Assembly: GCA_029061225.1 (NCBI GenBank)
Contig: JAIDSM010000140.1
Span: forward strand, 1-64,000
Length of the DNA: 64,000 nucleotides
DNA from: Muribaculaceae bacterium
Lineage (GTDB): Bacteria > Bacteroidota > Bacteroidia > Bacteroidales > Muribaculaceae
Reading direction: 5' to 3'
The position numbers and the translations under genes are program-made. Of the stretch, positions 1 to 64,000 are shown one piece after another; position 1 is the first letter of the stretch, and every line of letters begins with the position of its first letter. The notes below the pieces were generated by a model. The model was not told the DNA's origin, made no database searches, and saw only the letters and a program-made list of their open reading frames with translations.

Positions 1-23
1 AGATGTGTATATGAGAAAGGTAT

Positions 24-365
24 ATGGATAAGCCTATATTTAGACTCATTACTCTTGAAGATGCTCAGGATTTTTTGGATTCCTTACCTGATAAAGTAAG
101 GGAAAAGATACTTTATAATATTCGTAAGGTTCGTTTTGGGGTTAAGGATAAAGATCTGTTTAAGAAACTTGGTGATACGGAGATTTGGGAGTTTCGTACA
201 TCATGGGAAGGGTTAGCCTATAGGTTATTTTCATTTTGGGATAAGGAAAAAGAGACGCTTGTAGTTGCAACCCATGGTATTATAAAGAAAAAGCAAAAGA
301 CACCGAAAGGGGAAATAGACAAGGCTTTATCAATACGTAAACAATGGTTTGATCAAAAATATTAA
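24..365 (+). CDS. RelE/HigB-like type II toxin (phage-derived Gp49-like family)
   Basis: Small basic protein with 'EIWEFRTSWEGLAYRLFSFWD...VVATHGIIKKKQKTP' typical of HigB/Gp49-like toxins; followed immediately by an XRE antitoxin. Confidence 0.85.
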   Translation: MDKPIFRLITLEDAQDFLDSLPDKVREKILYNIRKVRFGVKDKDLFKKLGDTEIWEFRTSWEGLAYRLFSFWDKEKETLVVATHGIIKKKQKTPKGEIDKALSIRKQWFDQKY

Positions 366-697
366 TGAAGATGAAAAAATTGAAATATTGTGACATAGAG
401 GAATTGGAAGATAAGTATCTCGGTGAAATTGGAACTCCTAGAAGGGATGCTTTCGAAGAAAAGGTAAATGCAGAGATAAAAGCCTATCATATAGGAGAGG
501 CTATTAAATCAGCACGTAAAAAGAAGAAACTGACCCAAGAAGAGTTGGGAGAACTTATGGGTGTGAAGAAAGCTCAAGTTAGTCGTATTGAGAGTGGGCA
601 ATCCTATAATATTTCAACTGTAGCACGTGCGTTTAAGGCAATGGGGCTACATGTTAATTTAGAAATTGAGGGAGGTCTGACTTTGGCTCTTTGGTAA
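365..697 (+). CDS. XRE-family antitoxin (HigA-like)
   Basis: HTH 'KKLTQEELGELMGVKKAQVSRIESGQSYNISTVARAFKAMG'; starts at the toxin stop codon. Confidence 0.87.
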   Translation: MKMKKLKYCDIEELEDKYLGEIGTPRRDAFEEKVNAEIKAYHIGEAIKSARKKKKLTQEELGELMGVKKAQVSRIESGQSYNISTVARAFKAMGLHVNLEIEGGLTLALW

Positions 698-744
698 ATG
701 ACTATTCGGCCACTTTAATGATATTATAACTAACCTATATAAAC

Positions 745-2232
745 ATGATAAAATTAAAAAAGGTGATTTTTGCTGCTGTGGCTTTGTGCCTTGCGGCGGT
801 ATCAGCTAAAGCCGCTGACTACAGTAAGTATTATGAGGATCTTCCCGTGAAGATCAATCAGGTGAAGGAGTTCTCCGTACCTGACTACAGTGTGAAAATT
901 ACGGACTTCGGCGGTGTCAACGACGGCGTGACACTCAATACGAAGGCCTTCGAAGATGCGATCGCTCATCTCTCATCCAAGGGAGGCGGCCATCTCATCG
1001 TTCCCGAGGGAATCTGGTATACAGGCCCGATCGTGTTCGACCATAACATCAACCTGCATCTTGACCGCGGTGCCCTCATCCTCTTCAGCGATAATCTCGC
1101 TGACTATCCGGTGATAAAATCAGACTGGGAAGGCCTTTCCACCTACCGTGCTGTGTCTCCGCTCACGGCCCGCGGGAAAAAGAACATCTCCATCACCGGC
1201 GAAGGTACCATCAACGGCAATGGCCAGGCATGGCGTCCGGTAAAGAAGATGAAGATGACCGACAACCAGTGGAAAAACCTCATAAAGAAAGGTGTTGTCA
1301 ACGCTAAGGGTGATGTGTGGTTTCCTAATGATAATGTCCTCAAAGTATACGAGGATAAGGAAATACAGGAAAAGGTGCATTCCGGCGATCCTAAGGTGCT
1401 GGAGACAGCCCATGATTTCCTTCGCCCCGTGCTGGTGTCGTTTATCGGTTGCGTCAACGTGCTTCTTCAGGGTGTGACTTTCGAGAACTCTCCGGCATGG
1501 AACGTGCATCCTCTCTTGTGTGAGAATCTGATAGTCGACAATGTGAATATCCGCAATCCCTGGTATGCGCAGAACGGCGACGGCATTGACATAGAGTCAT
1601 GCACCAACGTGCTTCTTGTCAACAGCAGTTTCGACGTGGGCGATGATGCTATCTGCATGAAGAGCGGCAAGGACAAGGACGGACGCGACCGTGGGGTTCC
1701 TTCTTCCAATGTGCTTATCGATGGCTGTACGGTATATCACGGTCACGGCGGTTTTGTGATCGGCAGCGAGATGTCGGGCGGTTGCAAGGATATCGTGGCA
1801 AAGAACTGTGTGTTTATCGGCACTGACGTGGGTCTCCGCTTCAAGTCTACGCGTGGACGCGGCGGCGTGGTGGAGAACATCTATGTCGACAATATTAAGA
1901 TGACCGACATACCGGGCGACGCGCTTATCTTCGACCTGTACTACGGTATCAAGCCCGGGGCTCCGGTACCTCCCGTCACTGAGGAAACCCCCTCTTTCCG
2001 CAATATCTTCATCAAGGACGTTGTGTGCCGCTCGGCGGGACGTGCAGCCCTCTTCAACGGTCTCCCGGAGATGCCGATGCAGAATGTGGTGCTTGAAGAC
2101 TGCCGCTTCCGTGCAGACAAGGGTTTCACCCTCAACCATGTCGACGGCCTCACCATGAAAAACGTCACTGTCGACGTCCCCGGCGAGAAGATCACCTACG
2201 GCGACGGCGTCAAGAACGTGAAAATTGACTGA
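745..2232 (+). CDS. Glycoside hydrolase family 28 protein (polygalacturonase-like), secreted
   Basis: Signal peptide; pectate-type beta-helix motifs 'NGDGIDIESCTNVLLVNSSFDVGDDAICMKSGKD' and 'HGHGGFVIGSEMSGG'. Confidence 0.93.
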   Translation: MIKLKKVIFAAVALCLAAVSAKAADYSKYYEDLPVKINQVKEFSVPDYSVKITDFGGVNDGVTLNTKAFEDAIAHLSSKGGGHLIVPEGIWYTGPIVFDHNINLHLDRGALILFSDNLADYPVIKSDWEGLSTYRAVSPLTARGKKNISITGEGTINGNGQAWRPVKKMKMTDNQWKNLIKKGVVNAKGDVWFPNDNVLKVYEDKEIQEKVHSGDPKVLETAHDFLRPVLVSFIGCVNVLLQGVTFENSPAWNVHPLLCENLIVDNVNIRNPWYAQNGDGIDIESCTNVLLVNSSFDVGDDAICMKSGKDKDGRDRGVPSSNVLIDGCTVYHGHGGFVIGSEMSGGCKDIVAKNCVFIGTDVGLRFKSTRGRGGVVENIYVDNIKMTDIPGDALIFDLYYGIKPGAPVPPVTEETPSFRNIFIKDVVCRSAGRAALFNGLPEMPMQNVVLEDCRFRADKGFTLNHVDGLTMKNVTVDVPGEKITYGDGVKNVKID

Positions 2233-2313
2233 TATGGAAGGGAGGCTTCCCAGCCTCCCTAAATCATAAACATTAAAAATTTTAATGGAGGCTAGGAAGC
2301 CTCCCTTCCATAT
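2232..2313. repeat. Nearly perfect 27-bp inverted repeat filling the convergent GH28/bcp intergenic region (bidirectional terminator or dispersed repeat)
   Basis: ATATGGAAGGGAGGCTTCCCAGCCTCC (2232-2258) versus GGAGGCTAGGAAGCCTCCCTTCCATAT (2287-2313), one mismatch; AT-rich loop. Confidence 0.85.
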
Positions 2314-2762
2314 TAAATTAATCCGAGTATCTGGTTGGCGGCATCCTTGGTGTTGACTTTCGGGATTATTTGCTCTACCGTGCCGTCAGGAGAGAGCAGG
2401 AAAGTGGTGCGGACGATACCCATGTATTCGCGTCCCGCCATTTTCTTTTTCTGCCATACTCCGGCGAGCTGGCAGAGTGTGGTGTCTGTGTCGGCCACGA
2501 GCGGGAACTTAAGACCGAACTTATCGGTGAATTTCTGATGGCTTGCTGCGGAATCCTTGCTTACTCCTATCACCTGATAGCCTTTGGCTGCAAGTTCGTC
2601 AAGTCCGTCGTTAAGGCTGCATGCTTCGGCTGAGCAGCCCGGGGTATTGTCTTTCGGATAGAAATACAATACGAATTTCTTTCCGGGATAATCACTAAGC
2701 TTCACTTCTTTTCCTTGGGCGTCTGTTCCGAGCACGTCAGGGAATTTATCTCCTATTTCCAT
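2313..2762 (-). CDS. bcp: Thioredoxin-dependent thiol peroxidase (peroxiredoxin, BCP family)
   Basis: 'FYPKDNTPGCSAEACSLND' peroxiredoxin Cys motif. Confidence 0.95.
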   Translation of the reverse strand: MEIGDKFPDVLGTDAQGKEVKLSDYPGKKFVLYFYPKDNTPGCSAEACSLNDGLDELAAKGYQVIGVSKDSAASHQKFTDKFGLKFPLVADTDTTLCQLAGVWQKKKMAGREYMGIVRTTFLLSPDGTVEQIIPKVNTKDAANQILGLI

Positions 2763-2769
2763 AATTTTG

Positions 2770-3186
2770 TTAAATTTTTAAATTAAATTCTGCTAAAAAT
2801 TCCTCTGCGGTGAACAATGGTATGTCAGAGAATCCAAAATCCTTTTTGTTTCTTGTGATGATACATTCACATCCGGCCTGCTTCGCACATTGGAATTGTA
2901 AGGCGTCTTCAAAGTCCTTAGCTTTTAATGAAATCGCTTTATCCAGTTGATCTTTGTTATGATCTAAGATAATGAATGAATCAGAAATAAGCTGTAGGTA
3001 TCTATATAACTGATCTTTTGGAACTTTTCTGGCAATGTATGCAAAGTTGGCAACTGATAGAAAACTTACATAAAACCATTTCCCATTAAGATCTCCCTTA
3101 TCAAGAAGCTTCTTGCATGTAGGCCTGTAGTCTTCCCTCAGGATAAAATCGATAATGAAGTTGGTGTCAAGAAATATTTTTTTCAT
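2770..3186 (-). CDS. PIN-domain protein (VapC-like toxin)
   Basis: 'FLDTNFIIDFIL' N-terminal Asp motif and 'KDFEDALQFQCAKQAGCECIITRNKKDF' PIN signature. Confidence 0.88.
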   Translation of the reverse strand: MKKIFLDTNFIIDFILREDYRPTCKKLLDKGDLNGKWFYVSFLSVANFAYIARKVPKDQLYRYLQLISDSFIILDHNKDQLDKAISLKAKDFEDALQFQCAKQAGCECIITRNKKDFGFSDIPLFTAEEFLAEFNLKI

Positions 3187-3416
3187 TTCGACATAATGTA
3201 TCTTGTTCTCTCATCATTCATGTCAATCAATGATGGATCAAAGCCTTTGCTTAATTCGTTGATTTTTTGCATCCATTCCTCATGACGAGTATCTTTCTCG
3301 TTTTTATAATCTTTTTGTACGGATGCCTTTAGCACACCCTTGATATTTTCGATTATGCTGCTGATCAAGTTGCTGTCAGCTCCGTTTTCAAGTGTAACAA
3401 TTATTTCGGTATTCAT
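3183..3416 (-). CDS. Small protein upstream of and overlapping the PIN gene, probable antitoxin
   Basis: 77 aa, 4-bp overlap with the PIN ORF, canonical antitoxin position. Confidence 0.6.
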   Translation of the reverse strand: MNTEIIVTLENGADSNLISSIIENIKGVLKASVQKDYKNEKDTRHEEWMQKINELSKGFDPSLIDMNDERTRYIMSK

Positions 3417-3430
3417 ATAATTTCCTTTTT

Positions 3431-3856
3431 TTATAATATAACAATCATAGTGGGGGATTCGTCCTTAATGGGAAGCTTTTCTTTCCAATTATCCACAAGA
3501 GTATCCAAAAGTCTGAAATTCTTCTCATTTGTGAATATGATTTCGATTCCTCGCCATGCATTTAGCAATGAGCAAATCTCTTTTTTTAGGGCTTCTTCAT
3601 TGTCAGGATCAATATTGTGGAAGCGGATGCCGTGTTGGTAGGCCATTTGTTTTCCTGTCTTCTCGTCTGAATCGAAGACGGCTACCCTGCAACCTGCTTT
3701 GCGGTATTCAAGGGCCTTCTCTCTGGCATCTCCGTGGCAACCGCCGGCTACCAATACGCGCCTTGCTTTCGGCCTTATGCCCGGGATGGCTTTCTTTACC
3801 GCCAGCTTGCCGCTCCGCAGCTCTTCCATCCGTCTTTCAAGATAATTATCAGCCAT
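3431..3856 (-). CDS. Short Rossmann-like (SDR-like) protein of unknown function
   Basis: 'ARRVLVAGGCHGDAREKALEYRKAGCRVAVFDSDEKTG' resembles an N-terminal dinucleotide-binding fold; only 141 aa. Confidence 0.6.
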   Translation of the reverse strand: MADNYLERRMEELRSGKLAVKKAIPGIRPKARRVLVAGGCHGDAREKALEYRKAGCRVAVFDSDEKTGKQMAYQHGIRFHNIDPDNEEALKKEICSLLNAWRGIEIIFTNEKNFRLLDTLVDNWKEKLPIKDESPTMIVIL

Positions 3857-4020
3857 ATTACTCTATTTTACCAGCGGTGTAGACGTAGCAAGCAAGCACC
3901 TTAACACTGGAAAGTGCGGATTTGTGTTGATTTTTGCATTTTTCTGCACTTATCAGTGCAAAATTACGAAAAAAATCCCGTTGTTCCAAATAAAAAGACG
4001 GCGACCGAGAGCCCGAGAGT

Positions 4021-4047
4021 GCATTATGCATTATGCATTATTATTAC
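4021..4047. repeat. 7-bp periodic array (ATGCATT family), overlapping the xerD 3' end
   Basis: gcattatgcattatgcattattattac; period 7; contains the xerD stop codon. Confidence 0.85.
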
Positions 4048-4927
4048 GGTAGTGTGGATGGTGGGAGAGAAGTTCCTTGCGTAGACGCGAGCGGTCGAGA
4101 TGGACGTATATCTCGGTGGTTTCGAGCGATTCGTGGCCGAGAAGTTCCTGAATGACGCGGAGCGATGCGCCTCCTTCAAGCAGGTGAGTGGCGAAACTGT
4201 GGCGCAAGGTGTGGGGCGAGACGGTCTTCAGGATTCCGGCGGCGGCCGCAAGGTCGCGGATGATATAAAATACCATGACCCTCGACATCTTTCCTCCCCG
4301 ACGGTTGAGGAAGATTATGTCTTGCGAGTCTGATTTGATATTGAGACGTGCCCGTTGAGGCAGATAATCCTTTATAAGATCCATCGCTACGGGCGAGACA
4401 GGCACTATCCGTTGCTTGCTTCCTTTTCCCTCCACTATCAAGCATCCGTCGTCGAAACTGAGACGGGAGAGCCGGGCGTCAATCAGCTCCGACACGCGAA
4501 GTCCGCTTCCATACAGCGTCTCTATTATGGCGTGGTTGCGCAGCGACTCCTCCTTATCGTCAGGAATCTGATCTATCATCATGTCGATCTCGGCAGTGCT
4601 TAGCACCTCCGGCAGATGTCTTCCCAGTCGGGGAGACTCAAGCAAGTCAGTCGGATTATTCTCTATTACTCCTGTAAGTTTCAGAAACTTGAAATAACTT
4701 CTTATTCCCGACAGGATACGCGCCTGACTTCGGGGGCCGATGCCTATGTCGCGGAGGGTGCAGATGAAGCCATGCAGATCCTTCTCGGTTGTCTCGGCAG
4801 GATTTATACCCTCGTCCTCGAGATACTCGAGAAGATGGCATACGTCTGAGACATATGCCTCGCATGTGTTGCCCGACATGCCGCGTTCGAGCGCGAGATA
4901 AGCTTCAAAGTCCTGGAGAGAAGTCAT
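4031..4927 (-). CDS. xerD: Tyrosine recombinase XerD
   Basis: Core-binding domain plus catalytic 'SPHTLRHSFATHLLEGGASLRVIQELLGHESLETTEIYVH'. Confidence 0.93.
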   Translation of the reverse strand: MTSLQDFEAYLALERGMSGNTCEAYVSDVCHLLEYLEDEGINPAETTEKDLHGFICTLRDIGIGPRSQARILSGIRSYFKFLKLTGVIENNPTDLLESPRLGRHLPEVLSTAEIDMMIDQIPDDKEESLRNHAIIETLYGSGLRVSELIDARLSRLSFDDGCLIVEGKGSKQRIVPVSPVAMDLIKDYLPQRARLNIKSDSQDIIFLNRRGGKMSRVMVFYIIRDLAAAAGILKTVSPHTLRHSFATHLLEGGASLRVIQELLGHESLETTEIYVHLDRSRLRKELLSHHPHYRNNNA

Positions 4928-5445
4928 ATTTCATATGTAATTTTTTGCATACCTGTTCGCCTCAGGAATATACAGAAGTCCTTGGATTCGAATTCGAGAG
5001 TGACCCCGTCTGAAATCTCTCCCGAAGGGCGGAAAGCCAGCAATCCGCATTCTTCCATGGCATCCATCTTGTGCCATAGTGCTGCGATATCCTTTTGGTC
5101 GAAGGCGATGATGAAGTCGGTGTCTTTCGGACACTCCTTATGTGTGGCCATGCGCAGTTTCGGCATGATCATCCGTATGGCTGTGACGATGCGTTTATCG
5201 GCGTCCGGCATCCATACATGGGCAGGGCGCAGCAGATGCAGCAGACGGATGATCATGCGGGCCCGGCGTAATCCTCGGCGGTCTTCATGATACTCGAAGT
5301 CGAGATAGGGATCGCAGTAGAAACCGTAGCGCTCATCCGGACGGATGCACTCCTTCACTATGCGGAAAGCCAAAGGGGAATGAACGCCATACCCCCTGGT
5401 ATGGCGCCATCTCCTTATCCAATCTCTCAATAATGCGTAATTCAT
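4924..5445 (-). CDS. Small protein related to the N-terminal part of Bacteroidetes class I methyltransferase-like proteins; no clear SAM-binding motif
   Basis: 'HTRGYGVHSPLAFRIVKECI' N-terminal motif; overlaps the xerD start by 4 bp; no GxGxG motif seen. Confidence 0.5.
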   Translation of the reverse strand: MNYALLRDWIRRWRHTRGYGVHSPLAFRIVKECIRPDERYGFYCDPYLDFEYHEDRRGLRRARMIIRLLHLLRPAHVWMPDADKRIVTAIRMIMPKLRMATHKECPKDTDFIIAFDQKDIAALWHKMDAMEECGLLAFRPSGEISDGVTLEFESKDFCIFLRRTGMQKITYEI

Positions 5446-5464
5446 AATGCATAATTCATAATAG
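5431..5464. repeat. 7-bp periodic array (ATTCATA/ATGCATA family)
   Basis: taatgcgtaattcataatgcataattcataata; supplies the start codon of ORF 4924..5445. Confidence 0.8.
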
Positions 5465-5490
5465 GCTACGCATTCGTTTCGACTTCACGC

Positions 5491-5511
5491 GGACGCACGG
5501 GCCGTGCGTCC
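5491..5511. repeat. GGACGCACGG-G-CCGTGCGTCC palindrome directly 3' of the yfhO-like gene
   Basis: 10-bp perfect inverted arms; related copies at 43772 and 62281. Confidence 0.8.
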
Positions 5512-7995
5512 CTACCTCTCATTGTTCGTTTTGGCTCTTAAAAGTCCGTAGATCCAGCGGGCTATGGCTCCGAGGGCGAGAAGGTAGATCAGGATGACGG
5601 ATGCTATCGACACTGCATTGGCTTTCTTCACTGGTTCCGGATCAAACGTCATGACGATTTCGGAGTCGCCTGCCGGCAGACGCAGCGCACGGAGCACGTA
5701 GTCGGCCTGGCCGATGGGTGTCTCCTTTCCGTTGACCGTCGCCTTCCATCCCCAGGGGAAATACACCTCCGAGAAGAGGGCTATGCCACCCTTGGCGGTA
5801 TGGGCCTTGTAGGTGAGCTTGTTGGGCGCATACGAGGTCTCGTAGATGGTGTCGCCGGCCGCGATCGGCAGGGGAGTGCCTATGACATCGGCAAATTTTT
5901 TGTCTGCGACGGCCGTGTTGCGGTTCGTAAGGTCGGAAAGAGCTTCCATCTCTTCCTTGGAAGTGCCGACATAGGTCAGCGTGTCTACAAGCCATGCGTT
6001 GCCGAAGGCCTCGGTGTTAACGGTATATCCTCCGTCGGAGAGGATGTATTTGGCGTTGAGCATGTTCAATACGAAGGGGTTACCCTTGGATATCTGATGC
6101 TCTATGAGGTCGTTGTAGCGGGTCAGCTTTGCAGCGTGGTAGCCGCCGATTGTCTTGTGGAAATAGCTGCTGCGGGCCGAGGAGAAGCCCGGTATGTCCA
6201 TCACTCGGTAGTTGCTCTTGTCCTTGAGGATTTCGAGGTCGGCTTCGGTGGGCACGAAAGCGGCTTCGTCGCTCTCGGCGGTAAGGAAGTTGTCGGAGTC
6301 GACATAGCGCTTGTCTACTGTATAGAGGTCGATAAGAACAAGCGCGGCAAGACAGCATGCCCATACTGATGCGTTCTTGATGATCTTCTTGTCCCAAAGG
6401 AAAAGAAGGGCGCATCCAAGAAGGATAAAGATCAGTGAACGCATGGCGTCGGTCGAGACGAGTCCGAGTCGTCCGGCCTCGATGCCCTTCATCACGTTGG
6501 CATAAGCGGGATTGGAGAATGCTCCGGCCTCGTTCAGATAACCGAATTCGGAATCCGACCATGGTGCTCCGAATACCGAGGGAGAGATCCAACCGAGCAG
6601 ACAGACGAAGGCTCCGACGCCCATCACGCATATGACGGTCCATTTGTTCTGCTTGAAGAAGTCTTCGGTCTTTATGATCTGGCGTACGCAAAGAGCGGCC
6701 AAGAGCGGAATGCAGAACTCAGCCACTACCAGTATGGAGCTTACCGTTCGGAATTTGTTGTAGCCCGGGAAGTTATCGATCATCAAGTCGGTCAGTGCAT
6801 TGAAATTGTGGCCCCAGCTAAGCATGATCGTGAATATGGTGGAGGCGAAGAGTGCCCATTTCATGGGAGTCTCCCATTCTCCTTCGACGACAAACATCGC
6901 GAGGATGGCGAGCAGAAGCACGAAGACTCCGACATATACAGGTCCGTTGGTCATCGGCTGGTCGCCGAAATACTGCGGGAACTGCCCTGCGAACTGCATT
7001 TCCTCCGGACTTAGGTAGCGGTCGGCTCCCATGTCGGTCTCGGAGACGCTCTTGATGCGGTTTTCTCCTGCGGTGGGTTTGAGTGTCGCTCCTCCCTTCA
7101 CGTTAGGGATCAGCAGACTCCATGTCTCGTCGATGCCGTAGCTCCATGCCGTGATGGCCTGCCGGTCCATGCCGGCTGCCGCCGGAGCGTTAGGGTCGGT
7201 GATGTCGGTGGCGCGGCCGCGTACCGTCTCTTTGCTGTATTCGAGCGAGCTGTAGAGGCTCGGAGAGTTTGCCGCCACGCCTATGAGGCCGCATCCTATG
7301 AGGATGCCGGTGGCAGCCGCCCATTTGCCTACGGTCTTCTCCTTGATGGCTATCCATAGCCAGGCGATGGCGATGGCGAGCATCACGAAGAGGAAGTAGT
7401 AGGTCATCTGTGGATGGTTGCTCATAAGCTGAAGCGCGGAGAAGAGTGCGGTAAGCGCCCCTCCGGCGAGCCATTTACCCCGGTAGGCGAGTATCACGCC
7501 GCCGATCGTAGGGGGTATGTAGCATAGCGTCAGGAATTTCCATATGTGGCCTGCTCCGATGATGATTATGAAGTAGGAAGAGAATCCCCATGCGAGGGAG
7601 GCGAAGAGGGCCACGCTCCAGCGCATCTTCATGCATAGGCACATGATGAAGAATCCCAGCATCATGCCGAAGAGGAGGTTGGCGGGAGAGGGGAGACCGA
7701 GCATGTAGACGCTCTGTATCCAGGAAAGGAGGTCGTTGGCCGGATAGGATGGCGAGATCTGGAAGGTCGGCATGCCGCCGAATAGGGAGTTGGTCCAGCG
7801 GGTGCTTTCCCCGGTCTCTGCCTTGAAGGTCTGCTGTTCGTGGCCGTTGGCGAGTCCTTGCTGTATGTCGTGCTGCTGCAGCACTCTTCCCTCCATTGCG
7901 TCGGGGAAGAAAAACATAAAGGCGACCACTGCTAAGAGCAGAGCCGCCACTATGGTGTAGATGGTTGTCTTTTTATTTTGCATCGTCTGTTTCAA
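5512..7995 (-). CDS. YfhO-family polytopic membrane protein
   Basis: 827 aa, many TM helices, C-terminal 'EVYFPWGWKATVNGKETPIGQADYVLRALRLPAGDSEIVMTFDP' typical of YfhO. Confidence 0.9.
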   Translation of the reverse strand: MKQTMQNKKTTIYTIVAALLLAVVAFMFFFPDAMEGRVLQQHDIQQGLANGHEQQTFKAETGESTRWTNSLFGGMPTFQISPSYPANDLLSWIQSVYMLGLPSPANLLFGMMLGFFIMCLCMKMRWSVALFASLAWGFSSYFIIIIGAGHIWKFLTLCYIPPTIGGVILAYRGKWLAGGALTALFSALQLMSNHPQMTYYFLFVMLAIAIAWLWIAIKEKTVGKWAAATGILIGCGLIGVAANSPSLYSSLEYSKETVRGRATDITDPNAPAAAGMDRQAITAWSYGIDETWSLLIPNVKGGATLKPTAGENRIKSVSETDMGADRYLSPEEMQFAGQFPQYFGDQPMTNGPVYVGVFVLLLAILAMFVVEGEWETPMKWALFASTIFTIMLSWGHNFNALTDLMIDNFPGYNKFRTVSSILVVAEFCIPLLAALCVRQIIKTEDFFKQNKWTVICVMGVGAFVCLLGWISPSVFGAPWSDSEFGYLNEAGAFSNPAYANVMKGIEAGRLGLVSTDAMRSLIFILLGCALLFLWDKKIIKNASVWACCLAALVLIDLYTVDKRYVDSDNFLTAESDEAAFVPTEADLEILKDKSNYRVMDIPGFSSARSSYFHKTIGGYHAAKLTRYNDLIEHQISKGNPFVLNMLNAKYILSDGGYTVNTEAFGNAWLVDTLTYVGTSKEEMEALSDLTNRNTAVADKKFADVIGTPLPIAAGDTIYETSYAPNKLTYKAHTAKGGIALFSEVYFPWGWKATVNGKETPIGQADYVLRALRLPAGDSEIVMTFDPEPVKKANAVSIASVILIYLLALGAIARWIYGLLRAKTNNER

Positions 7996-8443
7996 GCTTG
8001 ATCTGACGGTTCATAGACTGCTCGAGCGAGATGAGGGTCTCGGTCTCGGTGACGCCCTTGATGTGCTGGATACGGTCGTTGAGGAGCTCCATGAGGTGCT
8101 GGTTGTCGCGAGCGAACACTTTCATGAGCATTGAGTACGGGCCGGTGGTGAAGTGGCACTCCACAACCTCGGGAATGCTTTCGAGATCGGCTACCACGCC
8201 GCGGTACATCGATCCTTTCTCAAGCTTCACGCCTACATAAGTGCAGGTGTTGTAGCCGAGTTTCTTCGGGTCTACGTCATAGCCCGATCCGGTGATTACC
8301 CCCATTTCGATGAGACGCTGGATTCTCTGATGGATTGCCGCGCGGGATACGCCGCATACGATGGCCACGTCCTTCGACGGCGTACGGGCGTTGTTCATGA
8401 TGATGTTCAGGATCTTTCTGTCAAGATTATCGACCTTTTCCAT
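7973..8443 (-). CDS. Lrp/AsnC-family transcriptional regulator
   Basis: 'DNLDRKILNIIMNNARTPSKDVAIVCGVSRAAIHQRIQRLIEMGVITG'; internal ATG at 8443 preferred over the ORF-track start at 8518. Confidence 0.93.
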   Translation of the reverse strand: MEKVDNLDRKILNIIMNNARTPSKDVAIVCGVSRAAIHQRIQRLIEMGVITGSGYDVDPKKLGYNTCTYVGVKLEKGSMYRGVVADLESIPEVVECHFTTGPYSMLMKVFARDNQHLMELLNDRIQHIKGVTETETLISLEQSMNRQIKLETDDAK

Positions 8444-8546
8444 GATTGTTGTTGTCTTGTTTTTAGATTCGGTTCTGTTTATAAGTATTCTCGCATTTTT
8501 CAATACCTCTTCAAGCATCGGATATTGGAAATGCGACTTCTTTTTG

Positions 8547-8577
8547 CAAAGTTAATATAAAAATTGTAAACAAACAA
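8547..8577 (-). promoter_or_regulatory. Bacteroidetes-type promoter for the Lrp-family gene
   Basis: On minus strand: TTG-N20-TAACTTTG. Confidence 0.6.
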
Positions 8578-8612
8578 TATTCGGCGCAAAATTTTTTAGC
8601 AAAACGATAATT

Positions 8613-8726
8613 TTAAGTCTTCAGTCTTCAGTCTTAAGTCTTAAGATAGCGGACAAGCCGCTTGGGTTACTCTGAAGACTGAAGACTTAAGACTAAAGAC
8701 TTAAGACTTAAGACTGAAAACTCAAA
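8613..8726. repeat. Heptad-armed inverted repeat element: (AGTCTTN)n - AGCGGACAAGCCGCT core hairpin - (NAAGACT)n
   Basis: Left arm 8613-8646, core 8648-8662, right arm 8672-8726; period 7; related element at 12389. Confidence 0.9.
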
Positions 8727-9945
8727 ACCGTGACCTTGCGAAAGACCCCGCTACCCACGCGCATATGGCCGTGATGAAGGCTATGGGCGCGAGTGTGATC
8801 AGCAGGTCCATAGCTTGCAGACGCACCGGATACGGCATATCCGTTCCGTCAATGCTGCCGTTGGCAATGGTGATGAATCCGAACTTCTCCTGCAGCAGAC
8901 ACAGCAGGGCTCCGAGGGCCAGCCCCATGAGGGCCCCGAAGAGGGAGACGAGCACGCTCTCCCAGCGGAACACGGCGGCGATCTGATGCTTTGCCATGCC
9001 GATGGCCGACATCGTCTGCATGGAATCCTGTTTCTCGAGCACGAGCATCGATAGTGTGCTCACTATGTTGAAGGACGCGATGACGAGGATGAAGAAAAGG
9101 AGTAGGAATGTCATCCACTTCTCTATCTGCACCATACGGAAATTGAGCTGCTGCTGCATCAGGCGGTCTTTGACGCTGTATTCAGGTCCGGCTTTCGCAG
9201 AGATCTCTTTGAGCAGGCGCCCCGTGTCGGTTCCCGGTGCCACGCGGATCTCGATTGCGGTCGCCTCCCGGTCGTAGAGAAGGAGGTCGCGCACGAGCGA
9301 TATGTCGGTGAAGATGGTGTTTTCATCATATGTGTCCTGCAGCGACTGGAAGACATCGGCCACGTATACCGAGTCCATCACGAAGGCTGCGGCGGGATTG
9401 GCCGGGTTGAATCTGCCGGTCCTTTTCGGGGCGAACACCATGAGAGGTTCCGAATAGTCAAACATCCCCAGCTTGTAGGCGAGACCTATCGATAGGAGTG
9501 CCGGATTCGGGGTCTCGGCGTTCTGAAGCGTGGATCCTGAGGCCACGAGCAGAGAGTCGATGGCCGTCACCTTGGAATATTCTTCCGGTACTACCCCCTT
9601 AAGGACAATCGGAGTCTCTCTGCCGTTGTAGAAACCGAGCGCGTTGTCGGTCAGTGTGGGGGTTGCGACGGCGACTCCCTTGATCTTTCCGATTTCGGCG
9701 GCCAGTGAGTCGCCGTTGGCTATGGTCTTTCCGCGAAGCGGTGTGACCATGAGGTCGGGCGAGAGGGTATCAAGGCGTTCTGTGAGGACAGACTGAAAAC
9801 CGTTGAAGACGGATAGCACGCACACCACGGCGGCAGTGGCCACGGCGACCCCTGCCACCGAGACTAACGCGATGGCGTTGACCGCGCTATGCGATTTCTT
9901 ACCGAAAAGATACCGCAGCGCAATGATAAAAGGTATAGACTTCAA
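8722..9945 (-). CDS. LolC/LolE/FtsX-type ABC transporter permease
   Basis: 'IALRYLFGKKSHSAVNAIALVSVAGVAVATAAVVCVLSVFNGF' N-terminus; TTG start in the ORF track. Confidence 0.9.
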   Translation of the reverse strand: MKSIPFIIALRYLFGKKSHSAVNAIALVSVAGVAVATAAVVCVLSVFNGFQSVLTERLDTLSPDLMVTPLRGKTIANGDSLAAEIGKIKGVAVATPTLTDNALGFYNGRETPIVLKGVVPEEYSKVTAIDSLLVASGSTLQNAETPNPALLSIGLAYKLGMFDYSEPLMVFAPKRTGRFNPANPAAAFVMDSVYVADVFQSLQDTYDENTIFTDISLVRDLLLYDREATAIEIRVAPGTDTGRLLKEISAKAGPEYSVKDRLMQQQLNFRMVQIEKWMTFLLLFFILVIASFNIVSTLSMLVLEKQDSMQTMSAIGMAKHQIAAVFRWESVLVSLFGALMGLALGALLCLLQEKFGFITIANGSIDGTDMPYPVRLQAMDLLITLAPIAFITAICAWVAGSFARSRF

Positions 9946-10000
9946 TGCGTTATGCGTTTTACGTTTTGCGTAGTCCGTAATTCATAAAGCATAATTGCTT
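9945..10000. repeat. Degenerate 7-bp periodic array
   Basis: atgcgtt|atgcgtt|ttacgtt|ttgcgta|gtccgta|attcata|aagcata|attgctt. Confidence 0.8.
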
Positions 10001-10010
10001 CAACAAATAC

Positions 10011-10110
10011 TATTGCTCAGCTCGGAGAGCTGTCATCATGTCGAAACCCCGGGCATCAAGCCCGGGGTCAAGCCAAGGGCTCAGTAGCCTCGGAGAGGCG
10101 CTTCGTGATA
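10011..10110. repeat. GC-rich dispersed repeat, copy 1, between two heptad arrays
   Basis: tattgctcagctcggagagctg...cgggcatcaagcccg...cagtagcctcggagaggcgcttcgtgata; near-identical blocks at 15936-16037. Confidence 0.85.
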
Positions 10111-10130
10111 CTTTACTTATTGTTCACTGT

Positions 10131-10186
10131 TTAATACTTAACCCTTAACCCTTAACTCTTAACTCTTAACCCTTAACTCTTCTTAA
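10131..10186. repeat. 7-bp periodic array (TTAACCC/TTAACTC)
   Basis: ttaatac|ttaaccc|ttaaccc|ttaactc|ttaactc|ttaaccc|ttaactc; includes the rbfA stop codon. Confidence 0.9.
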
Positions 10187-10571
10187 CGTCATCCGGATCT
10201 ACGTAGTCATCGGCAGTCCCCTTGATGGGGTCGCTTGCCAGCAGGCGGTCGATGTTCTCGGCGTAGTCGAGGGAGTCGTCAAGGTAAAAAGCGAGGTCGG
10301 GACATTTGCGGAGCACCTGCTTCACGGCCTGTGCCAGCTCGTAGCGCACGGTCTTGCTCTGCTTCTTGATGTTTTCGAGTATCTCGTTGCTCTTTTCGGG
10401 AGGGAAGATGCTCAGATATGCTTTTGCCACAGATAGGTCGGGTGAGACGCGCACTGCGCTCACGGATACGAGTACATTGCCCATGGCGGCTGTCTGCCGG
10501 CGGAAAATCTCGCTCAGTTCCTTCTGGATAAGTCTTGATATCTTAGCTTGTCTTTTAGATTCCATAGTCAT
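10173..10571 (-). CDS. rbfA: 30S ribosome-binding factor A
   Basis: 'RISRLIQKELSEIFRR'-like N-terminus and 'VSPDLSVAKAYLSIFP' motif. Confidence 0.93.
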   Translation of the reverse strand: MTMESKRQAKISRLIQKELSEIFRRQTAAMGNVLVSVSAVRVSPDLSVAKAYLSIFPPEKSNEILENIKKQSKTVRYELAQAVKQVLRKCPDLAFYLDDSLDYAENIDRLLASDPIKGTADDYVDPDDVKKS

Positions 10572-10577
10572 TTCTGT

Positions 10578-10643
10578 TTAATTCATAATTCATAATTCAG
10601 AATTTCGATTAATGCATAATTCACAATTCATAATGCATAATTA
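10578..10643. repeat. 7-bp periodic array (ATTCATA family), left arm
   Basis: ttaattcataattcataattcagaatttcgattaatgcataattcacaattcataatgcataatt. Confidence 0.85.
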
Positions 10644-10752
10644 CTCTGCATCTTGATTATTCTGCTACCTACATAACGCACAATAGTTGGAATAAGTTCT
10701 AAATGGCATTTTGTAGATGTGATTGGATTAATAAGTAGGAATGCATTATAAA

Positions 10753-10787
10753 GAATTATGCATTATGAATTATGCATTATGCATTTC
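10753..10787. repeat. 7-bp periodic array (TATGAAT/TATGCAT), inverted right arm
   Basis: aattatg|cattatg|aattatg|cattatg|catttcc; contains the stop codon of ORF 10763..11425. Confidence 0.85.
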
Positions 10788-11425
10788 CTGAGAAGGCTTA
10801 TTCCGTCGCGGAAAGGAAGAATCACTGTCTCGAACCCCGGGAGCGATGCCGCCTTTTCATTAAAGGTACTGACACCCCGCGTCTGCGGATCGTTTTCATA
10901 CGCCGGATCGCAGACATGTCCCGACCAGAGCGTGTTGTCGGCTATGATGAGTCCTCCCGGCCGCAGCATACGTGCCGCTTCCTCAAGATAAGCGGGATAT
11001 TGCCGCTTGTCGGCGTCGATGAAGATCATATCCACCGACTCGTCGGCAAACTCCCTGCAGATGTCGAGAGCCGGTCCTATGCGGAGTTCTACCTTGCCGC
11101 CATGCTCCGACGCGTCGAGCTGTCGGCGTATGAAATCCTCCAGTTCGTCGTCTACCTCGATAGTCACAAGGTGTCCATCCTCGGGCAGTCCTTCGGCGAT
11201 GCATAGGGCTGAATAGCCGGTGAAGGTGCCAAGTTCCACGGCGAGCTTTGGGGCGCACAGCTGTGTGAGCATCTTCAGGAGTCGTCCCTGCAGATGTCCC
11301 GACACCATCCGTCCGTTGATGAGCCGCAGATAAGACTCTCTGGTGAGCTGTCGCAGCAGCTCCGGCTCCTCCGAAATGTGGGAGTCGACGTAAGCGTCGA
11401 TCCCCGATTCAATCTCATATTTCAT
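10763..11425 (-). CDS. Class I SAM-dependent O-methyltransferase (caffeoyl-CoA O-methyltransferase-like)
   Basis: 'LAVELGTFTGYSALCIAEGLPEDGHLVTIEVDDE' and 'VDMIFIDADKRQYPAYLEEAARMLRPGGLIIADNTLW'. Confidence 0.94.
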   Translation of the reverse strand: MKYEIESGIDAYVDSHISEEPELLRQLTRESYLRLINGRMVSGHLQGRLLKMLTQLCAPKLAVELGTFTGYSALCIAEGLPEDGHLVTIEVDDELEDFIRRQLDASEHGGKVELRIGPALDICREFADESVDMIFIDADKRQYPAYLEEAARMLRPGGLIIADNTLWSGHVCDPAYENDPQTRGVSTFNEKAASLPGFETVILPFRDGISLLRKCIMHNS

Positions 11426-11861
11426 TTCTCCTCAATATTGAGCGGATTGCGAGGAGGTAGCCGTCGAGGCCGAGGCCGCAGATGGTGCCCTTCGCCGCGC
11501 TTGCCACCACATCCTTATGTCGGAACTCCTCACGCGCGTGTATATTGGATATGTGTACTACTATCACTGGCACCGGTGCCATCTCCACCGCGTCGTGAAT
11601 CGCATACGAATAGTGGGCATACGCCCCCGGATTTAGCACTATCCCCTGACAGACAGGGTCGAAAGCGAGTTCCTGAATACGGCTTACTATCTCTCCCTCG
11701 CTGTTTGACTGGAAATACTCCAGCGCCCCCTGCCCGTAGGTGAGTTCAAGCACTAAATCTTCCGCCTCCGGCAGGAAATCCTCGAAAGTACGGCTGCCGT
11801 ACACTGCCGGATCCCGCCTGCCAAGCATATTCAAATTTGGTCCGTTGATTATCGCGATCAT
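11415..11861 (-). CDS. aroQ: 3-dehydroquinate dehydratase, type II
   Basis: 'IINGPNLNMLGRRDPAVYG', 'SNSEGEIV', 'LNPGAYAHYSYAIHDA', 'VHISNIHAREEFRHKDV'. Confidence 0.97.
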   Translation of the reverse strand: MIAIINGPNLNMLGRRDPAVYGSRTFEDFLPEAEDLVLELTYGQGALEYFQSNSEGEIVSRIQELAFDPVCQGIVLNPGAYAHYSYAIHDAVEMAPVPVIVVHISNIHAREEFRHKDVVASAAKGTICGLGLDGYLLAIRSILRRNEI

Positions 11862-11870
11862 AGTTTAATT

Positions 11871-11897
11871 AATTCATAATTCATAATTCATAATTGA
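11871..11897. repeat. 7-bp periodic array (ATTCATA)
   Basis: aattcataattcataattcataattg. Confidence 0.85.
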
Positions 11898-11958
11898 TGT
11901 GTCTTTCCCAGCTCGGAGAGGTGTTCTATGATATAGCATAAAGCCGTACACCCTAACC

Positions 11959-12336
11959 CTAAAATAATTGAACGAGTTTTGGCAGGAAGATAATCAGTCC
12001 GGCTGCTGCCGCCCCTATCGCCATCATGAGCACTCCGGCCGCCCCCACATCCTTCGCCTTCTTTACCAGCGGATGAAACTCCGGACTCACAAGGTCGGCC
12101 AGCGCCTCCACCGCTGAGTTCATCGCCTCCCCCATCAGCACCGCGCCGCAGCACAACGCCACGACACACCACTCAGTGGCGGATATATCCAGCACAAAAC
12201 CAAGCGCGACAGCGCACACCATCGCAAGCACATGGATACGTGAATTATGTTCATCCCGCAGCAGTGTTCCGATACCGGCAAACGCATATCCGAACGACCG
12301 CATCCTCTTCCTGATAGAAAACTTTTCCTTCTTCAT
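11959..12336 (-). CDS. dgkA: Diacylglycerol kinase family protein
   Basis: 'RSFGYAFAGIGTLLRDEHNSRIHVLAMVCAVALGF...GEAMNSAVEALADLVS'. Confidence 0.92.
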   Translation of the reverse strand: MKKEKFSIRKRMRSFGYAFAGIGTLLRDEHNSRIHVLAMVCAVALGFVLDISATEWCVVALCCGAVLMGEAMNSAVEALADLVSPEFHPLVKKAKDVGAAGVLMMAIGAAAAGLIIFLPKLVQLF

Positions 12337-12388
12337 GTCGCAAAATTAATCAAAAATCCCCAATCCTCCAATTCCCTCCCCCCTGATA

Positions 12389-12534
12389 TGAGTCTTGAGT
12401 CTTCAGTCTTCAGTCTTGAGATTGCGGACAAGCCGCATGGATTATTCTCAAGACTGTAGACTCAAGACTTAAGACTTAAGACTGAAGACTCAAGACTGAA
12501 GACTCAAGACTTAAGACTTAAGACTTCAGACTGG
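12389..12534. repeat. Heptad-armed inverted repeat element, second copy, core TGCGGACAAGCCGCA
   Basis: Left arm of AGTCTTN repeats, core 12423-12437, right arm of NAAGACT repeats to about 12534. Confidence 0.9.
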
Positions 12535-12572
12535 TTAAAAATAATTAAGAATGGTTCTTTTTGGCGGATAGA

Positions 12573-12604
12573 TTTGCTGAAATGCTAATTTTTCATTAAT
12601 TTTG
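12573..12604 (+). promoter_or_regulatory. pckA promoter, TTTG-N20-TAATTTTG
   Basis: Matches the Bacteroidetes -33/-7 consensus with 20-nt spacing. Confidence 0.75.
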
Positions 12605-12703
12605 TCGCAAAATTAAGGAGAAGATTGTTATCATTATGACCACCTGCGTCATGATGGTCGAAAAAAAGAAATATCATAAACCCAAAAATATCAACTTGAC
12701 AAT

Positions 12704-14305
12704 ATGGCAGAGTTAGATTTGTCCCGCTACGGGATCAAGGGTGTGAAGAAAATCATCCACAACCCTTCCTACGATCAGCTTTTCATTGAAGAAACAAAGC
12801 CCGGCCTCGAAGGCTATGAAAAGGGTATCCCCACAAGCCTCGGCGCTATCGACGTGATGACAGGCGTCTACACTGGCCGCAGCCCCAAAGACAAATACCT
12901 CGTTAAGGACGCCACTACAGAAAACACTGTATGGTGGAACACTCCCGAGTATCCCAACGACAACAAGCCCATCACTACCGAAGTATGGGACCAGCTCAAG
13001 AAGATCGCTATCGACGAACTCTCCGACAAGGAACTTTTCGTAGTCGACCTCTTCTGCGGCGCAAACGCAGCTACACGCCTCAAGGTACGCTTCATCGTGG
13101 AGGTGGCTTGGCAGGCTCACTTCGTGACCAACATGTTCATCCGTCCTACTGAGGAGGAACTCAAGGACTTCGAACCTGACTTCGTAGTCTACAACGCTTC
13201 CAAGGCTAAGGTTGAGAACTACAAGGAACTCGGCATCAACTCCGAGACTTGCGTCGCCTTCAACATCACCGACAAAGAGCAGGTGATCATCAACACCTGG
13301 TATGGCGGCGAGATGAAGAAGGGTATGTTCTCCATGATGAACTACTTCAACCCCCTCCGCGGCATCGCTTCCATGCACTGCTCCGCAAACACCAACATGG
13401 AGGAGACCAGCACAGCTATCTTCTTCGGTCTTTCCGGCACAGGCAAGACTACCCTTTCCACCGACCCGAAGCGTAAGCTCATCGGCGACGACGAGCACGG
13501 CTGGGACGACGAGGGCGTATTCAACTACGAAGGCGGCTGCTACGCTAAGGTCATCAACCTTGACAAGGAGAGCGAGCCCGATATCTACAACGCTATCAAG
13601 CGTGACGCGCTTCTCGAAAACGTTACCGTTGTCAACGGCGAATGTGATTTCGCTGACAAGAGCGTGACAGAGAACACCCGCGTTTCTTATCCTATCTATC
13701 ACATCAAGAACATCGTCCGCCCCGTTTCCAAGGGTCCGGCTGCTGATCAGGTCATCTTCCTCTCAGCTGACGCGTTCGGCGTTCTTCCTCCCGTGTCCAT
13801 CCTCAACGACGAGCAGTGCAAGTACTACTTCCTCAGCGGCTTCACCGCTAAGCTCGCCGGCACAGAGCGCGGCATCACAGAGCCTACTCCGACATTCTCC
13901 GCTTGCTTCGGCGCAGCGTTCCTCAGCCTCCACCCCACTAAATACGGTGAAGAGCTCGTTAAGCGCATGCAGAAGAGCGGTGCCAAGGCTTACCTCGTGA
14001 ACACCGGCTGGAACGGCACAGGCAAGCGTATCTCCATCAAGGATACCCGCGGCATCATCGACGCTATCCTCAGCGGCGACATCCTCAAGGCTCCTACAAA
14101 GACCATTCCTTACTTCGACTTCGTAGTTCCTACCGAACTCCCCGGAGTAGATCCCAAGATCCTCGATCCGCGCGACACTTACGCTGATCCCGCTGAATGG
14201 AACAAGAAGGCAGAAGACCTCGCAGCCCGCTTCATCAAGAACTTCAACAAGTTCACTACCAACGACGAAGGCAAGGCACTCGTAGCCGCAGGCCCGAAGC
14301 TCTGA
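12704..14305 (+). CDS. pckA: Phosphoenolpyruvate carboxykinase (ATP)
   Basis: '[28 protein letters not shown]' kinase loops. Confidence 0.98.
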
Positions 14306-14341
14306 TAATGATGCATACTTCATAATGCACATTGCATAATT
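14306..14341. repeat. 7-bp periodic array directly after the pckA stop
   Basis: taatgat|gcatact|tcataat|gcacatt|gcataat. Confidence 0.75.
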
Positions 14342-14360
14342 GTATGTAGCAGATAATTTA

Positions 14361-14393
14361 GAAGGCCCCGCCCCTTAAGGGCAGGGCCTTTTC
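14361..14393 (+). terminator. pckA intrinsic terminator
   Basis: gaaggccccgcccttaagggcagggccttttcc-type GC hairpin with T tract. Confidence 0.8.
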
Positions 14394-14459
14394 CATTTCC
14401 GGATAATTTGTTTGTTTCTGTGTCCGGACCTTGGTCCGGCTCCAAAAATTAACCTGACA

Positions 14460-15797
14460 ATGAAACCTCTAAGCCTCGGATACTTACTAAACCTTTTAAA
14501 CCTCTTAACCCTCTTAACCCTCGCAATCTCCTCCTCTGCCGAGAATTACCCCTACCGCAGCGACGTGCTCTGGGTCACTGTCCCAGACCATGCCGACTGG
14601 CTCTACAAAACCGGTGAGAACCCGACTGTCGACGTGCAGCTATATAAATATGGTGTGCCCGTCGACGGCGTCAAACTTACCTATGAGATTGGCGGCGACA
14701 TGATGCCCGCCGACTCGAAAGGGGAGACCCTCCTCAAGAACGGCCGCGCCTCAATCAAGACCGGTACGATGAAGACTCCCGGTTTCCGCGACCTCCGTCT
14801 CTCGGCAGATGTTGACGGCACAGTCTACAAGCACCACATAAAACTAGGATTCTCCCCCGAGAAAATCGAACCCTATACCGAGATGCCGAAGGATTTCGAT
14901 GCTTTCTGGAATAAGAACCTCGAGGAACTATCCGATGTGCCACTCGACTTCAAGATGACTCCCTCTCCCAAATACACCACCGACAAGATGGACTGCTGGC
15001 TCGTAAACCTTACAGTAAGCAAGCAAGGTCAGTCCATCTACGGATATCTCTTCATCCCGAAAGATGCCAAACCCGGTTCATGCCCCATCGTGCTCTGTCC
15101 CCCCGGCGCCGGCATCAAGACCATCAAGGAACCGCTGCGCCACCGCTACTACGGTGAGAACGGTTGCATCCGCTTCGAGATGGAGATTCATGGACTTAAC
15201 CCCGAGATGACCGACGAGGCCTTCAAGGAGATCAGCAAGGCATTCAGCGGGCGCGAGAACGGTTATCTGCAGAATGGACTCGACAATAAGGACAACTATT
15301 ATATGAAGAGGGTCTATCTCGCATGCGTCCGAGCTATCGACTTCCTGACCACGCTCCCCGAATGGGACGGCAGGAACGTCGTGCTGCAGGGTGGCAGCCA
15401 GGGTGGAGCCCTCGCCATCGTGACCGCCGGACTCGACAAACGTGTGACGGCCTGCGTCGCCAACCATCCCGCCCTCAGCGACATGGCCGGATACAAGGGC
15501 GGCAGGGCAGGGGGGTATCCCCATTTCCTCCGCGTCGACGGTATGGACACCCCCGAGAAGCTCAACACCATGGCATATTATGACGTAGTGAATTTCGCCC
15601 GCCGTGTGAAATGTCCCGTCTACATGACCTGGGGCTACAACGATGACACCTGTCCTCCGACCACCAGCTACGCCGTCTACAATGTCATCACCTCCCCGAA
15701 GGAAGCCCTTCTCACCCCCATCAACGAGCACTGGACCTCCGAAGCCACCGAACGCGGCCATCTCGACTGGATCCTCCGCCATCTAATTGAGAATTGA
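14460..15797 (+). CDS. Acetylxylan esterase-like (AXE1/CE7) secreted hydrolase
   Basis: 'GGSQGGALAIVTAGLDKRVTACVANHPALSDMAGY' and 'MTWGYNDDTCPPTTSYAVYN'; ATG at 14460 preferred over TTG at 14412. Confidence 0.9.
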   Translation: MKPLSLGYLLNLLNLLTLLTLAISSSAENYPYRSDVLWVTVPDHADWLYKTGENPTVDVQLYKYGVPVDGVKLTYEIGGDMMPADSKGETLLKNGRASIKTGTMKTPGFRDLRLSADVDGTVYKHHIKLGFSPEKIEPYTEMPKDFDAFWNKNLEELSDVPLDFKMTPSPKYTTDKMDCWLVNLTVSKQGQSIYGYLFIPKDAKPGSCPIVLCPPGAGIKTIKEPLRHRYYGENGCIRFEMEIHGLNPEMTDEAFKEISKAFSGRENGYLQNGLDNKDNYYMKRVYLACVRAIDFLTTLPEWDGRNVVLQGGSQGGALAIVTAGLDKRVTACVANHPALSDMAGYKGGRAGGYPHFLRVDGMDTPEKLNTMAYYDVVNFARRVKCPVYMTWGYNDDTCPPTTSYAVYNVITSPKEALLTPINEHWTSEATERGHLDWILRHLIEN

Positions 15798-15808
15798 GAA
15801 TTGAGAAT
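15786..15808. repeat. 7-bp periodic array (ATTGAGA), left arm; contains the stop codon of ORF 14460..15797
   Basis: attgagaattgagaattgagaat. Confidence 0.9.
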
Positions 15809-15821
15809 GGCATTATGGGTA

Positions 15822-15839
15822 GGCGGTTTCCCAACCGCC
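15822..15839. repeat. Mini-hairpin GGCGGTT-TCCC-AACCGCC
   Basis: 7-bp perfect stem, TCCC loop; same loop as 2241-2258. Confidence 0.75.
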
Positions 15840-15935
15840 CCGAACTGTCGTGGTTAATCCTACGGACTTCAGTCCGGGCTCACGGCTCAGTTCGTGGAGC
15901 AGATATTGTATCGAACCCCCGGGCTTCAACAAAGG

Positions 15936-16037
15936 CGATTGCTCAGCTCGGAGAGCTGATATTGTATCGACCCCCCCGGACTTCAAGCCCGGGGTAATGC
16001 AAATGGATCAGTAGCCTCGGAGAGGCGCTTCGTGATG
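15936..16037. repeat. GC-rich dispersed repeat, copy 2 (with a diverged partial copy just upstream, about 15885-15935)
   Basis: gattgctcagctcggagagctgatattgtatcga...cttcaagcccggggtaatgc...cagtagcctcggagaggcgcttcgtgatg. Confidence 0.85.
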
Positions 16038-16049
16038 CCCTCAGTCCAC

Positions 16050-16074
16050 AATTCTCAATTCTCAATTCTCAATT
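16050..16074. repeat. 7-bp periodic array (ATTCTCA), inverted right arm of the 15786 array
   Basis: aattctcaattctcaattctcaatt. Confidence 0.9.
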
Positions 16075-16085
16075 ATTATTATTTT

Positions 16086-16117
16086 TTTGCTAATTAGCGG
16101 AAAAAGTTGTATCTTTG
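16086..16117 (+). promoter_or_regulatory. secDF promoter, TTTG-N20-TATCTTTG
   Basis: Exact Bacteroidetes consensus spacing. Confidence 0.75.
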
Positions 16118-16120
16118 CAA

Positions 16121-16175
16121 GTTGAAAAGCGTAGGCAGATGGCCCCATCGGGGTCATCTCGCCTATGTCGTCAAC
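16121..16175 (+). promoter_or_regulatory. Structured 5' leader hairpin upstream of secDF
   Basis: Nested pairing GTTGA/TCAAC, TAGGC/GCCTA, AGATG/CATCT, CCCC/GGGG just downstream of the promoter. Confidence 0.55.
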
Positions 16176-16224
16176 GTATTTTTCTGAAAATTAACAAAAT
16201 AACAATAAAACTCAGAACAACAAA

Positions 16225-19200
16225 ATGCAGAACAAAGGCTTTATCAGCACGATTGCTGTGCTGCTTGTCCTGATTTGCGGATTCTACATCTCTTTCTCGT
16301 TTGTGACATCACACTATGAGAAACTGGCCAACGAGTACGCGACGAAGGCAGCCGGCACTTCAGACGTGACAAATGATGTCTACAAACAGAGTCTGAAGCA
16401 GTACAACGACTCTATCGACAAGGAGAAGGTTTACCTCGGTTACACCTACAACCAGGTGCGCCAGATGGAAATCGGCCTCGGCCTCGACCTCAAGGGTGGT
16501 ATGAACGTGGTCCTCGAGATCTCCGTCCCCGACATTCTCCGTCAGTTCGCCGCCGGCGAGCAGCAGCTCAAGGAAATTAACGCAGCCATCGACAAGGCCA
16601 AGGCCGCCGGCGCCAAGACCTCCGATAAGGACTTCATCAATAAGTTCGCCTCCTACTTCCAGCCCGGCACCATGGCAAGCCTCTTCACTCGCGAAGGGGA
16701 GTTCCTCGGCAAGATCAAGAGCGGTTCCTCCAACGGCGAGGTGACAGAAGCTCTCAACAGCCAGGTCGACAGCCAGGTGGACGCTGCATTCAATATCTTC
16801 CGCACTCGTATCGACCAGTTCGGTGTCGTTGCCCCCAACATCCAGAAACTTCAGGACAAGAAGGGCCAGATCCTTCTCGAACTCCCGGGTGTTAAGGAGC
16901 CGGAACGTGTGACCGAACTTCTTAAGTCAAGCGCCAACCTTGAGTTCTTCGAGGTCTACAACTACAACGAGATCGCTTCCGACCTCAACAACTTCGCGAT
17001 GGCTTACGCCGCTCAGGACACCATCAACCACCTTAACCTCATCCAGCTTCTCGGCGGCTCTCAGCGCTCCGGTAGCCCGGTGATCGGTTTTGTGGCTCCC
17101 GCCAACCGCAACCTCGTTGACTCCATCCTCAACTCAGACCTCGCGAAGCAGAAACTCCCCAGCGATTTCCACGCTGCTTGGGAGGTGAAGCCTGTCGACG
17201 TTCCCGTTGCTGACGCACAGGGCAATCCTATCCCCAAGGGCAACGGCGAGTACAAGACCACTCCCTACTGGCAGCTGATCGCCCTCAAGGGTGAACCTGC
17301 ACTTCAGGGCGACGCCGTGACAAGCGCTTCTTCGGAATACGACAACATGCGCGGAAACACCGTCAACATGCGTATGAACGACCGCGGCGCACGCGAGTGG
17401 GCCACCATCACACGCAGCAACATCGGCCGCCCGATCGCCATCGTCCTCGACGAGCATGTATACTCTTTCCCGAACGTAAACAACGAGATCACTGGCGGCA
17501 GCTCGGAGATCACCGGCAACTTCACTCCCGAAGAGGCCAACGACCTCGCCAATGTGCTTAAGTCAGGTAAGATGTCTGCTAAGGTTGACGTTGTCTCCAA
17601 CAACGTGATCGGCCCGAGCCTCGGTGCCGAGGCCATCCAGCAGGGGTTCATCTCCTTTATCGTGGCTCTCGTGCTCCTCATGATCTTCATGATCGCCATC
17701 TACGGCGTCATCCCGGGTCTTGTGGCTAACGTAGGCCTCATGCTCAACCTCTACTTCACTCTCGGTATCCTCGCATCGCTCCAGGCAGTGCTGACACTTT
17801 CCGGTATCGCCGGTATCGTGCTTGCCCTTGGTATGGCGGTCGACGCCAACGTGCTTATCTTCGAGCGCACCAAGGAAGAGCTCAAGAGCGGCAAGAAACT
17901 CCGTCAGGCTATCTCCGAAGGTTACAGCAACGCCTTTTCCGCGATCTTCGACTCCAACCTTACTTCGGTCATCACCGGCGTGATCCTCCTTATCTTCGGT
18001 TCAGGCCCGATCAAGGGTTTTGCTACGACCCTCATCATCGGTCTCGTCTGCTCCTTCTTCACAGCAGTCTTCCTGACCCGCATCGCATTTGACCTCATCA
18101 CAGCCAATGGCCGTTGCGCCAACATGACATTCGACACCGGCATCAGCCGCAACCTCTTCACCAACACCAAGATCAACTTCCTCGGCAAGACCAAGGCCGC
18201 TATGCTCGTATGGGGTCTCCTCATCGTCATCTCAGTGGTTTCGCTTTTGGTGCGCGGCATGAATCAGGGTATCGACTTCTCCGGTGGCCGCAACTATGTG
18301 GTTCAGTTTGAGAAGAATGTGGTTCCCTCCGACATCCAGGAGCGTCTGCTTACTCAGCTTCAGGAGGCAGCCGGCGACAAGACTGTCAGCGTAGGTGTCA
18401 TCACCATCGACAACGACACAAAGGTGCGTATCTCCACCAGCTACAAGATCGACGACGAGAGCGAAGGCATCGAGAATGAGATCACCGATCTCCTCTACAA
18501 GGGTCTGCAGCCCGAGCTTACCAACGCTCAGGGTCAGGTGATGGACAAGAACGCATTCTCAGTTAGCGACGAAAGCCATGGTATCATCTCGATTCAGAAG
18601 GTAGGTCCTTCCGTGGCCGACGACATGAAGCGCGACGCATACTGGGCAGTCGGCATCGCGGTGCTCTGTATGTTCCTCTACATCCTTCTCCGCTTCCGCA
18701 ACATCGCCTTCTCTGTAGGTGCAGTCTGCGCTGTGGCGCTCACCGCATTCCTCATCATCGGATTCTACTCCCTCTGCTGGGGCTTCCTCCCCTTCTCTAT
18801 GGAGATCGACCAGTCGTTCATCGCCGCCGTGCTTACCATCATCGGTTACCAGATCAACGATACCGTGGTGGTATTCGACCGAATCCGCGAGATGATGAAG
18901 GTATATCCGAAGGAAGACCGTTACGAGACCTTCAACAAGTCGCTCAACACCACACTTACCCGTACGATCATGACATCGTTCTCCACCCTTCTGGTGCTCC
19001 TCTGCATCTTCTTCCTCGGTGGCGACACGATCCGTTCGTTCACATTCGCCATGATCTACGGTGTAGTAGTCGGCACATTCTGCTCCCTCTTCTGCGCCGC
19101 TCCGGTGGCTTACGCCATCCTGAAGCGCTCGCTCGCCAAGAAGCAGGCTGCCGAGACCGCAGCCGGTCCCGCCCTCCAGGGCAACCGCCGCTTCAAGTAA
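16225..19200 (+). CDS. secDF: Protein translocase subunit SecDF (fused)
   Basis: 'GLDLKGGMNVVLEIS', 'GMAVDANVLIFERTKEEL', 'GIDFSGGRNYVVQFE', 'GYQINDTVVVFDRIRE'. Confidence 0.98.
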   Translation: MQNKGFISTIAVLLVLICGFYISFSFVTSHYEKLANEYATKAAGTSDVTNDVYKQSLKQYNDSIDKEKVYLGYTYNQVRQMEIGLGLDLKGGMNVVLEISVPDILRQFAAGEQQLKEINAAIDKAKAAGAKTSDKDFINKFASYFQPGTMASLFTREGEFLGKIKSGSSNGEVTEALNSQVDSQVDAAFNIFRTRIDQFGVVAPNIQKLQDKKGQILLELPGVKEPERVTELLKSSANLEFFEVYNYNEIASDLNNFAMAYAAQDTINHLNLIQLLGGSQRSGSPVIGFVAPANRNLVDSILNSDLAKQKLPSDFHAAWEVKPVDVPVADAQGNPIPKGNGEYKTTPYWQLIALKGEPALQGDAVTSASSEYDNMRGNTVNMRMNDRGAREWATITRSNIGRPIAIVLDEHVYSFPNVNNEITGGSSEITGNFTPEEANDLANVLKSGKMSAKVDVVSNNVIGPSLGAEAIQQGFISFIVALVLLMIFMIAIYGVIPGLVANVGLMLNLYFTLGILASLQAVLTLSGIAGIVLALGMAVDANVLIFERTKEELKSGKKLRQAISEGYSNAFSAIFDSNLTSVITGVILLIFGSGPIKGFATTLIIGLVCSFFTAVFLTRIAFDLITANGRCANMTFDTGISRNLFTNTKINFLGKTKAAMLVWGLLIVISVVSLLVRGMNQGIDFSGGRNYVVQFEKNVVPSDIQERLLTQLQEAAGDKTVSVGVITIDNDTKVRISTSYKIDDESEGIENEITDLLYKGLQPELTNAQGQVMDKNAFSVSDESHGIISIQKVGPSVADDMKRDAYWAVGIAVLCMFLYILLRFRNIAFSVGAVCAVALTAFLIIGFYSLCWGFLPFSMEIDQSFIAAVLTIIGYQINDTVVVFDRIREMMKVYPKEDRYETFNKSLNTTLTRTIMTSFSTLLVLLCIFFLGGDTIRSFTFAMIYGVVVGTFCSLFCAAPVAYAILKRSLAKKQAAETAAGPALQGNRRFK

Positions 19201-19223
19201 TTCCATATACAATAAAATGATAA

Positions 19224-19262
19224 AAAGGAGTCTTTCCGGTAAGGGAGGGCTCCTTTTTTTTG
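19224..19262 (+). terminator. secDF intrinsic terminator
   Basis: aaaaaggag...ctccttttttttg hairpin plus T tract. Confidence 0.7.
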
Positions 19263-19453
19263 ATATAATCGCCCTATGAGCATGCGGGCGTATCTATTCC
19301 TTTCTCAGAAAAGTGCTTAAAAAAAACATCGATTTTTGGGGGAAATTGAAAAAAAAAGATTAATTTTGCATCTCGAATATCCGCGCACCATCACGTGCAT
19401 GCAGATTAACTCTATTTCTACAATAACAACTAATACTTATACCGCCACCTTCA

Positions 19454-21553
19454 ATGGATAAGAACACAGTCTATGGCCTAATACTGATGGCCTTGGTTTT
19501 CTTCGGCTTCATGTATTTCACATCGCCGGATCCCGCCGCAGTCGAAGAGCAGGCACAGAAGGAACAGACCGTCGCTGACAAGGAACCGTCTGCACCTGCC
19601 ATCTTCACAGACACCGAACGCGAATGGCTCGCAAAGAACATCCTTTCCAACGGCACTCCGGTAGCTACGGAAAGCGGTGCGTCTGCCGTAGCCCTCAACA
19701 GCGGCGATGTCCACCTTACCCTCGCAGGAGACTCCATCTACGGCACTGTCGGAGTCAACGGCAAGCAGCTGCAGTGGAAAGACATCGCAGCCAACAACAC
19801 GGATGCCATGACCCAGGCCGAGCACACTGCCGCAATCGACAAGGTGCGCGCACTCTCAAACTCTATCGGCCGCTACGGCCGCTTCGCTTCTTTCCTTACA
19901 GGAGATGACAAGGTGATAAATCTCGAGAACGAAGTGATAAAGCTCGACCTCTCTACAAAGGGAGGTGTGATCTCTCGCGCCGAACTCAAGAAATACGACA
20001 CCGAATATGATCCCGACGAGACCAAGAATGTGAAGAAGAAGGTGGTGATGTTTGACAAGGAGTCAAATCAGATGAGTTTCACACTACCCCTGCCTCAGGA
20101 GATCGCGACCGAAGACCTCTACTTCACTCCGCGTGAGGTGACCGACAGCACCGTGCTGATGGCCCTCAACCTCTCTGCCGACGCTTTCTGGGGAATACGC
20201 TACACTCTTCCGAAAGGCGACTCCTATATGATTAAGATGGAGGTGGTGCAGAAGAACATGGCTCCCATCGTGCAGAGCAACGTGCGCAAGCTCGGCGTCA
20301 ACTGGCATCAGGACATCCACCGCCAGGAGAAGGGCCGTATGTTTGAGGAACGCAACTCAAGACTCGCCTACAAATTTCTCGGTGGCAGCGTCGAGGAGAT
20401 GTCGGAGAGCTCAAACAAGAGCAAGGAACGCCAGCAGAAACTCAAGTGGATCGCCTTCAAGAACCAGTTCTTCTCCTCTGTCCTCATCTCAGACAAGAGC
20501 TTCAATTCCGCCGACTTCAACAGCGAGGTGCTGAAGGGCAGTGTCTACCTTAAGTCGCTTACCGCCGACGCAGAAGTGAACGACTACGACTGGAACGCCG
20601 AGAATCCCGCAGGATTCAATTTCTATATAGGCCCGAACCTATATCCGCTGCTCAACAAGATTGACAAGCATACATATGAGGACGAGAATCTCAAGCTCAC
20701 CAAGCTCATCCCGCTGGGATGGCCCATCTTCCGCTGGATCAACACCCTCATAGTGATCCCCGTCTTCAACTTCCTCGGAAGCTTCGGCTGGAACTACGGC
20801 ATCGTGATCCTCGTGCTCACCATACTTCTTAAGCTCGTGCTCTTCCCGCTCACCTACAAGAGCTACGTCTCACAGGCCAAGATGCGTATCCTCGCTCCGG
20901 ACATCAAGGAAATCAACGAGAAGTATCCCGGCAACGACAACGCCATGATCCGCAACCAGAAGACGATGGCACTCTACAGCAAGGCAGGTGCAAGTCCCAT
21001 GTCGGGATGCCTGCCGATGCTGCTCCAGATGCCTATTCTCTTCGCCATGTTCACGTTCTTCCCCAACTGTATCGAGCTTCGCGGACAGTCGTTCCTCTGG
21101 GCGCATGACCTGGCGGCTCCTGACGCAATCATATCTTGGAGCGGCAACATCCCCTTGGTGACGGAATACTTCGGCAACCATATCTCGCTCTTCTGCCTTC
21201 TTATGACAGCCACCAACATCATCTACACGCGCTCTACTATGCAGAGCCAGAGCGGCGGCATGCCGGGCATGAAGTGGATGATGTATCTGATGCCGCTCAT
21301 GTTCCTTGTATTCTTCAACAACTACGCCGCCGGCCTCAGCTACTACTATTTCCTCTCGCTGCTCATCACCATCATCCAGACATACGCCATCCGTAAGTGG
21401 TGGGTAAAGGAAGAGGATGTACGCCGCACCATGAAGGAGAACGCCAAGAAGCCCCAGAAGAAATCAGGCTGGATGGCACGCCTCGAAGAGATGCAGAAGC
21501 AGCAGCAGGAGATGCTACGCCAGCAGCAGAAAGCGCAGGGTAAGAGGAAATGA
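19454..21553 (+). CDS. yidC: Membrane protein insertase YidC
   Basis: 'NYGIVILVLTILLKLVLFPLTYKSYVSQAKMRILAPDIKEINEKY' and large periplasmic domain. Confidence 0.98.
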   Translation: MDKNTVYGLILMALVFFGFMYFTSPDPAAVEEQAQKEQTVADKEPSAPAIFTDTEREWLAKNILSNGTPVATESGASAVALNSGDVHLTLAGDSIYGTVGVNGKQLQWKDIAANNTDAMTQAEHTAAIDKVRALSNSIGRYGRFASFLTGDDKVINLENEVIKLDLSTKGGVISRAELKKYDTEYDPDETKNVKKKVVMFDKESNQMSFTLPLPQEIATEDLYFTPREVTDSTVLMALNLSADAFWGIRYTLPKGDSYMIKMEVVQKNMAPIVQSNVRKLGVNWHQDIHRQEKGRMFEERNSRLAYKFLGGSVEEMSESSNKSKERQQKLKWIAFKNQFFSSVLISDKSFNSADFNSEVLKGSVYLKSLTADAEVNDYDWNAENPAGFNFYIGPNLYPLLNKIDKHTYEDENLKLTKLIPLGWPIFRWINTLIVIPVFNFLGSFGWNYGIVILVLTILLKLVLFPLTYKSYVSQAKMRILAPDIKEINEKYPGNDNAMIRNQKTMALYSKAGASPMSGCLPMLLQMPILFAMFTFFPNCIELRGQSFLWAHDLAAPDAIISWSGNIPLVTEYFGNHISLFCLLMTATNIIYTRSTMQSQSGGMPGMKWMMYLMPLMFLVFFNNYAAGLSYYYFLSLLITIIQTYAIRKWWVKEEDVRRTMKENAKKPQKKSGWMARLEEMQKQQQEMLRQQQKAQGKRK

Positions 21554-22347
21554 GGCAATTCCGGATAATGCTGGCCTTGGTGATGCTATTCGTATCACTG
21601 CTCTGGCTCCTGCTTGGCTCCAGAGCTCCGGTCTATGCGCTTATCTCGGAAGACTCGCAGATCATACCTTCGGCCATACAGGCCACTTTCGGCGCGACGG
21701 TAGCGTGGATCATAGCCACGCTGCTATTCGGACGCATCTACTGCGCTACGGCCTGTCCGTTAGGCACGCTTCAGGACTTGGTGATCTGGAGCAGGCGAAA
21801 GCTTGACCCGAAACATACCTTCCGCTTCGAGCACCCCAAGAAGATATGGATCGTCATCCTTCTGGCTTATGTAGGATCGCTCGTGGCGGGGATATGGGTG
21901 GTGGCCTACGTCATCGAACCCTGGAACATCATGCGCAACGCCGCATCGGCGGTGCGTCCTGCCGACACGGAGACCACATGGCAGGCTATCGGGATCTCGG
22001 TCAGCGTGGGTTTCGCGGCCGGAATCATTACATTGGCAGCTATCCTTGCCTCGGCATGGAAGTGGGGGAGGATTTTCTGCACCACGGTGTGTCCGATAGG
22101 CACGGCCTTGGGATGCCTGCATTCTCAGACTCTCATGCACATCGCAATAGACCCCGACAAGTGTATCAGCTGCATGGCATGCGAGGATGTCTGCGCAGCC
22201 AAGTGCATAAAGGTGACGGAGCGTCTGGTAGACAATTCTCGCTGCGTGAGATGTTTCGACTGCACTGCGGTATGCCCCAACGACGCCATACGCCTGCAGC
22301 TCAACAAAGGGCGCAACAGGCAGACACCGATGTTGATTGAGAATTAA
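21550..22347 (+). CDS. 4Fe-4S membrane protein (NapH/YccM-like)
   Basis: 'GRIYCATACPLGTLQD', 'GRIFCTTVCPIGTALG', two CxxCxxCxxxC clusters; 4-bp overlap with yidC. Confidence 0.9.
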   Translation: MRQFRIMLALVMLFVSLLWLLLGSRAPVYALISEDSQIIPSAIQATFGATVAWIIATLLFGRIYCATACPLGTLQDLVIWSRRKLDPKHTFRFEHPKKIWIVILLAYVGSLVAGIWVVAYVIEPWNIMRNAASAVRPADTETTWQAIGISVSVGFAAGIITLAAILASAWKWGRIFCTTVCPIGTALGCLHSQTLMHIAIDPDKCISCMACEDVCAAKCIKVTERLVDNSRCVRCFDCTAVCPNDAIRLQLNKGRNRQTPMLIEN

Positions 22348-22450
22348 GGATTGAGAATTGAGGATATTTCACGATGTATCCAAATGGCATCGAAGGATTC
22401 CCAATTCAAGATTCAAAGATTCTCAATTCCCAATTCTCAATTATCAATTG
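22334..22450. repeat. Heptad-armed inverted element between the Fe-S gene and thyA
   Basis: Left gattgagaattaaggattgagaattgagga; right attcccaattcaagattcaaagattctcaattcccaattctcaattatcaattg. Confidence 0.85.
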
Positions 22451-22453
22451 TTT

Positions 22454-23248
22454 ATGAAACAGTATTTAGAATTGCTACGGCATATAAGGGAAAACGGTCA
22501 CCGGAAGGATGACAGGACCGGAACCGGTACCATCTCCACTTTCGGGTATCAGATGCGTTTTGACCTTTCAGAGGGTTTTCCGCTCGTCACCACCAAGAAG
22601 ACGCACCTGAAGAGCATTATACATGAACTCCTGTGGTTTCTCAACGGGGACACCAATGTGAAATACCTGCAGGAAAACGGGGTACGCATATGGAACGAGT
22701 GGGCCGATCCTGACGGATCTCTCGGCCACATCTACGGCTATCAATGGCGCTCATGGCCCGACTACAACGGCGGCCATATCGACCAGATAAAGGAGGCTGT
22801 GGAGACACTTAAGAACAATCCCGACTCTCGGCGTATCATCGTCAGCGCATGGAATGTTGCGGACCTCGACAATATGAATCTCCCTCCCTGCCACGCCTTC
22901 TTCCAGATGTATGTATGCGACGGAAAGCTCTCCCTCCAGCTATATCAGAGAAGCGGCGACTGTTTCCTCGGGATTCCTTTCAATATCGCGTCATACGCAC
23001 TGCTCACGATGATGCTCGCACAGGTGTGCGGGCTGGAACCGGGCGAATTCATCCATACTATAGGGGATGCGCATATCTATCTCAACCATCTCGAGCAGGT
23101 GGACCTGCAGCTGACACGCGAGCCACGAAAGCTTCCGAAGATGAAGATCAATCCGGAAGTGAAGGATATCTTCGGATTCAAATATGAGGATTTCACACTC
23201 CAAGGCTATGATCCGTGGCCGGCGATAAAAGGGGAGGTGAGTGTATGA
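22454..23248 (+). CDS. thyA: Thymidylate synthase
   Basis: 264 aa from ATG 22454; '[44 protein letters not shown]'. Confidence 0.98.
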
Positions 23249-23742
23249 GCGATAAGAAGAAACTTGCCATGATAGCAGCCGTCGGGCCTAACCTGGAGCT
23301 CGGGAGCGGCGGCGATCTCGTATGGCATATATCGGCCGACCTTAAGAACTTCAAGACGCTCACCATGGGCCATCCGGTCATAATGGGGCGCAAGACCTGG
23401 GAGTCGCTACCCAAACGTCCGCTTCCCGGGCGTCTGAACATAGTGCTGTCGCGCTCGTTATGGGATCTGGAAGGCGCGCTATGTGTGCTTTCGCCTGAAG
23501 AAGCCCTTGAAGCATGCAAGGATGGAGAGATGCCTTTCGTGATAGGCGGCGAACAGATCTACAGGGCATTCCTGCCCCTGGCAGACGAGCTGCATATCAC
23601 TCATATCGACTCCATACCTGAAAAGGAAATCGACAGCTGGATGCCGGAATACCGTGAAGACTGGAAACTCAGCGAAGCGTCGGAATGGGAAACCGACCCC
23701 AAAGGGATCCGCTATCGATTTGAGAAATGGATAAGAAAGTAG
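23245..23742 (+). CDS. folA: Dihydrofolate reductase
   Basis: '[37 protein letters not shown]'; ATG 23245 overlaps the thyA stop. Confidence 0.96.
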
Positions 23743-24974
23743 TCTTCCTAAGCCGCAGCGATCTCAGGGGAGGAGCAGCGATAGTCACTTACCGGCTTAT
23801 GACAGCCATGCGAGAGCTGGGTGTGGACGCCCGGATGCTTGTATGCGAAAAGCTCAGCGACTCTCCTTATGTGGAATACTGCGCATCCAGACTTCGGATA
23901 GAGTATTCCTTCCTGAAGGAGCGCCTGAATGTCTTCCTTCATAACGGCCTGGATAGGTCGACGCTTTTCAAGATAGATCCTGCTACAGATGGGCTGCCCG
24001 TATGGAATCATCCATGGGTGAAGGAAGCGGACGCCATTTTCATAGGGTGGGTCAACCAGGGGATGGTGAGCCTTCAGGGAATAGAGAAACTGTCAGGGCT
24101 TGGAAAACCTCTGGTATGGGTGATGCATGACATGTGGAACATGACCGGCATATGCCATCATGCCGGAGACTGCAGGAGATACGAGGCCGAATGCGGCGAA
24201 TGTCCACTGCTTGGAAAATGCGGAAGTGGCGGTGATATGTCGCATATGACGTGGGAGAGGAAAAAGAATCTTTACTCCAATTGCGGTATTCGGTTTGTGG
24301 CCGTGAGCAGCTGGCTTGCCGGAAAAGCTTCGGACAGCTCTCTTCTGAGGGACAGGGATATCGCCGTGATACCGAATCCGTTCCCAATTCCGGAGACGGA
24401 AACGCATCGAAGGGAAAGGAACGCAGGCGATCCGGTACGCATCATCTTCGGCGCGGCGCGTCTCGACGACCCGATCAAGGGGCTGCCTGTATTGAAAGAA
24501 GCCTTGAAGACACTCAAAGAGAGATATCCTGAAGAAGCCTCAAATATGGAGCTTATCACTTTCGGAACTTTCAAGAATCCCGAGAGCGTGGAGGACTTCG
24601 CCATCACACACAGACACTTGGGGGTGCTCTCGGGAGAAGACGCAATAAGGAAAGCATATGAAGGCTGCGACATAGTAGTGTCCTCATCAGACTTCGAGAC
24701 GCTGCCCGGCACGCTCATAGAGGGGCAGGCCTACGGATGCATACCCGTCGCCTTCGACCATGGCGGCCAGCGTGACATCATCGCACACGAGGAAACCGGT
24801 TGGCTGGCACCGTGGGATGACGATCCTAAGAAAAGAGCACGGCTGCTGGCGGAGGGAATAGCGTGGGCATACCGGCATGCAGGAGATGCGGAGCTCACTG
24901 AAAGGATGCGTCGGTCGGTAGGGGATAAGTTCGGGGCTTATTCGGTAGCACGCCGCATGCTGGCTCTATTATAA
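23727..24974 (+). CDS. Glycosyltransferase (GT4-like)
   Basis: 'GGAAIVTYRLMTAMRELGVDARMLV' N-domain; C-domain 'DFETLPGTLIEGQAYGCIPVAFDHGGQRDII'. Confidence 0.9.
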   Translation: MDKKVVFLSRSDLRGGAAIVTYRLMTAMRELGVDARMLVCEKLSDSPYVEYCASRLRIEYSFLKERLNVFLHNGLDRSTLFKIDPATDGLPVWNHPWVKEADAIFIGWVNQGMVSLQGIEKLSGLGKPLVWVMHDMWNMTGICHHAGDCRRYEAECGECPLLGKCGSGGDMSHMTWERKKNLYSNCGIRFVAVSSWLAGKASDSSLLRDRDIAVIPNPFPIPETETHRRERNAGDPVRIIFGAARLDDPIKGLPVLKEALKTLKERYPEEASNMELITFGTFKNPESVEDFAITHRHLGVLSGEDAIRKAYEGCDIVVSSSDFETLPGTLIEGQAYGCIPVAFDHGGQRDIIAHEETGWLAPWDDDPKKRARLLAEGIAWAYRHAGDAELTERMRRSVGDKFGAYSVARRMLALL

Positions 24975-24978
24975 TGAA

Positions 24979-25012
24979 TAAAAAAAGACACTGCCGAGAC
25001 AGTGTCTTTTTT
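24979..25012 (-). terminator. Bidirectional terminator between glycosyltransferase and tRNA-Pro
   Basis: aaaaaaagacactg ccgaga cagtgtctttttt. Confidence 0.8.
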
Positions 25013-25018
25013 GTTGCG

Positions 25019-25092
25019 TCGGGGTGACAGGATTCGAACCTGCGACCACCTGGTCCCAAACCAGGTGCGCTACCGGACTGCGCTACGCCCCG
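25019..25092 (-). tRNA. tRNA-Pro (anticodon TGG)
   Basis: CGGGGCGTAGCGCAGTCCGGTAGCGCACCTGGTTTGGGACCAGGTGGTCGCAGGTTCGAATCCTGTCACCCCGA; cloverleaf readable. Confidence 0.93.
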
Positions 25093-25125
25093 ATGGCTTT
25101 CGGGAGATTTTCCCTTTTAGCACTG

Positions 25126-25156
25126 CAAAGTTAATAGTTTTTATTGACACATGCAA
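25126..25156 (-). promoter_or_regulatory. tRNA-Pro promoter (TTG-N20-TAACTTTG)
   Basis: Minus-strand consensus with 20-nt spacing. Confidence 0.6.
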
Positions 25157-25248
25157 GAAAATCCGCCTTTTTTTATTATTTTTAAGTAAAGGATGGATTA
25201 TAGGAACGTCGGAGGATAACATTTTCAGTCGAGAATCGTTAAAAGAGT

Positions 25249-25647
25249 ATGAAGACACTCAAAACCACATCCATATTGACGACAGCGTTGCTTATCGTAA
25301 TGCTGCTTGGGGCGTTCCCGGCTTTGGCCAAGGACAACGCCAAGATAAGCTTCAACGAAGCAGTCTATGATTTCGGGCAGATATCCCTGAAGAAAGGGAA
25401 GGTAAGCCATGAATTCACATTCACCAACACGGGAGAGAAAAACCTTGTCATCACCGATGCCCGCGCCGACTGCGGCTGCACGCGACCGGAATACAGCGAT
25501 GCCCCTATTGCGCCGGGAAAGACAGGAACGGTAAAGGTGACGTTCGCTCCCGCAGCCAAAGGGCACTTCACTAAGAAGGTCACCATCACCACCAACGGCA
25601 GCCCGCGAAAAACGAGACTCCTTATAAAAGGTGAGGTGGTGGAATGA
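25249..25647 (+). CDS. DUF1573 domain protein
   Basis: 'YDFGQISLKKGKVSHEFTFTNTGEKNLVITDARADCGCTRPEY'. Confidence 0.93.
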   Translation: MKTLKTTSILTTALLIVMLLGAFPALAKDNAKISFNEAVYDFGQISLKKGKVSHEFTFTNTGEKNLVITDARADCGCTRPEYSDAPIAPGKTGTVKVTFAPAAKGHFTKKVTITTNGSPRKTRLLIKGEVVE

Positions 25648-26420
25648 AAAAACGCACCTTCCGAAAACGATCCTATAGATGGCTACCGCCATTTTGCGCT
25701 ATGCTCGCAGCACTGGCGCCTTCGGCGTATTCCCAAATAGAGCGTTCGCTGAGATTTATCCCCGACAAAGTGGATTTCGGCATCATCCGGGAGGAAGACG
25801 GGAAAGCGACCCGATCGGTGAAGGCCGTCAACATATCTTCCGACACCACCTTCATCATCTCGGCTCGTACGAGCTGCGGCTGTTCGGCTGTGGAGTATTC
25901 CGAAGACTTGCTCGCACCGGGCGACACTACAGAGGTAACGCTGACTTACGACCCCGTGAACCGACCCGGAAAGTTTCTGAAGACAGCAAAATTCTTCACC
26001 GGCAAGGAACGTACCGGCAACGCCATCAAGCTCACCGGCACGGTAATACCAAGCCGGGAAAACCTTGACCGGGCGTATCCCGACAAGGCCGGTCCGCTGC
26101 GGCTGACCTCGGTGATCCTCAACGCCGGGGAAGTGTCGAGAAAGGAGGCCCGTCCGCTCTTCGTGGGGATATACAACGACAGCGAAAGTGAGATCGCGCT
26201 TACTGCCGACACCGATTCTGAGGCTCTCGAAGCCGCTCTCGCCATAGACACCATCGAGCCATTCGGCATCGGCACCCTCACTCTCATGCTAAAGGGTCGA
26301 CTGATACCGGAAAGAGAAAGCGAATTTCTATATAAAACATACCTCACTGACACCGCCACCGGCGACACCATCACCTGTATCCCGGTCGGGGGCTATGTAA
26401 AGACAATAACCTCAAAATAA
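25644..26420 (+). CDS. DUF1573 domain protein, second paralog
   Basis: 'VDFGIIREEDGKATRSVKAVNISSDTTFIISARTSCGCSAVEYSED'. Confidence 0.88.
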   Translation: MKKRTFRKRSYRWLPPFCAMLAALAPSAYSQIERSLRFIPDKVDFGIIREEDGKATRSVKAVNISSDTTFIISARTSCGCSAVEYSEDLLAPGDTTEVTLTYDPVNRPGKFLKTAKFFTGKERTGNAIKLTGTVIPSRENLDRAYPDKAGPLRLTSVILNAGEVSRKEARPLFVGIYNDSESEIALTADTDSEALEAALAIDTIEPFGIGTLTLMLKGRLIPERESEFLYKTYLTDTATGDTITCIPVGGYVKTITSK

Positions 26421-26430
26421 CAGACACATC

Positions 26431-27525
26431 ATGGACCATCCTGAAAATGATGCTAAATATACCGGCCTGCGCGTAAACGCCGGAGTGACATCGAATCCTA
26501 CAGTCAACCCCTACCGGAAGGTAGTGAAGAAAAAACGTATCCTGACGCCCGGGGAATATGTGGAGGGAATACTGAAGGGCGACGTCAGTATCCTTGGACG
26601 GGCAGTCACGCTGATAGAAAGCACTGCCGACACTCATCAGGCGATCGCACAGGAAGTGATAGAAAAATGCCTGCCGTATAGCGGCAATTCTCGCCGTATC
26701 GGCATCACGGGAGTGCCCGGAGCCGGCAAGTCGACATCCATCGACGAATTTGGAACCTATGTGATCCGGCAGGGCCACAAGCTAGCAGTGCTCGCCATCG
26801 ACCCGAGCAGCGAGCGCACACGCGGCAGCATATTAGGCGACAAGACCCGAATGGAGAAACTCTCGCTTGAGAAAGACGCCTTCATACGCCCTTCCCCCTC
26901 CGGAGGCTCGCTTGGCGGAGTGGCGCGCAAGACGCGCGAGACCATCGTGCTCTGCGAGGCTGCAGGCTACGACCGCATCTTCGTGGAAACGGTAGGAGTT
27001 GGCCAGAGCGAGACGGCGGTGCATTCGATGGTAGACTTCTTCCTCCTCATTCAGGTGGCCGGCACGGGCGACGAACTTCAGGGCATCAAACGCGGCATCA
27101 TGGAGATGGCCGACGGCATCGCAATAAATAAATGCGACGGCGACAACGTAGACCGCTGCAAACTGGCTGCCCAGCAATTCCGCACGGCCCTCATGCTCTT
27201 CCCTCCGACACCGAGCAAATGGGTGCCCGAGGTGGTAACCTACAGCGGCTATTACGGCTACGACATCGACAAGGTCTGGGACATGATCGACCGCTACTTC
27301 AAGTATGTAGAGGAGACGGGCTTCTTCGAGCGCAAGCGCAACGAGCAGGCGCGCTACTGGATGACCGAGACGATAGAGGAGCAGCTTAGAAGCCGCTTCT
27401 ATCACACTCCGGGCCTGAAGGAGCTTCTGGAGCAGAAGGAACTGAGGGTGCTCAACAACGAGCAGTCATCGTTTACGGCAGCGAAGGATATTCTCGACTA
27501 TTATTTCAATTCGCTGCGCAAGTGA
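26431..27525 (+). CDS. meaB: Methylmalonyl-CoA mutase-associated GTPase MeaB
   Basis: 'GITGVPGAGKSTSIDEFG', 'LAIDPSSERTRGSILGDKTRMEKLS', 'FVETVGVGQSETAVHSMVD'. Confidence 0.97.
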   Translation: MDHPENDAKYTGLRVNAGVTSNPTVNPYRKVVKKKRILTPGEYVEGILKGDVSILGRAVTLIESTADTHQAIAQEVIEKCLPYSGNSRRIGITGVPGAGKSTSIDEFGTYVIRQGHKLAVLAIDPSSERTRGSILGDKTRMEKLSLEKDAFIRPSPSGGSLGGVARKTRETIVLCEAAGYDRIFVETVGVGQSETAVHSMVDFFLLIQVAGTGDELQGIKRGIMEMADGIAINKCDGDNVDRCKLAAQQFRTALMLFPPTPSKWVPEVVTYSGYYGYDIDKVWDMIDRYFKYVEETGFFERKRNEQARYWMTETIEEQLRSRFYHTPGLKELLEQKELRVLNNEQSSFTAAKDILDYYFNSLRK

Positions 27526-27598
27526 TTGGAAAGTAGCAAGATGAGGGGGATCGGAAGACACTGCTTAAGAGAGGCGTGAAAAATAAGATGACGCAATA

Positions 27599-27630
27599 GT
27601 TGCTATTGTTAATTTTTTTAACTAACTTTG
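27599..27630 (+). promoter_or_regulatory. Promoter of the + strand polysaccharide genes (gTTG-N20-TAACTTTG)
   Basis: 20-nt spacing; TAACTTTG at 27623-27630. Confidence 0.55.
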
Positions 27631-27700
27631 CATCACTACTTAATCACTCCGGACGAAGGAGACGGACAACCTAAGAAAAAAAGCACTTACAGAAACTCGT

Positions 27701-28834
27701 ATGGAATCATCATACTGGATATATACAGATATGGCGGTGTTCTTCGTGGCATTGCTGCTCACGGGAATCATCATACCCCAGATTCTTCTCATCGCATTCA
27801 GCAAGAAACTCTTCGATGAGGTGGACGAGCGCAAGATCCACAAGGGAGTCGTGCCGAGGCTGGGTGGCATAGCCTTCCTTCCGGCGATCATCTTCTCCAT
27901 ATGCCTGGTGCTCGCCGTCAACATCAGTTTCGGATGGCTGGACTCGGGAGTCGCGTTTGAGAACTACAGCCAGTCGATCATGTATCTGCTCAGCGCGGAG
28001 ATGCTGATATTCCTTGTGGGAATAGCCGACGACCTCATAGGGGTTCGCTACAAGGCTAAATTCGTATGTCAGATCCTATGTGCGATCTTCATATGCGCGT
28101 CGGGAACGTATATCCATAACCTCGAAGGCCTTATCTGGATAGAGGAGATACCCGGGTGGCTCGGATGGTGCGTGTCCGGATTCATCGTGGTCTACATAGT
28201 CAACGCCATCAATCTCATAGACGGCATAGACGGGCTCGCGTCAGGCCTGAGCGGCATCGCATTGATCTTCTACGGCATTGTGCTTACGGAGGCCCACGAA
28301 TGGATACTTGCGCTCCTTGTGTGGGCGCAGCTCGGAACCTTGGTGCCCTTCTTCTACTACAATGTGTTTGGCAATCCGACAAAGCGCAAGAAAATCTTCA
28401 TGGGCGACACGGGCGCCCTTACGGTGGGGATGCTGCTCTCCTTCATAGCCCTGAGCGTGACCAACATCGAGGCGCCGGAGGTTACGAAAGACTACAACCA
28501 GATCGTGCTTGCCTTCTCTCCGCTCATCATCCCTGCCTTCGACGTGGTGCGCGTCTACTTCCACCGTCTGCGTCAGGGCAGAAATCCATTCCTGCCGGAT
28601 AAATGCCATATCCACCACAAGCTGCTTGCCCTGGGCCTCAATCAGCGCGCATCACTGTGCGCCATCCTTCTCTCGGCCGTCATCTTCATGCTGGTCAATG
28701 TGTCGCTATCCCCGTATATCCCGGCCACACTCCTCCTCGCCGGCGACATCCTTCTCTGGCTTTGCGGCAATCTTCTTATCACGCGCGCAATACGGCGCAA
28801 GGAGGCGCGCCTGAACACCTCACTATATGATTAA
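27701..28834 (+). CDS. WecA/TagO-like undecaprenyl-phosphate sugar-1-P transferase (GT family 4 MraY-like)
   Basis: 'DERKIHKGVVPRLGGIAF', 'NAINLIDGIDGLASGLSG', 'FMGDTGALTVGMLLSF'. Confidence 0.95.
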   Translation: MESSYWIYTDMAVFFVALLLTGIIIPQILLIAFSKKLFDEVDERKIHKGVVPRLGGIAFLPAIIFSICLVLAVNISFGWLDSGVAFENYSQSIMYLLSAEMLIFLVGIADDLIGVRYKAKFVCQILCAIFICASGTYIHNLEGLIWIEEIPGWLGWCVSGFIVVYIVNAINLIDGIDGLASGLSGIALIFYGIVLTEAHEWILALLVWAQLGTLVPFFYYNVFGNPTKRKKIFMGDTGALTVGMLLSFIALSVTNIEAPEVTKDYNQIVLAFSPLIIPAFDVVRVYFHRLRQGRNPFLPDKCHIHHKLLALGLNQRASLCAILLSAVIFMLVNVSLSPYIPATLLLAGDILLWLCGNLLITRAIRRKEARLNTSLYD

Positions 28835-28857
28835 TCAGTAATTCAGAAATCCATCAA

Positions 28858-29700
28858 ATGAAGATAAAAACAATATTCCGATGTGCACTGTCGGCACTCG
28901 TAGCCGCCGTCATCTCGTCCAGCTGCTCCACACCCAAGAATATCGCATATTTCCAGGGTATGGAGAATGCCGACATTTTCGAAATTGCGAACACACAGAA
29001 CATGGCCATCAAGGTGCGTCCGCACGACAAACTGTCGATCATCGTCAGCTGCAAGGATCCGGCACTCGCCAAGATGTTCAATCTGGAGGTCTTCACCAAC
29101 AGCCATGTCAACACCTCGAGTCCTAACGGAGCCAACTTCAGGGATTACAATGTGGGCTACAACGACGGCATCGCAGCATATACAGTGTCGGCAGACGGGA
29201 CCATCGACTTTCCAGTGCTTGGCATACTGAAAGTGGAGGGCATGACCCGCAGTGAGCTGGCCGGCTTCGTAAAGGGAGAAATCATGGGAAGAGGGTATAT
29301 AAAGGATCCTGTGGTCACGGTGGAATTCCTCAATACCGGCATCTCGATGCTCGGAGATATCAACCGCCCGGGACGCTATGACCTCAATACCGACGTGCTC
29401 ACCGTAGTGGAGGCCATATCCCTTGCCGGCGACATCGGAATACAGGGGCGGAGAGACAATATCAAGGTGCTCAGGAAGAATGGCGACAAGGTGGAGACGT
29501 ATATAATAGACATGACGGATCCCAAGAAGCTGTACTCTTCGCCGGCCTACTATATGCAGCAGGGCGACATAGTCTACGTAGAGCCCAACGACATCAGAAA
29601 ACGCCAGACTATAGCGAACGGCAACAGCGTGACCAATATAAGTTTCTGGATATCTATAGCATCGCTGCTTACATCAGCGGCACTGCTCGTCAAGAATTAA
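28858..29700 (+). CDS. Polysaccharide export outer-membrane lipoprotein (Wza-like)
   Basis: 'SSCSTPKNIAYFQG', 'VRPHDKLSIIVSCKDPALAKMFN', SLBB-like 'ISMLGDINRPGRYDL'. Confidence 0.93.
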   Translation: MKIKTIFRCALSALVAAVISSSCSTPKNIAYFQGMENADIFEIANTQNMAIKVRPHDKLSIIVSCKDPALAKMFNLEVFTNSHVNTSSPNGANFRDYNVGYNDGIAAYTVSADGTIDFPVLGILKVEGMTRSELAGFVKGEIMGRGYIKDPVVTVEFLNTGISMLGDINRPGRYDLNTDVLTVVEAISLAGDIGIQGRRDNIKVLRKNGDKVETYIIDMTDPKKLYSSPAYYMQQGDIVYVEPNDIRKRQTIANGNSVTNISFWISIASLLTSAALLVKN

Positions 29701-29715
29701 TAAGGAGCATCATCT

Positions 29716-30444
29716 ATGTGGCCATTTAAAGGAAAAACCGATTCTCTCGATTCAAGCGGACTTCTTGTCGGACTCACCGACTGGCATTCGCACGTGCTTC
29801 CCGGTGTCGACGACGGCATCAAGACTATGGAAGATTCGCTGGATGTGCTCAGGCATTTCGATGCAAAAGGGGTAAAGACACTTTGGCTTACACCCCATAT
29901 AATGGAAGACTATCCGAACACTACCGACAGACTGCGCAGCCGCTTTGAGGAGCTCAGGCAGGCGTGGGACGGCAAGCTCCAGCTGCGTCTCGCATCGGAA
30001 AACATGCTTGACTCCCTCTTTGAGGAGCGTCTGGCCAACGGCGACCTTCTGCCTATAGGGGAACACGGCGACCATCTTCTCGTCGAGACCTCATATTTTT
30101 CAGCTCCGATGGGATTTGACGGCATCATCGACTCGATAATGAAGGCCGGATACTATCCGCTGCTTGCACATCCGGAGAGGTATACGTATATGAACGAGGC
30201 CGACTATATACGGCTTCACGACAAGGGAGTGAAGATGCAGCTCAATTATGTCTCTCTCGTAGGCGGATACGGCGAGACCGCCAAGAAAAAAAGCCTGTGG
30301 CTTCTTAAAAACGGGTTCATAGACGCATTAGGCAGCGACGTACACCGCCTTAAGAGCAACCAGACCCTTATCGCCCAGAAGCCCTCGAAGCAAGAACATA
30401 TCGAAATGCTTCTCTCAGTCGTAAACGATAAAAACAAGATATGA
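29716..30444 (+). CDS. CpsB/CapC-family (PHP) tyrosine-protein phosphatase
   Basis: 'DWHSHVLPGVDDGIKTMEDSLDVLRHFDAKGVKTLWLTPHI'. Confidence 0.94.
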   Translation: MWPFKGKTDSLDSSGLLVGLTDWHSHVLPGVDDGIKTMEDSLDVLRHFDAKGVKTLWLTPHIMEDYPNTTDRLRSRFEELRQAWDGKLQLRLASENMLDSLFEERLANGDLLPIGEHGDHLLVETSYFSAPMGFDGIIDSIMKAGYYPLLAHPERYTYMNEADYIRLHDKGVKMQLNYVSLVGGYGETAKKKSLWLLKNGFIDALGSDVHRLKSNQTLIAQKPSKQEHIEMLLSVVNDKNKI

Positions 30445-31688
30445 TGGCCGACAACAGGATACTGCTTAGGATGTGCCGTATGTCGGGCCATGAAATGCGC
30501 TTCATCGAGGAGGCGTTCGAAGGAGAATGGGTGGTGCCGCTCGGTCCTAACGTGAAGGGTTTCGAGGAGGACCTTGAGAGGTTTCTGGGAGAAGGACGAC
30601 ATGTAGTGGCTCTCTCATCCGGAACAGCTGCAATTCATTTAGGCCTCTTAGGCCTCGGAGTCAAGGAAGGGGATGAAGTGATGGTGCAGTCGATGACATT
30701 CAGCGCATCGGTCAATCCCGTAAGATATGTGGGGGCCATACCCGTGATGGTCGACTCCGAACCTTCTACCTGGAATATAGATCCCGAACTCCTGGACCAT
30801 GCGATCGAAGACAGGGTGAGGATTACGGGGAAGAAACCTAAGGCCATCATCGCGGTGTGCCTTTACGGAATGCCCGCAGATTATGACAGAGTCATGGAAG
30901 TGGCGGAGAAATGGGACATCCCTGTGCTCGAAGACGCAGCCGAGGCCTTCGGCTCGTCTTACAGAGAGAGGAGATGCGGAACTTTCGGCCATTTCGGTGC
31001 GCTTTCCTTCAACGGCAACAAGATGATCACCACCTCAGGAGGCGGTGCGCTTGTATGTCCGGATGGGGAGTCGGCAAGGAAGGCCATGTACTACGCAACC
31101 CAAGCCCGCCTCGGCTATGCCTACTATCAGCATGAAGAGGTAGGCTATAACTATCGAATGAGCAATATCTCAGCAGGAATCGGCCGCGGCCAGATGATAG
31201 TGGCTGAAGAATACATCGCCCATCACCGACACCGTCAGGAATATTACCGGAAACATTTGGCAGAAATCGCGGGAATCAAGCTGCATGATAATCCGGACAG
31301 CCGCTTCGACAGCAATTTCTGGTTATGCACCGCCCTGATAGACCCGGACCTGAAGGTCAAAGGTCAGGACAAGGCATATTCTTCGGCGATCACATCCACA
31401 GTTGGAGGCGCAGGAGGAGTCACCGGACAGGGGGAATCCATCCATACGGACTGCGAGCCAAACGCCAACGTGGAGGGTCTCAGGCTCGGGCTGGCTGCCG
31501 AAGGCATAGAGAGCCGTCCGCTTTGGAAACCAATGCATCGCCAACCGGTCTTCTCGGGATTCCCGTCGTATGTCAACGGAGTCTCGGAAAGTCTCTTCCA
31601 CCGCGGTATATGCCTGCCGTCTGGACCCTATGTGACAGACGAAGACGCCGACAGGGTGATACGGACCATCAGGTCGCTCATTCAATGA
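30441..31688 (+). CDS. DegT/DnrJ/EryC1/StrS-family PLP aminotransferase
   Basis: 'ALSSGTAAIHLGLLGLGVKEGDEVMVQSMTFSASVNPVRYVGA', 'FNGNKMITTSGGGALV', 'EGIESRPLWKPMHRQPVF'. Confidence 0.95.
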   Translation: MMADNRILLRMCRMSGHEMRFIEEAFEGEWVVPLGPNVKGFEEDLERFLGEGRHVVALSSGTAAIHLGLLGLGVKEGDEVMVQSMTFSASVNPVRYVGAIPVMVDSEPSTWNIDPELLDHAIEDRVRITGKKPKAIIAVCLYGMPADYDRVMEVAEKWDIPVLEDAAEAFGSSYRERRCGTFGHFGALSFNGNKMITTSGGGALVCPDGESARKAMYYATQARLGYAYYQHEEVGYNYRMSNISAGIGRGQMIVAEEYIAHHRHRQEYYRKHLAEIAGIKLHDNPDSRFDSNFWLCTALIDPDLKVKGQDKAYSSAITSTVGGAGGVTGQGESIHTDCEPNANVEGLRLGLAAEGIESRPLWKPMHRQPVFSGFPSYVNGVSESLFHRGICLPSGPYVTDEDADRVIRTIRSLIQ

Positions 31689-31722
31689 CACTCAACCGCC
31701 ATCGAAGATAAATCTCTACCAA

Positions 31723-32445
31723 ATGAAAAACCAGTCGTTTGACCGTACGGCCCTGCTGGTGGGCAAGGAGGCTATGGCGCGCATTCAGGATGCGCGTGTG
31801 ATTGTCTTCGGCATAGGAGGAGTCGGAAGCTGGGTGGCCGAATGCCTCGTGAGGACCGGCGTAAGACACATCACCCTCGTTGACTCAGACAGAGTGGCCG
31901 AGACCAACATCAACCGCCAGATGCCGGCCACCACGACGACCGTAGGGGAGGTCAAGACGGAAGCTGCAAGACGCAGACTGCTCGAGATCAATCCGGAAGC
32001 TGAAGTCAGGACGCTCACCATCTTCTATGATGCCGAGACCGCCGAGCAAATCGACCTGACGGAATACGACTACATAGTGGACGCAATCGACTCGCTCAAG
32101 GATAAGGCTCTTCTCATACTCAACGCCACACGCAGCGGCAAGAAGCTATACAGCAGCATGGGGGCGGCATTGAAGATGGATCCCGCCAAGGTGAAGGTAG
32201 GGGAGTTCTGGAGCGTCAAGGGATGTCCGCTTGCCCGCGCACTCCGCCAAAGGTTTAAAAAAAACAAGGAATATCCCTCAAGGAAATTCACGTGTGTCTA
32301 TTCAGATGAGCTTCTGGAAAATAAGGGCACCACTCAAGAAACCTGCGGATATAAGGCGCGCATCAACGGAAGTCTCTGCCATATCACTGCAATCTTCGGC
32401 ATGACCCTGGCAGGAGAGATAATCATGGACATATGCCACAACTAA
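31723..32445 (+). CDS. tcdA: tRNA threonylcarbamoyladenosine dehydratase (TcdA/ThiF-family)
   Basis: 'VIVFGIGGVGSWVAECLVRTGVRHITLVDSDRVAETNINRQ'. Confidence 0.93.
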   Translation: MKNQSFDRTALLVGKEAMARIQDARVIVFGIGGVGSWVAECLVRTGVRHITLVDSDRVAETNINRQMPATTTTVGEVKTEAARRRLLEINPEAEVRTLTIFYDAETAEQIDLTEYDYIVDAIDSLKDKALLILNATRSGKKLYSSMGAALKMDPAKVKVGEFWSVKGCPLARALRQRFKKNKEYPSRKFTCVYSDELLENKGTTQETCGYKARINGSLCHITAIFGMTLAGEIIMDICHN

Positions 32446-32491
32446 ATACACCTGAAGCGCGTTGTATTAATTAGCACTAAGACTATATCAG

Positions 32492-34036
32492 ATGAAATCG
32501 ACCCTGAAATCGGCCATAATCCGGCTTGCGTTTGCCTCGTTGCTCTTCATATCGGGCTTGGCAGATGCGTCGGCTGATATCCAAGTGGAATATCAGGCTT
32601 CCGTCACGGGACAGGCCTCGACAGGACAGTTGGCTCCATATATGCTCGGGTCGTGGAATCAAGGAAAGTATACCGAAGGCAACGGCTTATGGCAGGAGGC
32701 CGGTTTGATCAAACGTCTCGACATGAACAGGCGTTTTGACTGGAGCGCCGGCTTTGACTATATTGCCGGGATAGGAGAGAAGGCCGAATATGCCAGATGG
32801 GACGAAAAGACAGAGACCTGGGGCGAGAGTAGCCTCCGCAGAAACGCATTCCGGGTGCAGCAGCTTTTCGGAGAAATCAAGTACCGTGCGGTGTATCTTA
32901 CCTTGGGAATGAAGGAGCAGCATTCGCTCATAGTAGACGACCGCCTCTCAAGCGGCGACCTGACACGCAGCAACAACGCCACTCCAATACCAGGCATAGG
33001 AGCCGGCTTCATAGACTTCGTGGATATTCCGTTTACCAAAGGATGGCTTCAGATCAACGGTGAGATAATGTATGGCCGCATGATGGATTCCCGTTTCAAG
33101 GAGCGAGAGTTCAATCATTACGAGGGTGTGTTCTCACAGCATCTCTGGTATAACTACAAACGATGCTATTTCCGGACGAATCCTGACAAGAACCTCTATA
33201 TCACCATAGGCATGCAGGCCGCCGGCATGTTTGGCGGATGGGACGCCAAATATAAGGCCGGGGTGATAGTAAGGACGGAGAAGCGTGGATTCAAGCTGGC
33301 CGATGTATTCCAGATGTTCTTCCCCCGTGAAGGAGGGGAAAACTACTATACCGGCAACCATATAGGCACCTGGGACTTCAAAGCCGACTACAAGCTGCGC
33401 GACGGATCGCGCCTTTCGGCTTATTTCGAGTGGCCTTGGGAAGACGGATCGGGCATAGGCCGGATGAACGGATGGGACGGACTTTGGGGTCTGCAGTTCA
33501 CTTCAGGACGCCAGGGAGCCGTCAACAAAGTTGTGGTGGAGTATCTTGATTTCACCAATCAGTCTGGCCCAATACACTATGATCCTGAAGACAATCCCTT
33601 CAATCCACTCACCGGGCACGCTCAGGGAGCGGATGACTATTACAACAACGATTATTACGGAGCGTATACCAATTACGGCATGAGTATCGGAACGCCGTTT
33701 CTCATGTCGCCGATATACAACCACAACGGCAGTCTGGCTTATCTTCACAACCGGGCGAGGGGCTTCCATGCCGCAATAGAGGGCTCCCCGACATCTTGGC
33801 TTGACTATAGGGTGATGGCCGGATATCAGAAAGCTGGAGGTTCGGGACGTCTGCCTGATTACACCAGAAAAAGCACTGTTTCGGCAATGCTCGACGTCAC
33901 GACGCGTCCTTTCAGGAATACTCCTCAGCTGGAGCTGGGACTGAAAATGGCTATGGACAAGGGTGAGCTCAGAGGTGACAATTTCGGAGCACAGCTTCAA
34001 ATCACATATCGCGGACTTTTTAGAACAGGGAAATGA
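32492..34036 (+). CDS. Capsule assembly Wzi family outer-membrane protein
   Basis: Signal peptide, beta-barrel pattern, 'LTLGMKEQHSLIVDDRLSSGDLTRSNNATPIPGIGAGFIDF'. Confidence 0.88.
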   Translation: MKSTLKSAIIRLAFASLLFISGLADASADIQVEYQASVTGQASTGQLAPYMLGSWNQGKYTEGNGLWQEAGLIKRLDMNRRFDWSAGFDYIAGIGEKAEYARWDEKTETWGESSLRRNAFRVQQLFGEIKYRAVYLTLGMKEQHSLIVDDRLSSGDLTRSNNATPIPGIGAGFIDFVDIPFTKGWLQINGEIMYGRMMDSRFKEREFNHYEGVFSQHLWYNYKRCYFRTNPDKNLYITIGMQAAGMFGGWDAKYKAGVIVRTEKRGFKLADVFQMFFPREGGENYYTGNHIGTWDFKADYKLRDGSRLSAYFEWPWEDGSGIGRMNGWDGLWGLQFTSGRQGAVNKVVVEYLDFTNQSGPIHYDPEDNPFNPLTGHAQGADDYYNNDYYGAYTNYGMSIGTPFLMSPIYNHNGSLAYLHNRARGFHAAIEGSPTSWLDYRVMAGYQKAGGSGRLPDYTRKSTVSAMLDVTTRPFRNTPQLELGLKMAMDKGELRGDNFGAQLQITYRGLFRTGK

Positions 34037-34488
34037 CCATCATGAATAAGCTATTGACACCTTTGCTATTCCTACTGATACTGATGGGATACGGCTGCAC
34101 GCAAAACAACGGATATATAGGTCCGGTCTTCGGATCATGGTCGCTTACTGAAATCTCAGAAGACGGAGTCTCATTGGAGATGACGGGCGAGACGGTGTTC
34201 AGTTTTCAGAATGAGGTGGTCCAGATAGTGCGTTTCGACTCGGAGTTCAGCAGGCTGACGAGGTATGGGAATTTCACTGTCTCGGATGATGTCATGACGA
34301 TGACTTTTATGACGGAGCTGACTCCTGAAAACCAAGGCTACCAGTTCCTGATGCCAGCATGGCTTTATTTTCCGACCGGGAAGATGCCCCTTGTGTTTGA
34401 GATCAAGACACTTAAGGGGAGCAAGATGGTGCTTTCCCTTGATGACGGGAGAAAGACATATGTCTATACTTTCAGCAGGACGTGGTGA
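34033..34488 (+). CDS. Small lipocalin-like lipoprotein, unknown function
   Basis: Lipobox 'LLILMGYGC'; 4-bp overlap with the wzi-like gene. Confidence 0.65.
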   Translation: MTIMNKLLTPLLFLLILMGYGCTQNNGYIGPVFGSWSLTEISEDGVSLEMTGETVFSFQNEVVQIVRFDSEFSRLTRYGNFTVSDDVMTMTFMTELTPENQGYQFLMPAWLYFPTGKMPLVFEIKTLKGSKMVLSLDDGRKTYVYTFSRTW

Positions 34489-34572
34489 GTAGTGAGCAGT
34501 GAGTAATAAACAGTAAGTTGTGAGTCGTAAGTTGTAAGTAGAGTTGTAAGTCGTAAGACATGAATCGCAAGA
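34485..34572. repeat. 7-bp periodic array (GTGAGTA/GTAAGTC family)
   Basis: gtgagta|gtgagca|gtgagta|ataaaca|gtaagtt|gtgagtc|gtaagtt|gtaagta|gagtt|gtaagtc|gtaagac|atgaatc|gcaaga. Confidence 0.9.
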
Positions 34573-34578
34573 TATATG

Positions 34579-34610
34579 AAAGGTCCGTTCCCTAAGGAGC
34601 GGACCTTTTG
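34579..34610. terminator. Terminator between the lipoprotein gene (+) and fba (-)
   Basis: aaaggtccgttccctaaggagcggacctttt. Confidence 0.8.
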
Positions 34611-34631
34611 AATGTTGTATTGCGTTGGAAT

Positions 34632-35633
34632 TTATTCAGCCTTTCCGTTGGAGCCGAGTACATTTACAATCTTCTCCTTGTAGAGCTTCTCCATTTCGTC
34701 GCGTGCCGGGCCGAGATATTTGCGCGGGTCGAACTCACCGGGCTTGTCGTTGAGGACCTTGCGAACGGCAGCGGTCATAGCGAGACGGCTGTCGGAGTCG
34801 ATGTTGATCTTGCAGACATCCATCTTAGCAGCCTTGCGGAGCTCCTCTTCGGGAATGCCGATTGCGTCGGGCAGCTTTCCGCCGTTCTCGTTGATGATGT
34901 CTACGTATTCCTGAGGCACGGAGCTGGAGCCGTGGAGCACGATGGGGAAGTCGGGGAGCTTAGCCTCTACAGCCTCAAGCACATTGAATGCCAATGGAGG
35001 AGGAACGAGGCGTCCGGTCTTCGGGTCGCGTGTACACTGCGCGGGAGTGAACTTGTATGCGCCGTGTGATGTGCCGATGGAGATAGCGAGGCTGTCGCAC
35101 TGAGTGCGGGCGACGAACTCGATCACTTCCTCGGGATCGGTATAAGTGTGGTGGTCGGAGCTAACTTCGTCTTCTACACCGGCGAGAACGCCGAGCTCGC
35201 CTTCTACAGTCACGTCAAACTGATGAGCGTAGTCTACAACTTTCTTAGTGAGCTCGCAGTTTTCCTCGAAGCTGAGGTGGCTGCCGTCGATCATAACGGA
35301 AGAGAAACCGTTGTCGATGCAGTCTTTGCAGGTCTCGAAGGTATCGCCGTGGTCGAGGTGGAGAACGATCTCAGGCTTTTCCCATCCGAGGCTCTTGGCG
35401 TATTCCACAGCACCCTGAGCCATATAGCGGAGAAGAACGGGGTTTGCATAGTTGCGGGCACCCTTTGAGACCTGAAGGATAACGGGGCTCTTAGTCTCGG
35501 CAGCTGCCTTTACGATAGCCTGGAGCTGCTCCATGTTGTTGAAGTTGAAGGCGGGGATTGCGTAGCCTCCGTGCACAGCCTTGGCAAACATCTCGCGAGT
35601 GTTGACAAGACCAAGTTTCTTATAATCTACCAT
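34632..35633 (-). CDS. fba: Class II fructose-bisphosphate aldolase
   Basis: 'PAFNFNNMEQLQAIVKAA', 'VLHLDHGDTFETCKDCIDNGFSSVMIDGSHLSFEEN'; start MVDYKK. Confidence 0.96.
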   Translation of the reverse strand: MVDYKKLGLVNTREMFAKAVHGGYAIPAFNFNNMEQLQAIVKAAAETKSPVILQVSKGARNYANPVLLRYMAQGAVEYAKSLGWEKPEIVLHLDHGDTFETCKDCIDNGFSSVMIDGSHLSFEENCELTKKVVDYAHQFDVTVEGELGVLAGVEDEVSSDHHTYTDPEEVIEFVARTQCDSLAISIGTSHGAYKFTPAQCTRDPKTGRLVPPPLAFNVLEAVEAKLPDFPIVLHGSSSVPQEYVDIINENGGKLPDAIGIPEEELRKAAKMDVCKINIDSDSRLAMTAAVRKVLNDKPGEFDPRKYLGPARDEMEKLYKEKIVNVLGSNGKAE

Positions 35634-35745
35634 TTTACCTAAAACATTTATTAGCCTCACCGGGGCGCGTCGGCCCTTCGGAAGCAAGGTTATCTAATAA
35701 TAGTGTGCAAATTTAATTAATATTTTTGAATCTTGCACTATCCTT

Positions 35746-35777
35746 TTTGGAAAAATCGGCTTTTTTGGCTAAATTTG
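35746..35777 (+). promoter_or_regulatory. nnrD promoter, TTTG-N20-TAAATTTG
   Basis: Exact consensus spacing. Confidence 0.7.
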
Positions 35778-35876
35778 TAGTCGGAATAGCTAATGAGGTT
35801 TTTTCGGCTTGTAGAAAATCAAGCCGAAACAATTTCAGAAAAAGTAAAACGAAATTAAATGGCCTGAAGAAAAGAT

Positions 35877-37403
35877 ATGAAGATTTTCAGTTCCAAAGAC
35901 ATAAAAGACCTTGATGCAGCGACTTGCGAAGCTCAAGGCATTGACTCGCTTACCCTGATGGAGCGTGCGGCCAACGCAGTGGCCAAGGAGGTAAGCTCGC
36001 GGTTTCTGCCGAGCCGCCGTATAGTGGTGGTGGCAGGTCCCGGCAATAACGGCGGGGATGCGCTGGCAGTGGCCCGGATACTGGCGGAAATGGGTTACGG
36101 CAACATCGAGGTGTATCTCTTCAATGTAAGGGGACAGCTCTCTGAAGAATGCGAGGCTCAGAAGACAAGACTCTTTGAAGCTGCGGAGAAAGTGAACTTT
36201 ACAGAAGTGACCACCACCTTCATTCCTCCTCAGCTCTCGAGAGATGACGTCATCATCGACGGCCTTTTCGGCGTCGGGCTGCGTGATCCTCTGTCGGGAG
36301 GATTTGCTGCAGTGGCACGTCTGATCAATGATTCAGGAGCTTATGTGATAAGCATCGATATCCCGTCTGGCCTTGCCGGAGAGTGGAACGCCAATTCAAG
36401 ATTCCACGATATGGTGCATGCCAACCTTACGCTGACCTTCCAGTTTCCGAAGCTGTCGTTCTTCTTCCCTGAGCATGCTCCTATACTTGGCGATCGGAAA
36501 GTGCTCGATATCGGCCTTGACAGAGTGGCACTCAAAAGCAGGAAGTCAAACTGGCTTCTGATTGAGAGCCGCACGATACGTAAGTTGCTGCGCGCCCGAA
36601 ATCCTTTCAGCGCCAAGCGTGACTATGGATCGGTCATGATGTTTGCAGGCAGTATGGGTATGATGGGCGCGGCAGTGCTTTGCGGAAAATCTGCGCTCAA
36701 ATGCGGTGCGGGCTTGGTCACGGTGCACGCGCCCCGAATCGGACTGACCATACTTCAGACAGCGGTGCCTGAAGCCATGTTCGAGCCTGACCGCAATGAG
36801 AGGGTCATCAGCGACATGAGTCTGCACCATACTCATCAGGCAGTGGCGATTGGACCCGGTATCGGCTCCAACGACCTTACGGTCAACGCTCTTGAGGCAC
36901 TTCTGAAGACGTGTCGCTCACCGCTGGTGCTTGACGCTGACGCTCTCAACTGCATCGTCAAGCGCCCGTCGCTGCTCACCATGATACCTCCCTGCACGGT
37001 CATCACGCCCCACATAGGGGAGTTTGACCGTCTTTTCGGCGAGCAGCCCTCTTCCGAACAGAGACTCAAGAAGGCCATAGAGGTGGCGCAGCTCTACAAT
37101 ATCGTGATAGTGCTGAAGAGCCACTACACCATGATCGTAAGGCCTACGGGCAACGTGTATTTTAACTCTACGGGAAATGCGGGAATGGCCACTGCGGGCG
37201 CAGGAGATGTCCTTACCGGCGTGATCGCAGGTTTCCTTGCACAGGGGCTTCAGCCTGAGAACGCGGCCACGCTCGGAGTCTTCATCCATGGTCTCGCAGG
37301 CGACATCGCCTCTGAGGAGATCGGTGAATACGGAGTGGTGGCGTCAGACATCGCGGACCGGTTGGGTCGCGCCATAAAGGCGGTGATCGACAGGACTGTT
37401 TAA
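35877..37403 (+). CDS. nnrD: Bifunctional NAD(P)H-hydrate epimerase / ADP-dependent dehydratase
   Basis: YjeF_N 'VVVAGPGNNGGDALAVARIL'; C-domain 'GNAGMATAGAGDVLTGVIAGFLAQG'. Confidence 0.95.
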   Translation: MKIFSSKDIKDLDAATCEAQGIDSLTLMERAANAVAKEVSSRFLPSRRIVVVAGPGNNGGDALAVARILAEMGYGNIEVYLFNVRGQLSEECEAQKTRLFEAAEKVNFTEVTTTFIPPQLSRDDVIIDGLFGVGLRDPLSGGFAAVARLINDSGAYVISIDIPSGLAGEWNANSRFHDMVHANLTLTFQFPKLSFFFPEHAPILGDRKVLDIGLDRVALKSRKSNWLLIESRTIRKLLRARNPFSAKRDYGSVMMFAGSMGMMGAAVLCGKSALKCGAGLVTVHAPRIGLTILQTAVPEAMFEPDRNERVISDMSLHHTHQAVAIGPGIGSNDLTVNALEALLKTCRSPLVLDADALNCIVKRPSLLTMIPPCTVITPHIGEFDRLFGEQPSSEQRLKKAIEVAQLYNIVIVLKSHYTMIVRPTGNVYFNSTGNAGMATAGAGDVLTGVIAGFLAQGLQPENAATLGVFIHGLAGDIASEEIGEYGVVASDIADRLGRAIKAVIDRTV

Positions 37404-37432
37404 GGGTTAAGAGTTAAGGATTAAGGGTTAAG
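37401..37432. repeat. 7-bp periodic array (TTAAGGG), starts at the nnrD stop
   Basis: taagggttaagagttaaggattaagggttaag. Confidence 0.88.
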
Positions 37433-37475
37433 TGCTTTTCCCGGATACGTAATATTAGATACGCAATAATCAATA

Positions 37476-38561
37476 ATGAAGAAGATAATAACCGCCATGG
37501 CTTTCCTACTGAGCTTCCCTCTCGGATGGAGCCAGACTACCAAAGTGCTTACCGCTGAAAAAAGTAATGAATACGGTCTTGTGTATTCGCTTCCCACAAC
37601 AGCTCTGGATGTGGTGGTGACGGCACGTCACGAAGTGGCAAGGAAAGGCCCTTACTATCTCTATGCGAAGAAATGCATAGGCACAGACAAGGCAGTGGCT
37701 GAAGACTACGAGAAATGGACCATAACCGATGTTCAGGTGCGTCCGTACGGGGTCTCGGACTCAAGTACGCAATATCTCATGCAGCTAAAGCCCGGCGCAT
37801 TGACATCCATCACAGTGGATTCGAACGGCATGCTGCTGGCCATAAATAAGGAAGTAAGCGCGCCGGAGGCGGCAAACGATGTTGCTCTTACGGCGAAGCA
37901 AAACGTGAAATGGCCTACGGGCAACGAGTATCTTGAATTCGTAGACGAGGACTTCGTGGCGTCTAAGAGTTCGGCGAAGCAGGCTCAGCTCCTCGCAGAG
38001 TCGCTCATGGAGGTGAGAGACTCCAAGCTTGCGCTGACACGCGGCACGGCCGACGTAATGCCTGCCGACGGCAAACAGATGGAGCTTATGCTGGCTTCGT
38101 TGGGAGCGCAGGAGGCCGCCATCACGGCAGCATTTACGGGAAGCGTCACGACAGAGTACATAACGCGTCGGTTCACCTATGTTCCTGAAGGCGTGGACGC
38201 CAACGACGTGCTTTTCCGCATGTCGGAATTCGCAGGCTTCGTGGATGCCGATGATCTTTCGGGAGATCCCGTCAATATCCAGATAGAAGGCATCATTGAG
38301 CCCAAACCACCCGTAGACGCTAAAGGGGAACCCAAGAAACTTCCTAAAAACGCTGTGATCTACAATATACCGGGGAGCGCGCAGGTGACTATCTCCACTC
38401 TGGGAAAAAATCTTTATGACAAGGAGATACAGATGGCGCAGACCGGCATGACATTCGGGATTGATCCGACACTCTTCACCGATAAGAAGGAGCCTTCCTT
38501 CGCAGTGTTCGATCCGGTGACGGGCGGCTTGCTCGAGATCGGATCGATGACGTCGCGCTGA
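37476..38561 (+). CDS. DUF4831 family protein
   Basis: Signal peptide; 'EYGLVYSLPTTALDVVVTARHEVARKGPYYLYAKKCIG'. Confidence 0.85.
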   Translation: MKKIITAMAFLLSFPLGWSQTTKVLTAEKSNEYGLVYSLPTTALDVVVTARHEVARKGPYYLYAKKCIGTDKAVAEDYEKWTITDVQVRPYGVSDSSTQYLMQLKPGALTSITVDSNGMLLAINKEVSAPEAANDVALTAKQNVKWPTGNEYLEFVDEDFVASKSSAKQAQLLAESLMEVRDSKLALTRGTADVMPADGKQMELMLASLGAQEAAITAAFTGSVTTEYITRRFTYVPEGVDANDVLFRMSEFAGFVDADDLSGDPVNIQIEGIIEPKPPVDAKGEPKKLPKNAVIYNIPGSAQVTISTLGKNLYDKEIQMAQTGMTFGIDPTLFTDKKEPSFAVFDPVTGGLLEIGSMTSR

Positions 38562-38625
38562 GATATTCCAACCGCTAAGACTACCAAACCGTAAAATCAA
38601 CTAAACAGCTAAACAACTAAATACA

Positions 38626-40266
38626 ATGGCAACAAAACCCTTCCATTATCAAAAGCCTTTCGAGCTTGGCCCCGACACTACGGAATACAAGCTCATCACC
38701 AAAGACTATGTAAAGACTGAAGACTGGAACGGCCACGAGATGCTCGTAGTCGATCCTGAGGCTCTTACCGTAATCGCCAATGTCGCCTCGCACGACTGCT
38801 CGTTTATGCTCCGCCGCGAGCACAATGAGATGGTAGCCAAGATCCTTCATGATCCCGAGGCTTCGGAGAACGACAAATTCGTGGCCCTTACGATGCTCCG
38901 CAACGCAGAGATAGCAGCTAAGGGTGTGCTTCCTTTCTGTCAGGACACCGGCACTTCAATCTGCGCCGCCTACAAGGGCCAGCAGGTATGGACCGGCTGC
39001 GATGACGAGGAGAAGATCTCACTCGGCGTCTACAAGACCTATACCGAAAACAACCTTCGCTACTCGCAGAACGCTCCCCTTACGATGTATGACGAGGTAA
39101 ACACCGGCTGCAACCTTCCCGCACAGATCGACATACATGCAACCGAAGGAATGGAATATAAATTCCTCTTCGTGGCCAAGGGTGGCGGCTCAGCCAACAA
39201 GACCTATCTCTATCAGGAGACAAAGGCCATCCTCAATAAGAAGACCCTTGTGCCTTTCCTCATCGAGAAGATGAAGACCCTCGGCACAGCAGCGTGTCCT
39301 CCCTACCACATCGCTTTCGTCATCGGCGGAACAAGCGCAGAGAAGAATCTTGAGGTGGTGAAGAAGGCTTCCGTGAAATATTTCGACAACCTTCCTACTA
39401 CCGGCAACGAATATGGCCGTGCTTTCCGTGACGTAGAACTCGAGAAGGAACTTCTCGAAGCCGCCCACAACATAGGACTTGGCGCTCAGTTCGGCGGCAA
39501 GTATTTCGCTCACGACATCCGCGTCATTCGTCTTCCCCGCCACGGTGCTTCCTGCCCTGTAGGCATGGGCGTAAGCTGCTCCGCAGACCGCAACGTAAAG
39601 GCTAAGATCAACAAGGACGGCCTATGGATAGAGAAACTCGACGAGAATCCCGGCGAACTTATCCCGGTTGAACTCCGTCAGGCCGGAGAGGGAGAGGTGA
39701 TCGAGATAGATCTCAACCGTCCGATGGAAGAGGTGCTCGCAGAACTTGACAAGTATCCCGTATCTACCCGACTGTCGCTCAAGGGTACCATCATAGTAGG
39801 CCGAGACATCGCACACGCCAAGATCAAAGAACGTCTTGACGCCGGCGAACCTATGCCCGAATATCTCAAGAAACATCCCATCTACTATGCAGGTCCGGCC
39901 AAGAAACCCGAAGGTATGCCTTCCGGATCGTTTGGCCCGACAACAGCCGGACGTATGGATCCCTATGTAGACCAGTTCCAGGCAGCCGGCGGCTCCATGA
40001 TCATGATCGCCAAGGGCAACCGCTCGCAGCAGGTCACCGACGCCTGCAAGAAGCATGGCGGTTTCTATCTCGGTTCGATCGGAGGTCCGGCCGCTATCCT
40101 TGCAAAGGATTCGATCAAGAGCGTAGAGCTGCTTGAATATCCTGAGCTCGGAATGGAGGCAATCTGGAAGATCGAGGTAGAGAACTTCCCCGCCTTCATC
40201 CTCGTAGACAATAAGGGCAACGACTTCTTCAAGCAGATCAAGCCCCGGTGCCCGATGGGGTGCTGA
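38626..40266 (+). CDS. Class I fumarate hydratase (fumarase A/B-like)
   Basis: '[25 protein letters not shown]', '[32 protein letters not shown]'. Confidence 0.96.
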
Positions 40267-40303
40267 GTCTTAAGTCTTCAGTCTTGAGTCTTAAGTCTTG
40301 AGA
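40264..40303. repeat. 7-bp periodic array (AGTCTTN), single arm only, starts at the fumarase stop
   Basis: tgagtcttaagtcttcagtcttgagtcttaagtcttgag. Confidence 0.88.
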
Positions 40304-40319
40304 TGACTTATTGAAGAGA

Positions 40320-41639
40320 ATGAATAAACCTATAAGAATATCGCCATGGAAGTGGATTCCCTCGCTGTATATAGCCGAGGGAATCCCTTATTGTGCTGTC
40401 AATACCCTTCCGGTGCTGTTCTACTGTGAGCTCGGCATTTCGATACCGGAAATCACCGCCTGTACCGGACTTCTGTCTCTTCCTTGGATGATACGCCCAT
40501 TCTGGAGTCCATTCGTGGATATCTTTTCCACAAAAAGGCGATGGACACTGGCGATGCAGATGTTGATGACAGCGTGTATGCTGCTCGTAGCGCTATGTCT
40601 CCCGACTTCATTCTTCTTCGCATCAACTCTCAGCGTCTTCGCCTGTATGGCCTTCTTTTCTGCTACACACGACATTGCGGCCGATGGCTTCTATATGCTG
40701 GCTCTGACAGAAAAGCAGCAGGCGGACTTCGTGGGCATACGCTCTACGTTCTACAAAGTGGCGACGGTTCTCGGCCAGGGAGGACTGACGCTCCTTGCAG
40801 GATGGCTTGAAGGCAGAGGCATGGCCCCGTCGGGCGCATGGGCCGTAGTCTTCTATTGCCTGACAGGAATATTCTTCTCCATCTGGCTCTGGCATACGCA
40901 GACTCTGCCGAGGCTTGCCGACGACCATCCGGCAGGAGGCACGACGGTCACCGACATAATCCGAAACTTCGCAATGACATTCGTCTCTTTTTTCAGGAAG
41001 AGACATATTGCGGCAGCTCTGGCGTTCATGCTCCTTTTCCGTCTTCCGGAGGCTATGTGCGGAAAGATGGTAGCGATATTCATGAAAACGCCTCTTGAGG
41101 ACGGCGGCCTCGGAATGTCGCTCACCGAGATAGGATTCGCCAACGGCACCATAGGTGTGATAGCGCTACTTGCCGGCGGTGTCTTAGGAGGCCTCGCCAT
41201 AGGGCGTGGCGGCCTTGGCCGATGGCTTTGGCCCATGGCCCTCTCGCTGGCATTGCCATGTGTGGTCTATTGTCTGCTGGCGATATGGCCTACCGCCGAC
41301 TTCTCCCTTATATGCGTGGCGGTCGGCTTCGAGCAGTTCGGCTATGGATTCGGGCTGACGGCACTTATGATGTATATGATCTACTTCGCGCGTGGAGAGT
41401 CGGAAACCTCCCACTATGCGTTCTGCATAGCATTTTCTATGGCGGGTATAATGCTCCCGGGAATGGCGGCAGGTTGGATATTCGAGCGAATCTCCGAATT
41501 CGGTATCTCCGGATTCAGCCATGGCAATTCCTTTGAGATCTACTTCTGGTTTGTGATGGTCTGCTGCCTCACAACGTTTGCAGCTTGCGTTATAGCAGGG
41601 CCGTCGATACGAGAGATCACTGAAAAACAAAACAAATAA
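40320..41639 (+). CDS. MFS transporter (AmpG-like)
   Basis: 'IPSLYIAEGIPYCAVNTLPVLFYCELGIS', 'FSATHDIAADGFYMLAL'; ATG at 40320 preferred over TTG at 40311. Confidence 0.9.
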   Translation: MNKPIRISPWKWIPSLYIAEGIPYCAVNTLPVLFYCELGISIPEITACTGLLSLPWMIRPFWSPFVDIFSTKRRWTLAMQMLMTACMLLVALCLPTSFFFASTLSVFACMAFFSATHDIAADGFYMLALTEKQQADFVGIRSTFYKVATVLGQGGLTLLAGWLEGRGMAPSGAWAVVFYCLTGIFFSIWLWHTQTLPRLADDHPAGGTTVTDIIRNFAMTFVSFFRKRHIAAALAFMLLFRLPEAMCGKMVAIFMKTPLEDGGLGMSLTEIGFANGTIGVIALLAGGVLGGLAIGRGGLGRWLWPMALSLALPCVVYCLLAIWPTADFSLICVAVGFEQFGYGFGLTALMMYMIYFARGESETSHYAFCIAFSMAGIMLPGMAAGWIFERISEFGISGFSHGNSFEIYFWFVMVCCLTTFAACVIAGPSIREITEKQNK

Positions 41640-41651
41640 ACAATTTAAAAC

Positions 41652-42884
41652 ATGAGAATATTTCTAACCGCAGCAGCTCTGTCTGCCCTCGCATTGAACT
41701 GCGGCGCGTCATATATGGACAAGTATCAGGCCGCTCAGGCAGATCCCAAAATCGAGGTGCCTGATTCGACAGGATTCAAGTTTACCGACGTTAAGGTCAA
41801 TAAGACCGGCTCGGTTAAGGATCAGAACAAGTCCGGCACATGCTGGGCCTTCTCAGGCACATCCATGGTAGAGGAAGACCTGATGCGTAAGGGAAAGCCG
41901 GAACTGGACCTCTCCGAGATGTGGACAGTACGCAACTGCTACATAGACAAGGCAAAGAAATACATCAGCACCGGAGGAAAGATCAATTTCGCCCAGGGCG
42001 GTTCGTTTGCCGATGTCATATATGCCATGGACAACTACGGCGCGGTCCCCGAGGAGGTATACGCAGGTCTCAACTATGGCGAGGACAAACACTCCCACTA
42101 CGAGATGGCCGAGGCCCTTACAGCTTATCTCGACGCCATCAATAAGAATCCCAATAAGAAACTCTCCACCGCATGGCTTCCCGGATTTATCGGAATCCTT
42201 GACGCATATCTTGGGCCGGCAGTGGAGACCTTCACCTACAATGGCAAGACCTATACACCGCAATCATTCGCAAAGGAAATGAACATAGTTCCGGAGGAAT
42301 ATATATCCTTCACGAGCTATACACATCATCCTTTCTACAAGCCTTTCGCACTTGAGATCGCCGATAATTGGTTATGGTCAGAGAGCATGAACATTCCGAT
42401 GGAAGAGATGAAGCGTATCGTAGATGAGGCCCTCGACGCAGGTTTTACCGTAGGATGGGCCGCCGATGTCAGCGAGAAGGGTTTCAAATGGCGCAAGGGA
42501 TATGCCCTGCTTCCCGAGAAGAAGGCCAAGGAGGATATGGATAACGCCGAAGTGGCGCGCTGGACCCAGCTCTCTGACTCAGACCGCGACGCGATGCAGT
42601 ATGACATCAAGGGACCGGTGAAGGAGCGTACCATAACGCAGGAAGACCGTCAGCGTACGTTTGAAAATCGTGAGACGACCGATGACCACGGTATGGTGAT
42701 CGTAGGGTACGCCACCGACCAGGAAGGCAACCGCTATTACAAGGTGAAGAACTCGTGGGACACCAACCAGCTCTATGACGGTTATCTTTACGTTTCCGAG
42801 CCCTACTTCCTCGAGAAGACCCTCAACATCATGCTCAATAAGGCCGGTGTCCCGAAAGATATCGCCAAGAAAGTTGGCCTCTGA
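41652..42884 (+). CDS. C1-family aminopeptidase (bleomycin hydrolase/PepC-like)
   Basis: 'VKDQNKSGTCWAFSGTSMVEEDLM' catalytic Cys; 'DDHGMVIVGYATDQEGNRYYKVKNSW' His/Asn. Confidence 0.94.
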   Translation: MRIFLTAAALSALALNCGASYMDKYQAAQADPKIEVPDSTGFKFTDVKVNKTGSVKDQNKSGTCWAFSGTSMVEEDLMRKGKPELDLSEMWTVRNCYIDKAKKYISTGGKINFAQGGSFADVIYAMDNYGAVPEEVYAGLNYGEDKHSHYEMAEALTAYLDAINKNPNKKLSTAWLPGFIGILDAYLGPAVETFTYNGKTYTPQSFAKEMNIVPEEYISFTSYTHHPFYKPFALEIADNWLWSESMNIPMEEMKRIVDEALDAGFTVGWAADVSEKGFKWRKGYALLPEKKAKEDMDNAEVARWTQLSDSDRDAMQYDIKGPVKERTITQEDRQRTFENRETTDDHGMVIVGYATDQEGNRYYKVKNSWDTNQLYDGYLYVSEPYFLEKTLNIMLNKAGVPKDIAKKVGL

Positions 42885-43684
42885 TGGAAGTAAAGGCAAA
42901 AAAGGCCTTGGGGCAGCATTTCCTGACGGATCTGCCTACTGCTGAAAGAATAGCGGACACTATATCCGGCGAGGAGCTGTCGAAGGCCTGCGGGCCGGAA
43001 AAGGGTGCTGAATGGGGTCGGCTGCCGGTCGTTGAGATTGGCCCCGGAATGGGAGTGCTGACGGATTTCCTTGTAGCCGCCGGCCGAGATGTGACTGCCA
43101 TCGAGATAGACCATGAGAGTGTCGAATATCTCGGAAGATACAAGAAAGATATAAAGGTGAAGGAAGGTGACTTCCTGCGTCTTGACCTCAATGACATAGC
43201 GGAAGGAGAAATCGCCTTGATAGGCAATTATCCTTATAATATCTCATCGCAGATATTCTTCCGTGCCCTTGAATACAGAGAGAAGATCCCTGTGATAGCC
43301 GGTATGCTTCAGAAGGAAGTGGCCGAACGAATATGCTCAGGGCCGGGATCTAAAGTCTACGGCATTCTGTCGGTATTGCTCCAGGCATGGTATGACTGCG
43401 AGTATCTCTTCACGGTAGAGCCCGGTGTTTTCTCTCCTCCGCCCAAGGTGAGGAGCGGAGTGTTGCGGTTAACGCGCAACTCCCGTACGGAACTCGGAGT
43501 AGATGAGAAGAAGTTCAAGACAGTTGTGAAGACTGCTTTCGGCCAAAGACGCAAGACCCTCCGCAACTCCCTCTCGGGTCTGATTCCTGCCGGAAATGCA
43601 TTGCTTGAGGATCCAATACTCAAAGAGCGTCCGGAGCGTCTCTCGGTAGAGCAATTCATCTATATCACCAAAGCCCTCAGCTGA
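42884..43684 (+). CDS. rsmA: 16S rRNA (adenine1518/1519-N6)-dimethyltransferase
   Basis: 'KKALGQHFLTDLPTAERIADTI', 'VVEIGPGMGVLTDFL', 'LIGNYPYNISSQIFFR'. Confidence 0.97.
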   Translation: MEVKAKKALGQHFLTDLPTAERIADTISGEELSKACGPEKGAEWGRLPVVEIGPGMGVLTDFLVAAGRDVTAIEIDHESVEYLGRYKKDIKVKEGDFLRLDLNDIAEGEIALIGNYPYNISSQIFFRALEYREKIPVIAGMLQKEVAERICSGPGSKVYGILSVLLQAWYDCEYLFTVEPGVFSPPPKVRSGVLRLTRNSRTELGVDEKKFKTVVKTAFGQRRKTLRNSLSGLIPAGNALLEDPILKERPERLSVEQFIYITKALS

Positions 43685-43689
43685 TACAT

Positions 43690-43734
43690 AAAAGACAGAC
43701 GGCTACGCATCTGATGCGTAGCCGTCTGTCTTTT
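43690..43734. terminator. Strong bidirectional terminator between rsmA and rfbB
   Basis: aaaagacagacggctacgcat ctg atgcgtagccgtctgtctttt. Confidence 0.9.
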
Positions 43735-43771
43735 ATATGTTTCGGAATAATTTTTACTTACATGTGTGGCT

Positions 43772-43794
43772 GACGCACGGGCCGTGGTGCGTCC
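43772..43794. repeat. Imperfect copy of the GGACGCACGG/CCGTGCGTCC palindrome
   Basis: gacgcacgggccgtggtgcgtcc, just 3' of the rfbB stop. Confidence 0.7.
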
Positions 43795-43805
43795 ATACCG
43801 TGAAC

Positions 43806-44945
43806 TCAGCGGTCTTTATACATGTCATCGTAGTATTTTTCATACTCACCGGAGGTGATATTGTCCATCCACTCCTGATTGTCGAGATACCAGCGGACTG
43901 TCTTCTCGATGCCTTCCTCAAACTGGAGGCTGGGTTCCCAGCCGAGTTCCGACTGAAGCTTGCGGCTGTCGATGGCGTAGCGCATGTCGTGGCCGAGGCG
44001 GTCGGTGACGAATGTGATGAGTTTCTCAGAGTGTCCTTCAGGATTGCTCAGCAGGCGGTCGACGGTCTTGATGATGACCTTGATGAGGTCGATGTTCTTC
44101 CACTCGTTGAAGCCACCGATATTGTAGGTGTCGGCGATCTTACCCTCATGGAATATGAGGTCGATGGCGCGCGCGTGGTCCTCCACAAACAGCCAGTCGC
44201 GCACGTTCTCTCCCTTGCCGTAGACAGGCAGCGGCTTGCCGTGGCGTATGTTGTTGATGAAGAGGGGTATGAGTTTCTCCGGGAACTGGTAGGGTCCGTA
44301 GTTGTTGGAGCAGTTAGTCACGACGGTCGGCATTCCATAGGTGTCGTGGTATGCGCGCACGAAATGGTCGCTGCTGGCCTTTGAGGCGGAGTAGGGGGAG
44401 TGGGGATTGTATTTTGTAGTTTCGAGGAAGAACTCGGTGCCGTAGGCCATGTCGTCCTCGCTCGATGCCTTGGTGGTGAAGGGAGCCGGAACACCTTCGG
44501 GATGGGTGAGCTCCAAAGCTCCATAGACCTCGTCGGTGGAGATGTGGTAGAAGCGCTTTCCCTCGTATTTTTCGGGAAGAGATTCCCAGTATTCCTTTGC
44601 AGCCTGTAGTAGGGCGAGAGTACCCATGACGTTTGTGCGAGCGAAGGTAAAAGGATCCTTGATGGAGCGGTCTACGTGGCTCTCTGCAGCGAGATGTATG
44701 ATTCCGTCGATTTCATGTTCCCTGACGATACGACGCATCTCATCGAGGTCGGCTATGTCGGCCTTTATGAACGTATAATTCGGTCTGTCTTCGATATCCT
44801 TCAGGTTGGCGAGATTGCCGGCATATGTCAGCTTGTCGAGGTTGACGATATGATAATCCGGATACTTATTTACGAAGAGGCGGACTACATGTGAGCCTAT
44901 GAACCCTGCACCGCCGGTGATGAGGATGTTCCGTTTATAATTCAT
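43806..44945 (-). CDS. rfbB: dTDP-glucose 4,6-dehydratase
   Basis: '[40 protein letters not shown]', '[10 protein letters not shown]'. Confidence 0.97.
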
Positions 44946-44983
44946 AAAACATGATTCATGAAGCATAATTATATTATGCGTGG
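44940..44983. repeat. 7-bp periodic sequence filling the rfbD/rfbB junction
   Basis: attcata|aaacatg|attcatg|aagcata|attatat|tatgcgt. Confidence 0.75.
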
Positions 44984-45867
44984 TTATTTATATTTTGGAT
45001 ACACTTTCTGAGGGAATCTGTCCAGTAGGGTATATGGATGCCGAATGTCTCCTTCACTTTGGTCTTGTCAAGTACTGAATAGGAGGGTCGTGTCACCGGG
45101 GAGGGGAACTCATCACTGTGGCAGGGTTGGATGTCGCAGCCGTGGTTTCCAGCAATATCGGCTATCGCCTTCGTGAAGTCATACCATGAGCATACCCCTT
45201 CGTTGGAGTAGTGATAGATACCTTCGTTGCCTTCCATTTTCCCATCCTCGATTATTCCGAAAATAGTGTCGGCGAGATCCTGAGCGTATGTAGGAGTACC
45301 GACCTGGTCGAACACCACTTTCAGCTCAGGTTTTGTCGATGTCAGGCTTAGCATGGTCTTGACGAAGTTCTTACCGTATTCCGAATACAGCCATGCGGTG
45401 CGGAATATAAGAGCCTTTACCCCGGAATCGGCTATCTGTCGCTCGCCGTTGAGCTTTGTCTCGCCGTATACGCCGGTTGGATTGGCCGGCTCTTCCTCAG
45501 TGCGGGGAGTATTGCCTATAGACCCGCCAAATACGTAATCGGTGGATATATGTATCAGGGTTCCGTCGTTGGCCTTTACTGCGTCTGCAAGGTTGCGAAC
45601 TGCCTTTGCATTGAGGAGCTCTGCGAAATCACGGTCGCTCTCAGCCTTGTCCACATTGGTGTATGCCGCGCAGTTTACGATGACCTTGATGTCGTTGTCC
45701 CTGACCATCTTCGCCACCGCTTCGGCATCTGTGATGTCAAGTTCTGACACGTCGGTGAAGTGGTAGGTGTTGTGCGTAGCGCGTTGCTCGTTATGCGAGG
45801 CTTTTTCTACGGAGTTGCGCATGCAGTTGCCAAGCTGGCCGTTAGCTCCTGTTACGAGTATATTCAT
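44974..45867 (-). CDS. rfbD: dTDP-4-dehydrorhamnose reductase
   Basis: '[17 protein letters not shown]', '[10 protein letters not shown]'. Confidence 0.96.
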
Positions 45868-45926
45868 GATCGTTAAAGTCATTAGGGCGGTATTTCGCGG
45901 TTATGCGCTCCACACCGTTTGGATGC

Positions 45927-46481
45927 TCAATATTCAAATGGAGAGTCGAAATCTTTTAAAAGTGGATGATGTCTGTCTTTTTCAGAGAGTATGGCATTCT
46001 CAAGAGCTATCCGCCAGTCGATGCCGAGTGATGGATCCAGCAAGGAGATTCCTCCGTCGCTTTCCGGGGAGTAGTAGTTGTCACATTTATACTGAAATAC
46101 TGCTTCATCGCTCAAGACAGCGAAACCATGAGCGAAACCATGGGGAATGAAAAACTGCCTGTGGTTGTCTTCTGTCAATTCTACAGCTACATGCCTGCCA
46201 TATGTCGGGGAGTCCTTCCTTATGTCGACCGCTACGTCAAGAACGGCTCCGCGCACGCATCTTACGAGTTTTGCCTGAGCGAACGGAGGCCGCTGGAAAT
46301 GCAGACCGCGTATCACACCCCTTACCGATTTCGACTCGTTATCCTGCACAAACTTTACATTTGCGACTTCCTCATCGAATATCTTTTTCGAATATGACTC
46401 GAAAAAATATCCTCTTTCATCGGTGAAAATGCGAGGCTCTATTATCTTCAGGCCTTCTATCTCAGTGTCGGTTACGTTCAT
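45927..46481 (-). CDS. rfbC: dTDP-4-dehydrorhamnose 3,5-epimerase
   Basis: '[23 protein letters not shown]', 'VRGLHFQ'-type motif, '[15 protein letters not shown]'. Confidence 0.97.
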
Positions 46482-47352
46482 CTTCCGCTAATTTCATCAG
46501 GTACTGGCCATATTGGTTCTTGATCATGGGGAGGGCAAGCTCGCGTAGCTTTTCAGAAGAAATCCATCCGTTTGCGAATGCCATGCTTTCGAGGCAGGCT
46601 ATCTTCAGTCCCTGGCGTTTTTCGAGCACCTCCACATATATCGATGCTTCGGCAAGCGAATCGTGAGTGCCGGTGTCGAGCCAGGCGAATCCTCGAGGCA
46701 GGGTCTGCACTTTGAGTTCTCCGTCTTTAAGAAATTCCTGATTGACTGTGGTGATTTCTAATTCTCCACGGGCGGAGGGCTTTATATGCATCGCTACATC
46801 CACAACCTTGTTGGGATAGAAATAGAGTCCCACGACAGCATAATTCGATTTTGGATCTTCCGGTTTTTCTTCAATTGACAGGCATCGTCCTTCGGCATCG
46901 AACTCCGCTACCCCATATCGTTCGGGATCCTTGACCCAGTATCCGAAGACAGTCGCTATCCCTTTTTTTTCGGCATCCTCCACTGCTTCCCTGAGCGAGT
47001 TTTCGAAATTCGGACCGTGGAATATGTTGTCGCCGAGTACAAGACATACGGAATCGTCACCAATGAACTCCTTGCCGATTATAAATGCCTGCGCGAGGCC
47101 GTCAGGGCTGGGCTGCTCGGCATAGGAGAAGCTTACGCCATAATCGCTGCCATCGCCCAGCAATCGCCGGAAAGCAGGCAGGTCATCGGGAGTAGAGATA
47201 ATGAGAATATCCCTGATGCCGGCCTGCATAAGCGTAGCAACGGGATAGTAGATCATCGGTTTGTCGAAGATAGGCAGCAGCTGTTTGCTGACTCCTTTAG
47301 TAATTGGATACAACCTTGTGCCGGAGCCCCCGGCGAGAACTATGCCTTTCAT
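46462..47352 (-). CDS. rfbA: Glucose-1-phosphate thymidylyltransferase
   Basis: '[36 protein letters not shown]'. Confidence 0.98.
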
Positions 47353-47375
47353 GGTTCCATATTGTATTGGTTATG

Positions 47376-48446
47376 TCAACGGTAGAGCGCCGCATATTGC
47401 TTGGATATAGATTTCCAAGTATATCGTTCGCGCGCTATTTTCCTCATTGGGTTGCCGTCAAGATCATTACGCTCCAACAGCGCGAGCAATTCATCTGCAG
47501 TATGGAAATAATATGCCTGGTCTGCGGTAGTGGCGCGGTTGAAAATAACATCGAAAGATATGATCGGCATGCCGAAGAACATAGCCTCCACCAGTGATGG
47601 GTTGGTCCCTCCGGCACTGTGTCCGTGTACGTAAAGCCCGGCGTTGCTCCTCAAAGCGAAGAGAACATCGAGATCGTAGATGGCATCGAGCATCTTGATA
47701 TTGGGAAAGCCGGAATACTTCTTTCTCAGTTCCTGTGAATACGGATTATGGCCCCAGTTTCCTATATAGACTATATTCCGGTCTGTACGAGAGAACGCTT
47801 CCAGCACCATGTCGCAGTTGTTTTCAGGTTCTATGCGGCATACGGCGATGGCATAATCCTTCTTCTTAAGTCCGTACTTCTCAAGAGTGGCCTCGGCGAA
47901 ACCCTCCGGGAGTTCACGCATCACGTGGTCGCCCCCGTAGGCTATGAGTTTTGACTTTTTTCCGTATTCCATCGCTACGTAATCACGGATGGCCTTATTG
48001 TCGGTGATGATGACATCGGCGTATTTCACGGCCAGGGCTTCCGATTTCTTAAGAATACGCTTGACGAATTTATTCCATTTGTTTCGCTTATATTCCATAC
48101 CATCGATGTTTATGATGAGTTTCTTGGAATTAAGCTTATGGAATATTGGAAGGAAGAGGCATCCCGAGACTCCTAACACAAGTATGACATCATAGCCGCG
48201 AAGCACCTTGCACATGGAAATGATGTCGTATGGCACAGACTGCAGTCCGTTTGCCCTAAGGGGAATATATTCCAGCCGGGCACCTTTGTAATGGGTCAGA
48301 CGTTCCGTCATGTCTTTGCCGGAACAGAACACTGTGTATTCGATGTCTTTCGGACAGTTGTCGCCCAAAAGATTCTCCACAAGGCTTTCGAAGCCTCCGT
48401 ATTTTGCAGGGACACCCTGAGTGCCGATTATCGCGACTTTAGTCAT
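47376..48446 (-). CDS. Glycosyltransferase (DUF1972/rhamnosyltransferase-like, GT4 fold)
   Basis: 'VAIIGTQGVPAKYGGFESLVENL'. Confidence 0.93.
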   Translation of the reverse strand: MTKVAIIGTQGVPAKYGGFESLVENLLGDNCPKDIEYTVFCSGKDMTERLTHYKGARLEYIPLRANGLQSVPYDIISMCKVLRGYDVILVLGVSGCLFLPIFHKLNSKKLIINIDGMEYKRNKWNKFVKRILKKSEALAVKYADVIITDNKAIRDYVAMEYGKKSKLIAYGGDHVMRELPEGFAEATLEKYGLKKKDYAIAVCRIEPENNCDMVLEAFSRTDRNIVYIGNWGHNPYSQELRKKYSGFPNIKMLDAIYDLDVLFALRSNAGLYVHGHSAGGTNPSLVEAMFFGMPIISFDVIFNRATTADQAYYFHTADELLALLERNDLDGNPMRKIARERYTWKSISKQYAALYR

Positions 48447-49549
48447 TTCTGGTCATTCTTGGAAGTGATCCATTTCCGGAACTGCGCCTTGAAATCTTCC
48501 ACTTCCTTTCTGTTTTCATATCTTGCGTACTCGTCATCGTTGAAGAAATCAGAAGGATCGCGGTAGATCATCTCATGTAGAGCCTGAGAGAAATCTTTCG
48601 AACAATTCCCGTCAAGATAACCAAACGAAGGGAACAGAGTAAGCATTTTCCTGAAATAGGGAATGTCTGACGCTATGATAGGCTTCTTGAAGTAGAAAGC
48701 CATCTCGAGGATACCGCTCTGCGATGTCTTTCTATAGGGAAGGGCAAGATAGTCGACGTTGTCATAAAGAAACCTCAGTTCATCGTCTGAGATATGGCGT
48801 GTGAAGAACGACACTTTCCTGTCAGACTTAAGCTTTACGCGTCGGTAGACTCCATCGATGTCTTTGCCGGCGACGATAACATTGAGCCTGGCGGCATCTT
48901 TGTCTGAGATATTGTTGACTGCATCAAGAAGTATATCAATGCCCTTTTCTCTGGTTATGTTGCCGAAGAAGAGGACATTTACCTTGTCTTTGTCGACCGA
49001 CCGGCGTATGTCGTCGGATATAGACTGCATATCGTAGTCGCGGGGAAATACGTATTTGAAGTGAGGCACTTCATATTTATTTCCTTCATAGCCGAACTGC
49101 ATGAGATAGTCATCAGTTCGGGATGAGTGTGTGATTACGTCCGATATATTGCTTGAATAGACCTTTGCAAGTTTCTCACGCAGCCTTATGTTGGAGTCTT
49201 CGTTTTGAGCGAGAGCTTCGTGGATGTCGATGCAATGGTGAGGCGCTTTGGATATTACCTTAAGGAAGTATGGGTCCAGTATGTTGCCGTAGGTGAGATA
49301 TATGAAATGGTCATCCCTGTGTCGGCTGATAAATTTCTGAAGTCTAATGAGATTGCGTCCGGCTGAGATTATTTTTCTGAGCTTGTTGCCTGCATAATGA
49401 TTCAAAAGCACCGGGGGATTTCCGTCAACGGAATAATTGGATACAATTCCGACCTCGACACCGTCTAAGGATTCGAGAATCCTCTTAAAGGCATCAAGAT
49501 AGTAATGCATTCCGCAATGCACTCCGATGAAGTCGACTAAATAAACCAT
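48443..49549 (-). CDS. Glycosyltransferase family 4-like
   Basis: 'NVLFFGNITREKGIDILLDAVNNI', 'YLALPYRKTSQSGILEMAFYFKKPIIASDI'. Confidence 0.9.
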   Translation of the reverse strand: MVYLVDFIGVHCGMHYYLDAFKRILESLDGVEVGIVSNYSVDGNPPVLLNHYAGNKLRKIISAGRNLIRLQKFISRHRDDHFIYLTYGNILDPYFLKVISKAPHHCIDIHEALAQNEDSNIRLREKLAKVYSSNISDVITHSSRTDDYLMQFGYEGNKYEVPHFKYVFPRDYDMQSISDDIRRSVDKDKVNVLFFGNITREKGIDILLDAVNNISDKDAARLNVIVAGKDIDGVYRRVKLKSDRKVSFFTRHISDDELRFLYDNVDYLALPYRKTSQSGILEMAFYFKKPIIASDIPYFRKMLTLFPSFGYLDGNCSKDFSQALHEMIYRDPSDFFNDDEYARYENRKEVEDFKAQFRKWITSKNDQK

Positions 49550-49608
49550 ATATAATCAGAATTCTGGAATATATCTGAATTTATAACGTTAATAATGCGG
49601 TGATATTG

Positions 49609-50358
49609 TCAAAGGCTGTTAAGTTTCCTGACAATATCTCTTCTGCAAGCTTTGATGCAGTCGTAGACATATGTCAGTCTCTCGCCTAATGTGGGATTGC
49701 GAAACTGATGGCTTATCTTGAACATAAGCTTTATATTCAGCAGATCGCGGTCGGAGGTGCCTTGTTTTTCCCATGTCACGACATCAACGTCAACTTTCTG
49801 AAATTTGGCACCGTTATGCCAGAGGTTGAAAATATTGTTATAGTCTAAGGCGTGACGGAATTCGGCCCTTTTGTCAAGTTCAAAGGGATATCTCTTGTGG
49901 AGGGATGTCCTTGTGAAAGACGCGTTATGCCGATAGATCGGTTTCTTTCTCAGCAGCCCGGTATCAGTGCCGGCGGCACTGAAGCTTTTACGGCCTTTAT
50001 AGTCAATCATGGTGCTGTCTCCATATGCTACGTCGGAATCCGGATTAATCCTGCATGCCACTTCCTTTACCGCATCGGGCGACGAGAATGTGTCGCCGGC
50101 ATTCATGAAGTTGATATATTCGCCTGTGGCAAGGGAAATGCCTTTGTTCATGGCGTCGTATATACCCTTGTCCGGTTCGGAAATGATTTTTGTGATTCTG
50201 TCGGCATATTTACTGACGGTCTCCATGGTGCCGTCTGTAGACTTGCCGTCGATCACTATGTATTCCAGATCTTCGTGAGTCTGAGATAGCACTGACTTTA
50301 TGGTCTCTTCTATCAGTGTCGCGGCATTATAGCATACCGTCACTACTGTAATCTTCAT
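49609..50358 (-). CDS. Glycosyltransferase family 2
   Basis: 'VVTVCYNAATLIEETIKSVLSQTHEDLEYIVIDGKSTDGT'. Confidence 0.95.
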   Translation of the reverse strand: MKITVVTVCYNAATLIEETIKSVLSQTHEDLEYIVIDGKSTDGTMETVSKYADRITKIISEPDKGIYDAMNKGISLATGEYINFMNAGDTFSSPDAVKEVACRINPDSDVAYGDSTMIDYKGRKSFSAAGTDTGLLRKKPIYRHNASFTRTSLHKRYPFELDKRAEFRHALDYNNIFNLWHNGAKFQKVDVDVVTWEKQGTSDRDLLNIKLMFKISHQFRNPTLGERLTYVYDCIKACRRDIVRKLNSL

Positions 50359-50405
50359 TTTTTATTTAGTTTTCGTACGGATGGCCACCTGTCGGCGCAA
50401 AGGTT

Positions 50406-50969
50406 TCATCGTTGCTTGATGATTCTTGCCGGATTACCCACAACGGTGGCGTTGGCCGGGACATCTTTGAGGACTATTGCTCCGGCGCCGATAATCGCGT
50501 TGTCCCCTACGGTTATTCCTCCGAGCACCATAGAATTGGCGCATATCTTTACATTGTTGCCTATGATGGGGCGGGGCTGGTCGAGTCCGCTCCTTGATTT
50601 TCCGATGGTCACGCCCTGCCATACCTGACAGTTCCTACCCATTTCCCTGCATCCGATACGTGTCCCGAATCCATGCTGGATGACGAGCCCTTCACCAACT
50701 TTGGGGCAGCTTATCGATACGTGTTCTCCGGGATAGATGGCTCTTATCGGATTAAAATTACCTGTCCTGTATCGGTAATAAAGCAATGACCGGAATTCCG
50801 GGAGTCTGCTCATTAGCTCAATGGCGTTGAAGAAAGTGCTGTGGCTGTCGGGAAGCGGAATCACTTTCATCCAGTCTGTCGTCTCCCTTTTCAGAATCTT
50901 CAAGCCGCGAAAGCAGAAATACAGGAATAATGGAGTGAAAAGTATTGAGATAATTATCTTGTGTTTCAT
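50406..50969 (-). CDS. Serine acetyltransferase-like (left-handed beta-helix) transferase
   Basis: Hexapeptide repeats 'IGNNVKICANSMVLGGITVGDNAIIGAGAIVLKDVPANATVVGNPARII'. Confidence 0.9.
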   Translation of the reverse strand: MKHKIIISILFTPLFLYFCFRGLKILKRETTDWMKVIPLPDSHSTFFNAIELMSRLPEFRSLLYYRYRTGNFNPIRAIYPGEHVSISCPKVGEGLVIQHGFGTRIGCREMGRNCQVWQGVTIGKSRSGLDQPRPIIGNNVKICANSMVLGGITVGDNAIIGAGAIVLKDVPANATVVGNPARIIKQR

Positions 50970-52150
50970 TGGTTTGTCGATAGATCTGCCGGCTGTGCCG
51001 ACTCGTTTTCATCGGGCTCTTTCTCCGCTTTGGCGAGATATATGCCAATGACGTAGGGAAAAAGCCATGAGTACCAGGCCGGATATGCTCTTTGCAGGAA
51101 GCATAGGATGAGTATGATTAGAAAGGATATGGTGTATCGGTAGTCTGGCTTTGACGGTATCATGCTCAGGTAGATGAAGAGAGCCAGAAGAGTGCCGATA
51201 TATCCGTAGTTGATGATATATATCTTATAGCCGGCTCCTGCAATCAGTTCCATGTTGGTGCGTTCTTTGACGCCGGTCAATGCTTCTCCTGATTCAACAG
51301 ATCGTTGATACACGAAGTCGGTGTTTCCTGCAAATCGGTTGTTGCCCTTTATGCCGCTGCTCTCATCTCGTTCAAGCCTGCTTATGATCATATCGTTGAG
51401 GGCATTGTTGCCTCCTGAGAAGTTCTGCACGGCTATGACCAATACAGTAAGCAGAATAGCGGATACCACAACCTGTATCACCGATCTGATTTTAAGGAGT
51501 ATGAAGCCCAGAAGAGCCAGGAGGTAGCCGGCAAGGGAGAATGATAGAATGATGCTGATGCCAAGTATCCAAAGCCATTTGCACTTCATGAATCTATATC
51601 GGTTGGCCATCAGAAGGAATGTGCTCAGGAGAGCCTGGTGTCCGGGTTCCAGAAAGAAGGAATTGAACCTCTCCAAATGTCCATAGTCAAAGGTTGTCTT
51701 GATGTAGAGAACATAGTTGAGATAAGGCGGATAATTGGGATGAACGAACTCACCGAGAGAAGGAAGGTTGACAAACTGAGTGATTCCGTAAAGAAAAAGT
51801 CCCGGTATCAGTAGGATGGCATACCATTTTGTGGTGAAATCGAGTAGGTCCTTCTGATAGGCGGCCGGAAGGACCATAATGTAGATGGCCGGCATATACA
51901 TGAGCAGCGTAGTTATGCCCATGGCTATTCCATCGATATAGCAGAACCATATAGTAATCAATGTTATGAACAAAAAAGTCAGTCCGACCTGTCGGTTAAG
52001 CCTGATATCAAGACTAAGCATGCCCAAACATATGATCATCGCTACGTTTACCATCACGAGCAGCGGACCTATGGGGAGAAGAGCGGTCACCCAAAAGTAG
52101 GTGGAGGCGAGCAACCAAAAAATATTAATGAGTTTGAATAGTAACCACAT
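50966..52150 (-). CDS. Polytopic membrane protein, probable O-antigen polymerase (Wzy-like)
   Basis: About 10-11 hydrophobic segments, position in the operon, 'FNSFFLEPGHQALLSTFLLMANRY' loop. Confidence 0.7.
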   Translation of the reverse strand: MWLLFKLINIFWLLASTYFWVTALLPIGPLLVMVNVAMIICLGMLSLDIRLNRQVGLTFLFITLITIWFCYIDGIAMGITTLLMYMPAIYIMVLPAAYQKDLLDFTTKWYAILLIPGLFLYGITQFVNLPSLGEFVHPNYPPYLNYVLYIKTTFDYGHLERFNSFFLEPGHQALLSTFLLMANRYRFMKCKWLWILGISIILSFSLAGYLLALLGFILLKIRSVIQVVVSAILLTVLVIAVQNFSGGNNALNDMIISRLERDESSGIKGNNRFAGNTDFVYQRSVESGEALTGVKERTNMELIAGAGYKIYIINYGYIGTLLALFIYLSMIPSKPDYRYTISFLIILILCFLQRAYPAWYSWLFPYVIGIYLAKAEKEPDENESAQPADLSTNQ

Positions 52151-52175
52151 GACTATGGGAAAATGACAAGGCGGA

Positions 52176-53726
52176 TTATTTATGACTTTTTCTTTTGATG
52201 AAGTTCTTTATTATGCTGCGGTCAGATCTATCCAGTCCGAGAGTCACTATTATGGCGAGGCCTGCTAAGCCGCTCGCCAGTGTCTTGAAGGCCACGAGTA
52301 GAAATTCCGTGTCTGCAGCGAAACGGTCTATGACCAAGTAGAGAGGGATGCCCAAAGCGGCGACTTTCAGAATCGGTAGGATTACTGTATTGAAATACAT
52401 TCCGTAGTCAAGGCCTACCTGATGGTGGGCTACATAGACACGCATACATTGAGCTATGGACATTACAATTATAAGTACGACCACTGTCATTACCGCTGAT
52501 CCACCGAGATAGAGGACAAGGGCCGCAATAGGGATGTAACACAATGTTATGATTCCTACGGAGAGCTGGTATCGGCGGATATTGCCGGTGGCCTGTATTA
52601 GCCTGCTGATTGGAGATTCAAGAGAAAAAATCATGCAGTATATGAGTATCAGTTTTGAGAAGACCACCATATCGGGTGTCTTTGCATCCGCTGCCAGCCA
52701 TAGGTTAAGAATGCCGTTCATGTTGCATATGAGTGGAAACGCAAGTGCGAAAATGAGCATGAACGATATCTTTGAGCTTTTCAAGACCAGACTTACAGTG
52801 CGGTCGATATCTGAAACAGCATAAGACTTAATGATCTGTGGACTTACGGCCATATATAGATTGATTGAAAAACCGTTGATTACGTGTTGAATCTTATCGG
52901 CTATAGCTTTTGATGTGTTTATGATAGGACCAAAAAAGATGTTAAGAAGAATATTCTGTCCGGATGTGGCGAGGATGGCGGATACGGATCCGAACATATT
53001 CCATCCGGTATATTTGGAAAGTTCAGTGAATATCTGTCGGTCCCATTTCCATATATATTTGCAGTATTTGAATTTAGCATGGCAGTAGCTCAAAGACATA
53101 ATGAAGACGACGACAGAGATGGCTGCTGTAAGTATGCCATAGAGGATCAATCTGTTCCCTCCGAAGTTTGCAAGCCAGAATGCGACTCCAAGTTTCAGAA
53201 TACCTTCCACGATACTGAATATCGCAAAGGCATCCATACGTTCGTTAGCTATGATTGAAGAGGAATAAGGAATTGTTATGAGACCGAAAGAAAATGAAAG
53301 GATTGAGGCCTGATAAACCCAAAAAGCAGATTCCCTCTTATCCACAGGTATCGTAAGCCAATCGAATATAAAGAAATAGCCCAAACCCTCACCTAAAAGA
53401 ATCAGGATTCCTGCCGCGGTGATGAAGCATATGAGCAGTAGTGAGAATGTATGGCTGTATTGTTCGTAGTCATTGCGGCCCAGGTGGAATGAAAGATAAC
53501 GTTGTGTAGCTGAGCTCATGGCTCCCGTAAGGGTTGTCAGTGAGAATACAAGATACGCGATTAGTTCAAATATTCCGTAATCTACTTTGCCTAAGGCTTG
53601 CAGTGTAATTCTGACCGTATAGAGATTTATGAAAGTCAGAAGAATCAATCTGAAATAGAGGAGTCCGGTGTTCCTTACGATTCGTCTGTTTTCAACTCTC
53701 ATGGTGTCTGATCCGTTGCTGTCCAT
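52176..53726 (-). CDS. Oligosaccharide flippase (Wzx-like, MATE/MVF superfamily)
   Basis: About 12-14 TM segments; 'NTGLLYFRLILLTFINLYTVRITLQALGKVDYGIFEL'. Confidence 0.9.
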   Translation of the reverse strand: MDSNGSDTMRVENRRIVRNTGLLYFRLILLTFINLYTVRITLQALGKVDYGIFELIAYLVFSLTTLTGAMSSATQRYLSFHLGRNDYEQYSHTFSLLLICFITAAGILILLGEGLGYFFIFDWLTIPVDKRESAFWVYQASILSFSFGLITIPYSSSIIANERMDAFAIFSIVEGILKLGVAFWLANFGGNRLILYGILTAAISVVVFIMSLSYCHAKFKYCKYIWKWDRQIFTELSKYTGWNMFGSVSAILATSGQNILLNIFFGPIINTSKAIADKIQHVINGFSINLYMAVSPQIIKSYAVSDIDRTVSLVLKSSKISFMLIFALAFPLICNMNGILNLWLAADAKTPDMVVFSKLILIYCMIFSLESPISRLIQATGNIRRYQLSVGIITLCYIPIAALVLYLGGSAVMTVVVLIIVMSIAQCMRVYVAHHQVGLDYGMYFNTVILPILKVAALGIPLYLVIDRFAADTEFLLVAFKTLASGLAGLAIIVTLGLDRSDRSIIKNFIKRKSHK

Positions 53727-53754
53727 ACATCAGTGGATTCTAATAGGGCGTAAA

Positions 53755-54933
53755 TCAGCGGAAGCGAGCCTGTGATGAAAATCTAATTTTTTGGTAAAAA
53801 TCGGCTACCGAGCTGACATACTGCTCTATGCTGTAGAGATTCTCCACTGTCTTTTGGCCCAAGGCGATCATCGTTGATGTATTGTCGGGAGAATAAGTTT
53901 CGGAGTGTCCTATTTGTGTCAGTATGTCAGAAAGTTCTTCTATGGTATTGAATCTCAATCCAATTTCCTCGGAAGTCAGCTCAAGTCCGTTGTCGAACTG
54001 TTCTTTTATGCCAGCCTTGTCCCGACCTATCACGAGACAGCCGTTGATAATTCCTTCTACGACTATCCGGCCGAAGGCTTCGTTGTGGCTTGGTACGACA
54101 AGAGCCTTTGCCTTATACATAAGGTCGTTGATGTCATTTCTCTCGCCGAGCCAATCCACGTCTTCAGAGATTCCTAATCTGTTTGTGAGGTCAGCGAGAT
54201 AATCCATATATCGGCGATCTACCGTAGACCCCGCGATCTTAAGGGGGTGCTTCTTTCTTAGATCCGCATCGATTCTTGAGTAGGCTTCCAGAAGGTCTTC
54301 TATGCCTTTCTCCTTGAAAAGAGCTCCGACATATAGAATATAAGATTCCTTATGCGGACATATTCTGGAGTCTCCCTTGTTGACTATTCCGTTGTAGATT
54401 AGAATATTATCATCTCCTGTGCGCGTGTGCCACTTAAGAATGTCCTTACCGATGGCAATCCCGTGCTGAAGAGGATATGAGCGCATGCGACGTTCATGCC
54501 ACATCACGGCACTGCAGTCTTTCCATCCAAACTCTCTGAAATGGCTGACATGTGGCAATCCAAGCCGTCGGGCGAGACGCAGTCCGATATCTGCCACTCC
54601 GGAATTTGTATGTATGATGTCCGGTTTGAATTCTTGAGCGAAATCCATCATTCTTCGAAGAGCCTTTCTATTCCTTCTCCTGTCGCGTATCAACTTAGGA
54701 AGAAATTTCAGTACGCCCTTAGAGGATCTTTCGAAATAAGGATAGGCCCACTCATAGCCGAATGTCTCGACTTTTATGCCATCCTTCCGTAGGGCCGAGC
54801 TAAGAGAACCTTCAGCAGGGCACGCTGCTACAATCTCAATGCCCCGTTTTTGCAAACCCCTGACCAAAGTGAGTCCGGATTTGCTGGCGCCTCCCTTGAT
54901 CGATGACATATGGAAGATGAATAATACTCTCAT
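53755..54933 (-). CDS. Glycosyltransferase family 4
   Basis: 'KGGASKSGLTLVRGLQKRGIEIVAACP', 'LVVPSHNEAFGRIVVEGIINGCLVIGRDKAGIKE'. Confidence 0.94.
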   Translation of the reverse strand: MRVLFIFHMSSIKGGASKSGLTLVRGLQKRGIEIVAACPAEGSLSSALRKDGIKVETFGYEWAYPYFERSSKGVLKFLPKLIRDRRRNRKALRRMMDFAQEFKPDIIHTNSGVADIGLRLARRLGLPHVSHFREFGWKDCSAVMWHERRMRSYPLQHGIAIGKDILKWHTRTGDDNILIYNGIVNKGDSRICPHKESYILYVGALFKEKGIEDLLEAYSRIDADLRKKHPLKIAGSTVDRRYMDYLADLTNRLGISEDVDWLGERNDINDLMYKAKALVVPSHNEAFGRIVVEGIINGCLVIGRDKAGIKEQFDNGLELTSEEIGLRFNTIEELSDILTQIGHSETYSPDNTSTMIALGQKTVENLYSIEQYVSSVADFYQKIRFSSQARFR

Positions 54934-54937
54934 TCTA

Positions 54938-55414
54938 TCAGGAGGAATGTTGTGGTGATTGTCTTTTCCGGATGAACCTCGCCGGATTGCCTCCCCATAT
55001 CTCTTCTCCGGGTATGTCTTTAGTCACTACGCTTCCTGCTGCCAAGACAGCTCTTTCGCCTATGTCGACTGAATTGACTATAAGTGTATTCATTCCGATA
55101 AATACTCTTGAGCCAATTGTCACCTTTCCATATTGGTATCTGCCGATAGAAGGATTGAAGAAATGTGAGATTATTCTTGTTCCGGAAGTGATGGTGACTT
55201 GGGAGCCGATTTCAATCAGTTCCGGCCGCATCTCATCGAAATATACATTTGCTCCGATAAAGCATCCCGGGCCCATCTTGATGCCCGCAGTCCTTAGAAT
55301 GGATATTCTGATGCGGGAGGGGAATATTGCGCTTCTTGAAATCATGACGCATAGTTTCGAGAGTATACGTTTTATATCGTATGGGCGCTTTGTGATGACC
55401 GTCTTTTCATTCAT
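54938..55414 (-). CDS. Acyltransferase, left-handed beta-helix (Maa/WcaF-like)
   Basis: 'IGSRVFIGMNTLIVNSVDIGERAVLAAGSVVTKDIPGEEIWGGNPARFIRKR'; ATG at 55414 preferred. Confidence 0.88.
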   Translation of the reverse strand: MNEKTVITKRPYDIKRILSKLCVMISRSAIFPSRIRISILRTAGIKMGPGCFIGANVYFDEMRPELIEIGSQVTITSGTRIISHFFNPSIGRYQYGKVTIGSRVFIGMNTLIVNSVDIGERAVLAAGSVVTKDIPGEEIWGGNPARFIRKRQSPQHSS

Positions 55415-56018
55415 GTCGCGACTTTTTGGGGAATGTGTATTCAAAATCAATAATGGGCCTCAGCGATTTAGGACCGGAATCAGAGCTGAGATTCAAGGAG
55501 AACTTAGGACGTACGACCAGATTTTTAATATGAAAGTCGAATCCCATGTTAAGTCTTTTTTCAGGCATCCTATACTCCGGAATGTTGGTGTAGCCGACCA
55601 GTATGTCGATATGTTTAGTAATGCATGCTCCCAGGCCGCCATAGTAGCATGAAGTATAACCGAATCCGGAGTCATAGTGCGGATTAAACCGCCCGTCGAC
55701 AATCAGAAAAGGTATTGGACGTATTCTCGCTTCTACAGAGGCACCGGTGCTGTAATACAATCGGTTGAAAGTGGATCCAAAGTAAGCCGTTCCTTTAAGG
55801 TCGAACGCACTTATGTGGGTTTCATAGCCTGCGTATCCCCTCATGTACTGGAGTCCGGGCTTTTCTGAAAATACGCTTTGTTCAAGACGGGCGAAATAAT
55901 GGTCCTTATATAGATATGAGATGTTTACAAATCTATTGCTTCTGATTCCTATCGATATCTGAGCAAAGGATGACAAGGCAACTATTGCTATCGCGAACAA
56001 TGAGATTATTCTTCTCAT
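55407..56018 (-). CDS. Predicted outer-membrane beta-barrel protein within the EPS locus, unknown function
   Basis: Signal peptide; alternating aromatic/hydrophobic strands; ends '...IDFEYTFPKKSRHE'. Confidence 0.6.
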   Translation of the reverse strand: MRRIISLFAIAIVALSSFAQISIGIRSNRFVNISYLYKDHYFARLEQSVFSEKPGLQYMRGYAGYETHISAFDLKGTAYFGSTFNRLYYSTGASVEARIRPIPFLIVDGRFNPHYDSGFGYTSCYYGGLGACITKHIDILVGYTNIPEYRMPEKRLNMGFDFHIKNLVVRPKFSLNLSSDSGPKSLRPIIDFEYTFPKKSRHE

Positions 56019-56623
56019 AATGATTTTAGGAGTTTTTGGGTCAGGATTTCGTATCCGATTATATTGGGATGTAGTCCATCGCAGAAATAAGCATCGTTTA
56101 TCTTGCCGTTCTTAATGAAGTCGCTGAATACATCGATATATACAATGCGCTCCATATCCTTTACAGTGTCGCTGACGATGGCATTGAATGCTTCAATATC
56201 TTTATTTATATCTTTTCTGTCGGTTTCGAATTCCCGTGGGAGAAGAGAGAAAAGATAGATACGGCGGTCTGTCAGTGTTAGTATCGTTGATATGTATTTT
56301 TCAGCGTATTCCTCCCGCTGTCCTTCCTTCAGGAAGTTGTTGTCGTTAGTGCCTGAAATTACTACGATGTCTTGGCCCGCAAATCTGCCGGCATAGCTCT
56401 CAAGAAGTTCTATTCCGGATCCTCCTATTCCGTAGTTATACACGCAATAAGAAGGAAAATCCTGATTGACATCCCATCTTGCTATTATGGAATCTCCTAT
56501 GAAGTTTATTACAGGGTCGGCAGGAGGGGAATCGCATGAAGCCAGCCCGTATGAAGCAAACACACATAAGATGACAGCTCGAAAGAGTCTGCTATAGAAA
56601 TTTCTAAATATGCGTGACTTCAT
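56015..56623 (-). CDS. SGNH/GDSL hydrolase family protein (secreted)
   Basis: 'INFIGDSIIARWD', 'VVISGTNDNNF', 'FCDGLHPNIIGYEIL'; start MKSRIF. Confidence 0.9.
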   Translation of the reverse strand: MKSRIFRNFYSRLFRAVILCVFASYGLASCDSPPADPVINFIGDSIIARWDVNQDFPSYCVYNYGIGGSGIELLESYAGRFAGQDIVVISGTNDNNFLKEGQREEYAEKYISTILTLTDRRIYLFSLLPREFETDRKDINKDIEAFNAIVSDTVKDMERIVYIDVFSDFIKNGKINDAYFCDGLHPNIIGYEILTQKLLKSL

Positions 56624-56818
56624 AGCGTCATGGGTACAAGGTATATTCCGTCTTCGTCGAACATTCGACAAAAAACATGACATATAAGTTGTAATCTTTT
56701 GCTAACTAATGGATAAGAAAATAAATTGTACTGAATTTAAGAGTTTTTCAGTGTATATTCTTTCTTCCCATCCAATTGAACCTATGGACGGAAAATAGTT
56801 ATGATTCCTAAGAGAGTA

Positions 56819-56850
56819 CAAATTTAAGAAAAAAAGATGAGATGGCGAAA
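56819..56850 (-). promoter_or_regulatory. Candidate promoter of the minus-strand EPS operon (TTTC-N20-TAAATTTG)
   Basis: Minus-strand match to -33/-7 with 20-nt spacing; about 190-nt leader. Confidence 0.5.
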
Positions 56851-56891
56851 TTTTCCCTAAACTTTTAATGTTCCCCTCGGTTTTCGTAAAA

Positions 56892-56932
56892 ATTAAGCGC
56901 TCCCCGTCTTTCGACAAGGAACGCTTTTCTAT
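56892..56932. terminator. Hairpin with T tract 5' of the EPS promoter
   Basis: aagcgctccccgtctttcgacaaggaacgctttt. Confidence 0.55.
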
Positions 56933-56947
56933 ATTAAGAGTTTTGTG

Positions 56948-57060
56948 TTATTTCGAGATTACTGTTTTCTTTCCGGCGACTATGTAGATGCCGGGAGCGA
57001 GGCTCTTCAGGTCGGCCTTGCTGCCCACGCGGACACCCTGCATGTTGAAGACTGCTGTAT
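56948..57060 (-). pseudogene. Relic of a secreted protein C-terminal sorting-type tail
   Basis: In-frame '...TAVFNMQGVRVGSKADLKSLAPGIYIVAGKKTVISK*' with no parent ORF upstream. Confidence 0.6.
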
Positions 57061-57073
57061 GCAAATATTTTGA

Positions 57074-57121
57074 TAAAAAATGCGCTTTGGCATGCATTTT
57101 TGCGATGCAGTGCCAAAGCGC
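57074..57121 (-). terminator. Intrinsic terminator of the M16 peptidase gene
   Basis: gcgctttggca-tgcat-loop-atgca-g-tgccaaagcgc; T run on the minus-strand transcript. Confidence 0.8.
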
Positions 57122-57164
57122 TGAGTGTATCAAGTGTAGCGTTAAAGACAAGAAGTCATTGAGA

Positions 57165-60077
57165 TCAGTATCCGAAGATATCTTCCTGCTTCAGTACCAC
57201 TACCTTGCCGAGTTTCTTAAGTGCGTCCATGTCGAGGTCTTCGACATCGCCGAGAATACAGTAATAGTATGTGCGTCCCTTTACGTTTTCCTTCTGGAAC
57301 TTCACTATATCCTCAAGCGTCATCGATGGGAGCGCCTCAAATACCTCGCGACGCGTATCGTGGTCATCCCCCATGTCCTGTGCGTTGATATATTCCCAAG
57401 CGATGTTGTCCTTGATAATGCGGTCGGTGCGCAGGCGAGCCTCAAGACCTTCCTTGGCGAGGTCAAACGCACGCTGGCTCTCAGGCATGTCGTTGATGAT
57501 CTCGTTGAATGCCTTGATGGCGTCATCCATCTTGTCGTTCTGGGTGGCGATCATCGAAGTATAATAGTAGGGGACATCTTGGTATGAGGGAGAATAATAT
57601 CCGGCGTTTGCCGAGTATGCCAGCGAGCGGCTCTCCCGCATCTCCTGGAATACGATGGCGTTCATGGAACTGCCGAAATACTCGTTGTATAGCTGGCGTA
57701 GCGGTTCGTTGACCGAGCCGTATTTCTCTCCGTTGTTGGAGAACATACGCATGTAAAGCTGCTTGGCTGGATAAGGAGCAACGAAAACGATTGTCTCTTC
57801 CGGCGATTTCAGAGGATATTTGTCGCTCTTTACCGTAGGACGTAGAGCTTCGATTCCTTTGCCGTGGTAGGAGTTGAGCGTAGCTAAGAATTCATCGGGC
57901 TTCATTCCTCCGTAGTAGATGATCCGGTGGTCGATGGTGTTGAGGTTTTTGATGGCGTCGATTACTTTCTGCGGATCCATCTCGCGCAAGTCTTTGGAAT
58001 GGAGCGCATCTGTGGCGGAGTTATGCTCACCGCGCATCATGTAGGTGGTAAGCATGCCGAAATTACGTCCCTGGTTCTTCTTGGCATTCTCTTCTGACTG
58101 GGCAATACGGTCTACAAGCGCGTCATATGCATCCTTGTCTACTACGGCATTGGCTATCAGGTCTTCCATAAGAGCCATAGCCCGGGGCATGTTCTCGCTC
58201 AGGCCGGAGAGAACGATATACGAACGTCGTCCGCCAGTGACGAACCTGAAATTGCAGGCAAGCGCATAAAGCTCGTCCTGAATCTGCTGAGCGGTCTTTT
58301 CAGGCGTACCGAGAAAATCAAAATAATCGGAGGCCACATCGAGCAGCGGATCCTGATCGGTGCCATAGTCGAAGATATAGGTAACCTGGAAAATGTCGTT
58401 TGAAGTGTTTGGCGTGTAGAGCACTTCCACCCCGTTGTTGGCCTTGAGTTTTGTAAGGTCTTTTTCGAAATCGACAAATACGGGTTCGATCGGCTTCACC
58501 TTGGAGTTGCGGATTTCAGTAAGGAATTCGCTTGTAGCGTCGCGGTTTGTCGCAATCGGTGTGAGTGCGGGCTTGGCGATCTTGAGTTCGTTGGGATCAT
58601 CGCCTTGACGCTTGTAGATGGCCACATAGTTTTGCGGTCCGAGATATTTGTTGGCCACGCGAACTACATCGTCTTTGGTCACTTTGTCGAGGTTGTTCAT
58701 ACGCTCCACAATCTCGCTCCACTCCTGACCGTTGACGAAAGCGTCCACATACATGTCGGCACGGCTGTCGTTGCTCTCAAGGGCACGCTGCTGTGCCAGC
58801 TTCTCATTGTTGACAATCGCCTGTATTAAAGACTCAGAAAAGTCTCCCGCGCGTAGCTTCGCCATTTCCGCGGTCAGTAGCTCGCGGACCTGGTCGAGTG
58901 TCTGTCCCGGTTTTGGCTGTCCGATCAGTAGGAATGCTCCTTGGTCGGCGAGATCATACATTCCGGCTCCGGTACCGAGAGTAAGCTGCGGAAGATTGAT
59001 GTCTACGTCAAGAAGGCCTGTCTTTCCGTTAGACAGTACCTCGGCTGCCACCTCAAGAGCCGGCATGTCCTCGCTTTTGACAGCCGGAGTGCGCCATGCG
59101 AGGTAGATGTTCTCAGCTTCCTTGCCGAGCACTTCAACATCGATCGGCGAGGTGATCGGATTGTCTACCGGGAAATTGAGTTCTGGAAGCACCGGATTGG
59201 GTTTCAGATGTCCGAAATATTTCTCGATGATGTCAACCATTTCGTCCGGATCGAAGTCTCCGGAGAGGCAGATAGCCATATTGTTTGGCACATACCATGT
59301 CTTGTGGTAATTCTTGACGTTCGTGATGGATGGATTCTTAAGATGTTCCTGAGTGCCGAGCACCGTCTGTGAACCGTATGGATGGCTTGGATACAGGGTA
59401 GCGAGCATCTTCTCGAACACCTTGCGGCTGTCTTTTGTAAGCGACATGTTCTTTTCCTCGTAGATGGTCTCCAGCTCGGTATGGAACCCGCGGATAACAG
59501 GGTTCTCGAATCGGTCGGCCTGAATCTTTGCCCAGTTCTCTATCTGATTTGACGGGATGTCCTCGACATAGCAGGTGACATCCTGAGAGGTGTAGGCGTT
59601 CGTGCCGTCCGCTCCGATTGCTGCCATAAGCTTATCGTATTCGTTGGGAATGGCGATAAGGGATGCCTGATAGCTGACGGAATCTATCTCGTGGTAGATG
59701 CGGGCCCGGGCAGCGGAATCCGTTGTGTTGCGGTAAGTCTCGAAAAGCTGCTCTATGCGGTCGAGCATCGGTTTTTCGGCAGCATAGTCCCGGGTGCCGA
59801 ATTTCTCAGTGCCCTTGAACATGAGATGCTCGAAATAGTGTGCGAGACCGGTGGTCTCGGCAGGGTCGTTCTTGCCGCCGACGCGTACGGCGATGTAGGT
59901 CTGAATGCGTGGTGCATCCTTGTTTACGGTCATGAATACCTTCAGCCCGTTGGGGAGGGTATACATCTTCGTTTCGAGAGGATCGTTGGGGACAGTCTGA
60001 AACTGTCGTGCTGCCGGAGCTGACGCTGCCAACAACAGCGCGGTTCCAAGCAGAATGGATCGAAATGAACGTTTCAT
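57165..60077 (-). CDS. M16-family (insulinase-like) zinc metallopeptidase, two-repeat
   Basis: 'GLAHYFEHLMFKGTEKFGTRDY' HxxEH; 970 aa; signal peptide. Confidence 0.96.
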   Translation of the reverse strand: MKRSFRSILLGTALLLAASAPAARQFQTVPNDPLETKMYTLPNGLKVFMTVNKDAPRIQTYIAVRVGGKNDPAETTGLAHYFEHLMFKGTEKFGTRDYAAEKPMLDRIEQLFETYRNTTDSAARARIYHEIDSVSYQASLIAIPNEYDKLMAAIGADGTNAYTSQDVTCYVEDIPSNQIENWAKIQADRFENPVIRGFHTELETIYEEKNMSLTKDSRKVFEKMLATLYPSHPYGSQTVLGTQEHLKNPSITNVKNYHKTWYVPNNMAICLSGDFDPDEMVDIIEKYFGHLKPNPVLPELNFPVDNPITSPIDVEVLGKEAENIYLAWRTPAVKSEDMPALEVAAEVLSNGKTGLLDVDINLPQLTLGTGAGMYDLADQGAFLLIGQPKPGQTLDQVRELLTAEMAKLRAGDFSESLIQAIVNNEKLAQQRALESNDSRADMYVDAFVNGQEWSEIVERMNNLDKVTKDDVVRVANKYLGPQNYVAIYKRQGDDPNELKIAKPALTPIATNRDATSEFLTEIRNSKVKPIEPVFVDFEKDLTKLKANNGVEVLYTPNTSNDIFQVTYIFDYGTDQDPLLDVASDYFDFLGTPEKTAQQIQDELYALACNFRFVTGGRRSYIVLSGLSENMPRAMALMEDLIANAVVDKDAYDALVDRIAQSEENAKKNQGRNFGMLTTYMMRGEHNSATDALHSKDLREMDPQKVIDAIKNLNTIDHRIIYYGGMKPDEFLATLNSYHGKGIEALRPTVKSDKYPLKSPEETIVFVAPYPAKQLYMRMFSNNGEKYGSVNEPLRQLYNEYFGSSMNAIVFQEMRESRSLAYSANAGYYSPSYQDVPYYYTSMIATQNDKMDDAIKAFNEIINDMPESQRAFDLAKEGLEARLRTDRIIKDNIAWEYINAQDMGDDHDTRREVFEALPSMTLEDIVKFQKENVKGRTYYYCILGDVEDLDMDALKKLGKVVVLKQEDIFGY

Positions 60078-60149
60078 AGGCTTGAATTTGGATTTAACTG
60101 CAAAGTTAATGAAAATTTCTTTACATAATACACCGTACGCGGATTTTTA

Positions 60150-60181
60150 TTTGCAGATGTCAGTTTTTCTTGCTAAATTTG
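60150..60181 (+). promoter_or_regulatory. Promoter TTTG-N20-TAAATTTG
   Basis: Exact consensus spacing upstream of ATG 60205. Confidence 0.75.
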
Positions 60182-60204
60182 CAAATCTCATAAAACTAAC
60201 CTAT

Positions 60205-62262
60205 ATGAAATCGAAACATTTCCTCACCTTTTCCGCATTCCTGTCTGCTGCATGTTTAGGGTTGGCTGCCGATGCCACACCTTCCAGAGCACTATGGGGC
60301 TCTGTCTGCGGACTTTCCAATGCGACTTCCAACAGTTCATCGCTTAACAAAATATTTGTCTCCTGGCGTATGCTGCCGGGCGACAATGCCGATACAGCCT
60401 TCGACCTCTACCGTAAGGTTGGCGAAAACAATGAATTCAAGATCAACGGTAAACCGATCAAGGCAACGAACTATCAGGACACGGGACTCTCGCTCACCAG
60501 TGCCGGCGATGTGACGTATCGTCTTACATACGCAGGAGAGGAGGAGACGCTATGCACTTACGTCATGAAGGAAGGTCAGCGACACAACGCTCTTCCATAT
60601 ATCTCCATACCTCTCACCTCGACACAGGATGTATGCGACATCGAAGGGATGCAATATCAGGCCAACGATGTCAGCGTAGGCGACCTTGACGGCGACGGAG
60701 AGATGGAAATCGTGGTGAAGCGTCTGCTGGCCCACGGCGAAAATGACGGCACTGGCGGTGGACAGTCGCCTAAGGAAGTGAACCATACACTTCTTTATGA
60801 GGCATATAAACTGAACGGCACCATGCTCTGGCGTATCTGCTCGGGACCGAATATTCTTCTCGGCAACAGCAGCTCCTTCGCTATCGCTGACTTTGACGGT
60901 GACGGACGTGCCGAGATGGCAATAAAGACAGGGGAAGGTACAGTCTTCGGCGACGGAATGGAGATCGGCGATACAGACGGCGACGGGAAGACCGATTACC
61001 GTGGCGGCGGCAACTATATCGGTGCCGGGCCTGAATTCTTCTCAATAGTAGACGGAATAACCGGCAAGGAACTTGCGCGCGCGGACTTCATCAAGCGGGG
61101 CACGAGCGAGGAGTGGGGCGACAATTACTTCAAGAGAGCCAGCAGCCTCCGTGTAGGTGTAGGAAACTTCGACGGCGAGCATCCATCCGTAATCCTCGGA
61201 CGCGGAGTATACGCCAAGTCGGTGATAGAAGCATGGGACTACCGTGACGGCAAGCTGACTCGCCGCTGGCATTTCAATACAGATGATAAACTGAAAGGTA
61301 AGGATGGCCTGTCCTATAGCAAATATGCCGGTCAGGGCAATCACTCCCTGAGCGTAGGAGATGTGGACGGTGACGGATATGACGAGGTCGTATATGGAGC
61401 GATGACAGTGGACCATGACGGCATAGGTCTCTATTCCTCGTGTCTTGGGCATGGCGATGCCCTGCATCTCGGGAAGTTCGATCCCTCGCGTCCGGGCCTC
61501 CAGATCTATTCATGCTTTGAGACGGGAAAGACTGAAGTGGCGCTTCGCGATGCGGCAGACGGAACTGTAATCTGGGACCACAAGAGCGCCACAGACGGAG
61601 ATATGGGACGCGCGCTGATAGCCGATATTGATCCTAAGTCGCCCGGGTGCGAGATGTGGTGGTATAAAAGTACGGTACGCGATATCAACGGCAACGAGCT
61701 ACCCGGAGATCGCGCGGGATATCCGGGTTCGACAAACTTCGCTATCTGGTTTGACGGCTCGCTCAACCGGCAGGTTTATACCGGCACTAAAATAGATAGC
61801 CGCAGCAGCGGCCGAGTGTTCACCGTCTACCGTTACGATGTCACGCATATCAACGGCACAAAGGAGAATCCCTGCTTCTACGGCGATATCCTCGGCGACT
61901 GGCGTGAGGAGCTTATATTCCCTACCTACGACAAGACCCAGGAACTGCGAATATTCTCGACATGGATTCCTACCAGCCACCGCATACCCTGGCTCATGAC
62001 CGACCATGTCTATGAAATGAGTGCCCTGAATCAGAATATCGGATACAACCAGCCGACACATACCGGCTACTACCTTGGCAGTGATTACGCTAATGACGAG
62101 GAGATATGGGCTGCTTCGGGAGCTACCAGCGGTGTTGAAACAATCAAGGCTACCGATGTAATATCGGATGATATATACTACGACCTTACGGGACGGCGTG
62201 TAGTCAATCCGGGAGCCGGAATATATATCCACAACGGACAAAAGATACTCGTGAAAGATTGA
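60205..62262 (+). CDS. Rhamnogalacturonan lyase family 11 (PL11)-like secreted protein
   Basis: 'DVSVGDLDGDGEMEIVVKR', 'AIADFDGDGRAEMAIKTGEGTVFGDG'; ATG at 60205; C-terminal 'YDLTGRRVVNPGAGIYIHNGQKILVK' tail. Confidence 0.92.
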   Translation: MKSKHFLTFSAFLSAACLGLAADATPSRALWGSVCGLSNATSNSSSLNKIFVSWRMLPGDNADTAFDLYRKVGENNEFKINGKPIKATNYQDTGLSLTSAGDVTYRLTYAGEEETLCTYVMKEGQRHNALPYISIPLTSTQDVCDIEGMQYQANDVSVGDLDGDGEMEIVVKRLLAHGENDGTGGGQSPKEVNHTLLYEAYKLNGTMLWRICSGPNILLGNSSSFAIADFDGDGRAEMAIKTGEGTVFGDGMEIGDTDGDGKTDYRGGGNYIGAGPEFFSIVDGITGKELARADFIKRGTSEEWGDNYFKRASSLRVGVGNFDGEHPSVILGRGVYAKSVIEAWDYRDGKLTRRWHFNTDDKLKGKDGLSYSKYAGQGNHSLSVGDVDGDGYDEVVYGAMTVDHDGIGLYSSCLGHGDALHLGKFDPSRPGLQIYSCFETGKTEVALRDAADGTVIWDHKSATDGDMGRALIADIDPKSPGCEMWWYKSTVRDINGNELPGDRAGYPGSTNFAIWFDGSLNRQVYTGTKIDSRSSGRVFTVYRYDVTHINGTKENPCFYGDILGDWREELIFPTYDKTQELRIFSTWIPTSHRIPWLMTDHVYEMSALNQNIGYNQPTHTGYYLGSDYANDEEIWAASGATSGVETIKATDVISDDIYYDLTGRRVVNPGAGIYIHNGQKILVKD

Positions 62263-62280
62263 TTATAAGTCATATTTAAA

Positions 62281-62315
62281 GCGCGGACGCACTCCATGTG
62301 TCCGCGCTTGTTTTT
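62281..62315 (+). terminator. Terminator of the PL11-like gene
   Basis: gcgcggac gcactccatgt gtccgcgc ttgtttttt. Confidence 0.85.
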
Positions 62316-62322
62316 TATGAAT

Positions 62323-62520
62323 TCAGATATTGTCATTTACGGAGAGCATGTAGCCGAAGCCACGCTGGTTGATGATGGAGATAGAAGTATCGTGGCGGAG
62401 AGCGCGGCGGAGCTTGTGGATATAGCCGTGAAGGGAGTTGCGGTTGCTTGGATCATCACGATGTGTAAAGTAAAACAGTGAACCGTCTCTGACGGTGTAA
62501 ATAATATTAGTTAATCGCCC
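62323..62520 (-). pseudogene. Relic of an OmpR/PhoB-type winged-helix C-terminal domain
   Basis: Minus-strand translation 'GRLTNIIYTVRDGSLFYFTHRDDPSNRNSLHGYIHKLRRALRHDTSISIINQRGFGYMLSVNDNI*', with an in-frame stop immediately upstream. Confidence 0.8.
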
Positions 62521-62678
62521 TCAAATCTGTCAATATTTTTTAGGGACAGTCATTAGGCAAATCTCCGAAAGAATTGGCTCAAAAGACGGAGAGGAAATTG
62601 ATGCTTTTACATGGATACTGGTAGTAAGATAGTCGATAGCGAGATGTAATCTCTGGAAAAAAGAGAAAGAATGATTTA

Positions 62679-62710
62679 TTTGGAAATGTGAAATTTATTA
62701 TTTAACTTTG
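62679..62710 (+). promoter_or_regulatory. Promoter TTTG-N20-TAACTTTG
   Basis: Exact consensus spacing upstream of ATG 62778. Confidence 0.75.
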
Positions 62711-62777
62711 CAGACATGGATGACTTGCATGGGAAAAAAGTCATTAATTTATAATTTCAGATTAATAAATGTAAATT

Positions 62778-64000
62778 ATGGTTAAGAGAGTTTTCGTGAC
62801 GCTATGTATGATAATGAGTGTTGTCAGTTTGGTAGCCGATAATTTTTCAGAGGGAAAAAATCTTTTTCTGCATGCCGATGCCAACAGTCAGTTCAGCTGG
62901 GCAGAGAGTGAATTTGAAAAGGCGTACCCGATGCTCTTGGCTGCCGCAGAAGAGGGGTATGGCGAGGCTGCTTATATGGCGGCCATGATAAGGTTAAAGA
63001 ATCTTGATGGTCAAGGCTACGATGCAGACAAAGCTTATGAATTGTTTTTATTCGCGGTAGAAAACGGTTATGAAAGAGGACGTGTCGAGCTTGGTGATTA
63101 TTGTATGACCTTAGGTGATGAGGAATTAGCCTTTAAGTATTGGAGTGAAGCATTAGACTATAATGAAAGGGATGCTTTGTCTAAAGTTTTCAGTGCGATT
63201 TGGTATGGGATCGGTACTGACGAAGACAAGCAGAAAGCAGCTCTGATGGCGAAAAACAATTATGAAAAGATTGCTTCTTCATCTGATGAAAACGGTCTTT
63301 CCGCATTGGGAACCCTTCTGCTTTATCCCGACCTTAGGGATCCAAAGTACAATAATAATTATGATGAGGAAGCTGCAGCTTTGTTTAATAAGACGGAAAA
63401 TCCCTATTTTATGCTTGTAGGTGCAGATATTTTAATTGACGGAAACAAAGAGTATTATAAATCAAGATTATTGAATAAAAGTAGTAATACCAATCAACTT
63501 ATTACAGATGTGATTAGAACTGCAGATATTCCTGATAGTATCAGAGCAAAGGCCTGCCTGAGTTATGCCCGGTTCAATGATAGGCTGAGCAAGTCATTCG
63601 CGTCGGACAATTCAGAATCTTTGAAATGGAACTATGGAATTACTCCTGGAGAGGCGTTGCTGTGGGCCGCGGACAATTATGGAGATGCGGAATCCATTGA
63701 GTTGGCGGCTCTATGGTATCGTCTAGGTGTGGGATTGCCTAAGAATCTTGTCAAGGCCAAGCATTATGAGGCTCTTCTTGATGAAAAATATCCTGAAAGA
63801 GCTAACAAGGGTATCATTCCTGCTGGTATGACTGTTGGAGAGGGAGAGATAGTGGAACAACCTGCTGAAAATGCAAAATTTCCGGGACCAGACGGTGCTA
63901 TGTCTCGATGGGTCGCTGCAACTCTTAATGATCCTGGAAATCAGGAAGGCGTTGTCGTGGTGGAGTTTATCATTGAACAGGATGGTTCAATCAGTAACAT
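62778..64000 (+). CDS. Sel1-like repeat protein with C-terminal TonB-like domain, truncated by the window end
   Basis: Manual translation MVKRVFVTLCMIMSVVSLVADNFSEGKNLF...; open to 64000; 'GEAAYMAAMIRLKN', 'GDAESIELAALWYRLGVGLPKN', ends 'VVVVEFIIEQDGSISN'; absent from the ORF track because it runs off the window. Confidence 0.8.
   Translation, partial: MVKRVFVTLCMIMSVVSLVADNFSEGKNLFLHADANSQFSWAESEFEKAYPMLLAAAEEGYGEAAYMAAMIRLKNLDGQGYDADKAYELFLFAVENGYERGRVELGDYCMTLGDEELAFKYWSEALDYNERDALSKVFSAIWYGIGTDEDKQKAALMAKNNYEKIASSSDENGLSALGTLLLYPDLRDPKYNNNYDEEAAALFNKTENPYFMLVGADILIDGNKEYYKSRLLNKSSNTNQLITDVIRTADIPDSIRAKACLSYARFNDRLSKSFASDNSESLKWNYGITPGEALLWAADNYGDAESIELAALWYRLGVGLPKNLVKAKHYEALLDEKYPERANKGIIPAGMTVGEGEIVEQPAENAKFPGPDGAMSRWVAATLNDPGNQEGVVVVEFIIEQDGSISN

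Follow-up and report, generated by a model that had tools for sequence, protein, structure and literature searches.

The two inverted elements described here are not conserved structured RNAs. They are probably composed of heptad arrays that begin at gene edges and of a dispersed REP-like hairpin, both matters of DNA rather than of a transcript, with a stem that as a whole is not under selection. The best reading of the arrays is that they are a variant of the known intergenic heptad repeats, accompanied by a dispersed hairpin. The window is the whole stretch of 64,000 nucleotides analysed, from a Muribaculaceae genome (G000), and it contains the following features.

Element 1 and its neighbours:
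7973-8518, - strand: AsnC/Lrp-type regulator gene, on one side of element 1
8616-8643, + strand: left array, (AGTCTTN)4, which starts at the edge of the upstream region of the AsnC/Lrp-type gene and runs inward
8644-8648, + strand: junction AGATA (consensus AGATT), the joint between array and hairpin
8649-8661, + strand: core GCGGACAAGCCGC, a REP-like hairpin, GCGG-ACAAG-CCGC
Between core and right array: spacer TTGGGTTACTCT
8674-8722, - strand: right array, AGTCTTN on the - strand, which runs inward from the LolC/E-type permease stop codon
8722-9945, - strand: LolC/E-type permease gene, on the other side of element 1
Element 2 and its neighbours:
11959-12336, - strand: gene without an NCBIfam match, on one side of element 2
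12391-12418, + strand: left array, (AGTCTTN)4
12419-12423: junction AGATT
12424-12436, + strand: core, a REP-like hairpin, GCGG-ACAAG-CCGC
Between core and right array: spacer ATGGATTATTCT
about 12449-12532, - strand: right array, which ends beside the GGTTAAAAATNATTAAG block upstream of pckA
12704-14305, + strand: pckA, on the other side of element 2
Elsewhere in the window:
25019-25092, - strand: tRNA gene, with no other Rfam match across the window

The 3.7 Mb genome contains 9 exact copies of the core GCGGACAAGCCGC (0 for a reversed-pattern control), and AGTCTTNAGTCTTNAG, a 16-nt pattern of the AGTCTTN array, gave 350 overlapping matches (control 0). As single-stranded DNA, elements 1 and 2 folded with z values of -7.05 and -7.67 against shuffles. 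Since core and array matches far exceed the controls and the folds far exceed the shuffles, the features are real and go beyond chance. The anatomy given in the original prediction was borne out: inverted heptad arms flank a central hairpin in both copies, the outermost core pair is A-T in one and T-A in the other, the flanks of the two copies align, and the strong folds agree with the claim that arms and core can form a long stem. An Rfam scan of the whole window gave no RNA family at the elements. The GGTTAAAAATNATTAAG block upstream of pckA is kept in all species compared, and the array of element 2 in G000 ends adjoining it.

The structural interpretation fared differently once further copies were aligned. 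The alignment comprises 34 copies of the core, including variants, from five related Muribaculaceae MAGs: G000 and its four sisters G149-G152, GenBank MAGs titled Muribaculaceae bacterium that all carry the same element. Many copies were retrieved by searching for the hairpin itself, which inflates its share, and copies are not independent of one another, either within a species or among the sisters. Pairing of the inner 4-bp stem (GCGG/CCGC) is intact in 34/34 copies; three inner pairs (G-C, C-G, G-C) are the same in all 34, and the fourth is A-T in a single copy, a variant hairpin, and G-C in the other 33. The loop varies among ACAAG, ACAGG, AGAAG, ACATG and ACGAG, with CTTCG in variant hairpins. 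Of the structural reading, the kept inner stem is thus supported. The outer core pair is A-T in 5 copies, T-A in 4, T-G in 5 and unpaired in 20. The A-T to T-A exchange had been taken as a compensatory change that supports selection on structure, a sense that it loses with the outer pair unpaired in 20/34; over the further copies, stem-breaking changes at this pair were no rarer than compensatory ones, the outcome that the prediction had named as its refutation. The single true double change distinguishes GCGGC-TTC-GCCGC from GCGAC-TTC-GTCGC, two hairpins behind the same junction. Compensatory changes do not outnumber pair-breaking ones, and the inner pairs are almost invariant. An adjacent inverted right arm is present in only 4/27 heptad-linked copies, and the variable seventh letters of facing arms are complementary at 6/15 positions, against 7.0 in shuffles. 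The pair counts, the arm letters and the scarcity of right arms together rule out covariation of core and arms. A long stem or cruciform can therefore fold and is not a conserved unit. The two copies in the window are a small, unrepresentative sample, as most copies have no adjacent right arm and their outer pair is mostly unpaired. Conservation of the short hairpin sequence together with loop variation fits either constraint or recent spread.

The core looks like a REP-like hairpin, about AGATT-GCGGACAAGCCGC-TTTGG, at the inner end of one array. Its joint with the array is fixed, (AGTCTTN)n-AG-3 nt-hairpin, in almost all heptad-linked copies, and other hairpins (GCGGC-TTC-GCCGC and GCGAC-TTC-GTCGC) occupy the same joint. 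The hairpin also occurs without AGTCTTN, behind the related words AGTTTTC, AGCNNTC and CGTTTTN, and at locus L095 it lies in a BIME-like cluster with other hairpins at 47-bp spacing. REP/BIME sequences and their TnpA-REP (RAYT) transposases are a known kind, which includes subclass 2.6 of Bacteroidetes, where the GTAG/GTGG consensus foot is likewise missing (PMC6006769, PMC3733652). Our hairpin resembles them as a short, GC-rich hairpin with dispersed intergenic copies (9 exact in G000, 34 in the five genomes) and in its clusters with other hairpins. It differs in that no RAYT gene was found with it, it bears no GTAG/CGTC tag, and it is usually joined to heptads; 5' of the hairpin no GTAG/GTGG or CGTC foot was found, the foot being AGATT or AGAAT.

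RAYT-like genes were found on contigs 65, 64 and 226 of G000 and on contig 24 of G149, and each lies between copies of its own hairpin repeats.

G000 contig 65 (L135), 251-862: RAYT-like Y1 transposase gene
L136, about 6077-6680: RAYT-like Y1 transposase gene
L137, about 3900-4890: RAYT-like Y1 transposase gene
G149 contig 24 (L188), 1195-1824: RAYT-like Y1 transposase gene

The repeat families flanking these four genes are ATGGGA-nGGCGGTTtcccAACCGCC, ATGGGA-tGGCGGTTtgCAACCGCC, GATTGTGGTGCGAACGCAGTGAG and GACGCACGCGGAGCGTGC, so that several REPtron-like units are found within one clade. Further dispersed hairpins are abundant in G000 (for example at window 10020-10110 and loci L141 and L154): GTAGGGACGCACGGCTCGTGCGTCC, which represents the commonest 12-mers of the sample, CTCGGAGAG-type hairpins and GGTTgGGAAACC-type hairpins, whose paired stem positions differ among copies.

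It is possible, if doubtful, that the whole element is a REP or REPIN moved in trans by a RAYT/TnpA-REP enzyme, with the mobile hairpin carrying neighbouring heptads along. The RAYT-like genes of G000 and G149, two of which match the NCBIfam REP transposase model below its cut-off (57.7 and 61.5 of 80 bits), and the cluster in L095 fit such a history, as do Bacteroidetes TnpA-REP genes flanked by atypical hairpins (PMC6006769). However, in these incomplete MAGs none of the RAYT-like genes found is flanked by GCGGACAAGCCGC, and G150-G152, likewise incomplete, carry the hairpin with no RAYT match. The GTAG foot is missing, and heptad arrays far outnumber the hairpin. As a source of the heptads themselves RAYT was rejected, because G150-G152 have heptads with no RAYT match and because period-7 arrays are few or absent in G086 and G030, which do have Y1 transposases.

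The arrays form a genome-wide class. In a census of sampled contigs, some of which were read as N, 289 arrays of exactly 7 nt were found with 74 consensus words, mainly AGTCTTN, CATAATK, TTAAGRG, TTAAAGA and TTGAGAA, and only 22/289 were inside an ORF of at least 120 aa. G000 and its sisters G149-G152 had 11-25 period-7 arrays per 100 kb, against 0-2.8 in G030, G086 and G126 of the same genus; arrays of other periods (4-6, 8-12) stayed at 0-4.3 per 100 kb. The AGTCTTN word is almost restricted to the clade of G000 and its sisters, and none was found in IMG/VR viruses. CATAATK is patchy, occurring in 29/149 genomes and 11/30 genera of the family and in 34/247 genomes of the order. The array-rich MAGs are larger (3.1-3.7 Mb for G000 and G149-G151, 2.6 for G152) than the same-genus genomes listed (2.0-2.6 Mb), and repeat load may contribute to this difference.

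Array length and its variation bear on a second alternative, ordinary replication slippage of short seeds with no special process. Unit number peaks at four for AGTCTTN (42/111) and CATAATK (33/75 and 27/50), neither of which has lengths that decay as slippage would predict; no peak at four units appears for TTAACYC. Variation within arrays is limited to one or two degenerate positions. For AGTCTTN, the seventh base is A, C or G at similar numbers and the other positions are 94-99% constant. Compared with shuffles, the variable letters of adjacent units differ more and those of units two apart agree more, an alternation that fits 14-nt duplications. Orthologous arrays differ in length by whole units. 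Heptanucleotide long simple sequence repeats, described by Mrazek and colleagues as cited in PMC4679880, are according to that citation the commonest long repeats of many bacterial genomes and are put down to slippage; the dominance of period 7 is common to them and to our arrays. The whole-unit differences and the 14-nt duplications are what slippage would leave behind. Still, period 7 alone is enriched, the peak at four and the confined variation run against it, and the same words recur in distant genera. The strict polarity and inward pairing set out below, like the four-unit mode, are not explained by slippage, so that it is unlikely as the sole process. Slippage may resize arrays, but alone it explains neither mode, place nor direction.

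With genes called as the longest ATG ORFs, so that start positions are approximate, 132/201 arrays have an edge within 10 nt of a CDS edge, compared to 83.5 expected within the same gaps. All window arrays at 4022, 5443, 8674, 10142, 10754, 15787, 37400 and 40266 overlap or touch a start or stop codon, and examples are listed here.

5443-5456, + strand: CATAATK array, overlaps the start codon of the gene at 4924-5445 (-)
10142-10176, - strand: TTAAGRG array, overlaps the rbfA stop codon
10584-10642, + strand: CATAATK arrays, just beyond the start codon of rbfA (10173-10571, -)
10754-10781, - strand: CATAATK array, overlaps the stop end of the gene at 10763-11425 (-) and forms an inward pair with 10584-10642
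15787-15807, + strand: TTGAGAA array, overlaps the stop end of the gene at 14412-15797 (+)
16052-16072, - strand: TTGAGAA array, faces the array at 15787-15807
40266-40300, + strand: one-sided AGTCTTN array, whose first base completes the TGA stop of the gene at 38626-40266 (+)

For most words, one and the same array end predominates at CDS edges. Within 25 nt of a CDS edge lay the 5' end of 37/61 AGTCTTN arrays and the 3' end of 10/61; for CATAATK the counts were 42/55 and 5/55, and these arrays lie within 25 nt of 21 starts and 21 stops in one polarity. TTAACYC has its opposite end near the CDS edge at the same distance (14/16 vs 5/16), and the AAAACGT family has no clear polarity. The CATAATK polarity was repeated in other genera (17/44 vs 2/44). 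In viral contigs of other origin the same word has no edge polarity (43 vs 36) and its pairs are mostly outward (7 outward, 2 inward), which indicates that the orientation rule belongs to lineages and not to the word; in the IMG/VR contigs L329, L350 and L351, CATAATK arrays often form outward pairs, the opposite of Muribaculaceae. Since the same DNA strand leaves both starts and stops, mRNA would carry opposite sequences at the two, and an RNA signal is an unlikely cause. This argues for a cause of the polarity at the DNA level. AGTCTT units ending in A or G (TTAAGTC and TTGAGTC, containing TAA/TGA) number 20 at stop edges and 0 at start edges, and units ending in C (TTCAGTC) number 1 and 5, respectively. 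A candidate rule for the words of arrays leaving a gene would be TTVANNN.

Neighbouring arrays of the same word face inward in 39 cases and outward in 0, counts that are not independent of those for polarity. Neighbours of different words gave 10 inward pairs and one outward pair, the latter with arrays 2 nt apart and a doubtful word assignment. The inverted arms of the elements follow from this general orientation rule. As outward pairs would also form a stem and are never seen, selection for a stem does not explain the inward rule.

In several genera inward pairs enclose between a few and about 300 nt, and their heptad arrays might be the terminal inverted repeats of MITE-like insertions. 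We consider this rather improbable: partners are often different words (the 10 inward hetero-pairs), which disfavours a MITE with matching ends, many arrays are one-sided, and most copies have no common interior. No target-site duplication is demonstrable, sister intergenic DNA being too diverged to reveal one. The omega protein of plasmid pSM19035 binds 7-bp sites. Heptad repeats serve as parS sites of this plasmid (PMC9499535), and by analogy the arrays might be protein-binding sites, which position-specific degeneracy and the four-unit mode would suit. An explanation of this kind seems equally improbable, since a single clade has at least seven well-populated words, every one of them in many arrays, and since arrays are gained and lost rapidly and lie at both starts and stops of unrelated genes.

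Gain and loss are seen between close relatives. At the site of element 2 the element is missing in G149, G150 and G152; G150 and G151 lack element 1 at its site, where G149 carries a one-way array with no hairpin. G031, a member of another genus, has inward pairs in gaps whose orthologues, in those congeners where they were readable, contain no such arrays. At 4727-4809 of L291 (G031) and its flanks, a long near-perfect inverted repeat lies between divergent genes. It includes a heptad of irregular form and some 20 nt of promoter-like flanking DNA, and has the appearance of a fold-back duplication.

Selection could act on a structured RNA or cruciform, its stem being preserved by compensatory changes. 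This view has in its favour the predicted folds of both elements, the inner stem that stays intact while the loop varies and the one double change in a variant hairpin, but it is very improbable and, for the long stem, largely refuted by the mostly unpaired outer pair, arm letters that match no better than shuffled ones, the rarity of adjacent right arms, the lack of outward pairs that would make the same stem and the absence of the elements from orthologous sister sites.

Candidate enzymes were also sought. No Ku was found in any of the 13 genomes searched, and Ku-type end joining was rejected. Among matches to RVT_1, those of G000, G150 and G151 were retron-like and those of G149 formed a DRT3 pair, and G152 had none; with types that differ among the five genomes there is no common candidate, and a clade-wide reverse transcriptase was rejected. 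The G149 pair consists of adjacent Drt3a and Drt3b genes (L288/L289, contig 155), both over the NCBIfam cut-offs, and is a DRT3 anti-phage system. A further proposal is strand-polar repeat addition, in which intergenic DNA is lost or broken and a 3' end at an essential edge is extended by about four heptads, for which a template or a further array serves as the source, and is then rejoined. We give it little credence. If true, such repeat addition would leave inward heptad scars and hairpin filler, a bacterial counterpart of interstitial telomere-like repair scars.

For the favoured account of gene-edge arrays with a dispersed hairpin, the copy set, the junction, the polarity, the inward rule and presence or absence between species are direct observations, and the following steps probably connect them. 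A strand-polar event at the DNA level would seed an array at the edge of coding or conserved regulatory DNA. This array, most often of four AGTCTTN units, would read inward into the gap and later grow or shrink by 7 or 14 nt at a time. The hairpin, a REP-like repeat, would spread by itself and be attached in a set register to one array at its inner end. Where arrays of the same word come to stand on both sides of a gap, their inverted arms would be able to pair and give an apparent stem, which as a whole selection would not maintain.

The closest match among known repeats is the TAACTGA class. These heptad direct repeats occur in Beggiatoaceae, cyanobacteria and some Bacteroidetes; they are intergenic, with 2-6 units in Maribeggiatoa, lie near start codons in one orientation, show 7-nt indels between strains, and have a patchy phylogeny that leaves them missing from close relatives (MacGregor 2015, PMC4679880). 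Intergenic 7-nt direct repeats, directional near starts and patchy in distribution, are common to both. The word itself is scarcely shared, as its rotation AACTGAT formed only two arrays. Unlike the TAACTGA class, the arrays described here have many words per genome, systematically occupy both stop and start edges, form inward pairs (39:0), are linked to REP-like hairpins, have a four-unit mode and come from gut Bacteroidales. In Nostoc tRNA-Leu introns, degenerate heptad repeats pair in the P6b stem. Two classes of repeat motif are mentioned in PMC4476775. Degenerate heptads on both sides of a stem would be a resemblance only, since the Nostoc heptads are inside a group I intron and ours are in intergenic DNA with no intron.

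The orientation of arrays can thus be enough to produce a striking inverted-repeat stem, with no need of selection on pairing. Intergenic heptad repeats have been noted for years and, to our knowledge, have no agreed origin. The predictions of slippage, transposition, protein binding and end extension differ, and the direction at starts and stops, the inward-only pairs, the four-unit length and the presence of an abundant clade beside poor genomes of the same genus make that origin testable. In this gut bacterium, the arrays are fast-changing non-coding repeats that run from gene edges into the gap, toward one another.
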